From Acidiphilium multivorum AIU301 (GTDB lineage Bacteria > Pseudomonadota > Alphaproteobacteria > Acetobacterales > Acetobacteraceae), in assembly GCF_000202835.1 (NCBI RefSeq), contig NC_015186.1, positions 186,001 through 250,000 of the forward strand: 64,000 nucleotides of DNA. Reading direction: 5' to 3'. Each line of letters opens with the position of its first letter. The first letter of the stretch is position 1. Shown piece after piece: positions 1 to 64,000 of this stretch. Both the position numbers and the translations under genes were made by a program. The notes beneath the pieces were generated by a model. It was not told the DNA's origin and did no database searches. It worked only from the letters and a program-made list of their open reading frames with translations.

Positions 1-76
1 CCAGCCGGTACGCCACCGCGCCGACAAGGGCGAGCGCCACCAGCCCGAAAATGATCCGTCCGCGCCGTTTCGCCAT
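1..76 (-). CDS. Start of a membrane fusion (periplasmic adaptor) protein, cut by the window edge
   Basis: Only the first 25 codons are inside the window. They read from an ATG at 76 as a short basic stretch (MAKRRGR) followed by a hydrophobic segment (IIFGLVALALVGAVAY), i.e. an N-terminal membrane anchor. The ATG lies 2 nt after the stop of the outer membrane efflux gene at 79, on the same strand. A HlyD/RND-type periplasmic adaptor is the usual partner in that position, so this identity is inferred from context; the visible residues only show an anchored N-terminus. It could also be the inner-membrane pump component. Confidence 0.5.
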   Translation of the reverse strand, partial: MAKRRGRIIFGLVALALVGAVAYRL

Positions 77-78
77 CG

Positions 79-1485
79 TCAGTGATCCTTGCCGGCGCCG
101 GCCGTCCAGCCACCGCCCATCGCCTTGTAGAGATTGACCGCGGCATCGAGCCGGGTGAGCCGCGTCGTCACCAGCGTCGTCTCGTCCGACAGCAGGGTCT
201 GCTCGGCGTTCAGCACCGTGCCGATATCGACCACGCCGGCCCTGAGCTGCGCCCTGGCGCCATCCAGCGCGGCTCGGGCGCGTGCGACCGCAACCTGCTG
301 CAGCGCTTCCTGGTCGGTGGCGTAGCGCAGCGCGGTCATCGCGGTCTCGACATCGGTGAAAGCCTGCACCACCGCCTGCTCGTATTTTGCGACATCTTCC
401 CGATAGGTCGCGCGGCTCACCCGCAGCTGCCCGGTCAGTGTACCGCCCTCGAAGATCGGCTGGGCGATCGAGGTTGCCGCCGAGATCAGTGTCGAGCCTG
501 GCGCAAAGAGAAGGTTCAGCGCCTTGCTCTGCCAGCCGCCCGAGCCGGTCAGCGTGATCGACGGGAAGAACGCCGCGATCGCGCCACGCACATTGGCGTT
601 GGCGGCGATCAGGTTGGCCTTCGCCTCCGCGATGTCGGGCCGGCGCTCCAGCAGTCCGGCCGGCAGTCCCGGCGCCAGCGCCGGCACCGTCAGCGCGCCG
701 AGCGAGCCGCCCCGCACGCGCAGGAATTCCGGCGCCCGCCCCGTCAGGATGCCGAGGCCGATCGCCTCCTGGCGCATCTGCGAGACCAGGTTGGGAATGT
801 TCGCCCGCTCAGACGCAACCAGCGCAGCCTGCTGCGCCACCGTCGGTGCATCGACGATCCCGGCCCGCAGTTCCGCCCGCAACTGTGCGAGCAGCCCCTC
901 CGCCGCCTTCAGATTGCGTTGCGCAATTCCCAGCTGGTCCTGGTACGCCAGTACCTGGAAATAGACGGTGGCGACCGAGGCTTCGGCGGTCAGTGCCACC
1001 GTCGCCGCGTTGAATTCCGCCGCCGCCGCGTTCGCCTGCGCCGCGCGCAGCGCGTCATAGTTCTTGCCCCAGAAATCGAGCTGGTAGGAGGCCTGGAACG
1101 TCGCGGTGAAGCTGCGCGTATCCACCGCCTGCAGCCCGTTGCCGGCATTCGCCTGGATCTGCTGGAATGACCCGCTGCCGCTGCCCGTGATCGCTGGCAG
1201 CAGTGGCGCGCCGGCGATCTGTGCCTGCGCGTTGGCCGCCTCGAGCTGGTCGATCGCCTCGATCACCGAGAAATTGTGTGCCTTCGCCGCTTCCACCAGC
1301 CGGTCGAGCTCCGGCGAGCCGAAATGGCGCCACCATCCGGGCTTCGGCCAGGCCGGCTTTGCGTCCGCGGTGGCCGAAAACCGCGCCGGCACATTGGTCT
1401 GCGGCATGTTGAACGCGGGACCGACGGCGCAGCCTGCAAGTCCCGGCGTCAGCAGCGCGGCGGCGGCGAGGCGGAGGCGCCTCAT
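79..1485 (-). CDS. Outer membrane efflux lipoprotein, NodT/OprM (TolC-like) family
   Basis: 468-residue outer membrane factor of a tripartite efflux pump; it forms the trimeric channel that carries drugs or other compounds from the periplasmic adaptor to the outside. The start chosen is the ATG at 1485, because it places a lipoprotein signal peptide at the N-terminus with lipobox LAGC (Cys19) followed by AVGP, typical of NodT-family proteins. An upstream start at 1587 would add 34 hydrophilic residues and bury the signal. Two repeated OEP halves are visible (about 60-250 and 270-460), each with the long Ala/Gln-rich helices of the coiled barrel; the motif LLERRPDIAEAKANL lies near residue 285. 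The next gene on the strand begins 2 nt downstream. Substrate cannot be read from the sequence. Confidence 0.9.
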   Translation of the reverse strand: MRRLRLAAAALLTPGLAGCAVGPAFNMPQTNVPARFSATADAKPAWPKPGWWRHFGSPELDRLVEAAKAHNFSVIEAIDQLEAANAQAQIAGAPLLPAITGSGSGSFQQIQANAGNGLQAVDTRSFTATFQASYQLDFWGKNYDALRAAQANAAAAEFNAATVALTAEASVATVYFQVLAYQDQLGIAQRNLKAAEGLLAQLRAELRAGIVDAPTVAQQAALVASERANIPNLVSQMRQEAIGLGILTGRAPEFLRVRGGSLGALTVPALAPGLPAGLLERRPDIAEAKANLIAANANVRGAIAAFFPSITLTGSGGWQSKALNLLFAPGSTLISAATSIAQPIFEGGTLTGQLRVSRATYREDVAKYEQAVVQAFTDVETAMTALRYATDQEALQQVAVARARAALDGARAQLRAGVVDIGTVLNAEQTLLSDETTLVTTRLTRLDAAVNLYKAMGGGWTAGAGKDH

Positions 1486-1615
1486 GCGGTGATTGGTCGT
1501 CGTGTCACGCGCCTCTGGCCTTTCCGCGCCCGTCTTCTCGTCCCGATACGACTTCAGGCCTGACGTATTTTTTGATGTCTGACGCACGATTCAAGACCTC
1601 CTGCGCCGGCCGCGG

Positions 1616-2170
1616 TCAGGGACGCCAGCGCAAGGCGGACGGCGGCGGCGAGGTCGGATCATAGTTGATCCATGAACCGTTGGTCAGTGACTGTCCGGTG
1701 AGTGCCAGGATGAAGGCCCAATGGCTGACCACCAGCGTCTCCCGCCAATCCGGCCGCGCCGCCATCGCCGCGCGGAACCGATTCGCGCGTTCGATCACCG
1801 CCTCCTCCGTCTCGGTTTCGTCAGGCCACCAGCGAGTCGGCAGGTGCGCGAAATCGTGATCCGGGAACCTCTCGGCAAGGCGATCCGGTGGGCTGCCGAT
1901 ATCGCAGGTGAAGTGGAACCGCTCGCGGATCTCCGCCGAGATTTCGACATCGAGGGGCCGCCGCGCCAGCACCGGCGCTGCCGTCTGCAGCGTACGGGTA
2001 TAGGGCGAGACGATCAGCCGCCGCAGCGAGTGCCCTTCAAGCGCCGAAGCCGCGGCCTCCGCCTGCGCGTGCCCGTGTTCGGTCAGTCCGGGATCCTCGA
2101 TTCCAGGGTCACGCCGCGTCGCGGTGAAGTGGAGGTTGAACTCGCTCTGGCCGTGGCGAAGCAGGATCAT
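1616..2170 (-). CDS. Histidine phosphatase family protein (phosphoglycerate mutase-like)
   Basis: Small cytoplasmic member of the histidine phosphatase superfamily, 184 residues from the ATG at 2170. The catalytic RHG motif is at the very N-terminus (MILLRHGQSEFN); a second Arg sits in VSPYTRTLQTA and the second catalytic His in VVSHWAFILALTG, so the full active-site set is present. A TTG at 2206 would add 12 residues; I prefer the ATG because family members begin directly with the strand leading into RHG. The substrate is unknown: cobalamin phosphatases, phosphoglycerate mutases and sugar phosphatases share this fold. The gene is divergent from the Tim44-like gene at 2297, with 126 bp between them. 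Confidence 0.8.
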   Translation of the reverse strand: MILLRHGQSEFNLHFTATRRDPGIEDPGLTEHGHAQAEAAASALEGHSLRRLIVSPYTRTLQTAAPVLARRPLDVEISAEIRERFHFTCDIGSPPDRLAERFPDHDFAHLPTRWWPDETETEEAVIERANRFRAAMAARPDWRETLVVSHWAFILALTGQSLTNGSWINYDPTSPPPSALRWRP

Positions 2171-2296
2171 GCCTTCAGCGATACCCTGCGTCGGGGGCTT
2201 CGGCAAACCGCGCGTCGGGCATGCCGCGGTTGCGGGCGCGCCGCGCTCGGCCTATCACGAGGGCGGGCTTGCCCCGAGAACAGGTGTCTTAGCGTC

Positions 2297-2962
2297 ATGC
2301 ATACCGGATTTCCCGTCGATATCGTCCTTCTCGCGCTCGTCGCGGGCTTCCTGGTGCTGCGCTTGCGCAGCGTGCTGGGCCGTCGCACCGGCTACGAGCG
2401 GCCGCCCATGCCCGAGCCGACTGCGGCCGGCGGCATGCAGCGTCCCGGCGGCCCGGTGATCGAGGGGGTTGCCGAGCCGCCGCGGTCCACCCGCCCGGTG
2501 CCCGCGCCTCACACCGTCGTCGGGCAGACGCTCGCGCGCATCGCCCAGGCCGAGCGCGGCTTCGATCCGGCCCGGTTTCTCGACGGCGCCGAGGCCAGCT
2601 TCCGCCGCATCGTGCTTGCCTTCGCCGCAGGCGACCTCGCGGCCCTGCGGCCGCTGCTCACGCCTGGCGTGTTCGCGACCTTCGAGCAGGCGGTGGCCCA
2701 GCGCGCCGAGGCCGGCGAAACCCAGCACACCGAGATCGTCCGCATTGTCGAGGCGACGATCGACGAGGCCGAACTCCTCGGCGGCGAGGCCGTGATCGTC
2801 GTCCGCTTCGTCTCCGACCAGCAGAACTACACGCGTGATCGCCAGGGGCAGGTTATCGCTGGCACCGAGGCGATGACCGAGATCGTCGACCTCTGGAGTT
2901 TCGAGAAATCCCTCGGCGCGGCCGACCCGACCTGGCGGCTGGCGGCGGCGCGCAGCGGCTGA
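2297..2962 (+). CDS. Tim44/TimA domain membrane protein
   Basis: 221-residue protein starting at the ATG at 2297. Residues 5-22 form one hydrophobic segment (VDIVLLALVAGFLVLRL), followed by a Pro/Gly-rich linker and a Tim44-like domain from about residue 75 to the end (FDPARFLDGAEASFRRIVLAFA; DLWSFEKSL). Mitochondrial Tim44 tethers the import motor to the translocon; bacterial TimA proteins are inner-membrane anchored with a poorly known role, possibly in membrane protein biogenesis. It is followed 3 nt later by mltA, an arrangement often seen in alphaproteobacteria. The longer open frame reaching back to 1721 is antisense to the phosphatase gene and is not used. Confidence 0.85.
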   Translation: MHTGFPVDIVLLALVAGFLVLRLRSVLGRRTGYERPPMPEPTAAGGMQRPGGPVIEGVAEPPRSTRPVPAPHTVVGQTLARIAQAERGFDPARFLDGAEASFRRIVLAFAAGDLAALRPLLTPGVFATFEQAVAQRAEAGETQHTEIVRIVEATIDEAELLGGEAVIVVRFVSDQQNYTRDRQGQVIAGTEAMTEIVDLWSFEKSLGAADPTWRLAAARSG

Positions 2963-2965
2963 TCC

Positions 2966-4168
2966 ATGCACCGATCCACCTTGCGCGGCCTTGCCGCGCC
3001 GTTCACCGCCATCACCCTGCTCGCCGGCTGTGCCTTGCCGCCCGCCGGCGCGCCCAAGGCCGATCATGCCGGCCTCACCCCTGTGCCCTTCGCCACGCTC
3101 CCCGGCTGGAGCGTTGAGGCTGCCGTCGCCGGCCTGCCGAGTTTCCAGAGGTCATGCAAGGTGATCGCGGTCATGCCGGTCGACCAGACGCTGGGTGGCG
3201 TCGGCGTGGCTGGCGCGCTCGGCGGCAAGGCCGGCCAGTGGCGCGCTGCCTGTGCTGCCGCCGAAGCCGTCCCGCCGGATGACGCGGCCGCGGCCCAGCA
3301 TTTCTTCGAGGCATGGATGGTGCCCTATGCAGCGTCCGGCGCCACGCGGATCACCGGCTATTACGAGCCGGTCTATCCCGGCTCGGAAATCCGCGAGCGC
3401 GGCTACGATGTCCCGATCTACGGTCGTCCGCGCAATCTCGTGAACGCCAACCTGTCCGCCTTCCGCGACTCCTCCGGCAAGCGCCGTATCGTCGGCCGCC
3501 TGCGCTACGGCACAATGGTGCCCTATTACACCCGCGCCCAGATCGAGGCCGGCGAGATCAACCGCGAGGCCAAGGTAGTTGCCTGGGTGAAGAATCCGGT
3601 CGACGCCTACATGATCCAGCTCCAAGGCGCCGCGCGCCTGCGTCTGCCGGACGGCACGCTCATCGATCTCGGCTTCGACGGCACCAACGGCCGCACCTAC
3701 ACGCCGATCGGCAAGCTGATGGTCGAGAAGGGCTATTTGAAGCCCGACCAGGTCTCGATCACCTCGATCCGCGCGTGGCTGCTCGCCCATCCCGTCGAGG
3801 CGCGCGGCCTGATGGATGCGAACAAGAACTACGTGTTCTTCAAGCGCATCCGCGGCGTGCCCGACGATCTCGGCACACCCGGCGCGCTTGACGTGCCGCT
3901 GGCGCCGGAAGGCTCGATCGCGGTGGACGAGAAGGCGATTCCGCTCGGCGCGCCCGTCTATGTCGCGACGAAGTCGCTCGCCCGGCTGACCACCGCGCAG
4001 GACATCGATGTCGGTGCCCACGGCACCTCCGCCGCGCAGATCTTCTTCGGAATCGGCAACGAGGCCGCGGCGCAGGCGAGTGCCCAGGACGGCACAGGCC
4101 GGATCTTCATCTTCCTGCCCCGCCAGCCCGCCGCCGCGCCGACATCCGCCAAGGGAGCGTCCTCATGA
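2966..4168 (+). CDS. mltA: Membrane-bound lytic murein transglycosylase A (MltA), lipoprotein
   Basis: 400-residue peptidoglycan-cleaving enzyme that makes 1,6-anhydromuropeptides during cell wall turnover. The N-terminus is a lipoprotein signal with lipobox LAGC (Cys22). An MltA domain (about 105-270; YYEPVYPGS, GRPRNLVNANL) is followed by a 3D-type double-psi barrel at about 300-375. The catalytic Asp equivalent to E. coli Asp308 appears to be the Asp of AQDID (about residue 348), but the following GGAIKG-type stretch is replaced by VGAHGTS. This is unusual (see findings). The gene starts 3 nt after the Tim44-like gene and its stop overlaps the next start by 4 nt (ATGA). Confidence 0.9.
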   Translation: MHRSTLRGLAAPFTAITLLAGCALPPAGAPKADHAGLTPVPFATLPGWSVEAAVAGLPSFQRSCKVIAVMPVDQTLGGVGVAGALGGKAGQWRAACAAAEAVPPDDAAAAQHFFEAWMVPYAASGATRITGYYEPVYPGSEIRERGYDVPIYGRPRNLVNANLSAFRDSSGKRRIVGRLRYGTMVPYYTRAQIEAGEINREAKVVAWVKNPVDAYMIQLQGAARLRLPDGTLIDLGFDGTNGRTYTPIGKLMVEKGYLKPDQVSITSIRAWLLAHPVEARGLMDANKNYVFFKRIRGVPDDLGTPGALDVPLAPEGSIAVDEKAIPLGAPVYVATKSLARLTTAQDIDVGAHGTSAAQIFFGIGNEAAAQASAQDGTGRIFIFLPRQPAAAPTSAKGASS

Positions 4169-4956
4169 GTGAATCCGCCGCGGCCGCACCGCGCGTCGCC
4201 CTGTTCGTCACCTGCCTCGCCGATCTCTACCGGCCGAGCGTCGGCTTCGCCGCCATCCGTCTGCTTGAGGCCGCCGGCTGCACGGTCGAGGTGCCGCGGG
4301 CGCAGACCTGCTGCGGCCAGCCCGCCTACAATTCCGGCGATCATGAAACCGCCCGCGCCCTGGCCGAGGGCCTGCTCACCGCCCTCGCGGGCTACGATTA
4401 CGTCGTCGCCCCCTCGGGCTCGTGCGCCGGCATGCTTCGCAAGCACATGCCCGGCCTGTTCGAGGCCGACCCCGACCTGCGCTTCAAGGCCGACGTCATC
4501 GCCGCGAAAACCTTCGAACTCACCAGCTTCCTGGTCGACGTGATGGGTTTTGCCGGGCTCGATGTCGCCCTGCCGCAGCGAGCCACCTATCACGATTCCT
4601 GCGCCGGGCTGCGCGAACTCGGCGTCAAGGACCAGCCCCGCGTGCTGCTCTCCCGCGTCGAGGGGCTGGAAATCGTGGAAATGGACACGCCCGAGGTCTG
4701 TTGCGGCTTCGGCGGCACGTTCTGTGTCAAGCATCCCGACATTTCCGCCCGCATGGTCTCCGACAAGACCGCCGACATCGCCGCGACCGGCGCCGAGCTG
4801 CTGCTCGCCGGCGATCTCGGCTGCCTGCTGAACATGGCCGGCCGCCTGACCCGCGAGGGCAAGCCGGTTGCCGTGCGCCACGTCGCCGAGGTGCTCGCCG
4901 GCATGACCGGCGAGGTAGCGCCGATCGGCCGCGGCCGGGACGGGAGCGCCGCTTGA
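4165..4956 (+). CDS. (Fe-S)-binding protein, LldE/LutA family (L-lactate oxidation subunit-like)
   Basis: 263 residues with the two CCG-domain cysteine motifs that define this family: TCCGQPAYN near residue 48 and [12 protein letters not shown] near residue 177, each coordinating an unusual iron-sulfur cluster. In LldEFG/LutABC this subunit works with LldF (ferredoxin domain) and LldG in NAD-independent L-lactate oxidation. No lldF or lldG gene is present nearby: the gene lies between mltA and kup and overlaps both by 4 nt. Either its partners are encoded elsewhere or it serves another oxidoreductase, as glycolate oxidase subunits carry related domains. The family call is firm; the pathway is not. 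Confidence 0.85.
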
Positions 4957-6845
4957 GCGAAAGCGCGACCCCGCACGGCTCTCCCGGCGAGAAGCTCCGT
5001 CTCGCTGGCCTGATCGGCGTGCTCGGTGTCGTCTACGGCGATATCGGCACCTCGCCGCTCTACGCGGTGCAGGCCTCGCTGTCATATTTCCCTGGCAATA
5101 AACTCCAGGAATCCGACGTCCTTGGTCTGCTCTCGCTCATCTTCTGGGCGCTGATCATAACCGTCACCATCAAATACGTCCTCCTGATCATGCGCGCCGA
5201 CAACGAGGGCGAGGGCGGCACGCTCTCGCTGATGGCGCTCGCCCAGCGCGTCACCCAGTCCGACCGGACGAAATGGATCATCGGCATCATCGGCATCTGC
5301 GGTGCCGGCCTCTTCTTCGGCGATGCGACAATCACCCCCGCCATCTCCGTGCTCTCCGCCGTCGAGGGCATGGAGGTGGTCTCCCCGGGGCTCAAGGAAT
5401 TCGTGCTCCCGATCGCCATCGCGGTCATTCTTGTGCTGTTTTTCGTCCAGCGGTTCGGCACGGCGCGGGTGGGCGGTGCGTTCGGCCCGATCATGGTGAT
5501 CTGGTTCGTGGTGATCGGCGCGCTTGGTCTTCACCAGATCTTCATTCACCCGAATGTCTTGCGCGCGCTGGTTCCTGTCTACGGCGCCGCGTTCATCATG
5601 CGGCACGATCTTCTCGCCTTCATCGCGCTCGGCTCGGTCGTGCTGGCGGTCACCGGCGCCGAGGCGCTTTACGCGGATATGGGGCATTTCGGCGCGAAGC
5701 CGATACGCGTCTCCTGGCTGTTCTTCGTCCTTCCATGCCTGCTGCTCAACTATTTCGGCCAGGGCGCCCTCGTGATCCGCGATCCGCACGCCGCGAGCAA
5801 CCCGTTCTTCTTCCTGCTGCCGCATGCTCTGGTGGTGCCGATGGTCATATTGGCGACCATCGCGACAGTGATCGCCAGTCAAGCCGTGATCTCCGGCGCC
5901 TATTCGGTTGCCCGGCAGAGCACCCAGCTCGGCCTGCTGCCGCGCATGCCGATCCGCTACACCAACGAGACCGAGCAGGGGCAGATCTATGTCCCGCCGG
6001 TCAACAGCTTCCTGTTCGTCGTCGTCGTGCTGCTGGTCCTCGGTTTCGGCTCGTCTTCCGCCCTCGCCTCGGCCTACGGCATCGCCGTCACCGGCACCTT
6101 CCTGTCGACGAACGCGCTGGCTGCCTTCGTCTATTGCCGGCATTTCAACTGGCCGCTTCGCCGCACCGTGCTGGTCTTCGGCGCCATCGGGCTGGTTGAT
6201 TTCGCCTTCTTCAGCTCCAACGTGCTGAAAGTGTTCGATGGCGGCTGGGTACCGCTTGCCATCGGCTTCAGCCTCATCACCGTCATGACCACCTGGCGCC
6301 GCGGCCGCGCCCTGCTTCACCAGCGCTGGCAGCAGGATAGTCTGCCGCTCGCCTCGTTCCTCGGCCGGCTGCCGCAATCGCGCATCGTCCGTGTTCCCGG
6401 CGTCGCCGTCTTCATGACCGGAAACCCCGAATATACGCCGTCCTCGCTGCTGCATAACCTCAAGCACAACAAGGTACTGCACGAAACTGTGGTCTTCGTC
6501 ACCGTGCGCAATCCCGGCGTCCCCTTCGTGGGCGATGCGCGGCGCGCCAAGGTCGAGGAACTCTCCGAGGGCGTCTATCGCGTGCTGCTTTCCTTCGGTT
6601 TCATGGAAAGCCCCAACATCCCCCGAGCGCTCGACCTGCTGCGAGAGCAGGGGCTGCCCTTCAACCCGATGCAGATCAGCTATTTCCTCGGCCGCGAGAC
6701 CATTGTCGCCGCGACCGTGCCCAAGCTCGGCTTCATCCGCAGGGCGATCTTCCTGTTCATGCTGCGCAACGCGATATCGGCCACCGAATTCTTCAAGATC
6801 CCGTCCGACCGCGTCGTGGAACTCGGCGTGCGGATCGCCATCTGA
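4953..6845 (+). CDS. kup: Kup low-affinity potassium uptake transporter
   Basis: 630-residue K+/H+ symporter of the KUP/HAK family. The family signature [14 protein letters not shown] is near residue 25, about twelve membrane segments span residues 20-450, and a soluble C-terminal domain follows ([17 protein letters not shown]). The start is a TTG at 4953 overlapping the lldE-like stop (TTGA). It gives the usual Kup length and a short hydrophilic leader ([18 protein letters not shown]), whereas the longer frame upstream simply runs through the lldE-like gene in another phase. Translational coupling through this overlap is likely. Kup carriers work well at low external pH, which would suit an acidophile, but that is inference. 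Confidence 0.93.
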
Positions 6846-6850
6846 AGGGC

Positions 6851-7348
6851 ATGGCCGTCGCCATTCCCCGCGCCGTCGCTGCCGACGGCACCGAACTGCA
6901 TCTCGTGCCGATCCCGCCGGCACGCCTGCCACGCGTGCAGAAGCGAGATCTTGAACAGGCTTGGGAAGCCGCGCACCGCGCCGCCCGCGCCGGCGCCGAG
7001 GGGCCGCGCCGCGGCTTCCGCTTCGCCGGCGGCCCCGATGTCGTGCTGCGCGACCGCGATGCCAGGGTCTGGGCCTCCTCGGTCGACCATATCGCCGATC
7101 TCTCGACGGCGCATGGCGTCTCCGTCTGCCTCCGCCTGCTCGGCCTCGTCGCCCTGCTCGCCGGTGGCGGCTGGACCGCCCGTTTCGTGCGGTTCGACCG
7201 TGGAGCCGCAGAGCTCGACGGTGCGCTGCTCGGCGCCGCGGCCCGCACTGGCTTGACCGATACGGGCGCTCTCGACGAGAACGCCCTGCGCGCACAGCTG
7301 CTCCCGCGCGAATCCGAGGAAAACCCGCCATGCCGCGCCCCATCCTGA
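6851..7348 (+). CDS. Conserved-looking protein of unknown function downstream of kup
   Basis: 165 residues, not recognised. The sequence begins MAVAIPRAVAADGTELHLVP, has a basic, Ala/Arg-rich middle, and contains one moderately hydrophobic stretch near residues 95-108 (CLRLLGLVALLAGGG) that could be a buried helix or a weak membrane segment. It lacks a clear signal peptide. The start lies 5 nt after the kup stop, and its last 19 nt overlap the start of the lipoprotein gene at 7330, so it is probably read as part of the mltA-kup operon. The opposite strand carries a longer open frame, which I regard as a GC-driven shadow. Confidence 0.55.
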   Translation: MAVAIPRAVAADGTELHLVPIPPARLPRVQKRDLEQAWEAAHRAARAGAEGPRRGFRFAGGPDVVLRDRDARVWASSVDHIADLSTAHGVSVCLRLLGLVALLAGGGWTARFVRFDRGAAELDGALLGAAARTGLTDTGALDENALRAQLLPRESEENPPCRAPS

Positions 7349-7674
7349 CCCTGGCCCTGCTGATCCTGCCGCTCGCCGCCTGCACCTTCGGCGCGCCGCC
7401 GCCCGCCTCGCCCGCCGAGCAGGCCGACATCGCGGCCTGCACCCAGCAGGCCAATGCCTATGAGCGCGCGCGCGACTATGCCTATCTCTCGCGCACCGAC
7501 CAGTTCGCCACCCCGTTCCAGGGCACGCCCGACCAGGGCTCCCGGTTCGACCGCCTTGCAGAGATCCACGCTCGGCGGGACATGATCTCGCGCTGCGTGC
7601 GCAATGCGAATCCGGCCTATGTCGGCAGCGGCGCCTCCCTGCCCGAACCCACGATTGTCGGCCCCGCCCGGTAG
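7330..7674 (+). CDS. Small predicted lipoprotein of unknown function
   Basis: 114 residues beginning at the ATG at 7330, inside the end of the preceding gene. The N-terminus MPRPILTLALLILPLAAC is a lipoprotein signal with lipobox LAAC (Cys18). The mature part is polar and begins with a Pro-rich tether (TFGAPPPASP). It has two further Cys residues (AACTQQA and SRCVRN) that could form a disulfide in the periplasm. I do not recognise a family. It is the last gene of the operon that starts at 2297. Confidence 0.6.
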   Translation: MPRPILTLALLILPLAACTFGAPPPASPAEQADIAACTQQANAYERARDYAYLSRTDQFATPFQGTPDQGSRFDRLAEIHARRDMISRCVRNANPAYVGSGASLPEPTIVGPAR

Positions 7675-7696
7675 CGCCGGGCCGGGCCGCACCTCG

Positions 7697-7706
7697 TCCG
7701 ATCGGA
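7697..7706. repeat. Perfect 10-bp palindrome TCCGATCGGA in the gap before the Pat-type gene
   Basis: The 121-bp gap between the lipoprotein gene and the acetyltransferase gene contains the perfect palindrome TCCGATCGGA, followed by TGACG. The same TCCGATC core recurs in the long hairpin at 38683-38712. It may be a regulator site or a remnant of a dispersed repeat; the sequence alone does not decide. Confidence 0.3.
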
Positions 7707-7795
7707 TGACGCGGTATCGTCACCCCAGGGCGGTTCCGGTTGGCGCCAAACCGATCTAGTCTGCCGCGCGCCGCCGAAGATCAGGAGGAGCCGCG

Positions 7796-10354
7796 ATGAA
7801 GCCGCTTGGCTATTCCATCGTCAATCGCTTCGACCCCGAGGCCCTGTTTGCCCCGAAGACCATCATGCTCTCGGGCGGCGACACGGCAGTCGGCCGATCG
7901 CTGCGCGCCTCGCTGGACGCCGCCGGCTTTCCGGGCGACGTCAGGGAACCGGGGGAGGGCGCGCAAACTGTCGATCTTGCGCTGATCGCCGATCCGCCCG
8001 AGGCGGTGCCCGGCGTCATCGCCGGCCTCGCCGGCCGCCTCCGCGGGGCGGCAGTGGTCTACGCCGCGGTCGACGGATTGCGGGAGGCAGCGCTGGCCGC
8101 CCGAGTGCGGGTCGTCGGCCCGCGTTCCTTCGGCATCGCCGCACCCGGGGCGCGGCTGAACGCCTTGCGCAGCCACATACCGCCGCCGCCCGGTCGGGTC
8201 GCGCTGCTCGGCCAGTCCCCCGCGCTAGCCCGCGCGGTGATCGACTGGGCGGCGCCCAACGGCATCGGCTTCTCCCATGTCGTCGGCATCGGCGGCAATG
8301 CGGATATCGGCTTCGGCCGGGTGCTCGACCATCTCTCGCGCGACCCCGGCACCGGCCCGATCCTGATGGAAATCGCCGGCCTGCGTGATCCGCGCCTGTT
8401 CCTCTCGGCCGCCCGCGCGGCGGCGCGCCTGCGTCCCATCGTCGCCATCGTTCCCGGCGCCCGGCTTGGCGATCCAAGCGGCATCGCGCTCGCCGGGTTC
8501 GAGGCCGCGCTGCGCCGTGCTGGCGTGATGCTGACCACCAGCCTCGGCGAATTTCTTGCAGCCGCCGAAACGCTCACCCGCGCCCGTCCGGCCCGCAGCG
8601 ACAGTCTTGCGATCATCGGCAACAGTGTTGGCGCCTGTCGCCTCGCCGCCGACACCGCGCTCGCCGCCGGCATCGGCCTTGCAGCGCTGTCCGACGAAAC
8701 CCGCCGTGTGCTCGGCCTGCTGCTCGGCGCTTCACCCGAGCCAGCCGGGCCGATCGCGCTACAGGACGCACCCGGCACCCGCCTTGCCGACGTCGCCGCC
8801 ATGCTGGCCGCTTCCCCCGAGGTGGGTGGCGTGCTGGTCATCCATGCCCCCTCCGGCCCGGCGGACGATGCCGCGATCGCCGGGCTGATTGCCTGTTCCG
8901 GCAGCATCAAGGCGCCGCTGCTCGCCGCCGTGCTCGGCGAGACCACCGCCGCCCCGCAGCGCCGCCGGCTGGCCGAGGCCGGGGTCGCCGCCTTCGCCAC
9001 GCCGGAACGTGCCGTCGAAGGGTTCGGCGACCTGCTCCGCCACCGCGCCATCCGCGCCGCCGCCCGCGAACTGCCGCCCTCCGCGGTGCTCGATGTCGCC
9101 CCCGACCGGGCCGCCGTCCATGCCGCCCTTTCTCTCGCCCGCAATGGTGGCCGCACCGCCCTGCCGCAGGATGCCGGCTTCGCCATTCTGCGGGCCTATG
9201 GCATCGAAACCGCCGCAACACGCATCGTCGACACGCCGGAACATGTGGCGGCGGCGGCCTCGTCGCTCGGCTTTCCGGTGGTGGTGAAGGTCTCCCACCC
9301 CGATCTCGCGCGGCGCCGCCCCGAAGGCAGCGTCTCGCTTGACCTACCGGACGCCGCTTCCGCTAGCGCGGCCGCCACGCTGATCACCGCCCGCCTGCGC
9401 CGCAGGGGCGAATTTCCCGAGGGGGCGCGCTTCCTCGTCCAGCGCCAGCTTCCTCGCGCCCGAGAGCTGCGCATCCTGGTCGGCGAGCAGCCCTTCGTCG
9501 GCCCCACCATCGGCTTCGGCCCCGGTGGTGGCGACGCCGCCGATACCTCACGCCTCGCCTTCGATCTCCCGCCCCTCAACCTGAAACTGGCCGAGGGACT
9601 GATCCTCCGCGCCGGCGGCAACGCGCTGCTGCGCCCCGCCCGCGGCCTGGACGAGGCGGATCGCGCCGCGGTCGCCGGCACCCTGGTCCGCATCAGCCAG
9701 CTCGTCGTCGACTGGCCGGAAATCGAGCGCCTGGAAATCGACCCGCTCTTCGCCACCGGCGCCGGCGTCATCGCCGCCAATGTGCGGATCACGCTGCACG
9801 CGCCCGGCGAGCGTCGCCAGCCGCTGCCGATCACGCCCTATCCCGCCCATCTCGCCCACACGATGACGCTGAAAGGCAGGGGCTTCCAGATCCGCCCGAT
9901 CCGCCCGGAAGACGCCGCCGCCCATCAGCGCCTGTTCTCCCGCCTCGCGCCGGAGGATGTCCGCTTCCGGTTCTTCTCTGCCGTGCGCCAGCTTACGCCC
10001 GAGCAGGTGGTCCGCCTCACCGAGGTCGATTACGGCCGCGAACTCGCCCTGATCGCAGTCGAAACCGCCACCGGCGAGACAGTCGGCGTCGCCCGCCTGG
10101 TCCGCTCCGATACCGACGGCACCGAGGGCGAGTTCGCCGTCCTCGTCGAGGGTGCGGCGAAGGGCGTCGGCCTCGGCTCGGCGCTGATGCGCGACCTGAT
10201 CGACTGGGCGCGCGACGAGGGTGTTGTCGACATCATCGGTCAGGTTCTGGCCGACAACCACCCGATGCTCGCCTTCATCCGTCATCTCGGCTTCGCGATC
10301 GCCCATGTTCCCGGCGAGGAGGATGTCGTGGAAGCAAGGCTGCGTCTCACCTGA
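7796..10354 (+). CDS. Pat-type protein: NDP-forming acyl-CoA synthetase-like domains fused to a GNAT acetyltransferase
   Basis: 852-residue fusion with, in order, a CoA-binding Rossmann domain (about 10-130), two CoA ligase-like domains (135-440), an ATP-grasp domain (about 455-675; YGIETAATR, FPVVVKVSHPDL) and a C-terminal GNAT domain (about 690-850; RPIRPEDAAAHQRLF, GVGLGSALMRDLIDWA). Pat/PatZ proteins of this architecture acetylate lysines, notably inactivating acetyl-CoA synthetase. Active ADP-forming synthetases carry a phospho-accepting His in a SHTG.LAG motif. Here the matching position reads GDPSGIALAG with no His, which supports a regulatory rather than synthetase role. A strong Shine-Dalgarno (aggagg) precedes the ATG. 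Confidence 0.85.
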   Translation: MKPLGYSIVNRFDPEALFAPKTIMLSGGDTAVGRSLRASLDAAGFPGDVREPGEGAQTVDLALIADPPEAVPGVIAGLAGRLRGAAVVYAAVDGLREAALAARVRVVGPRSFGIAAPGARLNALRSHIPPPPGRVALLGQSPALARAVIDWAAPNGIGFSHVVGIGGNADIGFGRVLDHLSRDPGTGPILMEIAGLRDPRLFLSAARAAARLRPIVAIVPGARLGDPSGIALAGFEAALRRAGVMLTTSLGEFLAAAETLTRARPARSDSLAIIGNSVGACRLAADTALAAGIGLAALSDETRRVLGLLLGASPEPAGPIALQDAPGTRLADVAAMLAASPEVGGVLVIHAPSGPADDAAIAGLIACSGSIKAPLLAAVLGETTAAPQRRRLAEAGVAAFATPERAVEGFGDLLRHRAIRAAARELPPSAVLDVAPDRAAVHAALSLARNGGRTALPQDAGFAILRAYGIETAATRIVDTPEHVAAAASSLGFPVVVKVSHPDLARRRPEGSVSLDLPDAASASAAATLITARLRRRGEFPEGARFLVQRQLPRARELRILVGEQPFVGPTIGFGPGGGDAADTSRLAFDLPPLNLKLAEGLILRAGGNALLRPARGLDEADRAAVAGTLVRISQLVVDWPEIERLEIDPLFATGAGVIAANVRITLHAPGERRQPLPITPYPAHLAHTMTLKGRGFQIRPIRPEDAAAHQRLFSRLAPEDVRFRFFSAVRQLTPEQVVRLTEVDYGRELALIAVETATGETVGVARLVRSDTDGTEGEFAVLVEGAAKGVGLGSALMRDLIDWARDEGVVDIIGQVLADNHPMLAFIRHLGFAIAHVPGEEDVVEARLRLT

Positions 10355-10390
10355 TCGCGCGGGCTTGCCGCCGGTCCGCTTATCGCGTTG

Positions 10391-11290
10391 ATGGAGGCCA
10401 TGAGCGACATCGCCCGTCCGTCATCGCCGGTCTCCGGCTTCCTGTCACGTCCGAACGCCCCGGTCCTCGTCCTGCTTTCGGTGACCGTGATCTGGGGCTG
10501 GACGTTCCTGCTCACCCGCCTGTCGCTGCCCTTCATCGGGCCGTATGCCTTTGTCGGCTGGCGCTTCGGCGTTGCCGCACTCGCCGTCGTGCTTGTCACC
10601 CGCCCGCATCCGGCGAGCTTCAACCGGATGGAGATCACCGGCGGCATCACCATCGGTCTTGTTCTCTTCCTCGGCTACGGTCTGCAGGCGGACGGGCTGC
10701 GCACCGTGGCGAGCGGCGAATCCGCCTTCCTTACCGCGCTCTACGTGCCGATGGTCCCGCTGCTCGAATTCCTGATCTTCCGCCGCCGTCCCGGCCTGTT
10801 CGCGACAGCTGGCCTCGTGCTCGCCTTCGTCGGCCTCGTCCTGGTCTCCGGCATGACCGGCCTGTCGCTCGCCTTCGACCGCGGCCAGTGGCTCACCCTC
10901 GGCGGCGCGCTGGGGGCGGCGCTCGAAATCGTGCTGATCGGCCATAGCGCGCTCGCCGCCGATCCGCGCCGTATCGCCATCGTCCAACTGGCCACCGTCA
11001 GCGTGATCTCCTTCGCCGTCGAGGCGGTGCGCGGCGGCATCATGATCACCACCCGTGCCTTTCCCTTCGCGGCGATGACCGGCATGGGCCTCGCCACCGC
11101 CTTCGTCCTGGTCGCGCAGAACTGGGCGCAGCGCAGCATCCCGGCCAACCGGGCGACGCTGATCTACACGCTGGAGCCGGTCTGGGCCGGGCTTGTGGGT
11201 GCTGCCTTTGGCGAGATATTTGCCCCTGCCCAGGTGCTCGGCGGCGTGCTGATCATCGCCAGCGTGGTGCTCAGCCAGTGGAAATCCTGA
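10391..11290 (+). CDS. EamA/DMT family transporter
   Basis: 299-residue inner-membrane permease of the drug/metabolite transporter superfamily with ten predicted membrane segments arranged as two EamA repeats (about 20-145 and 155-295). Diagnostic features are the N-terminal TVIWGWTFLLTRLSLPFIGP, the end of repeat 1 (GLVLAFVGLVLVSG) and the C-terminal ATLIYTLEPVWAGLVGAAFGE. The substrate cannot be deduced. Start candidates are ATG at 10391 and ATG at 10400; the ggagg just before 10400 is too close to serve it, so 10391 is used. The gene ends at a bidirectional hairpin shared with the convergent hbd operon. Confidence 0.85.
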   Translation: MEAMSDIARPSSPVSGFLSRPNAPVLVLLSVTVIWGWTFLLTRLSLPFIGPYAFVGWRFGVAALAVVLVTRPHPASFNRMEITGGITIGLVLFLGYGLQADGLRTVASGESAFLTALYVPMVPLLEFLIFRRRPGLFATAGLVLAFVGLVLVSGMTGLSLAFDRGQWLTLGGALGAALEIVLIGHSALAADPRRIAIVQLATVSVISFAVEAVRGGIMITTRAFPFAAMTGMGLATAFVLVAQNWAQRSIPANRATLIYTLEPVWAGLVGAAFGEIFAPAQVLGGVLIIASVVLSQWKS

Positions 11291-11313
11291 AGCCGCGCCC
11301 CGTAAGCGCAAAA

Positions 11314-11337
11314 ACCCGGCACCGCGCGGCGCCGGGT
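11314..11337. terminator. Bidirectional hairpin terminator between the EamA gene and hbd
   Basis: A GC-rich stem, ACCCGGC at 11314-11320 pairing with GCCGGGT at 11331-11337, with extra CC/GG pairs inside, lies between two convergent genes. It is flanked by AAAA on the left and CTTCCCTT on the right, so it can end transcription from both sides. Confidence 0.7.
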
Positions 11338-11357
11338 CTTCCCTTGAAAGTCAAGCC

Positions 11358-12233
11358 TCAGCGCGTCGGCGTCGGCGGGTTGGTGGAATAGTCGTAGAAG
11401 CCGCGCCCGGTCTTGCGGCCAAGCCAGCCGGCCTCGACATAGTTCACCAGCAGCGGGCAGGGGCGATACTTGTCCTCGCCGAGCCCGGCATGCAGCACGC
11501 GCATCACTTCCAGCGCGACATCGAGCCCGACCAGATCGCACAGCGTCAGCGGCCCCATCGGATGCCCGGCACCGAGCTTCATGCCGTTGTCGATCGAGAC
11601 CACGTCGCCGATCCCCTCGTGCAGCGCGAAGATCGCCTCGTTGAGCATCGGCACCAGGATGCGGTTGACGATGAAGCCCGGCATGTCCTGTGCTGCGATG
11701 GTGATCTTGCCCATCCGCTTTGCCAGGTCTTCGACCGCGGCAACCGTCGCATCCGTCGTCTCCAGCCCGCTTATCACCTCGACGAGCTTCATCATCGGCA
11801 CCGGGTTGAAGAAATGCATGCCGACGAACCGCTCCGCGATCCCCGACGCCCGGCCGAGCTTCGTGATCGAAATCGACGAGGTGTTCGAGGCGAGGATCGC
11901 GTGCGGCGCGAGATGCGGGATCACCTGGGCATAGACCGCGCGCTTGATCTCCTCGCGCTCCGGCACCGCCTCGATCACCATGTCGCATTTCGCAAAAGCG
12001 TCATGCGTGGTCATGGGCGAGACGCGGGCGAGGGCGGCTGCCTCGGCCGCCGCGTCGATCGTGCCCTTCTGCACCTGGCGCTCGAGGTTCTTCCGCATGG
12101 TCGCCATGCTCTTCTCCAGCACCGCCTGCGCGGTGTCGACGAGCACGACATCGAGCCCGGACAGGGCGGCGACATGCGCGATGCCGTTGCCCATCGCGCC
12201 CGCGCCGAGCACGCCGAGAGTCCTGATCTCCAT
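11358..12233 (-). CDS. 3-hydroxybutyryl-CoA dehydrogenase
   Basis: 291-residue NAD(P)-dependent 3-hydroxyacyl-CoA dehydrogenase converting 3-hydroxybutyryl-CoA to acetoacetyl-CoA in fatty acid or butanoate metabolism. The N-terminal dinucleotide motif is GVLGAGAMGNG (residues 7-17). The family signature HFFNPVPMMKLVEV lies near residue 136 with the catalytic His, and the C-terminal dimer domain includes DNGMKLGAGHPMGPLTLCDLVGLD. Its length is normal for a stand-alone enzyme. It is the last gene of an etfB-etfA-hbd operon, 83 bp after etfA, so it shares transcription with the electron carriers of beta-oxidation. Confidence 0.93.
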   Translation of the reverse strand: MEIRTLGVLGAGAMGNGIAHVAALSGLDVVLVDTAQAVLEKSMATMRKNLERQVQKGTIDAAAEAAALARVSPMTTHDAFAKCDMVIEAVPEREEIKRAVYAQVIPHLAPHAILASNTSSISITKLGRASGIAERFVGMHFFNPVPMMKLVEVISGLETTDATVAAVEDLAKRMGKITIAAQDMPGFIVNRILVPMLNEAIFALHEGIGDVVSIDNGMKLGAGHPMGPLTLCDLVGLDVALEVMRVLHAGLGEDKYRPCPLLVNYVEAGWLGRKTGRGFYDYSTNPPTPTR

Positions 12234-12316
12234 CTACTTTTCCTTCCGCCTGAAACACAGGCCGGGCTAGCCTTTATGGCCGCCCGGCGCCTTGATGTCG
12301 CTCAAGCCCGCAGGGC

Positions 12317-13252
12317 TCAGCCGAGCTCCTTCTGCAACTCCGGCAGCACTGTGAACAGGTCGCCCACCAGGCCGTAATCGGCCACCTGGAAGATCGGCGC
12401 GTCCTCGTCCTTGTTGATCGCGACGATGACCTTGGAATCCTTCATGCCCGCGAGATGCTGGATCGCGCCGGAAATGCCGACCGCCATGTAGAGGTCGGGG
12501 GCGACGATCTTGCCGGTCTGCCCCACCTGGTAGTCGTTCGGCACGAACCCGGCATCGACCGCCGCACGCGAGGCGCCGACCGCGGCCCCCAGCCGGTCGG
12601 CGATCGGGTCGAGCAGCTTGCCGAAATTCTCGCCGTTCTGCATGCCGCGCCCGCCGGAAACCACGATCCGCGCCGCCGTCAGCTCCGGCCGCTCGCTCTT
12701 CGAAAGCTCGGCGCCGACGAAGCTCGAACCACCGGCGTCGACCCCGACCTCGATCGTCTCGATCGCCGCCGCTCCGCCTTCGGCCGGTGCGGGATCGAAG
12801 CTCGCCGCGCGCACGGTGATGAGCTTCTTCGTGTCGGCGGATTTCACCGTTGCCATCGCGTTGCCGGCATAGATCGGGCGGACGAAGGTGTCGGCATCCA
12901 CCACCCCGGCGATGTCGCTGATCGGCTGCACGTCGAGCAGGGCTGCGGCGCGGGGCATCACGTTCTTGCCGGTCGCGGTGGAGGTGGCGAGGACATGCGT
13001 GTAATTGCCGGCGAGTTTCACGATCAGGTCGGCCAGCGGCTCGGCCAGCGCGTGCGCCAGCGCCTTGCTGTCCGCGACCAGCACCTTGTCCACCCCGGCG
13101 ATCGCAGCGGCTTCCTGCGCTGCGCCCCCCACGTTTTCGCCAGCGACCAGCGCATGCACCGTGCCGAGCTTCGCCGCCGCCGCAACCGCGCTGCGCGCCG
13201 GCTGCTTCACATGCGCGCCGTCGTGCTCGATGAGAACCAGAACCTCTGCCAT
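12317..13252 (-). CDS. etfA: Electron transfer flavoprotein subunit alpha
   Basis: 311-residue alpha subunit of the FAD/AMP-containing ETF heterodimer, which takes electrons from acyl-CoA dehydrogenases and passes them to the quinone pool through ETF-QO. The C-terminal FAD-binding region is intact: VVSGGRGMQ near residue 195, [21 protein letters not shown] near 242 and [22 protein letters not shown] near 278. The start is 2 nt after the etfB stop, so the two subunits are translationally coupled. Confidence 0.96.
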
Positions 13253-13254
13253 GA

Positions 13255-14004
13255 TCAGATCACCTTCGCTTCGTTGCGCAGTTTCTCGACGAGTTCGGCC
13301 ACCGAGCCGACCTTGACCCCTGCCTTGCGCTGCGGCGGCTCGGCCACCTTCAGCGTGGTCAGCCGTGGCGCCGGGTCGACGCCGAGATCTTCCGGCTTCA
13401 CCGTCTCGATCGGCTTCTTGCGCGCTTTCATGATGTTCGGCAGCGAGGCGTAGCGCGGCTCGTTCAGCCGCAGATCCGCCGTAACCACCGCCGGCAGCTT
13501 CAGCGCGACCGTTTCCAGCCCGCCATCCACCTCACGCGTCACCGTCACCGTGCCGTCGGCGATCGCGACCTTGCTGGCGAAGGTGCCCTGCGGCCAGCCG
13601 AGCAGAGCGGCGAGCATCTGGCCGGTGGCGTTCATGTCGTCGTCGATCGCCTGCTTGCCCATGATCACGAGGTCGGCCTGCTCGCGCGTCACCAGCGCCT
13701 TGAGCATCTTCGCCACCGCCAGCGGCTGCAGCTCGGCCTCGGTCTCGACCAGGATGCCCCGGTCGGCCCCCATCGCCAGCGCCGTGCGGATCGTCTCCTG
13801 GCAGGCGCTCACCCCCATCGACACCGCGACGATCTCGGTTGCCACGCCCTTTTCCTTGAGCCGCACCGCCTCCTCAACCGCGATTTCGTCGAACGGGTTC
13901 ATCGACATCTTCACGCCGGCAAGCTCGACCCCGCTGCCATCCGATTTCACCCGGACCTTCACATTGTAATCAACCACACGCTTTACAGGCACCAGCAGCT
14001 TCAT
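13255..14004 (-). CDS. etfB: Electron transfer flavoprotein subunit beta
   Basis: 249-residue beta subunit of ETF, binding AMP and forming the shell around the FAD domain of the alpha subunit. It begins [17 protein letters not shown], as is standard, and carries the partner recognition loop ([12 protein letters not shown] near residue 190). The ATG at 14004 is used: it has GGAG 6 nt upstream, whereas a GTG at 14010 would overlap that spacing. It is the first gene of etfB-etfA-hbd and lies 104 bp downstream of the YhdP-like gene on the same strand. Confidence 0.95.
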
Positions 14005-14108
14005 GGTCACTCCACAGGTTTGGCGTTTCGCGTCGCTGTCGTTTGCTGGATGATCTATGGGGCGTCGTTCGGCAAGTCAATCTTTGCGGACGCTTCCTGA
14101 CGTTTGCG

Positions 14109-17100
14109 TCATGGTTTCGCCGGTGCTTCCGGCGGCCCGATGCCGAACAGGTCGCGGATGAATCCCGGCGCCAGTGCAGAAACCGGATTGACCACGACCC
14201 TTGGTGCGCCAAATGGCCCGACCACGGTATAGCGCGCGGCGAACAGCCCGCCGCCTTTCTCCGGGCTGAACAGCCGGCCGATCAGCGGAATCCGGCCGGG
14301 CAGGGTGTTCAGCGCATAGGCGGGAACGATCGTCCCGGACAGGTCGTAGCGCTTCCGCGCAAGGTCGATCTGCCCCGTGGTGGTGAAGCCGAGCGAGGGC
14401 GACCATGCCCGCGCCCCGCCGAGCGTCACCACCTCGCCGGACATGGTGAACGGCGCCACCAGCCGGGTGAAGGCGAGTCCCGGCCCGGAGGTCGCCGCCG
14501 GCATGCCGTAGATGGTCAGCGCCTGCAGCACCTTTGCCATCACCGGCACCTCGGTCAGGCGGAAATCGTCGATGCCGAGGCGCCCTTTCGTAAGACCCCC
14601 CTGCCGTGTTGCATCGAGCGTGAGCGTGCCGCCGTTCACACCTCCGGTAGCACCCGTCGCCGCCAGCAGCGCCCCCGCGTCCGGCGCGTCGAGGCGGATC
14701 CGCGTCACCCCGCCGGCGCGGCGATAGGTCAGCCGCCCGGTTTGCCGCGGCCCCTGGACCAGTGTCGCCTCGAGCCCGGTGAGGCGGTCGCCATCCCCGG
14801 TCGCGGCGAGTTGCGTCGCGCCGAGTAACGGCGCTGGCGCGGCGTGCAGCCGCAACTGGGCGAACGTTCCATTCAACGCCCAGACCGGGCCGGATGCCGG
14901 GCGCGGCGCGGCCGCCGCCGTGCCGGCTTGCGCACGGGCTTGCGCGATCAGCGCGGAAAGATCCAGCGTTCCGCCGGAGAGCGAAATCCGCCAGGGCGCG
15001 CCGAGCCGGGCCGGCGGCGCCACCGAGCCGCGCGCCCGCAACTGGCCGAGCCGTGCCATGGCAACGGCGAAGCGCCCCGCCCGCCGCACGCCGTCGAACA
15101 GCAGCCCCGGCGCCTCCACATGCGCCGCTTCCAGCCCGCCGAACGGGCCGCCACCGCTCAACCCGATCCGCAACGTCGCCCGGCCGGGTTGCCCCGCCGC
15201 CTTGTGCCAGCCGAACGCGGGAGCGGCCAACGTCGCGCCGGTCAGGTCGGCGCCGATTTCCAACACACCGCCGCCCGCCTGGTCGCGATAGGTCACCGTC
15301 AGCGGCGCCGCCCCCGACCGCCAGGCGGCGACCGGCAGGCCCATCCGCGCCAAAGCCAGACGTGTGGCGTTGGCCTTGGCCTCGAGCGTGAGCGGCCCGC
15401 CAGGCAGCGTCATCGCCGCCGTGAAGCGCGTCGCGGTCGCCGCAACGCGCCCGTTGCCATGCAGGGCGAGATGGTGTGGATCGACCTCCAGCGCCGCGCT
15501 GCCGTCTTCGAGCGCCAGTCCCGCGAACGGCAGCGGCAGATGTACGGCGGTCAGAGCCGCATCGGCCCTGATCGCGATATCCGCGAGCGCCAGCCGGCGC
15601 TTCAGCGGCACGCTCGCATGGATCGTCGCCGCCATTTGTCCCGTTGCCCGGTCGAGCTTCAGGGCGGTCGTCTTCAGCCGTAGCGGCGGCTTGCGCAGCA
15701 GGCCCAGCGCGTCGGCCAGCCCGCCTGTGGCATGGGCGTCGATGGTTGCCGTCTGGTCGTGCCGGCTGAGCGTGGTGATCCGCATGTTCCCACGCAGTGC
15801 GAGACCGTCGAGCCGCCCCGCGGTCGCATCGATGTCGAGCGAATCATCGGCTGCGAAATGCAGTTTACCGGCAAGGGCCGTCATCGCCGGCGCACCTGGA
15901 AACCAGTCGAGCGTCACGCCGCTGGCCGCGAACTCGCCCGTCACCGCCCCCGGCGCCAGTTTTCCGGTCGCGAGGTCGAAGACAGCATGGAACCGCCCGT
16001 CCCGCGCCACTCCCGCCTTGATGTGCCGGGTGACATAGTGCCGCGCGTCGCGCAGCAGGCCCTGCGGCCAGTAGCGCGTCAGGTCGGTCGCCGAAACCTG
16101 ATCGACCGTCGCATCGATCGCGGCGGGCAGGGCGCCGCGCAGCGCGATCCGCCCCCGCAGCCGCACCGCCGGTCCCGCTGTCCCGTTCGGTCCAGCAAGA
16201 TCGATGCGCGCATCCGACAGCAATACCTCATTCCGCGTCGCCACCGCGTGGGCCTGCAGGCCGGCGATCGGTACCTGCCCGGTACCCGCCGCAATGCCGC
16301 CGGCGGCTGCGCTGACGCCGAGATCGAGCTCCGGTGTCGTGAACCGGCCCACCGGCCACGATGCCGCCAGCATCACCGGCAGGTCGACCGCGGTGAACGG
16401 GCTGCCGGGTTTCATCAGCCGCCCCGGATCGAACGGGCCGAGCAATGCGGTCACCCGTCCCGCGCCGGCATTCCCCGCGATCGTCAGGCCGAGCGGGATC
16501 ACCTCGCCGCCATTGTGGAAATCGGCGCTTGCAGCCCCCCCCATCCGCCCGCCCGGATGGCGGGTAAAGACCAGCGCGCCATCGGTCGCCACCAGCTCCG
16601 GTAGCGCGCCGACGGGCTCGATTGCCACATGCGCGTCGGCAATGCGGATCGCCCGGAGCGCCGAAAGATCGAGCAAGCCGGTGCGCGGCGATTGAGAAAT
16701 CAGCGCGAGCAGTTCGCCCACCGCCTCGGGCGGCGCGGCCAGCCCGCCGGGCGCCTGTAGCGCGGGGCGCAGCACGATGGCGGGATCATGCGCGATGATC
16801 CGGATCGGCGTGATCGCGCCCTTGATCAGTGCCGCGAGCGACAGCGTCACCCGCAGCGTCGAGATCCGCGCCGCGACGACCCCCGAGCGGTTGCGGATAG
16901 CGATGTCGGCGAGACGCAGGTCGATCGGCGCGCCGCCGCGCCGGAACCCTTCCCAGGCCAGCCCGGCCCGCCCAACCGTGACCGTCAGCCCCGGCTCGGC
17001 GGCACTTACCGCCGCCCCGATCCGCGCGGCGAGTGGCGGCAGGTCCACCGGCCCCTGGCCGAGCCGCCAGGCCGCGCCCCCCAGCAGCAGCAGCGCGACC

Positions 17101-17183
17101 AGCACAAGCGTGCCCGCCAGCCGCGCGCCGTGGTGCCCGACATGCCCGGCGACCCGCCCGGCTTGACGCAGCCGCCGCCTCAT
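14109..17183 (-). CDS. YhdP/AsmA-like protein (DUF3971), predicted inter-membrane lipid transport bridge
   Basis: 1024-residue protein with a single N-terminal membrane anchor (about residues 22-40, LAGTLVLVALLLLGGAAW) and a very long beta-rich periplasmic body. It has the DUF3971 pattern near 150-420 and an AsmA-like C-terminus (FTTTGQIDLARKRYDLSGT, LIGRLFSPEKGGGLFAARY). YhdP, TamB and AsmA family proteins form hydrophobic grooves that carry phospholipids from inner to outer membrane; this role is known for the E. coli family and inferred here. The C-terminal hydrophobic FIRDLFGI may contact the outer membrane. Its start is only 17 bp from the divergent glnE start. TamB (34647) is a second member of the AsmA-like clan in the window. 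Confidence 0.85.
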   Translation of the reverse strand: MRRRLRQAGRVAGHVGHHGARLAGTLVLVALLLLGGAAWRLGQGPVDLPPLAARIGAAVSAAEPGLTVTVGRAGLAWEGFRRGGAPIDLRLADIAIRNRSGVVAARISTLRVTLSLAALIKGAITPIRIIAHDPAIVLRPALQAPGGLAAPPEAVGELLALISQSPRTGLLDLSALRAIRIADAHVAIEPVGALPELVATDGALVFTRHPGGRMGGAASADFHNGGEVIPLGLTIAGNAGAGRVTALLGPFDPGRLMKPGSPFTAVDLPVMLAASWPVGRFTTPELDLGVSAAAGGIAAGTGQVPIAGLQAHAVATRNEVLLSDARIDLAGPNGTAGPAVRLRGRIALRGALPAAIDATVDQVSATDLTRYWPQGLLRDARHYVTRHIKAGVARDGRFHAVFDLATGKLAPGAVTGEFAASGVTLDWFPGAPAMTALAGKLHFAADDSLDIDATAGRLDGLALRGNMRITTLSRHDQTATIDAHATGGLADALGLLRKPPLRLKTTALKLDRATGQMAATIHASVPLKRRLALADIAIRADAALTAVHLPLPFAGLALEDGSAALEVDPHHLALHGNGRVAATATRFTAAMTLPGGPLTLEAKANATRLALARMGLPVAAWRSGAAPLTVTYRDQAGGGVLEIGADLTGATLAAPAFGWHKAAGQPGRATLRIGLSGGGPFGGLEAAHVEAPGLLFDGVRRAGRFAVAMARLGQLRARGSVAPPARLGAPWRISLSGGTLDLSALIAQARAQAGTAAAAPRPASGPVWALNGTFAQLRLHAAPAPLLGATQLAATGDGDRLTGLEATLVQGPRQTGRLTYRRAGGVTRIRLDAPDAGALLAATGATGGVNGGTLTLDATRQGGLTKGRLGIDDFRLTEVPVMAKVLQALTIYGMPAATSGPGLAFTRLVAPFTMSGEVVTLGGARAWSPSLGFTTTGQIDLARKRYDLSGTIVPAYALNTLPGRIPLIGRLFSPEKGGGLFAARYTVVGPFGAPRVVVNPVSALAPGFIRDLFGIGPPEAPAKP

Positions 17184-17200
17184 CGAACACTTCCGGCGGC

Positions 17201-20110
17201 ATGAACGAGTTCCTGGCGCTGGCTTCCGGATTTCCGCCCCCCGCCGACACGCGGGCCGCCGCGTCGTTCGTCGCGGATTTCGCCGCCATCGGCGCCGCCG
17301 CGCGGCGCTTCGCCGATGCGGCGCCGGGCCGCGCCCTGCTCGACTGTCTCGGCGGCAATGCCCCGCATCTCGCCAATCTCGCCCTGCGCGAGTCCGATAT
17401 TCCGCCGCGCGTGCTCGCCGAGGGCGCCGGCCCGGTGATGGACGAGGCGCTGGCCCTGCTGCGCGAAGCCGACCCGCTCGCCACCCGCGCCGCGATCGGC
17501 CGCATCCTGCGCGAGGTCAAGCGCCGCGCAGCACTGGCCATCGCGCTGGCCGACCTGTCGGGCGCCTGGGGCGTCGAGCAGGTCACCGCCGCGCTGTCCG
17601 ACCTTGCGGATGCCAGCATCGGCCTCGCACTGCGCCATCTGCTGCGTCATCTGCACGAGCGCGGCACCATAAGCCTGCCCGATCCGGCCGACCCCGAACG
17701 GGCTAGCCGCTTCGCCGTGCTGGGCATGGGCAAGCTCGGCGCGCGCGAGCTGAACTATTCGAGCGATATCGACCTCGTGCTGCTGTTCGATCCTTCATCT
17801 TCCGTTTACCGGGACGATTCGCAATCCGCCATGGCGCGCCTCGCGCGCGATCTCGTTCCGCTGCTCACCGAGCGCGATGCGGATGGCATGGTCTTCCGCG
17901 TCGATCTGCGCCTGCGCCCCGACCCCGCCGCCACCCCGCCGGTCGTCAGCCTCGCCGCCGCGCTCAGCTACTACGAAAGCCAGGGCCGCACCTGGGAGCG
18001 CGCCGCGTTTTCCAAGGCAAGGCCGGTCGCCGGTGACCGCGATTTCGGCGCATCCTTCCTCGAGCAGATTCGCCCCTTCATCTGGCGCCGCAATCTCGAT
18101 TTTGCCGCCGTCGCCGAAATCCACGGAATGAAGCGGCGGATCGACCAGCGCCGGCGCGACGCTCCGGGCCGCATCGCCGGGCGCGACGTCAAGCTCGGCC
18201 GCGGCGGCATCCGCGAGATCGAGTTCATCGTGCAGACGCTGGAACTGGTCTGGGGCGGGCACGAGCCGGCGCTGCGCATCCCGGCGACGCTGCCGGCCCT
18301 GCGCGCGCTCGCCGCCGCCGGCCATCTGCCGCGCGCCGCCGCGCGCGACCTCGCCGCCGCCTATCGCGCGCTCCGCCAGGTCGAGCACCGGTTACAGATG
18401 GTCGAGGACCGCCAGACCCATACCCTGCCCGAAACCGAGGCCGGCCTCGCCCGCTTCGCCACCTTCATGAACATGCCAGATGCCGCGCGCTTCGCAGCAT
18501 GGCTCGATGCGGTCTGCGAGACAGTGAACGCCATCTTCGCCGATTTTTTCGATACCGATCCCGGCAGTGGCAAAGACGGCGCGCCCGATCCCGGCGAGTC
18601 CGGCGCCGCTCCCGACGCGTTCGCCGGCCAGGCGCAGTCGCTCGGCTTCGCCGATCCGCAACATCTCGCGGTCAGGCTCCGCCTCTGGCGCAACGGCACG
18701 CTGCCAGCGCTGCGCACCGCCCGCGCCCGCGAACTGCTCGATTCGATCATGCCCGCGCTCCTGCGCGCCCTCGGCCGCCAGACCGACCCCGATCTCGCCT
18801 TCCGCCGGTTCGACCGGATGCTGGAACGCCAGAGCGCCGGCGTCAGCCTGCTCTCGCTGTTTCAGCACAACCCCGCACTGCTCGACCGGCTGGCGACCGT
18901 CCTCGGCGCTGCCCCGCCGCTCGCCGACCATCTCGCCAGCCATCCCGGCGCGCTCGATGCGCTGCTCGCCCCGGTTGCCCGCTTCACCCGCCCCGGCCCG
19001 GCGCTGCGCCGCCTGCTGCGCGACGCCGCCGATCTCGAAACCGCGCTCGACACGCTGCGCCGCTTCGTCCGGCGCGAGGAATTCCACCTCGCGGTCGCGA
19101 CGCTGGAGCGCCGCATCGGCGCCGACCAGGCCTCGCTCTGGCGCACCGACCTCGCCGATGCCGCGCTGGCCGCGCTGCTGCCGCGGGTGATGGCCGATTT
19201 CGCCGCCCGCCACGGCCGGGTGCGGGGCGGGCGCTTCGCCATCGTCGCCCTCGGCCGCGTCGGCGCACGCGAGATGCAGCCCGGCTCCGATCTCGACCTG
19301 ATGCTGATCTACGACCACCCGCCCGAAGCCGCCGCCGCCCGCCTGCCGCCCAGCCAGTATTTCCTGCGTCTCGCCCATGCGCTGGTCGCTGCCATCACCG
19401 CTCCCGGTGCCGAGGGGGCGATCTACGCGGTCGACATGCGGCTCCGCCCCTCCGGCAACAAGGGGCCGGTCGCCGTCTCGCTCGCCGCCTTCCGCCGCTA
19501 CCACGCCGAGGAAGCCTGGACGTGGGAACGCCTGGCGCTGACCCGTGCGCGCGTGCTCGCCGCCACTCGCGGCTTCGCGCCGGTGGTCGATGCCGAAATC
19601 CGCGCCGCCCTTGCGCGCGATATCCCGCCCGCGACCACGTGCGCCGACACGGTGGCGATGCGCGCCCGCCTCGCGCGCGATGCGCCGCCCGCCGGCCCGT
19701 TCGACCTCAAGCACCGCGCCGGCGGCATGATGGAGCTCGGCTTCATCGCCGAGGCGCTGCAACTCGTCCATTTCCGCGGCGCGCCCTCGCGGTTCCGCCA
19801 GCGCACCGCCGAGGCGCTGGCGGAACTTGAGGCCTGCGGCGCGCTCGACCCCGCCGAGGCCGGCGCGCTCGCGGCGGCAGACCGCTGGTATCGCGCCGTG
19901 CAGGCCATGCGCCGCATCACCGGCCTCGCCGATCCCCGCCCGGACTCTCCGAAATCCGCCCTTGCCCCCATTCTCGCCGCCGCCGGCGCGCTTGATTTCG
20001 ACGGGATCATCGCCACGATGGAGGCGCAGGCCGCCGTCGTCCGCACGTCCTTCGTGCGCCATCTCGGCGATCCGCGCGGCATCACCAATCCACGAGGAGA
20101 CACAGCATGA
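17201..20110 (+). CDS. glnE: Bifunctional glutamine synthetase adenylyltransferase/adenylyl-removing enzyme
   Basis: 969-residue GlnE, which adenylylates or deadenylylates glutamine synthetase in response to PII and nitrogen status. Two nucleotidyltransferase domains are present: the N-terminal adenylyl-removing domain with NYSSDIDLVLLFD near residue 186, and the C-terminal adenylyl-transferase domain with PGSDLDLMLIYDH near residue 694. Each has a helical GlnD-UR-like bundle after it. The ATG at 17201 follows a weak TTCCGGCGG; a longer frame upstream would run antisense through the YhdP-like gene. The stop overlaps the bcp start by 4 nt, which starts a coupled chain glnE-bcp-dsbB-coq7. Confidence 0.95.
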   Translation: MNEFLALASGFPPPADTRAAASFVADFAAIGAAARRFADAAPGRALLDCLGGNAPHLANLALRESDIPPRVLAEGAGPVMDEALALLREADPLATRAAIGRILREVKRRAALAIALADLSGAWGVEQVTAALSDLADASIGLALRHLLRHLHERGTISLPDPADPERASRFAVLGMGKLGARELNYSSDIDLVLLFDPSSSVYRDDSQSAMARLARDLVPLLTERDADGMVFRVDLRLRPDPAATPPVVSLAAALSYYESQGRTWERAAFSKARPVAGDRDFGASFLEQIRPFIWRRNLDFAAVAEIHGMKRRIDQRRRDAPGRIAGRDVKLGRGGIREIEFIVQTLELVWGGHEPALRIPATLPALRALAAAGHLPRAAARDLAAAYRALRQVEHRLQMVEDRQTHTLPETEAGLARFATFMNMPDAARFAAWLDAVCETVNAIFADFFDTDPGSGKDGAPDPGESGAAPDAFAGQAQSLGFADPQHLAVRLRLWRNGTLPALRTARARELLDSIMPALLRALGRQTDPDLAFRRFDRMLERQSAGVSLLSLFQHNPALLDRLATVLGAAPPLADHLASHPGALDALLAPVARFTRPGPALRRLLRDAADLETALDTLRRFVRREEFHLAVATLERRIGADQASLWRTDLADAALAALLPRVMADFAARHGRVRGGRFAIVALGRVGAREMQPGSDLDLMLIYDHPPEAAAARLPPSQYFLRLAHALVAAITAPGAEGAIYAVDMRLRPSGNKGPVAVSLAAFRRYHAEEAWTWERLALTRARVLAATRGFAPVVDAEIRAALARDIPPATTCADTVAMRARLARDAPPAGPFDLKHRAGGMMELGFIAEALQLVHFRGAPSRFRQRTAEALAELEACGALDPAEAGALAAADRWYRAVQAMRRITGLADPRPDSPKSALAPILAAAGALDFDGIIATMEAQAAVVRTSFVRHLGDPRGITNPRGDTA

Positions 20111-20580
20111 GCGTTGCCGAAGGCGACCAGGCGCCGGATTTCACCCTGCCCGCGACCGGCGGGCGCACCGTTTCGCGGGCCGGATACAAGGGCAGGCCCT
20201 TCATTCTCTATTTCTATCCGAAGGCCGACACGCCCGGCTGCACCAAGGAGGCCTGCGCCTTCCAGGAGGCGCTGCCGGTGCTCGGCGGCATCGGTATCGA
20301 CGTCATCGGCGTCTCGAAGGACAAGATGCCGGCGCTGGAGAAATTCGCCGCCAAATACAATCTCGCCTTCCCGCTCGCCTCCGACGAATCCGGTGCCGTG
20401 GTCGAGGCCTTCGGCGCTTGGGTCGAGAAGTCGATGTATGGCCGCAAATACATGGGGATCGACCGCTCGACCTTCCTCGTCGGGGCGGATGGCCGCATCG
20501 CGAAAGCATGGCGCGGCGTGAAGGTGCCCGGCCACGCCAAGGCGGTGATGGACGCCGCCGCCGCACTTCCGAAGGCATGA
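20107..20580 (+). CDS. bcp: Thioredoxin-dependent peroxiredoxin, BCP/PrxQ type
   Basis: 157-residue peroxiredoxin reducing hydrogen peroxide and organic hydroperoxides. The peroxidatic Cys45 lies in DTPGCTKEAC and the resolving Cys50 is five residues on, the PrxQ arrangement that gives an intramolecular disulfide. The conserved Arg of the active site is in GIDRSTFLVGADG. There is no signal peptide, so it is cytoplasmic. The start overlaps the glnE stop (ATGA). A short perfect GC hairpin follows directly after the stop. Confidence 0.95.
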   Translation: MSVAEGDQAPDFTLPATGGRTVSRAGYKGRPFILYFYPKADTPGCTKEACAFQEALPVLGGIGIDVIGVSKDKMPALEKFAAKYNLAFPLASDESGAVVEAFGAWVEKSMYGRKYMGIDRSTFLVGADGRIAKAWRGVKVPGHAKAVMDAAAALPKA

Positions 20581-20595
20581 CCCCGCCTGGCGGGG
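20581..20595 (+). other. Short GC hairpin directly after the bcp stop codon
   Basis: CCCCGCC and GGCGGGG are separated by one T, which gives a compact stem without a following T tract. It could slow RNA decay or attenuate transcription between bcp and dsbB. It is not a typical terminator. Confidence 0.35.
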
Positions 20596-20675
20596 CCACC
20601 GGCGCCACGGATCGTGATGCCCGGCTTGCGCCCCGCCGCATTGCGCGCCGCCAACCGCTCCGGCATATCCGCAGC

Positions 20676-21152
20676 ATGACATCGCACCGGCGTTACGGTC
20701 TCTTTCTCGCCCTTGCCGCTTTTGCCGCCCTCGGCACCGCCTATTTCGCCCAGGACGTGCTGCGGATGATCCCATGCCCGCTCTGCTATATCGAGCGCTG
20801 GCCCTGGCGCATCGCCGCCGCCCTCGGCATTCTCGCGGCGATCCTGCCGCGCCTGCCGGCACGAGTGCTGATCGGCCTCGCCGCGCTGGCGCTCTTCGTC
20901 AACGTGGCGATCGCCTTCGTCCATGTCGGCGCCGAGCAGCACTGGTGGAAGAGCCCGCTGCCGGAATGCAACGCGCCGCCGCCCTCCTTCGGCGCCAACC
21001 TGCCGCTCCGCCCTTCCGCCTCGTGCGACGCGCCGGTCTTCCTCATCCCCGGCCTGCCGATCTCCTTCGCGACGATGGACCTGATCTGGTCGCTGGTGGT
21101 GGCGCTGGCGGCAAGTGCGCATATCTTCCGCGATAGACGGAGCAACGCATGA
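20676..21152 (+). CDS. dsbB: Disulfide bond formation protein B
   Basis: 158-residue inner-membrane quinone reductase that reoxidises DsbA. Four membrane segments are visible. The first redox pair is Cys34-Cys37 (MIPCPLCYIERWPWR) and the second is Cys98 and Cys117 in the second periplasmic loop (PECNAP, SASCDAP). The ATG at 20676 is chosen because it begins just before the first membrane segment. An ATG at 20577 overlapping the bcp stop would add 33 basic residues, and I cannot exclude it. The stop overlaps coq7 by 4 nt; both proteins connect to the ubiquinone pool. Confidence 0.92.
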   Translation: MTSHRRYGLFLALAAFAALGTAYFAQDVLRMIPCPLCYIERWPWRIAAALGILAAILPRLPARVLIGLAALALFVNVAIAFVHVGAEQHWWKSPLPECNAPPPSFGANLPLRPSASCDAPVFLIPGLPISFATMDLIWSLVVALAASAHIFRDRRSNA

Positions 21153-21697
21153 GCAAAGACATCGACTATCTCCCCGGCGATCGTCCGCCGCGCGCGGAAA
21201 TCGCCCGCATGATCCGGGTTGACCATGCCGGCGAGTTCGGTGCCAAGCAGATCTATGCCGGCCAGCTCGCCGTGCTCGGCCGCGGGCGCCACGGCGACAC
21301 GTTGCGCCACATGAAGGCGCAGGAGCAGGTCCATCTCGATACGTTCTCGCGCCTGATCGGCGAGCGCCGGGTGCGCCCGACGGCGCTGCTGCCGCTTTGG
21401 CGCATCGCCGGCTTCGCCCTCGGCGCCGCCACCGCGGCGATGGGCCCGCGCGCTGCCATGGCCTGCACCGTCGCCGTCGAGGAAACCATCGATGCGCATT
21501 ACGCCGCCCAGCGCGACCGCCTGGGCGATGCGGAGCCCGAGCTTTCCGCGACGATCGAGACCTTCCGCCAGGAGGAGCTGGAACACCGCGATATCGGCCT
21601 TGCCAACGAGGCCGAGCAGGCGCCGTTCTACCGTTTGCTCTCGGGCACCATCCGCGCCGGCTGCCGCGCTGCCATCGCGATCAGCGAACGGATCTGA
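21149..21697 (+). CDS. coq7: Demethoxyubiquinone hydroxylase, COQ7/CAT5 family
   Basis: 182-residue di-iron monooxygenase catalysing the C6 hydroxylation of demethoxyubiquinone, the penultimate step of ubiquinone synthesis. The ferritin-like iron ligands are in place: the first Glu in RVDHAGEFGAKQIY, ExxH in AQEQVHLDTF, the Glu of AVEETIDAHY and ExxH in EELEHRDIG. An interfacial hydrophobic hairpin (IAGFALGAATAAMG) matches the family's membrane-binding part. Its start overlaps the dsbB stop (ATGA), and a COQ9-like gene follows after 69 bp. Confidence 0.95.
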   Translation: MSKDIDYLPGDRPPRAEIARMIRVDHAGEFGAKQIYAGQLAVLGRGRHGDTLRHMKAQEQVHLDTFSRLIGERRVRPTALLPLWRIAGFALGAATAAMGPRAAMACTVAVEETIDAHYAAQRDRLGDAEPELSATIETFRQEELEHRDIGLANEAEQAPFYRLLSGTIRAGCRAAIAISERI

Positions 21698-21766
21698 GCA
21701 GCCGCGCGCCCCAACGAAAGGGCAAGGCGGTTGGCAGCGGCGCCCGGCCGTCCTACATCTCGATGC

Positions 21767-22420
21767 ATGAGCAGCACGGAACGCTTCGAGCAGGATCTCG
21801 TCAGGGCGGCCTTCGAGCTGGGCGCCGCACAGGGGTGGCGCCGCGTCTCCGTCGCCGCCGCCGCGCGTCATGGCGGGCTGGATCTCGACCGCGCCCGCCG
21901 CAGCTTCGCCTGCTCCGGCATGATCCTCGCCCGCTTCGGCCGCCTTGCCGACATGCACGCCCTTCACGGGGCCGCGACGGATGGAGCGGTGCGCGACCGA
22001 TTGTTCGATCTCATCATGCGCCGGATCGACTTTCTTCAGCAGCATCGCGCCGGCGTGATCGCCCTGATGCGCCACGCCCCCACGGACCCGCTGCTCGCCT
22101 GCTGGCTCACCCGCGCCAATCTCGCCGCGATGGGCTGGATGCTGGAAGGCGCGGGCATTTCCTCCGCCGGCTTGCGCGGCGCCATCCGCAAGCGCGGCCT
22201 GCTCGCCGTCTGGGCCTGGACGCTACGCGCCTGGCTGCGCGACGAGTCCGAGGACCTGTCCGCCACCATGGCCGCGCTCGATGTCGCGCTGATGCGTGCC
22301 GAGCAGGCCGCCCTGCAATTCGCTGGGCTCCCCCGCGCGCCGGTGGCAGCCGATCCCGCCGGCGACGCGCCGTTCACCCCCGACCCTGACCTTTCTGACG
22401 AAGCGGCGGACAACGCATAG
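21767..22420 (+). CDS. COQ9-like protein with TetR fold
   Basis: 217 residues from the ATG at 21767. The N-terminal third resembles a TetR helix-turn-helix (DLVRAAFELGAAQGWRRVS, then AAAARHGG). The rest matches the COQ9 pattern: RDRLFDLIMRRIDFLQQHRAG, WMLEGAGISSAGLRG, LRDESEDLSATMAALD. Mitochondrial COQ9 has a TetR fold that does not bind DNA but binds quinone precursors and docks on COQ7. Its position next to coq7 supports that role here over a transcription factor role, though many annotations would say TetR regulator. The C-terminal tail is acidic and probably disordered. Confidence 0.78.
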   Translation: MSSTERFEQDLVRAAFELGAAQGWRRVSVAAAARHGGLDLDRARRSFACSGMILARFGRLADMHALHGAATDGAVRDRLFDLIMRRIDFLQQHRAGVIALMRHAPTDPLLACWLTRANLAAMGWMLEGAGISSAGLRGAIRKRGLLAVWAWTLRAWLRDESEDLSATMAALDVALMRAEQAALQFAGLPRAPVAADPAGDAPFTPDPDLSDEAADNA

Positions 22421-22503
22421 CCCCTCGCGATTTCACAGTGCCGGGTCTAGACTTGCGCGGGGTAGAAAGTACTGCCCCACAGCCCCATGAGAGGAGTCAT
22501 TCC

Positions 22504-22977
22504 ATGGCCGAATCCCCCAAATCCAAGCATGGCGCCGAGCATAACCCGATGTCGGCCTTCATGCCGGATTTCGACTTCACCAAGGCGTTCAGTTCCATCA
22601 AGGTCCCTGCGATGGCGGATGCGGAGGTTGTGCTCGCCGCCTATCGCCGCAATCTCGAGGCGCTGTCGGAGGCCAACCGCGTCGCCCTCGAGGGGGCCCA
22701 GGCGGTAGCGCGCCGGCACATGGAGATCATGCAGAAAACCATGGCCGACCTCTCCGAACAACTCCGCAACCTGTCCTCCGTTTCCACCCCGCAGGACCGT
22801 GCGGCGCAACAGGCCGAACTGCTCAAGCACGCCTATGAGAGCGCGGTGGCCAACATGCGCGACCTTGGCGACCTCATCCAGCGCTCCAGCCACGACGCAG
22901 TGGAAACCCTCAACAAGCGCTTCTCCGAGGCGATGGACGAGATGAAACATCTCGTCGAACCCAAGAAGAAATCGTGA
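22504..22977 (+). CDS. Phasin family protein (polyhydroxyalkanoate granule surface)
   Basis: 157-residue amphipathic helical protein of the phasin_2 type. It has a short N-terminal variable part, the motif [27 protein letters not shown]-like near residues 19-45, and long coiled helices rich in Ala/Gln/Glu up to a Lys-rich end (EPKKKS). Phasins coat polyhydroxyalkanoate granules and control their size. The ATG at 22504 has GAGAGGAG upstream and is preferred to an in-frame start at 22438. No PHA synthase is present in the window. It sits alone between the COQ9-like gene and uvrB. Confidence 0.85.
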
Positions 22978-23005
22978 CCGCTCCGCTCCGCCTGACCCGT
23001 CCCGC

Positions 23006-25188
<2,183 letters not shown>

Positions 25189-25192
<4 letters not shown>

Positions 25193-26016
25193 AACCCGTC
25201 CTCACGGCAGCCCTGCTTGCCGCCCTGGCACTCCCCGCCGTTGCGGCCGCTGCCTCGCCGATCCACCTTGTCGGGCAGAATGCCACCTACACGCTCGCCC
25301 TTTCGAAAGTGCGCGGCCATTCCGTCACCGGCGCCACCGGCCGCCTCGAATTCGACGTGCGCAATACCTGCGACGCCTATACCGTCACCCAGAAGATGAC
25401 GTTGCTGATCCGCAACCAGGATGGCACCCTGAGCCGCACCACCAGCGACTACGATACCTGGGAAGCGAAGAACGGCCACCGCTTCACCTTTCTGCTCCGC
25501 CAGGGCGACGGCAAGAAGATGGAGGTGCAGGATCAGGGTACTGCGGTGATGGGGCCGAAAGGCGGGGAGGTTACCTATCTCGTCCCGAAAGGCCGCACCG
25601 AAAAGCTTCCGCCCGGCACGCTGTTCCCGATGGCCCACACCAGGGCGATCCTTGAGGCCGCCGAAGCCGGAAAGCCCTATATCGATCCGCCGCTGTTCGA
25701 TGGCACCTCGACCCATGGCGCCGAGCATACCTTCGTCGCCATTCTCGAGCGGCAGGCGGCGCATCACGACCGCTTCGCGCATCTGTCAAAACTGCCCTCG
25801 ACCCTCGTCGATATCGGCTTCTGGCCGCGCACCGAAAAAGATGACGAACCGGATTTCCGCACGCAGATGCGCTATTTCACCAACGGCGTCTCGCGTGACG
25901 TGCGGCTCGATTTCGGTAATTTTGTGATGGACGGCAAGCTGACCGCGCTGACCATCCTGAAGGATACCTGTCCGTCCGGCAAAGCCGTCCCGTCGGCGCC
26001 AACGCCGAAAGGCTGA
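25189..26016 (+). CDS. eipB: Cell envelope integrity protein EipB (DUF1849)
   Basis: 275-residue periplasmic protein with a Sec signal peptide (cleavage after about residue 21, AAAASP). The DUF1849 family forms a spiral beta-sheet and maintains envelope integrity in Brucella. The two conserved cysteines that make the structural disulfide are present at residues 61 (NTCDAY) and 261 (DTCPSG). Typical motifs are [28 protein letters not shown] and [18 protein letters not shown]. It is coupled to uvrB by an ATGA overlap and followed by a hairpin terminator. Confidence 0.9.
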
Positions 26017-26039
26017 GACAGCGAACCCGTAAATGCCGA

Positions 26040-26068
26040 ACCGCCGGTCAGTGTTCCTGGCCGGCGGT
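26040..26068. terminator. Hairpin terminator after eipB, facing the histone-like gene
   Basis: ACCGCCGGTCAG at 26040-26051 pairs with CTGGCCGGCGGT at 26057-26068 across a TGTTC loop. This is a 12-bp stem with one T-G wobble, followed by CTCGTTTG. It lies between convergent genes eipB and the H1-like gene. Confidence 0.7.
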
Positions 26069-26116
26069 CTCGTTTGGGCGAACCCGTGCTTTCGTGGTTG
26101 AAGACCAGCGAGGGCG

Positions 26117-26794
26117 TCAGTTGCTGCCCTCGCCACCCTCCGTCGCCGTCGGCACTGGCGCAGGTGCCGGTTCGGCGCTCTTGCGGGTGCGCCGTGCCGG
26201 CGTCTTGGCGACAACAGGCTTCGCGGTGCGGCGGGTCGGTGTCGGCCGCGCGGCGCTGGTCGGCTTCCCGTTTGCTGTCTTGCGGGTCGTTGCCGCGGTC
26301 CGCTTCGCCTTCGGCGCGGCAGCCGTAGTGGACTTCGCAGCGGAGGCCTTCTTCGGTGCAGCCTTCACGGCGGTTGCCTTCGCTGCAGGCTTTGCCGCGG
26401 CCTTGGCGGTGGCGGCCTTCTTCGGCGCTGCCTTCGCGGCGGTCTTGGCCGGAGTCTTGGCAGGTGCGGCCTTGGCGGCGGCCGCCTTCTTCGGCGCAGC
26501 CTTCGCAGTCGCTGTTTTCGTGGCCGGCTTTGCGGCGGCCTTCGGCGCGGCAGTCTTCGCTGCCGGCTTCGCGGCCTTCGCGGGCGGCTTGGCGGCAGCC
26601 TTGGTCGCCGTCGGCTTCTTTGCGACGGCCTTTACTGTCGTCATTTTTGCAGGCACCGCCTTCGGCTTTGCCTTCGCCGCAGGCTTCGCTGCCACAGCTT
26701 TTGCCGCCGGCTTGGCAGCAGCCTTCGGTTTGGCCGTCTTTGTGCTGGCGCGCACGGCCAGGGCCTGTGCGCGGTCTTCGGTTTGTCTGGTCAC
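26117..26794 (-). CDS. Histone H1-like, Lys/Ala/Pro-rich repeat protein
   Basis: 225 residues, highly basic and of low complexity, built from short repeats such as AAKPAAKA, KAAPKKAA and KTAAKAAPKK that resemble the C-terminal tail of histone H1 and bacterial AlgP/Hc1-like proteins. Such proteins bind DNA non-specifically and may compact the nucleoid. The start is a GTG at 26794: AAGGAG lies 7 nt upstream, whereas the longer frame has no ribosome site. The end contains a short acidic, Pro-rich stretch (SAEPAPAPVPTATEGGEGSN). It stands alone with an inverted repeat in its leader. Simple repeats make length variation between strains likely. Confidence 0.75.
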   Translation of the reverse strand: MTRQTEDRAQALAVRASTKTAKPKAAAKPAAKAVAAKPAAKAKPKAVPAKMTTVKAVAKKPTATKAAAKPPAKAAKPAAKTAAPKAAAKPATKTATAKAAPKKAAAAKAAPAKTPAKTAAKAAPKKAATAKAAAKPAAKATAVKAAPKKASAAKSTTAAAPKAKRTAATTRKTANGKPTSAARPTPTRRTAKPVVAKTPARRTRKSAEPAPAPVPTATEGGEGSN

Positions 26795-27332
26795 GAGATT
26801 ACTCCTTCGCTCGGGGTTACAGGGGACGCGATCGACCGGATGCGAAATGGAAACGAAAACCGGAAAACACGATGCCACAGCATGCGCTGTGACAGGGATG
26901 GAGCTTTGATAGGATCTCCATATGTTGTTAGCTCAACTGACGCCATCGTGGTCTTCATCATTCTGCCGGCAGTCTGTCCTTCGCTTCGAGGCCTGGCTTC
27001 GCTGGTTCGCTGCCAGCGACCGTCCTTCCCTTTCGCGTGCGATACTCGATTTGACCGATCGGCTATTGACAGAATTGCGACGCGAATCGCGCGGCGCACG
27101 CAATTTCCGCTATCCACCGTATGAATGTGAAATGTCAACAAAAAGCATCGCGAATTCCATAGACTGACCGATTTTTTTTTCTGTCGTCATCCGCGCAACA
27201 CGTTTCGTGCATCCGCCTTGACTGTCGAGCGCATTATCGTGCCGGTTCCGTGCGCGCGCCACGTCTGTCGGACCAACTGCGCGAAACACTTGCGCCGCGG
27301 CCGGATCAGTCCGATCATGCAGCCGTCTGGAG
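26795..27332. other. 538-bp intergenic region with leader of the H1-like gene; no convincing gene
   Basis: This is the longest gene-free stretch of the window and is more AT-rich than its surroundings. On the minus strand it holds the leader of the H1-like gene, with a possible promoter (TTGAGC at 26936-26931 and CTATCA at 26912-26907, 18 bp apart) and an inverted repeat CACAGC-ATGC-GCTGTG at 26876-26891. A run of nine T lies at 27172-27180 without a clear hairpin before it. Small frames in either direction (for example 26922-27167) show no family features or good ribosome sites. I see no tRNA. Confidence 0.5.
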
Positions 27333-27809
27333 ATGGTTCCAGACCTTGCCGTGGGAATGCCGGCCGTGGTCGAAGACACCGAGATCAACTGGATCGCATC
27401 GCGTCAGCGGACGAGATCTGCGGTTGCCATGCCGGGGTGGCGCACGGCCATCGGTCGCGGCATCCGCATGCGTTGCCCGTCATGCGGCAAGGTTTCCGCT
27501 TTTGAAGGATATCTCAGGGTCCGTCGCGAATGCCCGATCTGCGCCGCGCCGCTCGGCCGGGTGCCGTGCGACGACGCGCCAATCTATCTTACGCTTGTCA
27601 TCGCCCTGCACATCGTGATCCTGTCGATGGTGCTGGCAGACGAGGATGGCGGCATGAGTTGGGTGGAGTCGCTCGTCATCTTCGTGCCGCTCGCGCTCGC
27701 TCTTCTTCTTCTGCTGTTGCGGCCAGTGAAGGGAGCGACGCTTGCGATCATGCTCAAGGTCAATCTCCTGCGTCCTGCAGCAATCCGGGCGACGCCGGGC
27801 AATGGCTGA
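27333..27809 (+). CDS. DUF983 family membrane protein with zinc ribbon
   Basis: 158 residues at the longest. A CxxC...CxxC zinc-ribbon (MRCPSCGK, RECPICAA) is followed by the DUF983 signature DDAPIYLTLVIALHIVI and two membrane segments (about 88-105 and 112-131). The function of the family is unknown; members lie in the inner membrane with the ribbon probably cytoplasmic. The start is uncertain: ATG codons occur at 27333, 27357 and 27429, and the last gives the compact form most common in the family (MPGWRTAIGRGIRMRCPSC). The end overlaps the UPF0262 gene by 8 nt, so the two are probably co-translated. Confidence 0.75.
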   Translation: MVPDLAVGMPAVVEDTEINWIASRQRTRSAVAMPGWRTAIGRGIRMRCPSCGKVSAFEGYLRVRRECPICAAPLGRVPCDDAPIYLTLVIALHIVILSMVLADEDGGMSWVESLVIFVPLALALLLLLLRPVKGATLAIMLKVNLLRPAAIRATPGNG

Positions 27810-28290
27810 CGGCGCGGCGGAAATCCGCGGCCGCCTGCGTCGCGTCGTGCTCGACGAGGATATCGGCGGCGCGCTCTCGCCGATGCAGGAGGCCGACCGC
27901 AACCAGGCGATCGCCGATCTAGCCGCTGACAACCGTTTCGCCCTCGGCACACATCCCGACGCCGTCACGATCCTTCACCTTTCCGTGCAGGATGGCCGCC
28001 TCGTCTTCGACGTGCGCGACGAGGCCGATGAAACGTTGCAAACCCTCGTCCTCGCACCCGGCCCATTCCGCTCGATGATCCGCGACTACCAGATGCTGCT
28101 CGACAGCTACGCGACCGCGGTCGCTGAAGGCCGCGAGGCACGCATCCAGGCGATCGACATGGGCCGTCGCGGCCTGCACAACGAGGGCGCCGAACTCGTG
28201 ATGGCGCGGCTCGACGGCAAGGTGCTGCTCGATTTCGACACCGCCCGCCGCCTCTTCACCCTCATCTGTGCGCTGCATCGTCGCGCGTAA
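27802..28290 (+). CDS. UPF0262 family protein
   Basis: 162 residues from the ATG at 27802. The family, found almost only in alphaproteobacteria, has conserved features seen here: RLRRVVLDEDIGG near the start, RNQAIADLAADNRFAL, and the C-terminal MGRRGLHNEGAELVMARL followed by DFDTARRLFTLICALHRR. No function is established. Elsewhere the gene often lies near hisD and infA; here it follows DUF983 with an 8-nt overlap. Its TAA stop falls inside the GTAA loop of the first of three phased hairpins. Confidence 0.85.
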   Translation: MADGAAEIRGRLRRVVLDEDIGGALSPMQEADRNQAIADLAADNRFALGTHPDAVTILHLSVQDGRLVFDVRDEADETLQTLVLAPGPFRSMIRDYQMLLDSYATAVAEGREARIQAIDMGRRGLHNEGAELVMARLDGKVLLDFDTARRLFTLICALHRRA

Positions 28291-28341
28291 GCGCGCCAAA
28301 CCATCGCGCGTAAGCGCGCGGAATCATCGTGCATGAGCGCG
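28282..28341 (+). repeat. Three phased short hairpins (23-nt period) between UPF0262 and mtnA
   Basis: Three consecutive 14-nt hairpins occur at 28282-28295 (CGCGC-GTAA-GCGCG), 28305-28318 (the same sequence) and 28328-28341 (CGTGC-ATGA-GCGCG, one T-G pair). Each is preceded by CATCG or TCG. The first two loops have the GNRA tetraloop form, and the stop codon of the upstream gene lies in the first loop. They may stabilise or process the transcript. No T tract follows. Confidence 0.6.
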
Positions 28342-28413
28342 TCATGCGTGCATGGCGATTGACGCGGCAACCCGCCTCGCGCCAGATCGGCAGAAGCAGA
28401 CTCGAGGTGAGAG

Positions 28414-29517
28414 ATGAAAATCGACGGCACGCCCTATCGTTCGATCTGGGTCGACGACGCCGACCGCTGGTCGGTCCGGATCATCGACCAGACCAAGCTT
28501 CCTTGGGCCATCGAGATTCCCCGGCTGACCACGCCCGAGCAGATCGCGCATGCGATCAGCGCGATGCTCGTGCGCGGCGCCCCGCTGATCGGCGCCACCG
28601 CCGCCTATGGCGTCGCACTGGCCATGCGCGCCGATCCGTCGGACGAAGCGCTGGAGACGGTCGTGCCCATGCTCGCCGCGACGCGGCCGACCGCGATCAA
28701 TCTCCGCTGGGCGCTGATGCGGATGCAGCGCGCGCTCTCCGCGCATCCGCCCGCCGAGCGCGCCGATGCCGCTTATGCCGAGGCCGCCGCGATCTGCGAC
28801 GAGGATGTGGCGACCAACCGCGCCATCGGCGAGCACGGTCTCGGCCTCATCCGCGCCCGCGCGCAGGGCCGCCGCCGCGTCAACATTCTCACCCATTGCA
28901 ATGCCGGCTGGATCGCGACGGTCGACTGGGGCACCGCGCTCGCGCCGATCTACATGGCGCACGACGCCGGCATCGATGTTCACGTCCTCGTCGATGAAAC
29001 CCGCCCGCGCAACCAGGGTTTCTCGCTCACCGCCTGGGAACTCGGCAAGCATGGCGTGCCGCACACGGTGATCGTCGACAATGCCGGCGGCCATTTCATG
29101 CAGCGCGGCGAGGTCGACATGGTCATCGTCGGCACCGACCGTGTCACCCGCGCCGGCGATGTCGCCAACAAGATCGGCACCTACCTGAAGGCGCTCGCCG
29201 CGCGCGACAATGGCGTGCCATTCTACGTGGCGCTGCCCTCCTCGACGATCGACTGGACGATCGCCGATGGGCTCGGCTCGATCCCGATCGAGGAACGCGC
29301 CCCGGCAGAGGTCACCACCATCACCGGCCGCGCGCTCGACGGTTCGATGCTGACGGTCCGCATCGTCCCCAAGGACAGCACTGCCGCCAACCCCGCCTTC
29401 GACGTTACCCCCGCGCGCCTCGTCTCCGGCCTCATCACCGAGCGCGGCATCTGTGCGGCGAACGAGCGGGCACTGGCCGCGATGTTCCCCGACCAGGCGC
29501 TGCAGACGGCGGCGTGA
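28414..29517 (+). CDS. mtnA: S-methyl-5-thioribose-1-phosphate isomerase
   Basis: 367-residue isomerase of the methionine salvage pathway, converting methylthioribose-1-phosphate to methylthioribulose-1-phosphate. The catalytic Cys is in [10 protein letters not shown] near residue 160 and the catalytic Asp in [18 protein letters not shown] near residue 241; [13 protein letters not shown] near 50 is the phosphate-binding part. A good ribosome site (GAGGTGAGAG) precedes the ATG. No other salvage gene is present in the window. The stop overlaps the GTG start of the DUF2272 gene by 4 nt. Confidence 0.95.
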
Positions 29518-30326
29518 GCACGGCGGCGCTTCGCCGTCTCGGTCTCGTCGCGATCCTCGCCGCGCTGGCGGGTTGTGCGGCGCGGCCGGACGCGCACGCG
29601 CCGCCCTTCGCCAACAAGCCCTATGCCGCGTTCTCCCGCGGTGCCGCCATCCGCATCGCCGAAGGCGAATGGCGCTACTGGGGCAGCCCCGTCATCGACG
29701 GCCCCGCCGATGACGAACCCGTGTTATCGCCCCCCGCGCTGCAGGAGCGCGACAATGCCGGCTGGCAGGAAGTCGGGCTCTACTGGTGGATCGGCATGAA
29801 CGCTGGCCATCCCGAAGATCGCTGGACCGGCAAGCACGACGCGGCGGGGCGCGTCTTTCCCCGCGCGGTGAACGGAAGCTACGCCTGGTCCGCCGCCTTC
29901 ATCTCCTATGTCATGCGCATGGCCGGTGCCGGCCCGCGCTTCCCCTACGCGGCGGACCATGCACGTTATATCGACGCCGCCTGGTGTGCCGCCCATGACG
30001 GCGCGAAACATCCCGAACTCCTCGCCGAAAATCCCGAAACCCACGCGCCCGCGCCCGGTGACCTCATCTGCGCCGGCCGCGCCAGCGCTGCCCACATCAC
30101 TTATGCCGATCTTCCCACCAGCGGATATTTTCCCGCACATTGCGCCATCGTCGTCGCCGCCACACCGTCGGAACTTTCCGTCATCGGCGGCAATGTCGAC
30201 AACACGGTGGCACTTACCCATGTCCCGCTCACCGCGAGCGGCACCCTCCTGCACCGCGACGGCACGATCGTCGATCCGCGGTATGACTGGTTCGTCGTGC
30301 TGCGCGTGCTGTACCGGCGCGATTGA
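29514..30326 (+). CDS. DUF2272 domain lipoprotein
   Basis: 270 residues starting at a GTG (29514) that overlaps the mtnA stop as GTGA. The N-terminus is a lipoprotein signal ending in LAGC (Cys21). The mature domain contains the DUF2272 pattern ([60 protein letters not shown]). The family looks like a cysteine/histidine hydrolase fold related to CHAP/NlpC amidases, with AWSAAFIS where amidases have the catalytic Cys, so enzymatic activity is uncertain. It lies 14 nt upstream of rarA. Confidence 0.8.
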
Positions 30327-30340
30327 ACTATAGAGGCGCG

Positions 30341-31675
30341 ATGGCCCGCACCCCATCCCCCGACGGCGATCTTTTCGGCGAGGCCGCGACCGCGCAGACA
30401 TCCGCCCCGCGCGGCGCGGTGCCGCTGGCCGAGCGCCTGCGCCCGCACGAACTCGCCGAGGTGATCGGCCAGCCGCATCTCGTCGGGCCGGACGGCACGC
30501 TCACCCGCATGCTCGAACGCGGCAGCCTCGCCTCGCTCATCCTCTGGGGCCCGCCCGGCGTCGGCAAGACGACCATCGCCCGCCTGCTGGCCGACCGCGC
30601 CGGCCTCGTCTTCGTCCAGATCTCCGCCGTGTTCTCCGGTGTCGCCGATCTCAAGCGCGTCTTCGAGGAGGCCGCCCGCCGCCGCCGCACCGGCGCGCGC
30701 ACGCTGCTCTTCGTCGACGAGATCCACCGCTTCAACCGCGCCCAGCAGGACGGGTTCCTGCCCGTGGTCGAAGAGGGCACCATCACGCTTGTCGGCGCGA
30801 CCACCGAAAACCCGTCCTTCGAGCTGAACGGCGCGCTGCTCTCCCGCTGCCAGGTCCTCGTCCTCCGCCGCCTCGACGACGATGCGCTGGAACAGCTGCT
30901 GCGCCGGGCCGAAGCCGTGACGGCGCGCAAGCTCGCCCTCACCGATGCCGCCCGCGCGGCACTCCGTGCGATGGCGGATGGCGATGGCCGCGCCATCCTC
31001 AACATGGCCGAGCAGCTCTTCGCCGCGAATCCGTCGGCACCGCTCGACGAAGCGGCACTCGCCACCATCATCGCCCGCCGCGCCGCCCTCTACGATCGCG
31101 ACCGCGAGGAGCACTACAACCTCATTTCCGCCCTGCACAAATCGATGCGCGGCTCCGACCCCGACGCCGCGCTCTACTGGTATGCCCGCATGCTCGCCGG
31201 CGGCGAGGACCCGCGCTACATCGCCCGCCGCCTGACCCGCTTCGCCGTCGAGGATATCGGCCTCGCCGATCCGGGTGCGCTCACCCAGGCCATCGCCGCC
31301 TGGGAGGCCTATGAGCGGCTCGGCAGCCCGGAGGGCGATCTTGCCATCGCCCAGCTCGTGCTCTACCTCGCGACGGCTCCGAAATCGAACGCCGCCTACC
31401 GTGCCTTCGGCGCCGCCCGCCGCGCCGCCCAGGCCACCGGCAGCCTGATGCCGCCCGCCCATATCCTCAACGCTCCCACGAAGCTCATGAAAAACCTCGG
31501 CTACGGCGCCGGCTACGAATACGACCACGACAGCGAAGAGGCCTTTTCCGGCCAGACCTATTTCCCCGACGGCATGAGCCGCGAAACCTTCTACCGCCCC
31601 GCCGGACGCGGCGCCGAACAGGAGATCAAGCGCCGCCTGCTGCACTGGGCCAAACTCAGGGAGGACCGCGAATGA
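30341..31675 (+). CDS. rarA: Replication-associated recombination protein A (MgsA/WRNIP1 family AAA+ ATPase)
   Basis: 444-residue clamp-loader-like ATPase that acts at stalled replication forks. Walker A is GPPGVGKTT near residue 72 and Walker B LLFVDEIHRFN near 123, then sensor GATTENPSFELN, with the C-terminal tetramerisation part (MRGSDPDAALYWYARML; ALYLATAPKSNAAY). The ATG at 30341 is chosen because it gives the usual start, ahead of a short tail with a DLFGE motif that resembles a clamp-binding peptide. An upstream in-frame start at 30323 overlaps the previous gene. The stop overlaps rluC by 4 nt. Confidence 0.95.
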   Translation: MARTPSPDGDLFGEAATAQTSAPRGAVPLAERLRPHELAEVIGQPHLVGPDGTLTRMLERGSLASLILWGPPGVGKTTIARLLADRAGLVFVQISAVFSGVADLKRVFEEAARRRRTGARTLLFVDEIHRFNRAQQDGFLPVVEEGTITLVGATTENPSFELNGALLSRCQVLVLRRLDDDALEQLLRRAEAVTARKLALTDAARAALRAMADGDGRAILNMAEQLFAANPSAPLDEAALATIIARRAALYDRDREEHYNLISALHKSMRGSDPDAALYWYARMLAGGEDPRYIARRLTRFAVEDIGLADPGALTQAIAAWEAYERLGSPEGDLAIAQLVLYLATAPKSNAAYRAFGAARRAAQATGSLMPPAHILNAPTKLMKNLGYGAGYEYDHDSEEAFSGQTYFPDGMSRETFYRPAGRGAEQEIKRRLLHWAKLREDRE

Positions 31676-32646
31676 GCGTCCGCATCGTCACCGTTGGGCC
31701 CGACCAGGCCGACATGCGGCTCGACCGCTTTCTTCGTAGCCTGCATCCAGGCCTCACCCAGGGGGCGATCCAGAAATTCTGCCGGACCGGGCAGGTGAGG
31801 GTGGACGGCAAGCGCGCCGAGGCCTCGACCCATCTCGCCGCCGGCCAGGCGGTGCGGATTCCGCCGGTGCCCGAAACCCCGGCGCCGAAACCGCGCCAGA
31901 CGGTCGTGGCCAATGAATGGGACGTCAAGGAGCTGAACGCCCGCATCCTGCACCGCGATGCCGACGTGCTGGTGATCGACAAGCCCGCCGGCCTCGCCAC
32001 CCAGGGCGGCAAGGGTATCGCCAGGCATCTCGACGGCATGCTCGACGCGCTCCGCTTCGACGCCGCCGAACGCCCCCGCCTCGTCCACCGGCTCGACCGC
32101 GACACGTCCGGCGTGCTCGTCCTCGCCCGCAACGCCTTCGCCGCCAACCGCCTCGCCGCGGCCTTCCGCGGCCGCGACATGGAAAAGACCTATTGGGCCA
32201 TCGTCGTCGGCCTGCCGATCCCGATGGAAGGCCAGATCGACCTGCCGCTCGCCCGCATCGGCGGCGCGCAGGGCGCGCGCACCCGCCCCGCCGACCGCGA
32301 CGACGAGGATGCCGCGAAAGCAATCACCGACTACCGCACCCTCGACCATGCCGGGCGGAAATTCTCCTGGCTCGAACTGCATCCGCTCACCGGCCGCACC
32401 CACCAGTTGCGCGCCCATTGCGCCGCAATCGGCACGCCGATCCTCGGCGATGCCCCCTATGGCGAGCACCTCGCCTTCGCCGAGGGGTTCCCCCGCCAGC
32501 TGCATCTGCACGCCCGCCGCCTGGTCCTGCCGCATCCGCGCGGCGGCCGGCTTAGCGTCGAGGCGGAACTGCCGGCGCACATGAAAACCACCTTCGCGAC
32601 ACTCGGGTTCACCGCGCCGCACGCCACCCCGGCCCGGCGCGGCTGA
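31672..32646 (+). CDS. RluA/RluC family 23S rRNA pseudouridine synthase
   Basis: 324-residue enzyme converting uridine to pseudouridine in rRNA. It has an N-terminal S4 RNA-binding domain (about 14-70; MRLDRFLRSL, GQVRVDGKRAE), then the catalytic domain with the RluA signature HRLDRDTSGVLVLAR holding the catalytic Asp near residue 144, and the motifs KTYWAIVVG and LHPLTGRTHQLRAH. Architecture fits RluC (positions 955/2504/2580 in E. coli), but target sites cannot be told from sequence. It is coupled to rarA by an ATGA overlap. Confidence 0.92.
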   Translation: MSVRIVTVGPDQADMRLDRFLRSLHPGLTQGAIQKFCRTGQVRVDGKRAEASTHLAAGQAVRIPPVPETPAPKPRQTVVANEWDVKELNARILHRDADVLVIDKPAGLATQGGKGIARHLDGMLDALRFDAAERPRLVHRLDRDTSGVLVLARNAFAANRLAAAFRGRDMEKTYWAIVVGLPIPMEGQIDLPLARIGGAQGARTRPADRDDEDAAKAITDYRTLDHAGRKFSWLELHPLTGRTHQLRAHCAAIGTPILGDAPYGEHLAFAEGFPRQLHLHARRLVLPHPRGGRLSVEAELPAHMKTTFATLGFTAPHATPARRG

Positions 32647-32703
32647 CGGAGAGATATCACGAGATCGTGAGTCTCGTCGTTCCTTTGGCGGCATGGCGCA
32701 TCC

Positions 32704-34647
32704 ATGCACATGCCCCTATCTCCTGAAATGATGGAGGAGCGACGATTTCGCAGCGTGAAGCGCGGCTTTCCGCGTATTCCGCCCGGTTTTGTGCATGTCA
32801 TGGGGCTTGCCGTCGCCGCCGGCGCGCTGGTCCCCGTGCCCACCGTCCGCGCCGCCGATCCGCAACCCTACGACGTGACCTTCGTCCCCACCGGCGACGC
32901 GCCGCTCGACAAGCTGATCCGCCAGAGCTCGAGCCTCGAAACCCTGCGCCGCAAGCTCGAGGTCGGTCCCTTCGCGCTGATCGCCCGTGCCCGTGCCGAC
33001 CGCAAGACTTTCCTCACTGTGCTGGAAAGCGAGGGCTACGATTCCGGCAAGGTGACCATCACGATCGACGGCCATACCCTGTCCGATCCCGCCCTGCCCG
33101 ACCTGCTGCGCAAGGCGCCGGCCAGCCCGCCCGCGCGCGTCCGCGTGGCGATCGCGAAAGGCCCGCTCTACCATGTCGGCGCGGTCAGCACGCCCGGCCT
33201 CGCCGATCCCGCCGCCGCCGCCGCACTCGGCGTGAGTCCGGGCGAACCCGCCACCGCAGCCCCCCTCGTCGGCGCTGCCGTCCGGCTGGAAACGAGGCTG
33301 CGCAATCTTGGTTACGCCTTCGCGAAGGTCTCCCCGCCCGTGGCCGAGGCCGATGACGCGACGCACACGCTTTCTGTCACCTATCCGGTCTCGATGGGTC
33401 CGCGCGTCGATGTCGGCAGCATCACCTTCACCGGCATGCAACGGATGAACGGCCGCTTCATGGCGCGGCACATCGCGCTCAAGCCTGGCCAGCGCTACAG
33501 CCAGAAGGCGCTGGACGCCTCGCGCGACCAGTTGCTCGGCCTCGGCGTGTTTTCCTCCGTCACCGCCAGCACGGCCGCCGCGCCGCGTCCCGCCGGCCAG
33601 GTGCCGGTCACCTTCACGGTGCGCGAGCGCAAGCGCCACACCGTCGCCCTCGGGGCTTCCTATTCCTCCGATCTCGGCATCGATGCCAATGTCTCCTGGA
33701 CCGACCGCGACCTGTTCGGCGAGGCGCAGAGCCTCACCTTGTCACTCGGCGCCACCGGCATCGCCGGCAGCGGCCGCAGCCAGACAGCGACTTTCGGCAA
33801 GCATACTTACGTCGTCGCCCCTGGCTACGATGCGAAGGCGACCTACCGCGTGCCCGATTTCATCCGGCCCGGCCAGTCGCTCGTCGCCACGATCGAGGCG
33901 CTGAAACAATACCTGCCCGCCTACAGCCGCACCGCCTTTCTTGGCAGCGCCGCCATCGCCCATCCGCTCGCCCCGCATCTGACGCTCGACTACGGCGCCG
34001 GCTTCGTTTTCGAGAAGGTGAACCAGCAGGGAGTCAGCCGTACCTACCGCCTGCTCCAGCTTCCCGTGACCCTGTCCTACAACACGGCGAATTCGCTCCT
34101 CAATCCCACACACGGTGTGAAGCTCGCACTGCACGTCACCCCAACGCTCGCCCTCGGTGCCGGCGCAAAACCCTTCGTCATCACCGAACTTACTGGCAGC
34201 ACCTACATCAATCTCGAAGCTCCCGGCCGCGGCGTGCTGGCGCTGCACGGCGTGCTCGGCCGCATCTTCGGCGCCTCGCAATTCCAGATTCCGCCCGACC
34301 AGCGCTTCTACGCCGGCGGCACCGGCACCGTGCGCGGCTTCACCTACCAGACCGTCGGCCCGCTCTTCCCCGATGGCATTCCCGAGGGCGGCACCGCGAT
34401 CGACGCACTGGAGACCGAATTCCGTCAGCGCATCGGCAAGCATTTCGGCGTCGCCCCCTTCATCGATGCCGGCCAGGTCTCGGCCAACGGCACACCCTTC
34501 ACCGGCACGCTGCGCGTCGGTGCCGGTCTCGGCCTGCTCTACTACACCGGCATCGGCCCGCTGCGCGTCGATGTCGGCGTCCCGCTCAACCGCGCACCCG
34601 GCAGTTCCTCCTTCGCCGTCTATATCGGTCTCGGACAGGCCTTCTGA
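32704..34647 (+). CDS. tamA: Outer membrane translocation/assembly module TamA (Omp85 family)
   Basis: 647-residue Omp85 protein that works with TamB in outer membrane protein or lipid delivery. After a long signal region (hydrophobic part VHVMGLAVAAGALVPVPTVRA) come POTRA domains (about 50-290; YDVTFVPTG, VDVGSITFTGMQRMN) and a C-terminal 16-strand barrel (about 300-647) with the Omp85 lid-lock motif FYAGGTGTVRGF near 540 and a terminal aromatic (GLGQAF). The stop codon shares its last base with the tamB ATG (TGATG). Confidence 0.92.
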   Translation: MHMPLSPEMMEERRFRSVKRGFPRIPPGFVHVMGLAVAAGALVPVPTVRAADPQPYDVTFVPTGDAPLDKLIRQSSSLETLRRKLEVGPFALIARARADRKTFLTVLESEGYDSGKVTITIDGHTLSDPALPDLLRKAPASPPARVRVAIAKGPLYHVGAVSTPGLADPAAAAALGVSPGEPATAAPLVGAAVRLETRLRNLGYAFAKVSPPVAEADDATHTLSVTYPVSMGPRVDVGSITFTGMQRMNGRFMARHIALKPGQRYSQKALDASRDQLLGLGVFSSVTASTAAAPRPAGQVPVTFTVRERKRHTVALGASYSSDLGIDANVSWTDRDLFGEAQSLTLSLGATGIAGSGRSQTATFGKHTYVVAPGYDAKATYRVPDFIRPGQSLVATIEALKQYLPAYSRTAFLGSAAIAHPLAPHLTLDYGAGFVFEKVNQQGVSRTYRLLQLPVTLSYNTANSLLNPTHGVKLALHVTPTLALGAGAKPFVITELTGSTYINLEAPGRGVLALHGVLGRIFGASQFQIPPDQRFYAGGTGTVRGFTYQTVGPLFPDGIPEGGTAIDALETEFRQRIGKHFGVAPFIDAGQVSANGTPFTGTLRVGAGLGLLYYTGIGPLRVDVGVPLNRAPGSSSFAVYIGLGQAF

Positions 34648-37600
34648 TGCGCCGGGTCTTCAAAGTCATCCTGTGGATCGTCGCCATCCTGATCGCCCTG
34701 CCGGTCCTTGCCGTCCTCGCGCTCGACATCGCGCTGAACACCGGCGCCGGCCGCAACTTCGCCACGCACGAAATCAACGCGCTCTCCGGCGGCACGGTCA
34801 GGATCACCGGCCTCGCCGGCCATTTCCCGAAATATATCGCGGCACGGCGCATCGCGATCGCTGACCGCAAAGGCCGGTATCTCGTGATCGACGATGCCGT
34901 CCTTCGCTGGTCGCCATTTTCGCTCCTGCACCGCATGATCGACATCAGCGACCTCACCGCGAAGCGCATCGACATCCTGCGCCAGCCGGTCCCCGCGGCC
35001 GCGAAACCGAAGCCGAAACCATCCGCCGCGAGCGGCATCCCGAAAGTCGCGCTGGTTCTTGGCCATCTTGAAATCGGCCGCCTTGCCATCGCGAAACCCG
35101 TGCTCGGCCACGCGCTGGCGCTGAAGATCACGGGCCACGCCCGGGCGAAGTCGCTTGAGACCATCGCCGCCGAGATTGACGCCACCTCACTTGCCGGCCC
35201 CGGCACCTACCGCCTCGCCGCGACCCTCGATGCCAACAGGGTGAACGCGCATCTCACCGTCCACGAACCGCCTGGCGGCCCCATCGCCGCCTTCGCCGGC
35301 ATCGCCAGCCAGCCCGATCTCGCGAAGAAGCCGGTCGATCTCTCGCTGACCATCGCCGGTCCGCGCGACCATGCCGCCCTCCGGTTCGCCAGCGCCCTCG
35401 GCGACCTCAAGGCGCGCGGCACCGGCACGGTCGACCTCTCGCAAACCGCCCCCGGCGGCGATCTCACCATCACCATTCCCGAACTCGCGCCCTATGCCGC
35501 CCTCGGCAAGCAGACGCTCGGCGGCCGCACCGTCCTGCACGTCGTCGCGAAGCATCAGCGCGGCGCCACGACACTTCACTTCGACGACACGGTCGAGATC
35601 ACGAAGGCGACGAAACCGGTCCCCGTCCTGGTCGGCAAACGCGCCATGCTCGCGGGCGATTTCACCCTTGCCGGCGGCAAAACCACCATCCACAGCCTGA
35701 CGCTCGACATGGCCGCCCTGAAGGTGAAACTCGCCGGCACCGCAACAAGGTTGCATGTCGCCCTCAAGGGCACGCTCATCCAGCCTGATATTGGTCTGGT
35801 CGATCCGCAACTCGCCGGCCACGTCACCGAAAACCTCGCCATCGACGGCCCGACCGACAATCTCGCCCTGCACGGTACGGTCGACGGTCTCGTGACCGCG
35901 AAGGGCGTGAAATCCGGCCCGTTCCATGTCACCATCGACGCCACCCATTTGCCCGGCGCGCCGCAGGGAAACCTCACGGGCACTGGCTCGCTCTACGATT
36001 CCCCGCTCTCGCTCAGCGCCGCCTTCGCCCGCAGCGCCGCCGGCGCGGTCGATCTTGACCTGAAGACCCTGTCCTGGAAATCGCTGCGCGGGCAGGGGCG
36101 CATCACCCGCGCCCCGGGCGCGATGCTGCCGGACGGCGCGATGCACCTCGCCATGGCCCGTCTCGCCGATCTCGCCCCGCTGCTGCACATGAAGCTCGCC
36201 GGCGCGTTCACCGCCGATTTCACCCACAAATCCGGCCAGCCCGCTGCCATCGCGCTCACCGCCAGCCACCTGACCGACGGCAGGACCGCCTCGCTCCGCG
36301 CCGCGCGGATCGACGCAACGATCGACCATCTTGCCCAGACCCCCGCGATCGACGCCACCGCGACCCTCACCGGCGTCGATACCAAGGCGGCAGCCGGCAA
36401 CCTCACCCTCACCGCCAAGGGCAGCGAGACCGCGCTCGCCGTCACCGCCGCGGGCCGCTTCGCGCGCCTCGCCGGCAAGCCAGCGCAGCTCGATCTCGGT
36501 GCCATGCTCGATGGCAAGACCCGCACCATCCGCCTAGCGAAACTCGACGCCGCCGCCCGCGGCGTCACCGCTCGCCTGCTTGGCCCGGCCACCATCAGCG
36601 CCGGTACGACCACCTCGATCCGCCATCTCGCCTTGGCCCTGGGCGGCCTCGGCGGTGCGGCGCGGATCACCGCTGACGGCACGATCCGCCCGTCGCTCGA
36701 CCTCGCCGCGAAAATCACCAACCTCCCCGCCGGCATCGCCCGCGCCGCCGATCCGAAACTCGCCGCCACCGGCCTGCTCGACGCCACCGCCCATCTCACC
36801 GGCACGCTCGCCGCCCCCACCGGCACGATCGCGCTGCAGGGCAGGGGGCTCGGCCTCGCCACCGGCCCCGGCGCGAAGCTGCCGCGCGCAACCCTCGCCG
36901 CCCGCGAGACCCTGCGCGGCCACGCCCTGCGCGGCACCATTGCCGCAACCCTCGGCTCCGCCCGCCTCAGCCTTGACGGCACCGCCCCGCTCGCGCTCAC
37001 TGGCCCGATGGACCTGTCGTTCCGGCTCGACAATCTCTCGGCCTCTTTGCTCCATGCGGCCGATCCGAAACTCGCTGCCTCCGGCATCATCACCGCCCGC
37101 GCCCGTCTCACCGGCACGCCGCGCGCGCCGCGGGGCACGGTCGATCTTGCGGCGAAGTCCATGCGCCTGCTCACCGGCCCGGCCTCGTCGCTGCCGCCGG
37201 CTGATCTCACCGCCCATGAAACCCTGCTCGGCCAGAGCGTCCGCGGCACCGCGCGCCTTGCCCTCGGCAACCGGGCCGACCTCACACTCGCTGGCACTGC
37301 GCCGCTCTCGGCGGCGGGGAAGATCGACCTCGCCCTGAACGGCCGTACTGATCTCCGCCTGGTCGACCCGCTTACCGCCGCCGGCGGCACCGTGGTCGGT
37401 GGCATCCTGACACCCGATCTCCGGGTCACCGGCACGCTAGCCGCGCCAGGCGCCGCCGGCACGCTCACCCTTGCCGGCGGCCGGGTGCAGAACATTGCCA
37501 GCGGGCTCGACCTGTCGGCGATCGACGCCACGATCACCGCTGCTGGCCGCACCATCCGGCTCGACCGTCTCTCGGCCAAGGCCGGAGTCGGCACGATCGA

Positions 37601-38606
37601 CGGTTCCGGCACGTTCGGCCTCGCGAAGCCGATGCCGGTCGATCTGCGGATCGCCTTCCATCACGCGAGTCCGATCGCGAGCGACATCCTGACCGAGCGC
37701 CTCGGCGGCGCGCTCAGCCTCACCGGCGACATCGACACCGGCACCAGGCTCGCCGGCACCATCGCGATCGAGACGGCGAATATTCAGATCCCGCAAGGCC
37801 TGCCGCCCTCGGTGGTCAAGCTCGATATCCGGCGCAAGGGCGCACGCCCTCCGCCTCCCACCGCGCCCGCGCCCCCCGTGGCGCTCGACCTCACGGTCGA
37901 TGCCCGCAACGAGGTGTTCGTGCGCGGCAAGGGCCTGTTCGCCAATCTCGGCGGGCGGCTGCATGTCGGCGGCACGCTCGCCTCGCCCCAGCCGACGGGC
38001 GGCTTCCACCTGATCCGCGGCTATTTCAATCTCGGTGGCCAGACGCTGAACCTCAGCCGTGGCACCGTCCGGTTCAATGGCAACGGCATGATGCCGGTGA
38101 TCGACCTCGAGGTGAGCGGCACCGCCTCGGACGGCACCGTCTCAACCCTGGCGCTCACCGGCGAGGCGAGCGCGCCGAAGATCACCCTCTCCAGCTCACC
38201 CTCGCTGCCATCGGACGAGGTGCTGGCGCATCTGCTCTACGGTTCCAGCACGCAGAATCTCTCGGCGCTGCAGGCGGCTTCGCTCGCAGCCTCGCTGGCC
38301 GAACTCGCAGGAATCGGCGGCGGCGGGCCGGATGTGGTGGGCGGACTGCGCAGTGCGCTTGGGCTCGACCAGCTTTCGATCGGCGGCGGCACCAGCGCGC
38401 CGACGATCAATGCCGGCCGTTACGTCGCCCCCGGCGTCTATGTCGGTGCCCAGCAATCCGCGACCGGCGGCGGCACCGGCGCGAAAGTCGAGATCAATCT
38501 CTACAAGGGCCTGAAACTGAAAACCGAAGTGCAGTCGAACAGCGGCACCGGCGGCACCACCGGCCCCGGCGAATCGGTCGGCCTGACCTATCAGTTCGAT
38601 TACTGA
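34647..38606 (+). CDS. tamB: Translocation/assembly module TamB (DUF490)
   Basis: 1319-residue inner-membrane-anchored protein spanning the periplasm. Residues 5-24 form the anchor (VILWIVAILIALPVLAVLAL). The body is a long repetitive beta-rich stretch with many Gly/Thr/Leu/Ala motifs such as LTGTLAAP, and the C-terminal DUF490 domain (about 980-1319) ends in a barrel-like strand with final aromatic YQFDY that docks on TamA. It functions with TamA and, like YhdP, probably carries phospholipids along its groove. It is coupled to tamA by a 1-nt overlap and ends before two strong hairpins. Confidence 0.93.
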   Translation: MRRVFKVILWIVAILIALPVLAVLALDIALNTGAGRNFATHEINALSGGTVRITGLAGHFPKYIAARRIAIADRKGRYLVIDDAVLRWSPFSLLHRMIDISDLTAKRIDILRQPVPAAAKPKPKPSAASGIPKVALVLGHLEIGRLAIAKPVLGHALALKITGHARAKSLETIAAEIDATSLAGPGTYRLAATLDANRVNAHLTVHEPPGGPIAAFAGIASQPDLAKKPVDLSLTIAGPRDHAALRFASALGDLKARGTGTVDLSQTAPGGDLTITIPELAPYAALGKQTLGGRTVLHVVAKHQRGATTLHFDDTVEITKATKPVPVLVGKRAMLAGDFTLAGGKTTIHSLTLDMAALKVKLAGTATRLHVALKGTLIQPDIGLVDPQLAGHVTENLAIDGPTDNLALHGTVDGLVTAKGVKSGPFHVTIDATHLPGAPQGNLTGTGSLYDSPLSLSAAFARSAAGAVDLDLKTLSWKSLRGQGRITRAPGAMLPDGAMHLAMARLADLAPLLHMKLAGAFTADFTHKSGQPAAIALTASHLTDGRTASLRAARIDATIDHLAQTPAIDATATLTGVDTKAAAGNLTLTAKGSETALAVTAAGRFARLAGKPAQLDLGAMLDGKTRTIRLAKLDAAARGVTARLLGPATISAGTTTSIRHLALALGGLGGAARITADGTIRPSLDLAAKITNLPAGIARAADPKLAATGLLDATAHLTGTLAAPTGTIALQGRGLGLATGPGAKLPRATLAARETLRGHALRGTIAATLGSARLSLDGTAPLALTGPMDLSFRLDNLSASLLHAADPKLAASGIITARARLTGTPRAPRGTVDLAAKSMRLLTGPASSLPPADLTAHETLLGQSVRGTARLALGNRADLTLAGTAPLSAAGKIDLALNGRTDLRLVDPLTAAGGTVVGGILTPDLRVTGTLAAPGAAGTLTLAGGRVQNIASGLDLSAIDATITAAGRTIRLDRLSAKAGVGTIDGSGTFGLAKPMPVDLRIAFHHASPIASDILTERLGGALSLTGDIDTGTRLAGTIAIETANIQIPQGLPPSVVKLDIRRKGARPPPPTAPAPPVALDLTVDARNEVFVRGKGLFANLGGRLHVGGTLASPQPTGGFHLIRGYFNLGGQTLNLSRGTVRFNGNGMMPVIDLEVSGTASDGTVSTLALTGEASAPKITLSSSPSLPSDEVLAHLLYGSSTQNLSALQAASLAASLAELAGIGGGGPDVVGGLRSALGLDQLSIGGGTSAPTINAGRYVAPGVYVGAQQSATGGGTGAKVEINLYKGLKLKTEVQSNSGTGGTTGPGESVGLTYQFDY

Positions 38607-38620
38607 ACGGGTGCGCCCAG

Positions 38621-38654
38621 AGCACTTCCCGATCCTCCGGGATCGGAAAGTGCT
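38621..38654. terminator. Long inverted repeat after tamB (hairpin 1)
   Basis: The left arm AGCACTTCCCGATCC at 38621-38635 faces the right arm GGGATCGGAAAGTGCT at 38639-38654, with one mismatch in about 15 pairs. It is placed between convergent tamB and eno. The stem is long enough to terminate or to shield the 3' end. No T run follows directly. Confidence 0.55.
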
Positions 38655-38682
38655 CCATCCAATTGATAAATTGAGCATCTTT

Positions 38683-38712
38683 ATCCGATCAGATGATTCC
38701 ATCTGATCGGAT
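38683..38712. terminator. Perfect 13-bp stem hairpin between tamB and eno (hairpin 2)
   Basis: ATCCGATCAGATG at 38683-38695 and CATCTGATCGGAT at 38700-38712 pair perfectly around the loop ATTC. Two further outer pairs (one T-G) extend the stem to 38681-38714. It is flanked by TTT on the left and TACTTT on the right, so it can act in both directions. The sequence has the look of a dispersed palindromic repeat as well as a terminator. Confidence 0.6.
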
Positions 38713-38718
38713 GATACT

Positions 38719-40053
<1,335 letters not shown>

Positions 40054-40515
40054 TCAGCGGAGCAAAAACATCCCCTCGACCTCGACCGCCGCGTTGAGCG
40101 GCAGCGAGGCGACGCCCACGGTCGAGCGCGCATGCCGCCCCGCCTCGCCGAAAATCTCCACCGCGAGGTCCGATGCCCCGTTCATCACTTTCGCGTGCTC
40201 GGCGAAATCCGCCGTCGCCGCAATGAACCCGCCGAGCCGCACCACCTGGGCAACTGCATCGAGTCCGCCCTCGACATGCGCCTCGATCTGCGCGAGCACG
40301 TTGATAAAACAGGCCCGCGCTGCCGCAGTCCCGTCCTCGACCGTCACTCCGTCGCCGAGCTTTCCCGTCACCACGAGCTTGCCGCCCGCGAGCGGCAACT
40401 GCCCGCTGACGATCGCCATTCCACCGGCGACCACCACCGGCACGTAATTCGCCACGGCCTTCGCCGCGGGCGGAAGGGTTATGCCGTTCTCGGCGAGGCG
40501 CGCGCGTATATCCAT
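40054..40515 (-). CDS. RidA family protein (reactive imine deaminase-like)
   Basis: 153-residue member of the YjgF/YER057c/UK114 family, which hydrolyses reactive enamine/imine intermediates released by PLP enzymes. It begins with an extension (MDIRARLAENGITLPPAAKAVANYVPVVVAGG), typical of the subgroup sometimes called YjgH/TdcF-like. The Arg that binds the substrate carboxylate in canonical RidA (R105 of IPR..RSCV) is not obvious here; the matching region reads MNGASDLAVEIFGEAGRHARSTVG-like, with an Arg before STVG. Its start is 3 nt after the stop of the NrdJ-like gene, so the two are co-transcribed. Confidence 0.85.
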   Translation of the reverse strand: MDIRARLAENGITLPPAAKAVANYVPVVVAGGMAIVSGQLPLAGGKLVVTGKLGDGVTVEDGTAAARACFINVLAQIEAHVEGGLDAVAQVVRLGGFIAATADFAEHAKVMNGASDLAVEIFGEAGRHARSTVGVASLPLNAAVEVEGMFLLR

Positions 40516-40518
40516 GGA

Positions 40519-42045
40519 TCAGCTCACGAGTTTCAGGACGGGACGCTGGCGCTTCGGCCGGCCGGTTCCGGTCTCCGGCAGGTCCAGCGGCAGCAGCGGA
40601 GCGGCGGCATCGACACCAGCCGCATCGTCGGCAAGGTCGAGCGCCGCGAGATCGGGCCGCTGCGAATAGGTCGCGGCCAGGTGCCGGAACACATAGTCGA
40701 GGAGCGAGGTCGCCTGGCTGATCATTGCGTCGCCTTCCACCGCGCCGGCGGGCGCGAAGCGGGTGAAGGCAAATTCATCGACGAATTCATCCAGAGGCAC
40801 GCCATGCTGCAACCCGATGCTGACCGCGCCGGCGAACGCCTCGGCCATGCCGCGCAGCGTTGCGGAGTCCTTCGGTAGCGAGATCATGATCTCGCCCAGC
40901 CGCCCGTCCGGATATTCACCGGTGCGCAGGAATAGCCGGTGCCCGCCCACCGAAACCTTCTGGGTGTAGCCGCCGCGGCGCGCCGGCAGCTTGCCGCGCC
41001 CGGCGGAGGCCGCGCGCGGCGCGGGGAGGGACGGCACCTCGGGCAGGATGGCGCAGACCGGTGCGATGGCCTCGCGCATTGCGGCGATGCCGGCGGCATC
41101 GGTCACGCCGAACGGATCGGCGCCGGCCAGGCTCGCGGCCAGCGCCGACTCGGCCGTACGGCCGGAGGCGGCAAGCCGCGCCCGCGCCCAGCGGGCGAGC
41201 CCGCCCTCGGAGTCCAGCGCCGAGAGCGGTGCTGCGATCCCAACCGTCTCGACGTCGAGCAGCATCTCCACCGGCCCCGGCGGCAGCAGCCCGGTCAGGC
41301 TGCGATGCTGGCGCAGGCCGCACGCCAGGGCCCGCTCGCGCGCGTCGAGCAAGGCGGCGCGCAGGCCGGGCTGGGCGCAACTGGCGGGAACCGGAACCGG
41401 CGTGATGGCGCATCCCGGCGCGATGCCCCGCGCCAGCAGCCCGGCCGAGGCAATATCCGCATGGGCGGCGAGCAGCGCGCCGATCGTCGCGGCCACGTCG
41501 CGCGCCGTGGGGCTCGCGTAATCGATATCGAGGCGCGCCAGCAGCAGGGCGAGGTCGGCCATGCCGAGTGCGAGGCGCTGGGCCGAAGGTTGCGCCAGCG
41601 AGAGGGCGAGCACCGCGTGTTCGACCGCCTCGCCGAACGCGGCAGCGTCGAACATGCCGCTCTCGTCGAGGAACTGCGGCAGGTTGAAGACGAAGCCAGG
41701 CACCGGCTCGGCACGGCCCTGCCAGATGCCAGGGCTCGGCGCGGCGCGGCGCGTTGCGACCAGCCGGTGCAGCGTGGACGCGACATCCTCGCCGCGACCC
41801 AGACGCTCCGCGGCGGCGGCAAGCGGCGCGATCCAGGCATCGGCCGCCTGGTCGACCCCGATCATCGAGCGATCGGCGCGTAGCGCCACCAGCCCGGCGG
41901 CGGCCTGATCGCTCCAGTCGGCAGGAATGATGGCGGGTTCGGGTGCGGCATCGGGATCGATCCCGATCTCGACCCGTTTGAGCCGGATGCCGCGCCACGC
42001 GCGGTGCGGTGTCGGGCGATGCCTGCTGGCGGGATCCTTCCTCAT
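40519..42045 (-). CDS. Degenerate class II ribonucleotide reductase-like protein with TSCPD domain
   Basis: 508 residues. The C-terminal 170 residues match the tail of long adenosylcobalamin-dependent reductases (NrdJ): YTQKVSVGGHRLFLRTGEYP, LGEIMISLPKD, SIGLQHGVPLDEFVDEFAFTRF, ATSLLDYVFRHLA. The part near 160-205 (LALGMADLALLLARLDIDYA) matches a helix of the reductase barrel. The catalytic finger-loop (N-P-C-G-E in active enzymes) and the C-terminal redox cysteines are absent; the few Cys residues lie elsewhere. It therefore should not reduce nucleotides alone. It could be an NrdJb-like accessory subunit, as in the split enzyme of Pseudomonas aeruginosa, or a regulator. Upstream are NrdR-box-like sites. 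ridA follows after 3 nt. Confidence 0.8.
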   Translation of the reverse strand: MRKDPASRHRPTPHRAWRGIRLKRVEIGIDPDAAPEPAIIPADWSDQAAAGLVALRADRSMIGVDQAADAWIAPLAAAAERLGRGEDVASTLHRLVATRRAAPSPGIWQGRAEPVPGFVFNLPQFLDESGMFDAAAFGEAVEHAVLALSLAQPSAQRLALGMADLALLLARLDIDYASPTARDVAATIGALLAAHADIASAGLLARGIAPGCAITPVPVPASCAQPGLRAALLDARERALACGLRQHRSLTGLLPPGPVEMLLDVETVGIAAPLSALDSEGGLARWARARLAASGRTAESALAASLAGADPFGVTDAAGIAAMREAIAPVCAILPEVPSLPAPRAASAGRGKLPARRGGYTQKVSVGGHRLFLRTGEYPDGRLGEIMISLPKDSATLRGMAEAFAGAVSIGLQHGVPLDEFVDEFAFTRFAPAGAVEGDAMISQATSLLDYVFRHLAATYSQRPDLAALDLADDAAGVDAAAPLLPLDLPETGTGRPKRQRPVLKLVS

Positions 42046-42088
42046 GCCCTCAGCCTAACGTGTTCCTCATGGGGTTTCCAGCGGCGGT

Positions 42089-42104
42089 CGGCGTCATCTT
42101 GTGG
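42089..42104. promoter_or_regulatory. Candidate NrdR box, distal half-degenerate copy
   Basis: 16-bp site CGGCGTCATCTTGTGG. The right half ATCTTGTGG is identical to that of the stronger box 32 bp away and fits the NrdR consensus right arm (ATMTWGTG); the left arm is poor. NrdR boxes usually occur in pairs separated by three helical turns, as here. It lies 44 bp upstream of the NrdJ-like start. Confidence 0.4.
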
Positions 42105-42120
42105 AAAATTCAGGTCACGG

Positions 42121-42136
42121 CCACAAAATCTTGTGG
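42121..42136. promoter_or_regulatory. Candidate NrdR box (strong copy) upstream of the NrdJ-like gene
   Basis: 16-bp near-palindrome CCACAAAATCTTGTGG. Its core CACAAAATCTTGTG departs from the NrdR consensus CACWATATMTWGTG at one position. NrdR is the zinc-ribbon/ATP-cone repressor of ribonucleotide reductase genes. With the copy at 42089 it makes a pair with 32-bp phase in the divergent region between the NrdJ-like gene and the NDUFA12 gene. Confidence 0.6.
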
Positions 42137-42140
42137 ATAA
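42132..42140 (-). promoter_or_regulatory. Consensus DnaA box TTATCCACA overlapping the NrdR-like box
   Basis: The plus strand reads TGTGGATAA, so the minus strand has a perfect 9-mer DnaA box, TTATCCACA. A one-mismatch relative (TGTGGAAAA) sits 32 bp away at 42100-42108. DnaA and NrdR both regulate nrd promoters in E. coli. A chance 9-mer match is possible. Confidence 0.4.
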
Positions 42141-42169
42141 GCCGGGGGGCACATGTGCCGGCGCGCGGA

Positions 42170-42198
42170 TGGACCGATCCGACCGTCTCCTGTATAGC
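42170..42198 (+). promoter_or_regulatory. Possible promoter of the NDUFA12 gene, giving a near-leaderless transcript
   Basis: TGGACC at 42170-42175 and TATAGC at 42193-42198 are separated by 17 bp, and TG precedes the second element. Transcription would begin about at the ATG at 42206, consistent with the lack of a clear ribosome-binding site there. Confidence 0.35.
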
Positions 42199-42205
42199 AG
42201 GCGGC

Positions 42206-42643
42206 ATGAACGAACACCGTGATACGGCAGATGCGTCAACGGTTCCGACGCTGGCTTCGCTCGGCGGTCTGCGCCGGCTGATCGCCAATCCCGGGCTGAC
42301 GTTGCACACGCTTCGCCACGGCCTGATGGTAGGGCAGGACAGTTTCGGCAATCGCTATTTCGAGGAACGCAGGGCCAGCAGGCCCGACGGCCGCAAGCGC
42401 CGCTGGGTGATCTATGCCGGCGGCGCGCGGGAAGCCTCGCTGGTGCCGCCTGAATGGCATGCCTGGCTGCATTTCACGACCGACGCCCCGCTCTCCGAGG
42501 CTTCGCGCCGCCCCTGGCAGAAGCCGCACCAGCCGAATCTGACGGGAACGCCTGGTTCCTACCGGCCGCGCGGCCACGATTATCGCGGCGGCACGCGGGG
42601 GATGGCCACGGGCGATTACGAATCCTGGACGCCGGAAGGCTGA
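42206..42643 (+). CDS. NADH:ubiquinone oxidoreductase accessory subunit, NDUFA12 family
   Basis: 145 residues from the ATG at 42206. It is homologous to the 17.2-kDa complex I accessory subunit NDUFA12 (B17.2), which in alphaproteobacteria and mitochondria stabilises the peripheral arm. Conserved features are VGQDSFGNRYFEE near residue 47, RRWVIYAG, VPPEWHAWLHFTTDAPL and the C-terminal KPHQPNLTGTPGSYRP. No other complex I gene is nearby, as is usual in these bacteria. It is followed by mlaD-like and DUF2155 genes, a trio often kept together in alphaproteobacteria. Confidence 0.92.
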   Translation: MNEHRDTADASTVPTLASLGGLRRLIANPGLTLHTLRHGLMVGQDSFGNRYFEERRASRPDGRKRRWVIYAGGAREASLVPPEWHAWLHFTTDAPLSEASRRPWQKPHQPNLTGTPGSYRPRGHDYRGGTRGMATGDYESWTPEG

Positions 42644-42680
42644 GCGGCAAGCTGCTGCGCCGGAAGCCGGAAAGGGTGAG

Positions 42681-43181
42681 ATGAAGAATCGGGTATCGGA
42701 AATCATCGCGGGCCTGGTCGTGATCGTCGCGGCCGCCGTCTTTCTCGCCTATGCGGCGTCGCGAACGCGCACCGTCGGCGGCACGGGATATGACTTGCGC
42801 GCGAGTTTCGGCAGCATCGGTCCGCTCACCGTCGGCTCTCCGGTCAAGATCGCCGGCGTCACGATCGGCGAGGTGACCCGCACCTCGCTCGACCCGCAGA
42901 CCTATGCCGCAATCGTACAGTTCCGCATCCAGCCGGACGTCAAGATTCCGAAGGATAGCAGCGCGGCGATCGAGAGCGCGTCGCTGCTGGGCAGCGATTA
43001 TCTTTCGATCTCGCCCGGCGGTTCCGAAACCATGTTGAAGCCCGGCCAGGCAATCACCGCAACGCAGTCGGCCATCAACATCGAATCGCTGCTCGGCAAG
43101 TTCGTCTTCAGCGCCGCAAACCTGGCGACCTCGACAGCGAAGGCAAACGGCGGCGGCACTTCGGCACCGGCCCCGAAATGA
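42681..43181 (+). CDS. mlaD: MlaD family outer membrane lipid asymmetry protein (MCE domain)
   Basis: 166-residue periplasmic substrate-binding component of the Mla phospholipid transport system, anchored by an N-terminal helix (IIAGLVVIVAAAVFLAYAAS). The MCE domain (about 37-115) contains YDLRASFGSIGPLTVGSPVKIAGV, the core of the hexameric ring. The C-terminus is a polar Ala/Pro tail. The other Mla components (MlaE, MlaF, MlaB, MlaC) are not in the window. The ATG is preceded by AGGGTGAG. Its stop overlaps the DUF2155 gene by 4 nt. Confidence 0.92.
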   Translation: MKNRVSEIIAGLVVIVAAAVFLAYAASRTRTVGGTGYDLRASFGSIGPLTVGSPVKIAGVTIGEVTRTSLDPQTYAAIVQFRIQPDVKIPKDSSAAIESASLLGSDYLSISPGGSETMLKPGQAITATQSAINIESLLGKFVFSAANLATSTAKANGGGTSAPAPK

Positions 43182-43759
43182 GCCTCCGTCGCGCCGGCGC
43201 CGTCGTTCTGGTGGTCGCGATGTTCGCGGCGCTGCCGGGCCGCGGACTTGCGCAGTCCGGTCAATCGGTGGTGACAGTGCCGGAGGCTCCGCCCGTCGCC
43301 TCGGCGCCGAGCCCAGCCATGCCGGATGGCGCGCTGCCGGCGCCGGACCTGCCGAACGCGCCCACCTTGCCGGGTGACCAGGGCGGCGCCTTTGCAGGAC
43401 CCCCAACCCCGAAAGGGTCGCAGGCGACGCCGCCTGCGCCGCCGAAACAGGTCAAGCCGATCTGGGATCCGCGCCAGGCCGCGATTCTCGATGTGCTCGA
43501 GAAGGCCGATGGCGCGGTGAACCGGATCATCGCGCCCGTCGGGTCGAGTTTCACCGAAGGCGCGCTGCGGGTGACGATCGGCGCCTGTGTCGTCCGCCCG
43601 GCCGACATGCCGCCGGACGCTGCGGTATACATGACAGTGCGGCACGGCATGGCTGCCCCCGACCTGTTCCGCGGCTGGCTGATCCGCTCCGAGCCCGGCG
43701 CCACCGTGGTGGGTGACGCTGCGGTGACATTCCGCCTCATCGGTTGTTCCGCTGGCTGA
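43178..43759 (+). CDS. DUF2155 domain periplasmic protein
   Basis: 193 residues with a signal peptide (RRAGAVVLVVAMFAALPGRGLA), a long Pro/Ala-rich linker (about 25-95) and the C-terminal DUF2155 domain. Its two conserved Cys residues lie in TIGACVVRPAD and RLIGCSAG and probably form a disulfide. A conserved FRGWLIRSEPG is present; many relatives have F.GWMFASSP. The function is unknown. The gene regularly follows mlaD and the NDUFA12 gene in alphaproteobacteria, which suggests an envelope role. Confidence 0.85.
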   Translation: MSLRRAGAVVLVVAMFAALPGRGLAQSGQSVVTVPEAPPVASAPSPAMPDGALPAPDLPNAPTLPGDQGGAFAGPPTPKGSQATPPAPPKQVKPIWDPRQAAILDVLEKADGAVNRIIAPVGSSFTEGALRVTIGACVVRPADMPPDAAVYMTVRHGMAAPDLFRGWLIRSEPGATVVGDAAVTFRLIGCSAG

Positions 43760-43909
43760 TCGCGGATATTTGTCCGTTCCGGATTGGTAACTTAAATCGC
43801 AATGACCGATTGTTAACCGTTTCGGCGGTCACGCCGGCAGGATCCGTCATTGTAACGACATAATTCCGCACCAACCTTCCCAGCGATTACACAACCGCAT
43901 GGAGGCCAC

Positions 43910-45004
43910 ATGACCCATCGCTCGATCCTCTGCACCGCGTGCTGCGCTGCCGCGCTCGCGCTTGGCATGCAGGCGGCGCGGGCCGCGAATCCGCCGCCCG
44001 TGACCGGACCCTATGTCGATCTCGGCATCGGCACCAACCTGATGCAGAACCAGAAATACGATTTTGCCCAGCCGAACGGGGCGCGGGGCGGCAATCTGCT
44101 GTTTCGCCCCGATTATGCCGGGCAGCTCGGCGTCGGCTACGGCCTCGGCAACGGGTTCCGGGTCGAGCTCGACACCAATTTCTTCCGTAACAACGCCGTG
44201 AAGGCCGACGACAATGTCGAGGGCAAGAACCGCGCCTATGGCGGGGTCAACACCTACGGCTTCATGGTCAACGGGTATTACGACATCCCGACCGGGACCA
44301 ATTTCGTGCCCTTCATCGGCGCGGGCCTCGGGTATCAGTGGCAGAAGTTCCAGCATATCGGGGTGGCGGACCCGTCCGGCGACGTTTATGGCGGCACGTA
44401 TGGCAGCCTGGCCTATGATCTCAGCGCCGGCGTCGCCTATGACCTGCCTCAGGTTCCGGGGCTCGCGGTAACGGCGCAATACCAGTACATGTCGCTGGTC
44501 CATAATCGGAAATACAATGATACCGGTGCCGTGCCGAATACCCAGATCAATGTCGGCCAGTCGGGCAATCACACGTTCCTGATCGGCCTGCGCTACGAGC
44601 TGTTCCCGCCTGCGCCGCCGGCTCCGGCCGCGGCTCCCGCGCCGACGCCGGTTGCGGCTCCGGCGCCGGCTCCGGCCCGCACTTACCTGGTGTTCTTCAA
44701 CTGGGACAAGGCGAACCTGACGCCGCGGGCGCAGCAGATCGTCTCCGAGGCGGCGAAGGCGTCGCAGACCACGAAGGTGACGCGTCTGAACGTGAACGGC
44801 TATACCGATACCTCGGGTGCGCCGGCCTACAACATGAAGCTGTCGCTGCGCCGCGCGCACAACGTGGCGGCCCAGCTGGTTGCGGATGGCGTGTCGAAGA
44901 ACGACATCGTGATCAAGGGCTATGGCGAGACGCACCTTCTGGTGCCGACCGGCCCGAATGTTCGCGAGCCGCAGAACCGCCGCGTGGAAATCATCCTCCA
45001 CTGA
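43910..45004 (+). CDS. OmpA family outer membrane protein, copy 1
   Basis: 364 residues: a signal peptide (to about residue 26, AARA), an 8-stranded beta-barrel of OmpA/surface-antigen type (30-225; TGPYVDLGIGTN, GYGLGNGFRVELD), a Pro/Ala linker and a C-terminal OmpA peptidoglycan-binding domain (about 245-364; NGYTDTSGAPAYNMKLSLRRA, NRRVEIIL). The Asp and Arg that grip diaminopimelate are both present. From residue 225 to the end it is identical to the next gene, at the DNA level too. A strong terminator follows. The promoter lies in the 150-bp gap upstream, where I see no confident elements. Confidence 0.93.
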   Translation: MTHRSILCTACCAAALALGMQAARAANPPPVTGPYVDLGIGTNLMQNQKYDFAQPNGARGGNLLFRPDYAGQLGVGYGLGNGFRVELDTNFFRNNAVKADDNVEGKNRAYGGVNTYGFMVNGYYDIPTGTNFVPFIGAGLGYQWQKFQHIGVADPSGDVYGGTYGSLAYDLSAGVAYDLPQVPGLAVTAQYQYMSLVHNRKYNDTGAVPNTQINVGQSGNHTFLIGLRYELFPPAPPAPAAAPAPTPVAAPAPAPARTYLVFFNWDKANLTPRAQQIVSEAAKASQTTKVTRLNVNGYTDTSGAPAYNMKLSLRRAHNVAAQLVADGVSKNDIVIKGYGETHLLVPTGPNVREPQNRRVEIILH

Positions 45005-45056
45005 GCAAGGCCTGCGGATCGGATCAGGAAACCCCGGCGGAAACGCCGGGGTTTTT
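44583..45056 (+). repeat. 474-bp direct repeat, copy 1 (OmpA domain plus terminator)
   Basis: This copy is identical to 45925-46398 except for one base (G at 45016 against A at 46358, in the untranslated tail). It begins in the last barrel strand, covers the linker, OmpA domain and stop codon, and ends in the terminator T run. The offset is 1342 bp. Confidence 0.95.
45032..45056 (+). terminator. Intrinsic terminator after OmpA copy 1
   Basis: CCCCGGCG at 45032-45039 pairs with CGCCGGGG at 45044-45051 around a GAAA tetraloop, followed directly by five T. This is a textbook rho-independent terminator. Confidence 0.9.
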
Positions 45057-45260
45057 CTGTCATTGGCCAAGGATCTGGGAAACGTCGTGATATTGTCACA
45101 TCGCGTTCCGGTCTGTGGTTTTGGAGCAACACCAATCCGGAAATACGGGGCGTCAACGTTCAAGCCCTCCTGCATCGGCAGGGGCGATGCTAAATGTCCG
45201 TCGACGGAAGCTTAACCGTTCGATCAGCAAACAGGCTCCGGCGCACGAGGAGAGACGAAA

Positions 45261-46346
45261 ATGAAATTGCGCACGACACTTCTGGCGGCGACGATCATCG
45301 CGGCTCCCGCCCTGGTTCCGGCGGCGGCGATGGCTCAGCCGGTCACCGGCCCCTATGTCAGCCTTGGCCTCGGCTACAACATCATGGGCAGCCGCAAGGT
45401 GAAAAGCATCTCGACGCCGTACGGGGATTTTGCCTCGGGGGCGCGTACCCTCTTCCACAACGGGTTCACCGGCGAGGCTTCGGTCGGCTACGGCTTCGGC
45501 AACGGCTTCCGCGTCGAACTCGAGGGCGACTATTTCCACAATCAGGCCGCGAAGGTCGACGGGAACGGCGCGCAGGCGGTGGTATCCGGCACCGAGCAGA
45601 AATACGGCTTCATGGCGAACGCCCTGTATGATTTCGATGTCGGCGTTCCCTATGTCTATCCGTATGTCGGTGCCGGCATCGGCTATCAGTGGCTGCAGTG
45701 GCGCAACGCCGGCGTGACGGGCGCGCGCTTCAACGGCACGCCCGGCGCCTTCGCCTACCAGGCGATCGCCGGTCTGGCCTTCCCGATCCCGGCCGCGCCG
45801 GGCCTGTCCGCCACCGTCGAATATCGCTACATGCGCACCATGGGCAGCGACAACTATCGCGCCACCGTCGGGGCTACACCGGTGACGATGAAGGTGGGCG
45901 ACGAAGGCAATAATATGCTGATGGTCGGCCTGCGCTACGAGCTGTTCCCGCCTGCGCCGCCGGCTCCGGCCGCGGCTCCCGCGCCGACGCCGGTTGCGGC
46001 TCCGGCGCCGGCTCCGGCCCGCACTTACCTGGTGTTCTTCAACTGGGACAAGGCGAACCTGACGCCGCGGGCGCAGCAGATCGTCTCCGAGGCGGCGAAG
46101 GCGTCGCAGACCACGAAGGTGACGCGTCTGAACGTGAACGGCTATACCGATACCTCGGGTGCGCCGGCCTACAACATGAAGCTGTCGCTGCGCCGCGCGC
46201 ACAACGTGGCGGCCCAGCTGGTTGCGGATGGCGTGTCGAAGAACGACATCGTGATCAAGGGCTATGGCGAGACGCACCTTCTGGTGCCGACCGGCCCGAA
46301 TGTTCGCGAGCCGCAGAACCGCCGCGTGGAAATCATCCTCCACTGA
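45261..46346 (+). CDS. OmpA family outer membrane protein, copy 2
   Basis: 361 residues: a Sec signal peptide (to about residue 25, AMAQ), a beta-barrel (26-222) that is clearly homologous to copy 1 (TGPYVSLGLGYN, GYGFGNGFRVELEGDYF) but substantially diverged, then the same linker and OmpA domain as copy 1, residue for residue from 222 to the end. A good ribosome site (GAGGAGAG) precedes the ATG. The 204-bp gap before it starts right after the copy 1 terminator and contains a small CCTGC-ATCG-GCAGG hairpin. Two barrels with one shared anchor suggest paralogues kept in step by gene conversion. Confidence 0.93.
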   Translation: MKLRTTLLAATIIAAPALVPAAAMAQPVTGPYVSLGLGYNIMGSRKVKSISTPYGDFASGARTLFHNGFTGEASVGYGFGNGFRVELEGDYFHNQAAKVDGNGAQAVVSGTEQKYGFMANALYDFDVGVPYVYPYVGAGIGYQWLQWRNAGVTGARFNGTPGAFAYQAIAGLAFPIPAAPGLSATVEYRYMRTMGSDNYRATVGATPVTMKVGDEGNNMLMVGLRYELFPPAPPAPAAAPAPTPVAAPAPAPARTYLVFFNWDKANLTPRAQQIVSEAAKASQTTKVTRLNVNGYTDTSGAPAYNMKLSLRRAHNVAAQLVADGVSKNDIVIKGYGETHLLVPTGPNVREPQNRRVEIILH

Positions 46347-46398
46347 GCAAGGCCTGCAGATCGGATCAGGAAACCCCGGCGGAAACGCCGGGGTTTTT
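45925..46398 (+). repeat. 474-bp direct repeat, copy 2 (OmpA domain plus terminator)
   Basis: This is the second copy of the repeat at 44583-45056, with a single mismatch (46358). Homology of the barrels upstream is only moderate, so the identity boundary is sharp. Confidence 0.95.
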
Positions 46399-46399
46399 T
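46374..46399 (+). terminator. Intrinsic terminator after OmpA copy 2
   Basis: It has the same CCCCGGCG-GAAA-CGCCGGGG hairpin as after copy 1, followed by six T. The last T at 46399 is also part of the stop codon of the convergent phosphatase gene. Confidence 0.9.
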
Positions 46400-47166
46400 C
46401 ATGCGTGGAACAAGGTCGCGAGGCGCTCGCGCCGGCTGGTCGTGATGCCGGAGGCGGCCAGGTAGGCGTCGATACCGCCCCAATCCCGGTCGATCGCGGT
46501 GAAGGCGCTGTCGAGATAGGCGGGATCGGTCCGGCCGAGCGCGTCGAGCGCGCCGGGATCGACCGTGTGGCCGAGCAGCTTGTTGAGGCTGCGCGCGATG
46601 TGCCTGGTTTCCTCGACGATATCGATGCGCCGGCCGGTTTCCTCATAATCGGCGAGGATCGCCTCCCGCCGCACGCCGAGAGCGGTGAGCAGCAGCGCGG
46701 TGGCGACGCCGGTTCGGTCCTTGCCGACATGGCAGTGCAGCAGGACCGGCACGCCCCAGCCGCTGGCCATCGCTTCTGTCGCGGCGGAAATCGTCGCGAC
46801 GAGCAGGGCGGGCAGGCTGGCATAGAGATCGAGCATCGCCCGCCGCGCGCCCGCCGCACCGGGTTGGCCGGCAAGGCGCAGGATCAGCGTCTGCATGCCG
46901 GCGGCGCTATCGGTGCTGGCAGGCATCTCGATGATCCGCGCCGGGGCGAGTGTGGGCCAGCGCGAGGCGAAGCGCTTGCGTTCGCCGCTGCTGCGAAGGT
47001 CGCAGACCAGGCGGATGCCGAGCGCTTCGAGGCGCTTCAGGTCGGCCTCGTCGAGGCCGGACAGCTGGCCGGAGCGGAACAGCCGGCCCGGCCGCAGCGT
47101 GCCGCCCCCGGTCAGTGGCAGCGGGCCTACATCGCGGAAATTCGGCGCGTTGGCGAGGGTCGTCAC
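46399..47166 (-). CDS. Tyrosine/dual-specificity protein phosphatase family protein
   Basis: 255-residue cytoplasmic phosphatase of the Y_phosphatase3 type. It starts with the family pattern NFRDVGPLPLTGGGTLRPGRLFRSGQLSGL, has the general-acid part VCDLRSSGER, and has the catalytic P-loop HCHVGKDRTG with nucleophile Cys145 and Arg at the sixth position after it. Related enzymes act on phosphotyrosine or phosphoinositides; the substrate here is unknown. It starts 7 nt after the stop of the small secreted protein gene, so the two are co-transcribed. Its stop overlaps the OmpA terminator. Confidence 0.88.
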   Translation of the reverse strand: MTTLANAPNFRDVGPLPLTGGGTLRPGRLFRSGQLSGLDEADLKRLEALGIRLVCDLRSSGERKRFASRWPTLAPARIIEMPASTDSAAGMQTLILRLAGQPGAAGARRAMLDLYASLPALLVATISAATEAMASGWGVPVLLHCHVGKDRTGVATALLLTALGVRREAILADYEETGRRIDIVEETRHIARSLNKLLGHTVDPGALDALGRTDPAYLDSAFTAIDRDWGGIDAYLAASGITTSRRERLATLFHA

Positions 47167-47173
47167 GCTGGGA

Positions 47174-47668
47174 TCAGTGCCGCGGCGTGTATTGCTCCAT
47201 CCGGCGGAACTCGTCCGACTCGACGATGCCGCAGGTCAGCACGACGATCGGCTGCGCCGCCGGATTCTGGCGGGCGAAGGTGACCAGCGCCGTCTGGTCG
47301 GGCTGGCCGAGCACCTGATCGAACAAATGCTGGCTCGCGGCGCAGAAATCGGAACCCTGATGGATGCCGGCAGTGGACTGCGCGTTCGCGAGATTGGTCA
47401 CGTAGCTGTCTTCGTAATGCTGATAGGCGCGCCCGTGCCGGGCCCGGAAATAAGCGTCCAGAACATGCTGCTCGCGCAGGATGTAGGGATGAAAGCGCGT
47501 CATGAACTGATCGTACTGGCTGCGCTGGCCACAGGTGAGGGCCGAGACCATCAGCGTGCTTTTCAGGCCGATGATGTCGAGCGCTTCCTGGTTCTGCGGC
47601 GTGACGCAGGCGGACGCATTGCCGGTAATGAACGCGGCGGCGAACAGGAGCGGGGCGATCCGGCGCAT
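47174..47668 (-). CDS. Small secreted protein of unknown function with four cysteines
   Basis: 164 residues from the ATG at 47668, which has GGGAGG 5 nt upstream. The N-terminus MRRIAPLLFAAAFITGNASA is a signal peptide with cleavage just before CVTPQNQ. The mature protein (about 144 residues) is helical-looking and has four Cys residues (SACVTP, LTCGQR, DFCAAS, LTCGIV) that could form two disulfides. I do not recognise the family. It is upstream of the phosphatase gene in the same transcript. An overlapping frame in another phase (47163-47672) lacks a signal peptide and is rejected. Confidence 0.65.
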   Translation of the reverse strand: MRRIAPLLFAAAFITGNASACVTPQNQEALDIIGLKSTLMVSALTCGQRSQYDQFMTRFHPYILREQHVLDAYFRARHGRAYQHYEDSYVTNLANAQSTAGIHQGSDFCAASQHLFDQVLGQPDQTALVTFARQNPAAQPIVVLTCGIVESDEFRRMEQYTPRH

Positions 47669-47774
47669 GCAACCTCCCAACGGAACAACAAAAGGCGGCC
47701 GCACAAGATCGCGACCGCCTTCAGATAGGCCCGGAAGCCTCGGGAAGTAAAGAAAGTTCAGGTTAAATTCCGTG

Positions 47775-48086
47775 TCAGGCGGCGATCTCGCTGAATTGCA
47801 GGACCGGCTGGACGTTGGTGAAGTTGGCGATGTCGCCCATCACCTCGGGGCCATGCGCCTGCACGGCCTTGCCGAAGGCCTCAAGGCTTTCGAACTGGAG
47901 CGTGGTGATGACGGCGTAGGGCGGAGCCGCGCCATCCGGCCCGTTGACGCCATGCAGCACGGTGGCGCCCTTGAGGCCCATCGATCCCCAGCGGTCGCCG
48001 ACCAGCTTCATGTGCTTGTCGTGGTAATAGGTGGTGTCGAAGGTCGAGGTGGCGGTCTTCGGATACAGAACGGTAATCGCGATCAT
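47775..48086 (-). CDS. EthD family protein
   Basis: 103-residue dimeric alpha/beta-barrel protein of the EthD family. It begins MIAITVLYPKTATSTFDTTYYHDKHMKLVGDRWG, where the HxxH-like start after YY is characteristic. The family is named after a gene needed for ethyl tert-butyl ether degradation, but most members have no defined role; some bind or convert small phenolic or polyketide compounds. It lies alone between the secreted protein gene and pyk on the same strand. Confidence 0.82.
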   Translation of the reverse strand: MIAITVLYPKTATSTFDTTYYHDKHMKLVGDRWGSMGLKGATVLHGVNGPDGAAPPYAVITTLQFESLEAFGKAVQAHGPEVMGDIANFTNVQPVLQFSEIAA

Positions 48087-48148
48087 ATGATGTCCTCCCT
48101 AGGCTTCAGTCTTGCCCGGGCACGGCGGCAATGCAAGGGGCGTGCGGG

Positions 48149-49573
48149 TTACACCCTGGCCACGCGCAGCGCGTTGGTCGTGCCGCTCTGGCCGAAGGGG
48201 ACGCCGGCGACGACGACGATTTCTTCGCCCGGCTGGGCGAAGCCCTCCTGCCGCGCGACCTTCGCCGAAAGGGCGACAGCCTCGGTCATCGAGCCCACAT
48301 CCTGCGTGACCACGGCATGCACGCCCCAGACCGCCGCGAGGCGGCGGGCGGTGTCCAGACTGGGTGTCAGGCCGATCACGGGGCAGTCCGGCCGCTCGCG
48401 GGCGACGCGCAGCGCGCTGGCGCCGGAACTGGTGAAGGCGACGATGGCGCGCGCGCCGATCGTGTGCGCGACCTGTTCGGCGGCACGGGCGATGGCATCG
48501 GCCGAGGAAGGTTCGGGGTCCGGCCGCTTGGCGTCGATCGTCCGCCGCCAATCATCGTCCCGCTCCACCCGGGCGACGATGCGGTCCATCATGTTCACCG
48601 CCTCGCGCGGATACTGGCCGGCGGCACTCTCGGCCGAGAGCATCACCGCATCGGCGCCGTCGAACACCGCGGTCGCCACGTCCGATGCCTCGGCGCGGGT
48701 GGGGGCGGGGGCGGAGATCATGCTCTCCAGCATCTGCGTCGCGACGACCACCGGCAGGCCGCGCTGCTGGGCGGCGCGGATGATGCGCTTCTGCACGATC
48801 GGCACTTCCTCGGGCGGCAGTTCGACGCCGAGATCGCCGCGTGCGACCATGACGGCATCCGTCGCGTCCATGATCTCGTCGAGATTGTCGAGCGCCTGGG
48901 GCTTTTCCATCTTGGTCATCACCAGGGCGCGGCCGGCGGCGATCTCCTTCGCCTCCAGCACGTCGGCGGCGCGCTGGACGAAGGACAGGCCGATATAGTC
49001 GATGCCGTGTTCGAGCGCGAAGGCGAGATCGGCGCGGTCCTTCTTCGTCAGCGCCGGGATCGGCAGCACCACGTCGGGCACGTTGACGCCCTTGCGGTCG
49101 GAGAGCGGGCCGCCGGTGACGACCTCGGTCAGCAGGTGGTCCTCGCGCTTGCGCAGCACCCGCAGGCGCAGCTTGCCGTCATCGAGCAGCAGGGTGGCGC
49201 CGATGCTGGCGGCCTCGATGATCTCGGGATGCGGCAGGTTGACGCGGCGGGTATCGCCGGGGGCGGGGTTGAGGTCGAGCTGGAATTCGGCGCCGGTCTG
49301 CAACTGCACGCGTCCGCCGCGAAACTGGCCGACGCGCAGCTTCGGCCCCTGCACGTCGGCGAGGATGCCGATCGGCCGGTCGAACTTCCGCTCCAGCGCG
49401 CGGATCATCTGCAGGCGCGCAAGGTGATCCTCATGCGTGCCGTGGCTGAAATTGAGCCGGAACACGTCGGCGCCGGTCTCGAAGAGCTGCGACAGTATCT
49501 CCGGCGTCGAACTTGCCGGCCCGATGGTTGCAACGATTTTCGTGCGCCGATGACGCCGCAGCCTGGATGCCAT
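48149..49573 (-). CDS. pyk: Pyruvate kinase
   Basis: 474-residue glycolytic enzyme making pyruvate and ATP from phosphoenolpyruvate and ADP. The N-terminus RRTKIVATIGPASS and the substrate-binding MVARGDLGVELPPEEVPIVQKRII region are standard. The catalytic Lys is in VMTKMEKPQAL near residue 222, and the C-terminal regulatory domain ends after the nucleotide-like site (VVAGVPFGQSGTTNALRVARV). GAGGGG precedes the ATG. It is divergent from the DUF1244 gene with 144 bp between them. Confidence 0.97.
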   Translation of the reverse strand: MASRLRRHRRTKIVATIGPASSTPEILSQLFETGADVFRLNFSHGTHEDHLARLQMIRALERKFDRPIGILADVQGPKLRVGQFRGGRVQLQTGAEFQLDLNPAPGDTRRVNLPHPEIIEAASIGATLLLDDGKLRLRVLRKREDHLLTEVVTGGPLSDRKGVNVPDVVLPIPALTKKDRADLAFALEHGIDYIGLSFVQRAADVLEAKEIAAGRALVMTKMEKPQALDNLDEIMDATDAVMVARGDLGVELPPEEVPIVQKRIIRAAQQRGLPVVVATQMLESMISAPAPTRAEASDVATAVFDGADAVMLSAESAAGQYPREAVNMMDRIVARVERDDDWRRTIDAKRPDPEPSSADAIARAAEQVAHTIGARAIVAFTSSGASALRVARERPDCPVIGLTPSLDTARRLAAVWGVHAVVTQDVGSMTEAVALSAKVARQEGFAQPGEEIVVVAGVPFGQSGTTNALRVARV

Positions 49574-49717
49574 GCTGGTCCCCTCTGAATCTGTCCGCCT
49601 GCCAGGTCCCGATGACCGGGTTATCGTGTCGCGCCGTGACCGGCGTCGTGATAAACGTCTCTATGGCAAACATGCGCGGCGATGACCACCTGCCGCACGC
49701 GTAAGGAGACCGTTTCA

Positions 49718-50032
49718 ATGGACAACGACCGATTCGACGATGCCACCCGCACCGAACTCGAGGCAGCGGCTTTCCGACGTCTGGTCGCGCATCTGCGCGA
49801 GCGGACGGATGTGCAGAATATCGACATGATGAACCTTGCCGGCTTCTGCCGGAACTGCCTCTCGCGCTGGTACCGCGAGGCGGCGGAGGCGCGCGGCCTG
49901 GAGCTGAGCGATCCGGATGCGCGCGAAATCGTGTACGGCATGCCCTACAAGGAATGGCAGGCGCGCCACCAGACCCCGGCCAGCGACGCGCAGAAGGCGG
50001 CCTTCGAGGTCGCGAGCCGGCAGGGGCATTGA
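49718..50032 (+). CDS. DUF1244 family protein
   Basis: 104 residues from the ATG at 49718, with a TAAGGAG ribosome site 9 nt before. The family is widespread in proteobacteria, and its signature is complete: AAAFRRLVAHLRERTDVQNIDMMNLAGFCRNCLSRWY-like, with a CxxC pair, then GMPYKEWQARHQ near residue 76. The role is unknown; the CxxC suggests metal or redox chemistry. It is 57 bp upstream of gapR and could share its transcript. Confidence 0.88.
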   Translation: MDNDRFDDATRTELEAAAFRRLVAHLRERTDVQNIDMMNLAGFCRNCLSRWYREAAEARGLELSDPDAREIVYGMPYKEWQARHQTPASDAQKAAFEVASRQGH

Positions 50033-50089
50033 CCGGCGCGGGCGCGCGCTCTATCCCGCGCGTCCGACTGATCCGACGGAGGAGCACAG

Positions 50090-50365
50090 ATGGCGTTCGA
50101 TGCGGCAGAGACCCAGGAAGACAATGCGAGCCACGGCAATATCGCGGCCGACCGGCTGCGCAGCATCGTCGAGCGCATCGAGCGGCTCGAGGAGGAGCGC
50201 AAGGCGCTGGGCTCGGACATCAAGGACATCTATGCCGAGGCGAAATCGGCCGGCTTCGATGTCAAGGTGCTGCGTCAGCTCATCCGCCTGCGCAAGCAGG
50301 AGCCGGCCGAGGTCGAGGAGCAGGAAATGCTGATCGACGTCTATCGCCGCGCGCTCGGCATGTGA
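50090..50365 (+). CDS. gapR: GapR family DNA-binding protein (DUF2312)
   Basis: 91-residue nucleoid-associated protein. GapR forms a clamp around overtwisted AT-rich DNA and supports replication and topoisomerase action in Caulobacter. The sequence is a coiled-coil with ERIERLEEERKALGSDIKDIY, then AEAKSAGFDVKVLRQLIRLRK, the conserved core of the family. An upstream AGGAGCACAG leads the ATG. A strong GC hairpin separates it from convergent hemB. Confidence 0.92.
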   Translation: MAFDAAETQEDNASHGNIAADRLRSIVERIERLEEERKALGSDIKDIYAEAKSAGFDVKVLRQLIRLRKQEPAEVEEQEMLIDVYRRALGM

Positions 50366-50372
50366 GTTGAGG

Positions 50373-50397
50373 GGGCGGCGCGCACCTGGCGCCGCCC
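50373..50397. terminator. GC hairpin between gapR and hemB
   Basis: GGGCGGCGC at 50373-50381 pairs perfectly with GCGCCGCCC at 50389-50397 around a 7-nt loop. It lies in the 49 bp between two convergent genes. There is no T run, so termination may be partial. Confidence 0.5.
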
Positions 50398-50414
50398 GAC
50401 CTGTGATCGCCGGC

Positions 50415-51428
<1,014 letters not shown>

Positions 51429-51491
51429 TTACACACCTAGTCGAATTGCGCATGGAAGGGGCCGGCGCAAGGGGCGCAGGCTGCGCTGCGC

Positions 51492-52565
51492 CTATGCGTT
51501 GCCGCCCTCGATCGCGTCGATCACCGCCGCCGTTACCTCGGCCGTGGTGGCATCGCCGCCGAGATCGCGGGTGCGGATGCCGGCCGCGGTCACCCGTTCC
51601 ACCGCCGCCATCAGCCGCCGCGCCGCATCCGCCTCGCCGAGATGCTCCAGCATCTGCGACGCCGTCCAGAACGCGCCGACCGGATTGGCGATGCCCTTGC
51701 CGGTGATGTCGAAGGCGGAGCCGTGGATCGGCTCGAACATCGAGGGGTAGTTCCGCTCCGGGTTGACGTTCGCCGTCGGTGCAATGCCGATCGAGCCGGC
51801 GAGTGCGGCGGCGAGGTCGGAGAGGATGTCGGCGTGCAGGTTGGTCGCCACCACCGTGTCGATGCTCGCCGGGGCGTGCACCATGCGGACGGTCATCGCA
51901 TCGACCAGCATCTTGTCCCACGTCACCTCCGGGAAATCGCGCGCTGTCTCGGCGGCGACCTCGTCCCACAGCACCATGCCGTGGCGCTGCGCGTTCGACT
52001 TGGTGACGACGGTGAGGTGCCTGCGCGGGCGCGACGCGGCGAGGGCGAAGGCGAAGCGCATGATCCGCGCGACGCCGGCGCGGGTGAAGATCGCCACCTC
52101 GGTCGCGACCTCCTCGGCGTGGCCGCGATGCGAGCGGCCGCCCTGGCCGGCATATTCGCCCTCGCTGTTCTCGCGCACGATCACCCAGTCGAGATCCGCC
52201 GGGGCGCAGGCGCGCAGCGGCGAGTCGAGGCCGCGCAGCACCCGGGTCGGGCGGACATTGGCATACTGGTCGAACCCCTGGCAGATCGCGAGGCGCAGAC
52301 CCCAGAGGGTGACATGGTCGGCGATGTCCGGCGCGCCGACCGCGCCGAAATAGATTGCGTCGAACGCCTTCAGCCGTTCCAGCGCGCCGTCCGGCATCAT
52401 CACCCCGTGGCGGCGGTAGTAATCCGAGCCGTAGTCGAACGCCTTGACGTCGAGCGCGAAGCCGCCGTCGCGGCGGGCGAGGGCGTCGAGCACGTCGAGC
52501 CCGGCACCGATCACTTCGGGGCCGATGCCGTCGCCGGGAATCGAGGCGATCCGGTAGGTCTTCAT
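51492..52565 (-). CDS. Tartrate/D-malate dehydrogenase-like enzyme (isopropylmalate dehydrogenase superfamily)
   Basis: 357-residue NAD-dependent beta-decarboxylating dehydrogenase. The start MKTYRIASIPGDGIGPEVI (ATG at 52565, GAGGAG upstream) and the motifs DYGSDYYRRHGVMMP and GLRLAICQGFDQYANVRP place it nearer tartrate dehydrogenase (TtuC) and D-malate dehydrogenase than LeuB or isocitrate dehydrogenase. The substrate-binding VRENSEGEYAGQGG and the metal-binding NLHADILSDLAAAL are complete. The exact substrate (tartrate, D-malate or isopropylmalate-like) is not certain. It is divergent from the DUF4010 gene with 152 bp between. Confidence 0.85.
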   Translation of the reverse strand: MKTYRIASIPGDGIGPEVIGAGLDVLDALARRDGGFALDVKAFDYGSDYYRRHGVMMPDGALERLKAFDAIYFGAVGAPDIADHVTLWGLRLAICQGFDQYANVRPTRVLRGLDSPLRACAPADLDWVIVRENSEGEYAGQGGRSHRGHAEEVATEVAIFTRAGVARIMRFAFALAASRPRRHLTVVTKSNAQRHGMVLWDEVAAETARDFPEVTWDKMLVDAMTVRMVHAPASIDTVVATNLHADILSDLAAALAGSIGIAPTANVNPERNYPSMFEPIHGSAFDITGKGIANPVGAFWTASQMLEHLGEADAARRLMAAVERVTAAGIRTRDLGGDATTAEVTAAVIDAIEGGNA

Positions 52566-52717
52566 GGGCGCTTGCTCCTCTGCCCGTGGGTGAACCGTTG
52601 CGCGCCGGACCGGCTTGCCCGAAGGGCGGGCGCGGCGCATCGTCGGCTGCGGTAACATGTCTCGCGCCGGGGCAAAACCGGTGGCAGCGGAGGGCGTGCG
52701 GCGATGACGCGGGCAGG

Positions 52718-54013
52718 ATGAAGACGGATGCGGGCATGATCGCCCTCGGGCATACGGGGTTTGCCGCCTGGCTCATCCTTGTCGGGCTCGGCTTCTTCTT
52801 CGGTCTGGCCTACGAGGATTTCAACGCCCGCGCTGGCAGAAGCAGGCCGGGCGGGGTGCGCAGCTTCCCGCTGCTGGCGCTGGCTGGCGGCGTGCTCTAC
52901 GCGCTGGACCCCGCACCGCCGCTGCTGCTCGGCGTCGGGCTCGCCGTGCTCGGTCTCTGGCTCGGCCTCTATTACTGGCGCGGCATGGAGGAACTCGCCC
53001 CGGACGGCTCGCGCAATGTCGGGCTGATGGCACCGCTGTCGAACGTGCTCGCCTTCCTGATCGGCCCGCTGGCGCTGGCCGGGCCGTTCTGGATGGCGGT
53101 GGGGCTTACCGTCGCGGCGACGCTGCTGCTGACGGCGCGCGAGACGCTGCATTCGCTGGCGCGCGGGATCGACCTCGCCGAGATCGTCAATGCCGGGCGA
53201 TTCCTGCTGATCACCGGCCTCGTGCTGCCGCTGCTGCCCGACCGGCCGGTGACGACGATCACCAGCGTCACCCCGTACGAGGCGTGGCTCGCGATGGTGG
53301 CGGTCTCGTCAATTTCCTATGCCAGCTATCTGCTGCGTCGCTATGTGGTGCCGCGCGGCTCGGGGCTCTTGGTCGCCTTTCTCGGCGGCATCTATTCCTC
53401 GACCGTGACCACCGTGGTGCTCGCCCGCCGCGCCGCCGCCGAGGCGGCGGCGGTGGTCGAGGCGCAGAGCGGCATCGTGCTGGCGAATGCGGTGATGTAT
53501 CCGCGCCTGCTCGTGGTGATCCTTCTGTTCGATCCGGCGATGGCGCTATCGCTCGCGCCGTGGATGCTCGGGGTGGGCGCGCTCGGCGGGCTGATCGCAC
53601 TCGTCTGGTATCGCCTGCGCAACCACGCGGCGACGGCGCCGCCGGCGATCGCCGATGTCTCCAACCCGCTCGGCCTCGGCACGGCGGCGACGTTCGGGGT
53701 GCTGTTCGTCGTCGTTTCCATCCTCGCCTCGGTGACGATGCGGGCCTATGGCAGTTCCGGCCTCTACACCCTGGCCGGGATCGTCGGCGTGACCGACATC
53801 AACCCGTTCATCATCAGCCTCGCGACGCATGGCGCGGGCGCGGCGCCGGACCCGGTGGAGATGGAAGCCGTGCTGATCGCGACCGGCTCGAACCACGTCT
53901 TCCAGGCGATCTATGCCAGCGCCTATTCCCGCTTCAGGACCGGCGCGCCGCTGGTGGCGTTCATGGCGCTGATGGCGGCGGCGAGCCTCGGCGCGGCCAT
54001 TCTGATGCATTGA
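52718..54013 (+). CDS. MgtC/SapB family membrane protein with DUF4010 domain
   Basis: 431-residue integral membrane protein. The N-terminal part (about 10-150) is MgtC/SapB-like (GFFFGLAYEDFNARAG, PLLALAGGVLYAL), and the C-terminal part is DUF4010 (about 190-430; FLGGIYSSTVTTVVLARRAA, GVTDINPFIISLA). About eleven to twelve membrane segments are visible. MgtC proteins modulate ATP synthase and Mg2+ or phosphate homeostasis in intracellular bacteria; the role of this fusion is unknown. The ATG at 52718 follows GGGCAGG; longer frames upstream overlap the divergent gene's promoter region. It lies 64 bp before the CHAD gene. Confidence 0.82.
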   Translation: MKTDAGMIALGHTGFAAWLILVGLGFFFGLAYEDFNARAGRSRPGGVRSFPLLALAGGVLYALDPAPPLLLGVGLAVLGLWLGLYYWRGMEELAPDGSRNVGLMAPLSNVLAFLIGPLALAGPFWMAVGLTVAATLLLTARETLHSLARGIDLAEIVNAGRFLLITGLVLPLLPDRPVTTITSVTPYEAWLAMVAVSSISYASYLLRRYVVPRGSGLLVAFLGGIYSSTVTTVVLARRAAAEAAAVVEAQSGIVLANAVMYPRLLVVILLFDPAMALSLAPWMLGVGALGGLIALVWYRLRNHAATAPPAIADVSNPLGLGTAATFGVLFVVVSILASVTMRAYGSSGLYTLAGIVGVTDINPFIISLATHGAGAAPDPVEMEAVLIATGSNHVFQAIYASAYSRFRTGAPLVAFMALMAAASLGAAILMH

Positions 54014-54077
54014 CGCCGTTTATCGCCCGGGCGCAGGGTGTGGTGAGGCGTTCCAACCGCGACTGCGGAGGGATGTG

Positions 54078-54965
54078 ATGGCTGAGAGCGGAACCCGGCA
54101 TGCCGCCGCGGCGGCAAAGGCGCATCCGCCGCGGCTGCGGACGCGCACGGCCTGGCGGCGGATCGTTGCCGCGCGTTGCGCCGAGCTCGGCCGGGACGAT
54201 GTGGACGATGTCGAATCGGTGCACCGGCGCCGGGTGGCGATCCGTCGGCTGCGCAGCGTGCTCGCTCTTTTCGCCCCCTGTCTCGACCGCGCCGAACGGC
54301 GGCGGTTCGACGCCGCGCTGCGCGAACTCGGCCGCGCATACAGCCCGGCGCGGGACTGGGACGTGGCGTGCCTGAGATCCTTCCCCGCGGCGATGAAGGG
54401 GGAGGTGGACGCGGCGGCGGCGGCGGCGGTGCTCGCGGCGTCGGACGCGGCGCGGCGACAGGCGCATGAGCGTCTGGCAGCGAGCGGGGCGGTGTCGGAA
54501 TGCGCCGATCTCGCCCGGGACATCGCGCGCTGGGCAGCCGGGCCGTCCATCATCGCGCCGGACGCGACGAGCCGGCCGATCGACGTGCTGGCGCCTGAAC
54601 TGCTCCGCCGGCTCGACCGGCGGGTGCGACGGCGCGGGCGGCGGATCGCCCGCCTGTCGGACAAGGAGTTGCACGCGCTGCGCAAGGCGCTGAAGCGGGC
54701 GAACTACGCCGCCGAGGCGCTGGAGGGTGTGGCGCCCGGCCTCGCACTCGGGGATTTCCGCGCCGCCGCCGCCGCGGTGCTCGACCAGCTCGGCCGGTTC
54801 AACGATGCCGGGGTCGCGCATGACCTTGCGGAAGAGCTTGCGGCTGACGATGTGCCTGTGGCGTCCCTTGTGCGGCGCTGGGCGACACGCCGCGCGCGGA
54901 AGGCGAAACGCCGTCTGGAACCGGCATGGCGGGACTATCGCGCCGCCTCCCGTCCCTGGAAGTGA
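54078..54965 (+). CDS. CHAD domain protein (polyphosphate-associated)
   Basis: 295-residue all-helical protein rich in Arg. The CHAD signature is clear: VESVHRRRVAIRRLRSVLALFAP near residue 50, and the repeat SDKELHALRKALKRANYAAEAL near 193. CHAD domains bind inorganic polyphosphate through conserved basic residues; many accompany a CYTH triphosphatase domain, which is absent here. The ATG at 54078 is used; a GTG one codon earlier is possible. The ribosome site is GGAGGG. Neighbours are the MgtC/DUF4010 gene before and nrdJ 99 bp after. Confidence 0.88.
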   Translation: MAESGTRHAAAAAKAHPPRLRTRTAWRRIVAARCAELGRDDVDDVESVHRRRVAIRRLRSVLALFAPCLDRAERRRFDAALRELGRAYSPARDWDVACLRSFPAAMKGEVDAAAAAAVLAASDAARRQAHERLAASGAVSECADLARDIARWAAGPSIIAPDATSRPIDVLAPELLRRLDRRVRRRGRRIARLSDKELHALRKALKRANYAAEALEGVAPGLALGDFRAAAAAVLDQLGRFNDAGVAHDLAEELAADDVPVASLVRRWATRRARKAKRRLEPAWRDYRAASRPWK

Positions 54966-55064
54966 GCCGCGCCGAGGTGGCGGTGGGGGGCGCAGCACTG
55001 GTATGATGCGCCGGCCCGAGTCGGCGCCGCTTGCGCGCCCGAACGCCAGATCGGAGTGATCGAC

Positions 55065-57350
55065 ATGGATATCCCGGCAGACTTTTCCGCTTCCCTTTCC
55101 TCCGTGATCGACACGATGGCGCCGATCTCGGCGCAGATCTGGGATGCAAAATACCGGCTGAAGGACGAGGCCGGCGAGCCGGTCGACCGCACCGTCGAGG
55201 ACACATGGCGGCGTGTCGCCCGCGCCCTGGCGGAAACCGAGCGCGAGCCCTCAAGCTGGGAGGCGCCGTTCTACGAGGCGCTGCGCGATTTCCGCTTCGT
55301 CCCCGCCGGGCGGATCATTTCCGGCGCCGGCACGGCGCGGCGGGTAACGCTGTTCAACTGCTTCGTGATGGGCGACATCGAGGACGATCTCGGCCGGATC
55401 TTCGCCCATCTGCGCGAGGCGGCGCTGACCATGCAACAGGGCGGCGGCATCGGCTACGATTTCTCCTCGATCCGGCCCAAGGGCGCTGCGGTGCGCGGGG
55501 TCGGCGCCGATGCGTCGGGTCCGCTCTCGTTCATGGATGTGTGGGATTCGATGTGCCGCACCATTATGTCCGCCGGGGCGCGGCGCGGCGCGATGATGGC
55601 GACAATGCGCTGCGACCATCCCGACATCGAGGCCTTCATTGCCGCCAAGCGCGAGCCTGGGCGGCTGCGCAACTTCAACCTCTCGGTGCTCGTCACCGAC
55701 GATTTCATGCGCGCGGTCGAGGCGGATGCGGCGTGGGATCTCGTGTTCGAGGGCAAGGTCTATCGCACGCTGCAGGCGCGGGCGCTGTGGGAGGCGATCA
55801 CCCGCGCGACCTATGATTACGCCGAGCCGGGCGTGATCTTCATCGACCGGATCAACAAGCGCAACAACCTCTATTACTGCGAGACGATCCACGCGACCAA
55901 TCCCTGCGGCGAGCAGCCGCTGCCGCCCTATGGCGCCTGCCTGCTCGGCTCGATCAACCTCGCGCGGCTGGTGCGCGATCCGTTCGGCTCCGGCGCGCGG
56001 ATCGACGAGGCGGAGCTTGCCGAACTCGTCACCATTGCGGTCCGCATGCTGGACGACACGATCGACGCCTCCGGCTTCCCGCTGGAGGCGCAGCGCGAGG
56101 AGGCGGTGGCCAAACGGCGCGTCGGCCTCGGCATGACCGGGCTCGCCGATGCGCTGATGATGTGCGGCCTCCGCTACGGCACGCCGGAGGCCGCCGCGCG
56201 GGCCGGCGACTGGGCGCGGCAGATCGAGCGCGCCGCCTATCTCGCCTCCGCCGCACTCGCCGCCGAGAAGGGCGCGTTCCCGCTCTACGACGCCGCGCAA
56301 TACCTCGCCGGCGAGACCATCGCCGGGCTCGACGAGGATGTCCGCGCCGCCATCGCCGCGCACGGAATCCGCAACGCGCTGCTTACCTCGGTCGCGCCGA
56401 CGGGGACGATCTCGCTGCTGTCGGACAACGTGTCGAGCGGGGTCGAGCCGGTCTTCGCCCTGGCCTATACCCGCAAGGTGCTGCAACGCGATGGCAGCCG
56501 GCGCGAGGAGGAGGTCACCGACTACGCGCTGCGGCTGTTCCGCGCGAAGTTCGGCGAGGGGGCGCCGCTGCCCGCGCATTTCGTCACCGCGCAGGAGCTG
56601 ACGCCGGCCGAACATGTGCGGATGCAGGCGGCAGTGCAGCGCCATGTCGACAGCGCGATCTCCAAGACGGTGAACGTGCCGGAGGATATCGGCTTCGAGG
56701 ATTTCCAGGAGGTCTATCTCGACGCCTACCGCAGCGGCTGCAAGGGTTGCACCACCTATCGGCCGAACGCGGTGACCGGCTCGGTGCTGGAGGTCGCACC
56801 ACCCGCGGATGCAAAGCCGGCGGTAGCCGCGCCCGCGACCACCGCCGCCGGGCTGCTGGTGCGCGCCGACAAGCTGATCGGTGCCACCTACAAGCTGCGC
56901 TGGCCGGATAGCGAGCACGCGATGTACGTCACGATCAACGACATCGAGCAGGACGGGATGCGCCGGCCGTTCGAGGTGTTCGTCAACTCGAAGAATCTCG
57001 AACATTACGCCTGGGTGGTGGCGTTGACGCGGATGATCTCGGCGGTGTTCCGCCGGGGCGGCGAGGTCGCTTTCGTGGCCGAGGAGCTGAAGCAGGTGTT
57101 CGACCCGCGCGGCGGGCAGTGGAGCGGCGGGCGCTACGTGCCCTCGCTGGTCGCGGCGATCGGCGACGTGATCGAGCGGCACATGGTCGAGACCGGGTTC
57201 CTGGTGCCGCCATCGAGCCAGCAGCGCGTGGCGGAAGCGCCGGCCACAACCCCGCTCGGCGCGCTCTGCCCGAAATGCAGCCAGCCCGGGCTGGTGCGCG
57301 AGGCGGGCTGCCTGAGCTGCCTGCATTGCGGCTGGTCGAAATGCGGCTGA
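55065..57350 (+). CDS. nrdJ: Adenosylcobalamin-dependent ribonucleoside-diphosphate reductase (class II)
   Basis: 761-residue oxygen-independent reductase making deoxyribonucleotides with coenzyme B12. The disulfide partner Cys is in TLFNCFVMG near residue 101, and the finger loop TNPCGEQPLPPYGACLLGSINL near 280 carries the radical Cys and its Glu. A later CKGCTTYRPN precedes the TSCPD domain (about 605-715; GATYKLRWPDSEHAMYVTIND), and a zinc-ribbon-like tail CPKCSQP...CLHCGWSKC ends the protein. The ATG at 55065 has CGGAG 8 nt before; a GTG at 55056 is possible. No NrdR-type box is visible upstream, unlike the NrdJ-like gene at 40519. Confidence 0.95.
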   Translation: MDIPADFSASLSSVIDTMAPISAQIWDAKYRLKDEAGEPVDRTVEDTWRRVARALAETEREPSSWEAPFYEALRDFRFVPAGRIISGAGTARRVTLFNCFVMGDIEDDLGRIFAHLREAALTMQQGGGIGYDFSSIRPKGAAVRGVGADASGPLSFMDVWDSMCRTIMSAGARRGAMMATMRCDHPDIEAFIAAKREPGRLRNFNLSVLVTDDFMRAVEADAAWDLVFEGKVYRTLQARALWEAITRATYDYAEPGVIFIDRINKRNNLYYCETIHATNPCGEQPLPPYGACLLGSINLARLVRDPFGSGARIDEAELAELVTIAVRMLDDTIDASGFPLEAQREEAVAKRRVGLGMTGLADALMMCGLRYGTPEAAARAGDWARQIERAAYLASAALAAEKGAFPLYDAAQYLAGETIAGLDEDVRAAIAAHGIRNALLTSVAPTGTISLLSDNVSSGVEPVFALAYTRKVLQRDGSRREEEVTDYALRLFRAKFGEGAPLPAHFVTAQELTPAEHVRMQAAVQRHVDSAISKTVNVPEDIGFEDFQEVYLDAYRSGCKGCTTYRPNAVTGSVLEVAPPADAKPAVAAPATTAAGLLVRADKLIGATYKLRWPDSEHAMYVTINDIEQDGMRRPFEVFVNSKNLEHYAWVVALTRMISAVFRRGGEVAFVAEELKQVFDPRGGQWSGGRYVPSLVAAIGDVIERHMVETGFLVPPSSQQRVAEAPATTPLGALCPKCSQPGLVREAGCLSCLHCGWSKCG

Positions 57351-57367
57351 CGGGCCGGGCGTAAGCC

Positions 57368-58375
57368 TTATTCGGCGGCTTCGTCCAGAGCGCGGCGGGC
57401 GGTTGAGCCGCGGATGACGCAGCGCCCGCCGAGCACGGTCTTGCGCACCGGGGCTTCGGGCGCATCGAGCCTTTCGAGCAGAAGGCGCATCGCCTCCTCG
57501 CCGATCTGTGCCACCGGCTGTTCGATGACGGTGATGCCCGGACCGACGAGGTCGGTCCAGCTTTCATTGTCGAAACCGGCGATCGCGAGATCCTCCGGCA
57601 TGCGCCGGCCGGTGGCGCGCAGGGCGCGGACCACGCCCATCAGCAGCAGGCCATTGCTGGCGATCACCGCCTCGGGCAGGTTGCCCTTTGCGAACCAGCG
57701 GGCGATTTCCTGCTCGGCAGCCTCGATGCTGGGGGCGATGAAGCGCGACGAGGGCGAGAGCCCGGCGCGGAGCATCGCCGCCTCGTAGCCGTCGCGCCGT
57801 TCCACACCGGTGGTGCTGGCATTGCCGAACAGCCCGGCGATGCGCCGGTAGCCCTGGCCGGCAAGGTGTTCGACCAGCATCGAGCCGGCGGCGAAATTGT
57901 CGAGCACCACGGCATCCTGCGCGCTGGCGCGGCCGGCGCGGTCGATCAGCACCATCGGAAAGGATGGGCGCGGACCCTGGTCGAGCCGCTCTACCGAGGC
58001 GCGGGTCGGCGCGAAGATCACCCCGGTGACGCGCTCCTGCTCCATGAGCTGGAGATACATCGCTTCCTTCTCGGGGTTCTCGTCGGTATTGCAGAGGATG
58101 ACGCGCAGGCCGGCGCGGTAGGCGGCGTGCTCAACGGCGCGGGCGACGGCGGTGAAGAAGGGGTTCGAGATATCGGCGACAATCAGCCCGACCGTCTGCG
58201 ACTCCTGCGAGCGAAGGCGGCGGGCGGACAGGTTGGGCCGGTAGCCGGTGCGGCGCACCGCCTCCTCGACCTTGTCGCGCAGCGCCGCACTGACGGGGCC
58301 GCCGCCGAGCGTGCGCGAGACCGTGGCGGGCGAAACCCCTGCGGCACGGGCCACATCCTTGATACTAACGGCCAT
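57368..58375 (-). CDS. LacI family transcriptional regulator of the fructose PTS operon
   Basis: 335-residue repressor from the ATG at 58375: an N-terminal helix-turn-helix (SIKDVARAAGVSPATVSRTLGG), a hinge helix (NLSARRLRSQESQTVGLIV) and a periplasmic-binding-protein-like effector domain (about 62-330). It is divergent from the fructose genes with a 193-bp control region that holds two LacI-type operators, one near its own start, so it probably represses fruBKA and itself. The effector is probably fructose-1-phosphate or fructose-1,6-bisphosphate as for FruR/Cra proteins; this is inference. It is convergent with nrdJ, 17 bp apart. Confidence 0.9.
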   Translation of the reverse strand: MAVSIKDVARAAGVSPATVSRTLGGGPVSAALRDKVEEAVRRTGYRPNLSARRLRSQESQTVGLIVADISNPFFTAVARAVEHAAYRAGLRVILCNTDENPEKEAMYLQLMEQERVTGVIFAPTRASVERLDQGPRPSFPMVLIDRAGRASAQDAVVLDNFAAGSMLVEHLAGQGYRRIAGLFGNASTTGVERRDGYEAAMLRAGLSPSSRFIAPSIEAAEQEIARWFAKGNLPEAVIASNGLLLMGVVRALRATGRRMPEDLAIAGFDNESWTDLVGPGITVIEQPVAQIGEEAMRLLLERLDAPEAPVRKTVLGGRCVIRGSTARRALDEAAE

Positions 58376-58413
58376 CGGGGCGTTGTCTTTCGTGCCTGCC
58401 AGAGAAAAATTCT

Positions 58414-58427
58414 GGAAATCGTTCTCA
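58414..58427. promoter_or_regulatory. Second, imperfect LacI-type operator near the regulator's start
   Basis: GGAAATCGTTCTCA matches the perfect palindrome at 58524-58537 at 11 of 14 positions, including the central CG. Its centre lies 110 bp from the other, close to 10.5 helical turns. It is 39 bp upstream of the regulator's ATG, so it fits autoregulation. Confidence 0.5.
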
Positions 58428-58509
58428 GAAACTGAGCATGAAACTGGCTGTTTCCGCAAGGAAAAATCAGCAGGTCACCGAAAATTTTCCGGACTATCCA
58501 AGAATTTTG

Positions 58510-58538
58510 TTGACACAAAAACATGAAAACGTTTTCAG
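58510..58538 (+). promoter_or_regulatory. Probable fructose operon promoter
   Basis: A consensus -35 element TTGACA lies at 58510-58515; 17 bp later TTTCAG at 58533-58538 is a weak -10. The operator at 58524-58537 covers the spacer and the -10, so a bound repressor would exclude RNA polymerase. The fruB-like ATG is 30 bp downstream. Confidence 0.5.
58524..58537. promoter_or_regulatory. Perfect 14-bp LacI/FruR-type operator
   Basis: TGAAAACGTTTTCA is a perfect palindrome with the central CG typical of LacI/PurR/FruR operators, between the divergent regulator and the fructose genes. It is related to the E. coli Cra site TGAAACGTTTCA with one extra base pair per arm. Confidence 0.8.
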
Positions 58539-58568
58539 TCCGGCGCGCAGCAAACGAGGAAGCCGTCA

Positions 58569-61082
58569 ATGCCAGTCTCCACGCAGAATGATCTGCTCCG
58601 CCGCGACCGGGTTAGGCTCGGCGCCTCGCCCGCCTCGAAGGCAGCGGCGATCGAGGAGGCCGCGCAGTTGCTGATCGCGTCCGGCTGCGTCGAGCCGGGA
58701 TATGCGCAGAGCATGTTGCGCCGTGAAGCGGTCGCCAACACGTTCCTTGGTCACGGTGTCGTCATTCCGCACGGGATGGGCGAGGACCGGCACATGGTCC
58801 GGCGCGACGGCATCGCAGTGGTGCAGGTACCGGGCGGTGTGGAATGGGGGACGGGGCAGATGGCATGGCTCATCGTCGCCATCGCTGCGCGGGGCGACGC
58901 GCATATCGCCATCCTGCGCCGCCTTACCGCGCTGATGCAGGACGGAGAAAAACTCGCCGCGCTGGCAGTCGCGGAGGACGTGGACGAGATCGTCGCCGCC
59001 CTCGCGGGCGAGGCACCGCGCGCCGCTCCGGCCGCGCCGGAGGCCGATCTGGCGCACCGGTTCGACTTCGTGGTGGACTATCCCGCCGGGCTCCACGCGC
59101 GGCCGGCGACTGCCTGGGTGGAGGCGGTGCGGCAGAGCGGCCTCAGAGTACAGGTGCGGCATGGCGACGAGGTGGCAGACGGGCGCAACCTGGTGGCGCT
59201 GCTGCAGCTTGGCCTGCGCGCCGGCGACCGTGTGGTGGTTTCCGCCGAGGGGGATGACGCCGCAGCCGGGCTGGCGCGGCTACGCGCGCGGATGGACAGC
59301 CTCACCGCGCAGGAAGTGGCGGATGCGGCGAAGGCGGCGGCGCGCGGCACGGATGCGACGCGGGGTTGGACGCCACCCGGCCCTCTCGCGGCAATCGAGG
59401 GTATCGGCGCCAGTCCGGGCATCGCCATCGGCCGGCTGCATGTCGTCGCCGGCGGCGCGGTGGAGATTGCCGATGTGCCGGTGTCGCTGGCCGAGGGCGG
59501 GGCGCGGCTGGAGGCGGCACTCGCGGCGACGCGCCAGCAGCTTGCCGCCCTGGTCGACGATACCGCCCGCCGGCTCGGCGCCGCGGATGCGGCGATTTTC
59601 CGCGCCCAGGCGGAGCTGCTGAACGACGGCGACCTGATCACTCTGACCTGCCAGCTGATGGTCGAGGGGCATGGCCCGGCTTGGGCGTGGAACCAGGCGA
59701 TCGAGCGGATGGCGGCGAGCCTGTCGGCGCTGGGCAACCCGGTGCTGGCTGGGCGGGCCGCCGATCTGCGGGATGTCGGCCGGCGTGTGCTGGCCTTGCT
59801 TGATCCGTCGGCCGTGCCCGGCTCGCTGCGGGATCTGCCGGCGGCCCCGTGCATCGTCGTCGCCGAGGAACTGTCGCCCTCGGACACTGCGGGGCTCGAT
59901 CTGACGCTTGTGGTCGGGCTGGCGACGGCGCAGGGCGGGCCAACCTCACACACCGCCATCCTCGCCCGCACGCTCGGCCTGCCGGCGCTGGTTGCCGGCG
60001 GCGGCGCGCTGCTGGCAGCAGCCTCCGGCCAGATGGCGATTCTCGATGGCGCGGCGGGGCGGCTTTATCTCGATCCGCCGGAGCCGGCGATTGCCTCGGC
60101 GATCGCCTGGCGCGAGGCGATGCGCGCCCGGCAGGCGGAGGCGGCGCAGCAGCGCGGCGCGCCGGCGGTGACGCGGGATGGGCACCGAATCGAGATTGCC
60201 GCCAATGTCAACCGGCCCGACCAGGTGCGGACAGCCCTCGAGGCCGGCGGCGAGGGCGTCGGGCTGATGCGCACCGAGTTCCTGTTCCTCGAACGCGGCG
60301 CGACGCCGGACGAGGACGAGCAGGAGGCGGTCTACCGCGCGATGATCGCGGCGTTGGAAGGACGGCCCCTGATCATCCGCGCGCTCGATATCGGCGGCGA
60401 CAAGCAGGTGGCGCATCTCGGCCTGCCGCGCGAGGAGAACCCCTTTCTCGGCGTGCGCGGGGCGCGGCTGCTGCTACGCCGGACTGACCTTCTGGAGCCG
60501 CAGCTGCGGGCGATCTATCGCGCGGCGATGGCGGGCGGGGATGTGTCCGTCATGTTCCCGATGGTGACGTCGGCGAGCGAGATCGTCCGGCTTCGCGCCG
60601 CCTGTGAGCGGATCCGCGCCGAGCTTGGCGCGCCGGTGCTGCCGGTGGGGATCATGATCGAGGTGCCCGCGGCGGCGGTCGCGGCGGACCGGCTCGCCGC
60701 ACAGTGCGATTTCCTTTCGATCGGCACCAACGACCTGACGCAGTACGCGCTCGCAATCGACCGGCAGAACCCCGAGCTCGCCGCCGAGGCGGACAGCCTG
60801 CATCCCGCCGTGCTGCGCCTGATCGCGCAGACGGTGGCGGGGGCGGCGAAGCACGGTCGCTGGGTCGGCGTGTGCGGCGGCATTGCAGGTGATCCGTTCG
60901 GTGCGGCGCTGCTCGCTGGACTCGGGGTGAACGAGCTGTCGATGACGCCGCGCGACATCGCTGCCGTCAAGGCGCGATTGCGGGACTCGCGCTTCGACGA
61001 GCTGCGGGCGCTGGCGGCGCGCGCGCTCGATGCCGCGACGGCGGACGAGGTGCGCGCGCTGGATGCGGGAGCGCAGCGATGA
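58569..61082 (+). CDS. fruB: Fructose PTS multiphosphoryl transfer protein (EIIA-HPr-EI fusion)
   Basis: 837-residue fusion that passes phosphate from phosphoenolpyruvate through EI and HPr to EIIA and on to FruA. In order: EIIA-Fru (about 10-150; active His in GHGVVIPHGM near residue 68), HPr (about 170-255; active His in YPAGLHARPA near 177), then enzyme I (about 275-830; active His in GGPTSHTAILAR near 460, PEP-binding LMRTEFLFLERG and GVCGGIAGDPF). All three phosphorylation sites are intact, so fructose uptake needs no separate EI or HPr. The ATG is weakly preceded by a ribosome site (CGAGGAAG). The stop overlaps fruK by 4 nt. Confidence 0.95.
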   Translation: MPVSTQNDLLRRDRVRLGASPASKAAAIEEAAQLLIASGCVEPGYAQSMLRREAVANTFLGHGVVIPHGMGEDRHMVRRDGIAVVQVPGGVEWGTGQMAWLIVAIAARGDAHIAILRRLTALMQDGEKLAALAVAEDVDEIVAALAGEAPRAAPAAPEADLAHRFDFVVDYPAGLHARPATAWVEAVRQSGLRVQVRHGDEVADGRNLVALLQLGLRAGDRVVVSAEGDDAAAGLARLRARMDSLTAQEVADAAKAAARGTDATRGWTPPGPLAAIEGIGASPGIAIGRLHVVAGGAVEIADVPVSLAEGGARLEAALAATRQQLAALVDDTARRLGAADAAIFRAQAELLNDGDLITLTCQLMVEGHGPAWAWNQAIERMAASLSALGNPVLAGRAADLRDVGRRVLALLDPSAVPGSLRDLPAAPCIVVAEELSPSDTAGLDLTLVVGLATAQGGPTSHTAILARTLGLPALVAGGGALLAAASGQMAILDGAAGRLYLDPPEPAIASAIAWREAMRARQAEAAQQRGAPAVTRDGHRIEIAANVNRPDQVRTALEAGGEGVGLMRTEFLFLERGATPDEDEQEAVYRAMIAALEGRPLIIRALDIGGDKQVAHLGLPREENPFLGVRGARLLLRRTDLLEPQLRAIYRAAMAGGDVSVMFPMVTSASEIVRLRAACERIRAELGAPVLPVGIMIEVPAAAVAADRLAAQCDFLSIGTNDLTQYALAIDRQNPELAAEADSLHPAVLRLIAQTVAGAAKHGRWVGVCGGIAGDPFGAALLAGLGVNELSMTPRDIAAVKARLRDSRFDELRALAARALDAATADEVRALDAGAQR

Positions 61083-62032
61083 GCCCGGTGATCACGCTGA
61101 CGCTGAACCCGGCGATCGATGAGACGATCCTGCTCGACCGGCTGTCCCCCGGCACGGTCCACCGGGCGCGGTCGGTTGCCTTCCATGCCGGGGGCAAGGG
61201 CGTGAATGTCGCGAGCTGCCTGGCCGACTGGGGCGGGATTCCGGTCATCGCCGCCGGGCTGCTCGGCCGCGCCAACGAGGCGCCGTTCGCCCGGCTGTTC
61301 GCGTTGAAGGCGATCCGCGACGAATGCCTTCGCGTGCCGGGCGAGACGCGCACCAACGTCAAGCTCGCGCATGCAGGCGAGACCACCGACATCAACCTGC
61401 CGGGGCTTGAGGTGACGGCGGAGTCGGTGCGCGCGGTCAGGGAACGGCTGCTCGGTCTCGCGGCGCCGGGATCGGTCGTGCTTCTCGCCGGCAGCCTGCC
61501 GGCGGGGGTCGACGAGGGGCTTTACGCCGAGTTGACCGCTTCCCTCGCGGCGCGCGGCGCGCGCGTGCTGCTGGACAGTTCCGGCCCGCCACTCGCCCGC
61601 GCGCTGGCGGGCGGCACGCCGCCCTGGTGCATCAAGCCGAACCGCGCCGAGCTCGAGGCGCTGGCCGGGCGGCGCCTGCCGGATGCGGTAACGGTGCGCG
61701 ATGCGGCGCGCGGGCTGCTCGGGCGAGGGGTGGCGCTGGTCGCTGTCTCGCTCGGTGCCGAGGGAGCGCTGTTCGTCACCGGCGAGGACTGCCTGCACGC
61801 GGCACTGCCGCCGATGCGGGCCGCCAGCACCGTCGGCGCCGGGGATGCGATGGTCGCCGGGATCATCGCCGGAATTCACGCGGGCGAGGGGATCGAAGGG
61901 ATCGCCCGGCTGGGGACGGCCTTTGCCGCCGCCAAGCTGCGCGCACCGGGGGCGAACCTGCCGGAGCGCGCCGTGGTCGAGGCGCTGGCCGGCGCGGTGA
62001 TCATTCAATACGAGGGAGTGAACGCAGCATGA
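61079..62032 (+). CDS. fruK: 1-phosphofructokinase
   Basis: 317-residue PfkB-family kinase converting fructose-1-phosphate, the product of FruA, to fructose-1,6-bisphosphate. The N-terminus [19 protein letters not shown] and the substrate-binding [18 protein letters not shown] near 35 are characteristic of this subfamily. The C-terminal ATP-site motif [16 protein letters not shown] near 252 has the catalytic Asp. It is coupled on both sides by 4-nt ATGA overlaps (fruB before, fruA after). Confidence 0.95.
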
Positions 62033-63723
62033 GCGACATCGTCGCGATCATCGCCGGCGGGGAGGGCACCGTCACCCGCGTCCTCGCGGCCGAGGCGCTG
62101 CGCCGGGCGGCGCGGGAGGCGGGACACGATATCGAGATCGAGGTGCGGACCGGCGAGGGTGTGCTCGATCCGCTCGCCGCGAGCCGGATCGCTGTGGCGG
62201 GGGTAGCGATAGAGGTCGGCGGGAGTGAAGCGGGCGATCCGCGCTTCGCCGGAAAGGCAACGATCCGCGCGACGCTGGCCGACGTGCTGGCGGATGCCGC
62301 CGCCGTGCTCGGCCGCGCGGCGGGGACGATGCCGCCCGGCGGGCGGAGGATCGTCGCGATCACCTCCTGTCCGACCGGCATCGCCCATACGTTCATGGCG
62401 GCCGAGGGGCTGTTGCAGGCGGCGAAGGCGCTCGGCCACGAGATCCGCGTCGAGACCCAGGGGTCGGTCGGGGCGGGAACGCCATTGACGGAAGACGAGA
62501 TCGCGGCGGCGGATATCGTTCTGATCGCCGCCGATCGGCAGGTCGATCTCGGGCGGTTCGGCGGCAAGCGCGTGTTCCAGAGCGGCACCAAGCCGGCGAT
62601 CAACGACGGCAAGGCGCTGATCGCCCGCGCGCTGGACGAGGCGGAATTGCAGGGTGGCACGGCTCGGCCGGCGGCCCGCACCGGCGCGCGGAAGCCGAGG
62701 ACCGGGCCCTACAAGCACCTGATGACGGGCGTGTCGTTCATGATTCCGTTCGTCACCGCGGGCGGGCTGCTGATCGCGCTGGCCTTCGCCTTCGGCGGCA
62801 TTCATGCGACCGATGCCGCCCAGGCGCACAGTTTCGCCGGCGCCTTGTTCGAGATCGGTGCGAAATCGGCCTTCACGCTGTTCGTGCCGGTGCTCGGCGG
62901 TTACATCGCCTATTCGATCGCCGACCGTCCGGGCCTCGCGCCGGGGATGATTGGCGGGCTGCTCGCCTCGCTGACCGGGGCGGGGTTTCTCGGCGCGATC
63001 CTGGCCGGCTTCATCGGCGGCTATGCGACGCGCTGGCTGAACGAGATTCTGCGCCTGCCGCGCGGCCTGCAGGGGCTGAAACCGGTGCTGCTGCTGCCGG
63101 TGCTCGGCACGCTCTTCACCGGGCTGCTGATGATCTACGTCATCGGCCGTCCGGTGGCCGAATTGCTCCACCTGATGACGCATGTCCTGCGCTCGATGCA
63201 GGGATCGAGCGCGTTGGCGCTCGGCCTGCTTCTTGGCGCGATGATGGCGTTCGACATGGGCGGGCCCGTGAACAAGGCGGCCTATACGTTCTCGGTCGGC
63301 CTGCTGTCGGCGCAGGTCTACACGCCGATGGCCGCGGTGATGGCGGCGGGGATGACGCCGCCGCTCGGCATCGCGCTGGCGACCCGGCTGTTCGCCAGCC
63401 GGTTCAACACGCTCGAACGTGAGTCTGGGCTGTCGACCGGCGTGCTGGGCCTTTCCTTCATCACCGAGGGGGCGATTCCCTACGCGGCCGAGGATCCGTT
63501 CCGGGTCATTCCCTGCACCATGACCGGATCGGCGATCGCCGGGGCGATTTCCATGGTGGCCGATGTGAAGCTCCGCGTGCCGCATGGCGGGGTATTCGTG
63601 CTGCCGATCCCGAACGCGGTGACGCATCTCGGGCTCTATGTGGTCGCCATCGTCGCCGGATCGATGGTGACGGCGGTGATGCTCGGGCTGGTCAAGAAGC
63701 CGGCGGGCGAGGCCGACGGGTAA
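62029..63723 (+). CDS. fruA: PTS fructose transporter subunit EIIBC
   Basis: 564-residue membrane transporter that imports fructose and phosphorylates it at C1. The N-terminal EIIB'-like domain (about 1-95) lacks the active Cys. The true EIIB domain (about 105-200) carries the phospho-Cys in [18 protein letters not shown] near residue 112. The EIIC domain (about 225-560) has eight or more membrane segments and motifs such as [13 protein letters not shown] and [10 protein letters not shown]. The ATG at 62029 overlaps the fruK stop; a longer frame upstream runs inside fruK and is not used. It is the last gene of the operon. Confidence 0.95.
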
Positions 63724-63793
63724 GCCGCGCGGGATTGCCGCATGCGGCAGCGCGGGGTAGGCATGGCGCTGCCCGCCGAAGACAGGACCGCCC

Positions 63794-64000
63794 ATGCCCG
63801 ATACGACACCGCCGCTTCCCGGCATCGACCAGCTTCGCGCCCTCATGGAGTCGGACGTCACGCTCGCGATGGGGCGGACGCTCGGGTTCCACCTGGTCGA
63901 GATCGGCGAGGGGCGGGTGGTGTTCGAGGGCACGCCGGGGCGCGAGGTATATAATCCGCTCGGCACGGTGCATGGCGGCTATGCCGCGACGTTGCTCGAC
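63794..64000 (+). CDS. PaaI family thioesterase (hotdog fold), cut by the window edge
   Basis: 69 codons are visible from an ATG at 63794: MPDTTPPLPGIDQLRALME, then LGFHLVEIGEGRVVFEG and NPLGTVHGGYAATLLD at the edge. The HGG motif preceded by NPLGTV is the typical active-site stretch of acyl-CoA thioesterases of the PaaI/YdiI group, with the catalytic acid expected just at the cut. It lies 70 bp after fruA and probably belongs to a different unit. The substrate is unknown. Confidence 0.8.
   Translation, partial: MPDTTPPLPGIDQLRALMESDVTLAMGRTLGFHLVEIGEGRVVFEGTPGREVYNPLGTVHGGYAATLLD

Follow-up and report, generated by a model that had tools for sequence, protein, structure and literature searches.

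A putative pseudoenzyme derived from the long class II ribonucleotide reductase NrdJ in Acidiphilium multivorum and other Acetobacteraceae

The locus and its genes

The window, i.e., the whole stretch of 64,000 nucleotides of Acidiphilium multivorum AIU301 that was analysed, contains a gene termed X here, the open frame of which had been recognised in the initial annotation at its full 508 codons and was found as described. The RidA gene proposed as its partner was likewise confirmed at the short distance given in Table 1 and is followed by enolase; the NDUFA12 and MlaD genes lie divergently upstream of X. The window also carries a short class II reductase gene, which belongs to the context of X rather than to the same system.

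Table 1. Features of the X locus and related features of the window
Feature	Position	Strand	Details
X, reductase-derived protein, almost certainly non-catalytic	40519..42045	-	ATG start, 508 aa
X core, residues 14-340: N-terminal part and reduced reductase barrel	41026..42006	-	hhalign, AF2, Foldseek
X TSCPD domain, residues 348-475, without redox cysteine array	40621..41004	-	PF12637, AF2, dN/dS
X tail, residues 476-508, predicted disordered; conserved LPL(D/E)LP (485-490), basic/hydrophobic end	40522..40620	-	
RidA/YjgF protein, probable operon partner of X	40054..40515	-	3 nt gap
NDUFA12, divergent neighbour marking the ancestral nrdJ locus	42209..42643	+	
NrdR-type box 1, CCACAAAATCTTGTGG	42121..42136	.	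13/16 to NrdR consensus
NrdR-type box 2, weak, mainly one half-site	42089..42104	.	9/16 to NrdR consensus
DnaA-box-like TTATCCACA, overlapping NrdR-type box 1	42132..42140	-	
Complete short class II reductase NrdJ	55065..57350	+	own TSCPD, NPCGE motif

Domain composition of X

The Pfam TSCPD family (PF12637) matches residues 360-458 of X with 33.6 bits against a gathering score of 22.8. The reductase barrel family (PF02867) is found at residues 154-202 with 16.8 bits, below the cut-off of 23.9, which is exceeded by a short piece in some relatives of X. A single recognisable barrel helix had been described initially; the barrel remnant stands, and more of the reductase survives than this helix, in colinear pieces up to the TSCPD domain. 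The best NCBIfam match is NF005736, the long vitamin B12-dependent ribonucleotide reductase, where X 348-474 aligns with residues 967-1093 of 1222 (1.7e-53), in agreement with the C-terminal resemblance to long class II reductases that had been noticed from the sequence. The score of 181.6 bits is about one tenth of the family cut-off of 1737; the same family also matches each of the 15 proteins in alignment A3. The search of PDB sequences with X gave just two weak matches, one of them a ribonucleotide reductase. Among the 10 of 16 plasmid matches listed, each spans TSCPD residues only, and three of these 10 records carry a B12-dependent reductase annotation.

The conserved motif of the tail lies at 40576-40593, and P483, L485, P486, P490 and V507 are invariant in 26 rows. 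The LPLDLP sequence resembles the start of alphaproteobacterial Hda. A clamp-binding role of the tail was considered and dropped because the position aligned before LPLDLP holds no Q; one row (L026) is shifted in the tail alignment and does have a Q nearby.

Descent from the long alphaproteobacterial NrdJ

X was compared with 12 full-length NrdJ loci of other alphaproteobacterial families, all with NPCSE. In seven of them NDUFA12 divergently adjoins nrdJ, accompanied by MlaD in six of these seven; one of them (L045) has nrdJ and NDUFA12 separated by about 1.1 kb. The stretches examined at the remaining five loci did not show NDUFA12. In the family of the window, Acetobacteraceae, the slot beside NDUFA12 is occupied by the short X. 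The hhalign profile of 26 short relatives is colinear with the 12 full-length NrdJ, residues 120-473 aligning with 490-1083 (E 2.9e-63). Two further pieces are in order but weak, namely 14-54 on NrdJ 12-57 (E 0.039) and 90-108 on NrdJ 138-156 (E 0.6). In the tree of the TSCPD region, 30 short X and the 12 long NrdJ stand on opposite sides of a branch supported 100/100.

Synteny, the colinear profile match and the TSCPD tree make it well supported that X is the positional orthologue of the approximately 1,220-residue alphaproteobacterial NrdJ, cut in place to about 500 residues in Acetobacteraceae. The same three lines place it among class II reductases by descent. The initial suggestion that X came from a duplicated reductase such as that at 55065 gives way to this reading. 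We regard the origin of X, together with its lack of catalysis, as almost certain.

The search with alignment A2 retained 80 loci, 17 of the short type and 63 others treated as the full-length type without each being read to its start. The named short-type loci come from Acidocella, Asaia, Acidisphaera, Komagataeibacter, Acetobacter and Acidisoma. Acidisphaera belongs to Acetobacteraceae, order Acetobacterales, as do the other five genera.

Lost residues and predicted fold

The full-length relative L043 carries NPCSE at 472-476 and cysteines at 199, 474, 485 and 1191-1217. Cysteines 199, 485 and those at 1191-1217 are of the type employed in catalysis and re-reduction. None of these cysteines of L043 has a counterpart in X in the profile alignment, so the absence of the N-P-C-G-E finger loop and of the C-terminal redox cysteines, noted from the start, holds. 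Both the N-x-C-x-E loop and the active-site cysteine pair are gone: NPCSE and C199 of L043 fall within the missing stretch, the position of C485 is not a cysteine in X, and the NrdJ loop PTGT reads PPGP. Nothing in X aligns with NrdJ residues 157-489, which form the missing stretch if the weak middle match is correct, and NrdJ beyond about residue 1083 is replaced by the short tail. X itself has four cysteines (212, 223, 242 and 331). The possibility that catalytic cysteines had been misplaced was raised initially; no cysteine is conserved in the X family, the best column reaching 11 of 26.

Structure prediction of X alone, proposed in the initial annotation, gave two confident folded parts, the core with the barrel remnant and the TSCPD domain. 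With an alignment of 49 rows, AlphaFold2 (AF2) modelled X with a mean pLDDT of 85.4, the folded parts covering about 14-338 and 358-472 and the tail being disordered. In blocks of 10 residues the pLDDT of this deeper alignment was 78-98 for residues 11-340 and 84-94 for 361-460. With 15 rows the mean was 71.3, confidence being high for the core even then and the pLDDT below 50 over most of the TSCPD domain. All 50 Foldseek rows listed for the model are ribonucleotide reductase alpha chains, the first being R. sphaeroides NrdJ (structure 7b9p) with E about 1e-8. The query TM of 0.31-0.32 means that the resemblance to the reductase fold is partial; the crystallised R. sphaeroides construct stops before the TSCPD domain. 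The long NrdJ (NF005736/PRK07562; 7b9p) is like X in its locus, colinear sequence, TSCPD domain, upstream NrdR-type pair and first place among the fold matches; unlike it, X lacks about 700 residues and every catalytic and redox residue.

Distribution and variants of X

The survey comprised 299 genomes of the order Acetobacterales, at least 90% complete and representing 65 genera. Matches to X were found in 294 genomes and 63 genera, in line with the search of related genomes advised initially; G062 and four genomes of genus g60 gave none. The weak match of G008 falls in its own short reductase, and five matches in genera g57 and g82 are variants, which leaves ordinary X in 288 genomes. When 26 low-scoring genomes were re-run, all matched pieces of X, mostly partially. 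No internal stop occurs among the rows listed in the survey. In G078 (L202, a single contig) the X copy is disrupted by a stop and a frame break; the adjoining RidA is broken too, so this may be either a sequencing error or decay, with gene loss under way. In G247, a stretch of N interrupts X. In a wider set, 48 of 60 genomes matched; 14 of these belong to other families, where the matches lie within full-length reductases, judging by frame length, except in G043 (frame 282).

Beside NDUFA12 no trace of X was present in about 1.5 kb examined in G008, nor in the four g60 genomes, and G062 gave no NDUFA12 match. X is missing from these six genomes and therefore is not indispensable.

Four variants (L176, L177, L178 and L180, genera g57 and g82) are complete genes at the locus that retain the core but not the TSCPD domain; in the fifth, G070, the contig ends within the gene. 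No PF12637 match was obtained in the two scanned, L178 and L180. In the profile comparison by hhalign the variants align with X 17-331 (E 1.7e-25), and since the core is common to both and the TSCPD domain is not, the core is the common unit. The variants keep another reductase piece, aligned with NrdJ 547-761 (E 1.9e-18; GHGTL-GAP, SLAHAVAL). This amounts to a second route of erosion from the ancestor shared with X.

Selection on X

The ratio of nonsynonymous to synonymous changes, also called for initially, was estimated by the simple pairwise Nei-Gojobori method in ten pairs. For the whole protein, dN/dS within genera was 0.215 (L001-L002), 0.169 (L004-L005), 0.186 (L005-L006), 0.298 (L003-L004), 0.308 (L001-L003) and 0.247 (L016-L018), with dS of 0.32-0.94. 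The four pairs wider apart in protein sequence gave 0.315 to 0.470. These values show that X has been under purifying selection after the loss of catalysis.

A slowly decaying relic without function could account for the large internal deletions, the loss of the TSCPD domain in two genera, the absence of X in G008, G062 and g60, and the broken copy in G078. Such a relic would hardly combine frames free of internal stops among the rows listed with dN/dS of 0.17-0.31 in genus-level pairs, a confident predicted fold and the conserved operator described below, and we consider it extremely improbable. The view that X is more than a decaying pseudogene, taken initially, is upheld by selection and breadth, though the G078 copy is broken.

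Selection is uneven along the protein. In the TSCPD domain dN/dS is 0.05-0.07 in three of the six genus-level pairs and 0.14-0.20 in the other three; it is below that of the whole protein in 9/10 pairs and above it (0.558) in L020-L023. Columns conserved in at least 90% of rows number 25/135 in the TSCPD domain, 22/230 in the core, 12/110 in the N-terminal part and 8/33 in the tail. X could accordingly be imagined as a TSCPD carrier, with the domain being functional, for example in oligomerisation, and the core acting as scaffolding. The lower dN/dS and the higher conservation of the domain compared with the core speak for this. The four g57 and g82 genomes retain a complete core gene with no TSCPD match, and the start of the domain is changed in the clade of L017, L020, L023, L025 and L026, both of which argue against it and make this explanation improbable.

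Control region of X

NrdR is a nucleotide-sensing repressor, and it is encoded in the genome of the window (168.9 bits). Candidate boxes were scored against an NrdR consensus, with the box spacing taken from papers. Box 1 is the only 16-mer scoring at least 13 in the 64 kb window. Boxes 1 and 2 are 32 bp apart with a spacer of 16 bp; no other pair in the 64 kb with boxes 31-33 bp apart reaches a score of 21. Tandem NrdR boxes are described about 31-32 bp apart (PMC2892513), with spacers of 14-17 bp that keep whole helix turns (PMC12051234). X thus has two NrdR-type boxes at the reported spacing, box 2 being weak. The nrd-type control region of the initial annotation is confirmed inasmuch as tandem NrdR-type sites are present.

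Upstream regions of 41 X genes were collected, and 38 were used after L015, L098 and L099 were dropped as too short. Thirty of these beat dinucleotide shuffles at p<=0.05; the eight no better than shuffles are L018, L023, L027, L029, L030, L085, L093 and L097. Setting aside two that duplicate a record leaves 36, and in 24 of these the best pair begins 76-91 nt upstream. A pair of at least 20 at 31-33 bp was present in 25/36 X promoters versus 0/26 coding-region stretches, a contrast which is partly due to composition since the control stretches are GC-rich coding sequence. Over spacings of 20-45 bp the mean pair score peaks at 32 (19.6), the next being 18.5 at 30. The four complete TSCPD-less variants have their best pairs at 32 bp with scores of 19-22, taken without shuffles.

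Upstream of full-length nrdJ, an NrdR-type pair with p<=0.05 was detected in 8/12 loci. The nrdA gene of the window's genome has a pair of 23 at 32 bp, and its short nrdJ at 55065 has no pair above 16. Among nine nrdA genes the best pair scores 20-26 in seven and 16-17 in two, as raw scores without shuffles, some of the pairs being far from the start.

The sequence TTATNCACA occurs once in the window (0.12 expected; present in 11/100 shuffles). It is found in 10/41 X upstream regions, seven of them in the genus and one holding two copies, versus 0/12 for full-length nrdJ. Joint control of X by NrdR and DnaA is possible.

Reductases in the genomes carrying X

The first survey of reductases covered 35 genomes of the family, 34 of them with X. 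A full-span barrel match, possibly a second or other reductase, was seen in eight (G000, G004, G008, G018, G023, G025, G029 and G031), with no split NrdA match seen alongside it in G025; G005 has a partial second barrel match. The other 26 have class I type matches and X only, with no full-span second reductase; among them NrdA is partial or unseen in G016 and G035, perhaps owing to assembly gaps. G032 shows a further very weak reductase match. The second survey comprised 30 genomes: 19 with ordinary X, the five variants and six without X. A full-span second reductase was found in 0/19 and 0/5 of the first two groups, additional weak hits at about 32-33 bits being present in G111 and G154. From the two surveys it follows that X mostly coexists with class I enzymes and no other reductase, NrdA being the sole one detected in the majority of genomes examined.

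Four of the six genomes without X (G008, G076, G126 and G165, not G062 and G119) have a full-span match of the short-reductase type. This could mean that reductase activity itself replaces the function of X; the association is only a hint because three of the four belong to one genus.

These data bear on the initial idea that X is a subunit of the reductase at 55065 in the manner of P. aeruginosa NrdJa and NrdJb. NrdJb is described as a separate gene carrying a cysteine-rich domain with a six-cysteine array (PMC5704485). X is like NrdJb in being a separate protein that holds C-terminal NrdJ material; unlike NrdJb, it lacks the six C-terminal cysteines, carries core pieces and mostly occurs with no class II catalytic subunit in the genome (26/35 and 19/19 genomes without one). 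The short NrdJ was rightly annotated as a complete class II enzyme with its own TSCPD domain. It shares with X the reductase family and the TSCPD domain, and both genes lie in the window; unlike X, it keeps NPCGE, lacks NrdR-type boxes and is sporadic in the family. Most X-bearing genomes examined have no class II reductase, and four genomes have the short reductase type match and no X. An accessory role of X for the 55065 enzyme is thus very improbable, and the idea was set aside.

RidA and a possible role outside dNTP synthesis

Of 41 family loci (two of which repeat a record), 36 have a RidA gene at most 700 nt downstream, and in 27 of the 36 it lies at most 30 nt away. The exceptions are L008, L019, L089, L094 and L124; in L008 the larger locus has neither RidA nor NDUFA12, and in L019 RidA is farther off. 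RidA accompanies full-length-type NrdJ in 2/63 loci within the flank examined and lies downstream of full-length nrdJ in 2/12 loci of the comparison set. As RidA is common beside X and rare beside full-length NrdJ, the pairing has tightened in the family and is mostly a family feature.

This pairing is the main ground for supposing that X, as a pseudoenzyme, has acquired a function unrelated to dNTP synthesis, together with RidA in metabolite damage control or with other neighbours, the NrdR-type control being a leftover of ancestry. A shared repressor does not imply a shared partner, so RidA may be as relevant as NrdA or NrdB. Against this, the 32 bp spacing is kept in 4/4 complete, strongly diverged TSCPD-less variants, a feature unlikely to persist in a simple remnant of ancestry. 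We consider such a role possible, on the unlikely side.

Proposed role of X in class I dNTP synthesis

The reading we prefer is that the in-place descendant of NrdJ turned into a binding partner or regulator in class I dNTP synthesis. Class I NrdAB would have taken over dNTP synthesis in the Acetobacteraceae lineage, and NrdJ would have shed a large stretch with the finger loop, substrate loop and redox tail. The remnant would have become a pseudoenzyme of about 500 residues in the same place, keeping the NrdR-type operator and becoming tightly linked to RidA. X would exert its effect through binding, be it as a regulator, a chaperone or a scaffold, and this is assigned to class I dNTP synthesis because co-expression with nrdAB through NrdR is expected. 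The likeliest partner would be NrdA or NrdB, as no ATP-cone match was obtained in either protein (628 and 338 aa, respectively) in the one genome checked. The reduced core could serve as the docking unit, with the TSCPD domain and the LPLDLP tail being accessory. The evidence suggests that the dead enzyme came to serve its replacement as a regulator or partner; for the functional part of this reading we hold the chances to be evenly balanced. The narrower proposal that X is a dedicated protein regulator of its replacement, exerting overall-activity or assembly control on a class I reductase without an ATP-cone under the same repressor, is tentative and rather unlikely.

Inactive proteins of the betaherpesvirus M45/UL45 type are derived from class I reductases. 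They are described as inactive homologues of the large subunit (PMC5469499; PMC11772975). They are like X in being reductases turned non-catalytic and retained for another role; unlike X, they are viral, have immune targets and stand outside the NrdR regulon. Among titles and opening parts of abstracts in the openly accessible literature no description of X was found, and by term X was not found in the parts available of PMC9669993 and PMC9531940.

X offers an in-place case in which an essential enzyme was converted to a pseudoenzyme throughout a bacterial order, other families still having intact relatives at this locus. A further, testable level of regulation is proposed for class I reductases lacking the usual ATP-cone switch, and some of the bacteria concerned, the acetic acid bacteria, are readily cultivated and manipulated.

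Other genes of the window

The short nrdJ at 55065 has a CHAD-domain gene on one side and a LacI/PTS cluster on the other and was possibly acquired. A fused PTS EIIA-HPr-EI protein (58569-61082) is encoded beside a LacI regulator. Two adjacent genes of the OmpA family (Pfam assignment of the first copy) share an identical 422-nt 3' end at 44583-45004 and 45925-46346, which looks like a recent gene conversion.
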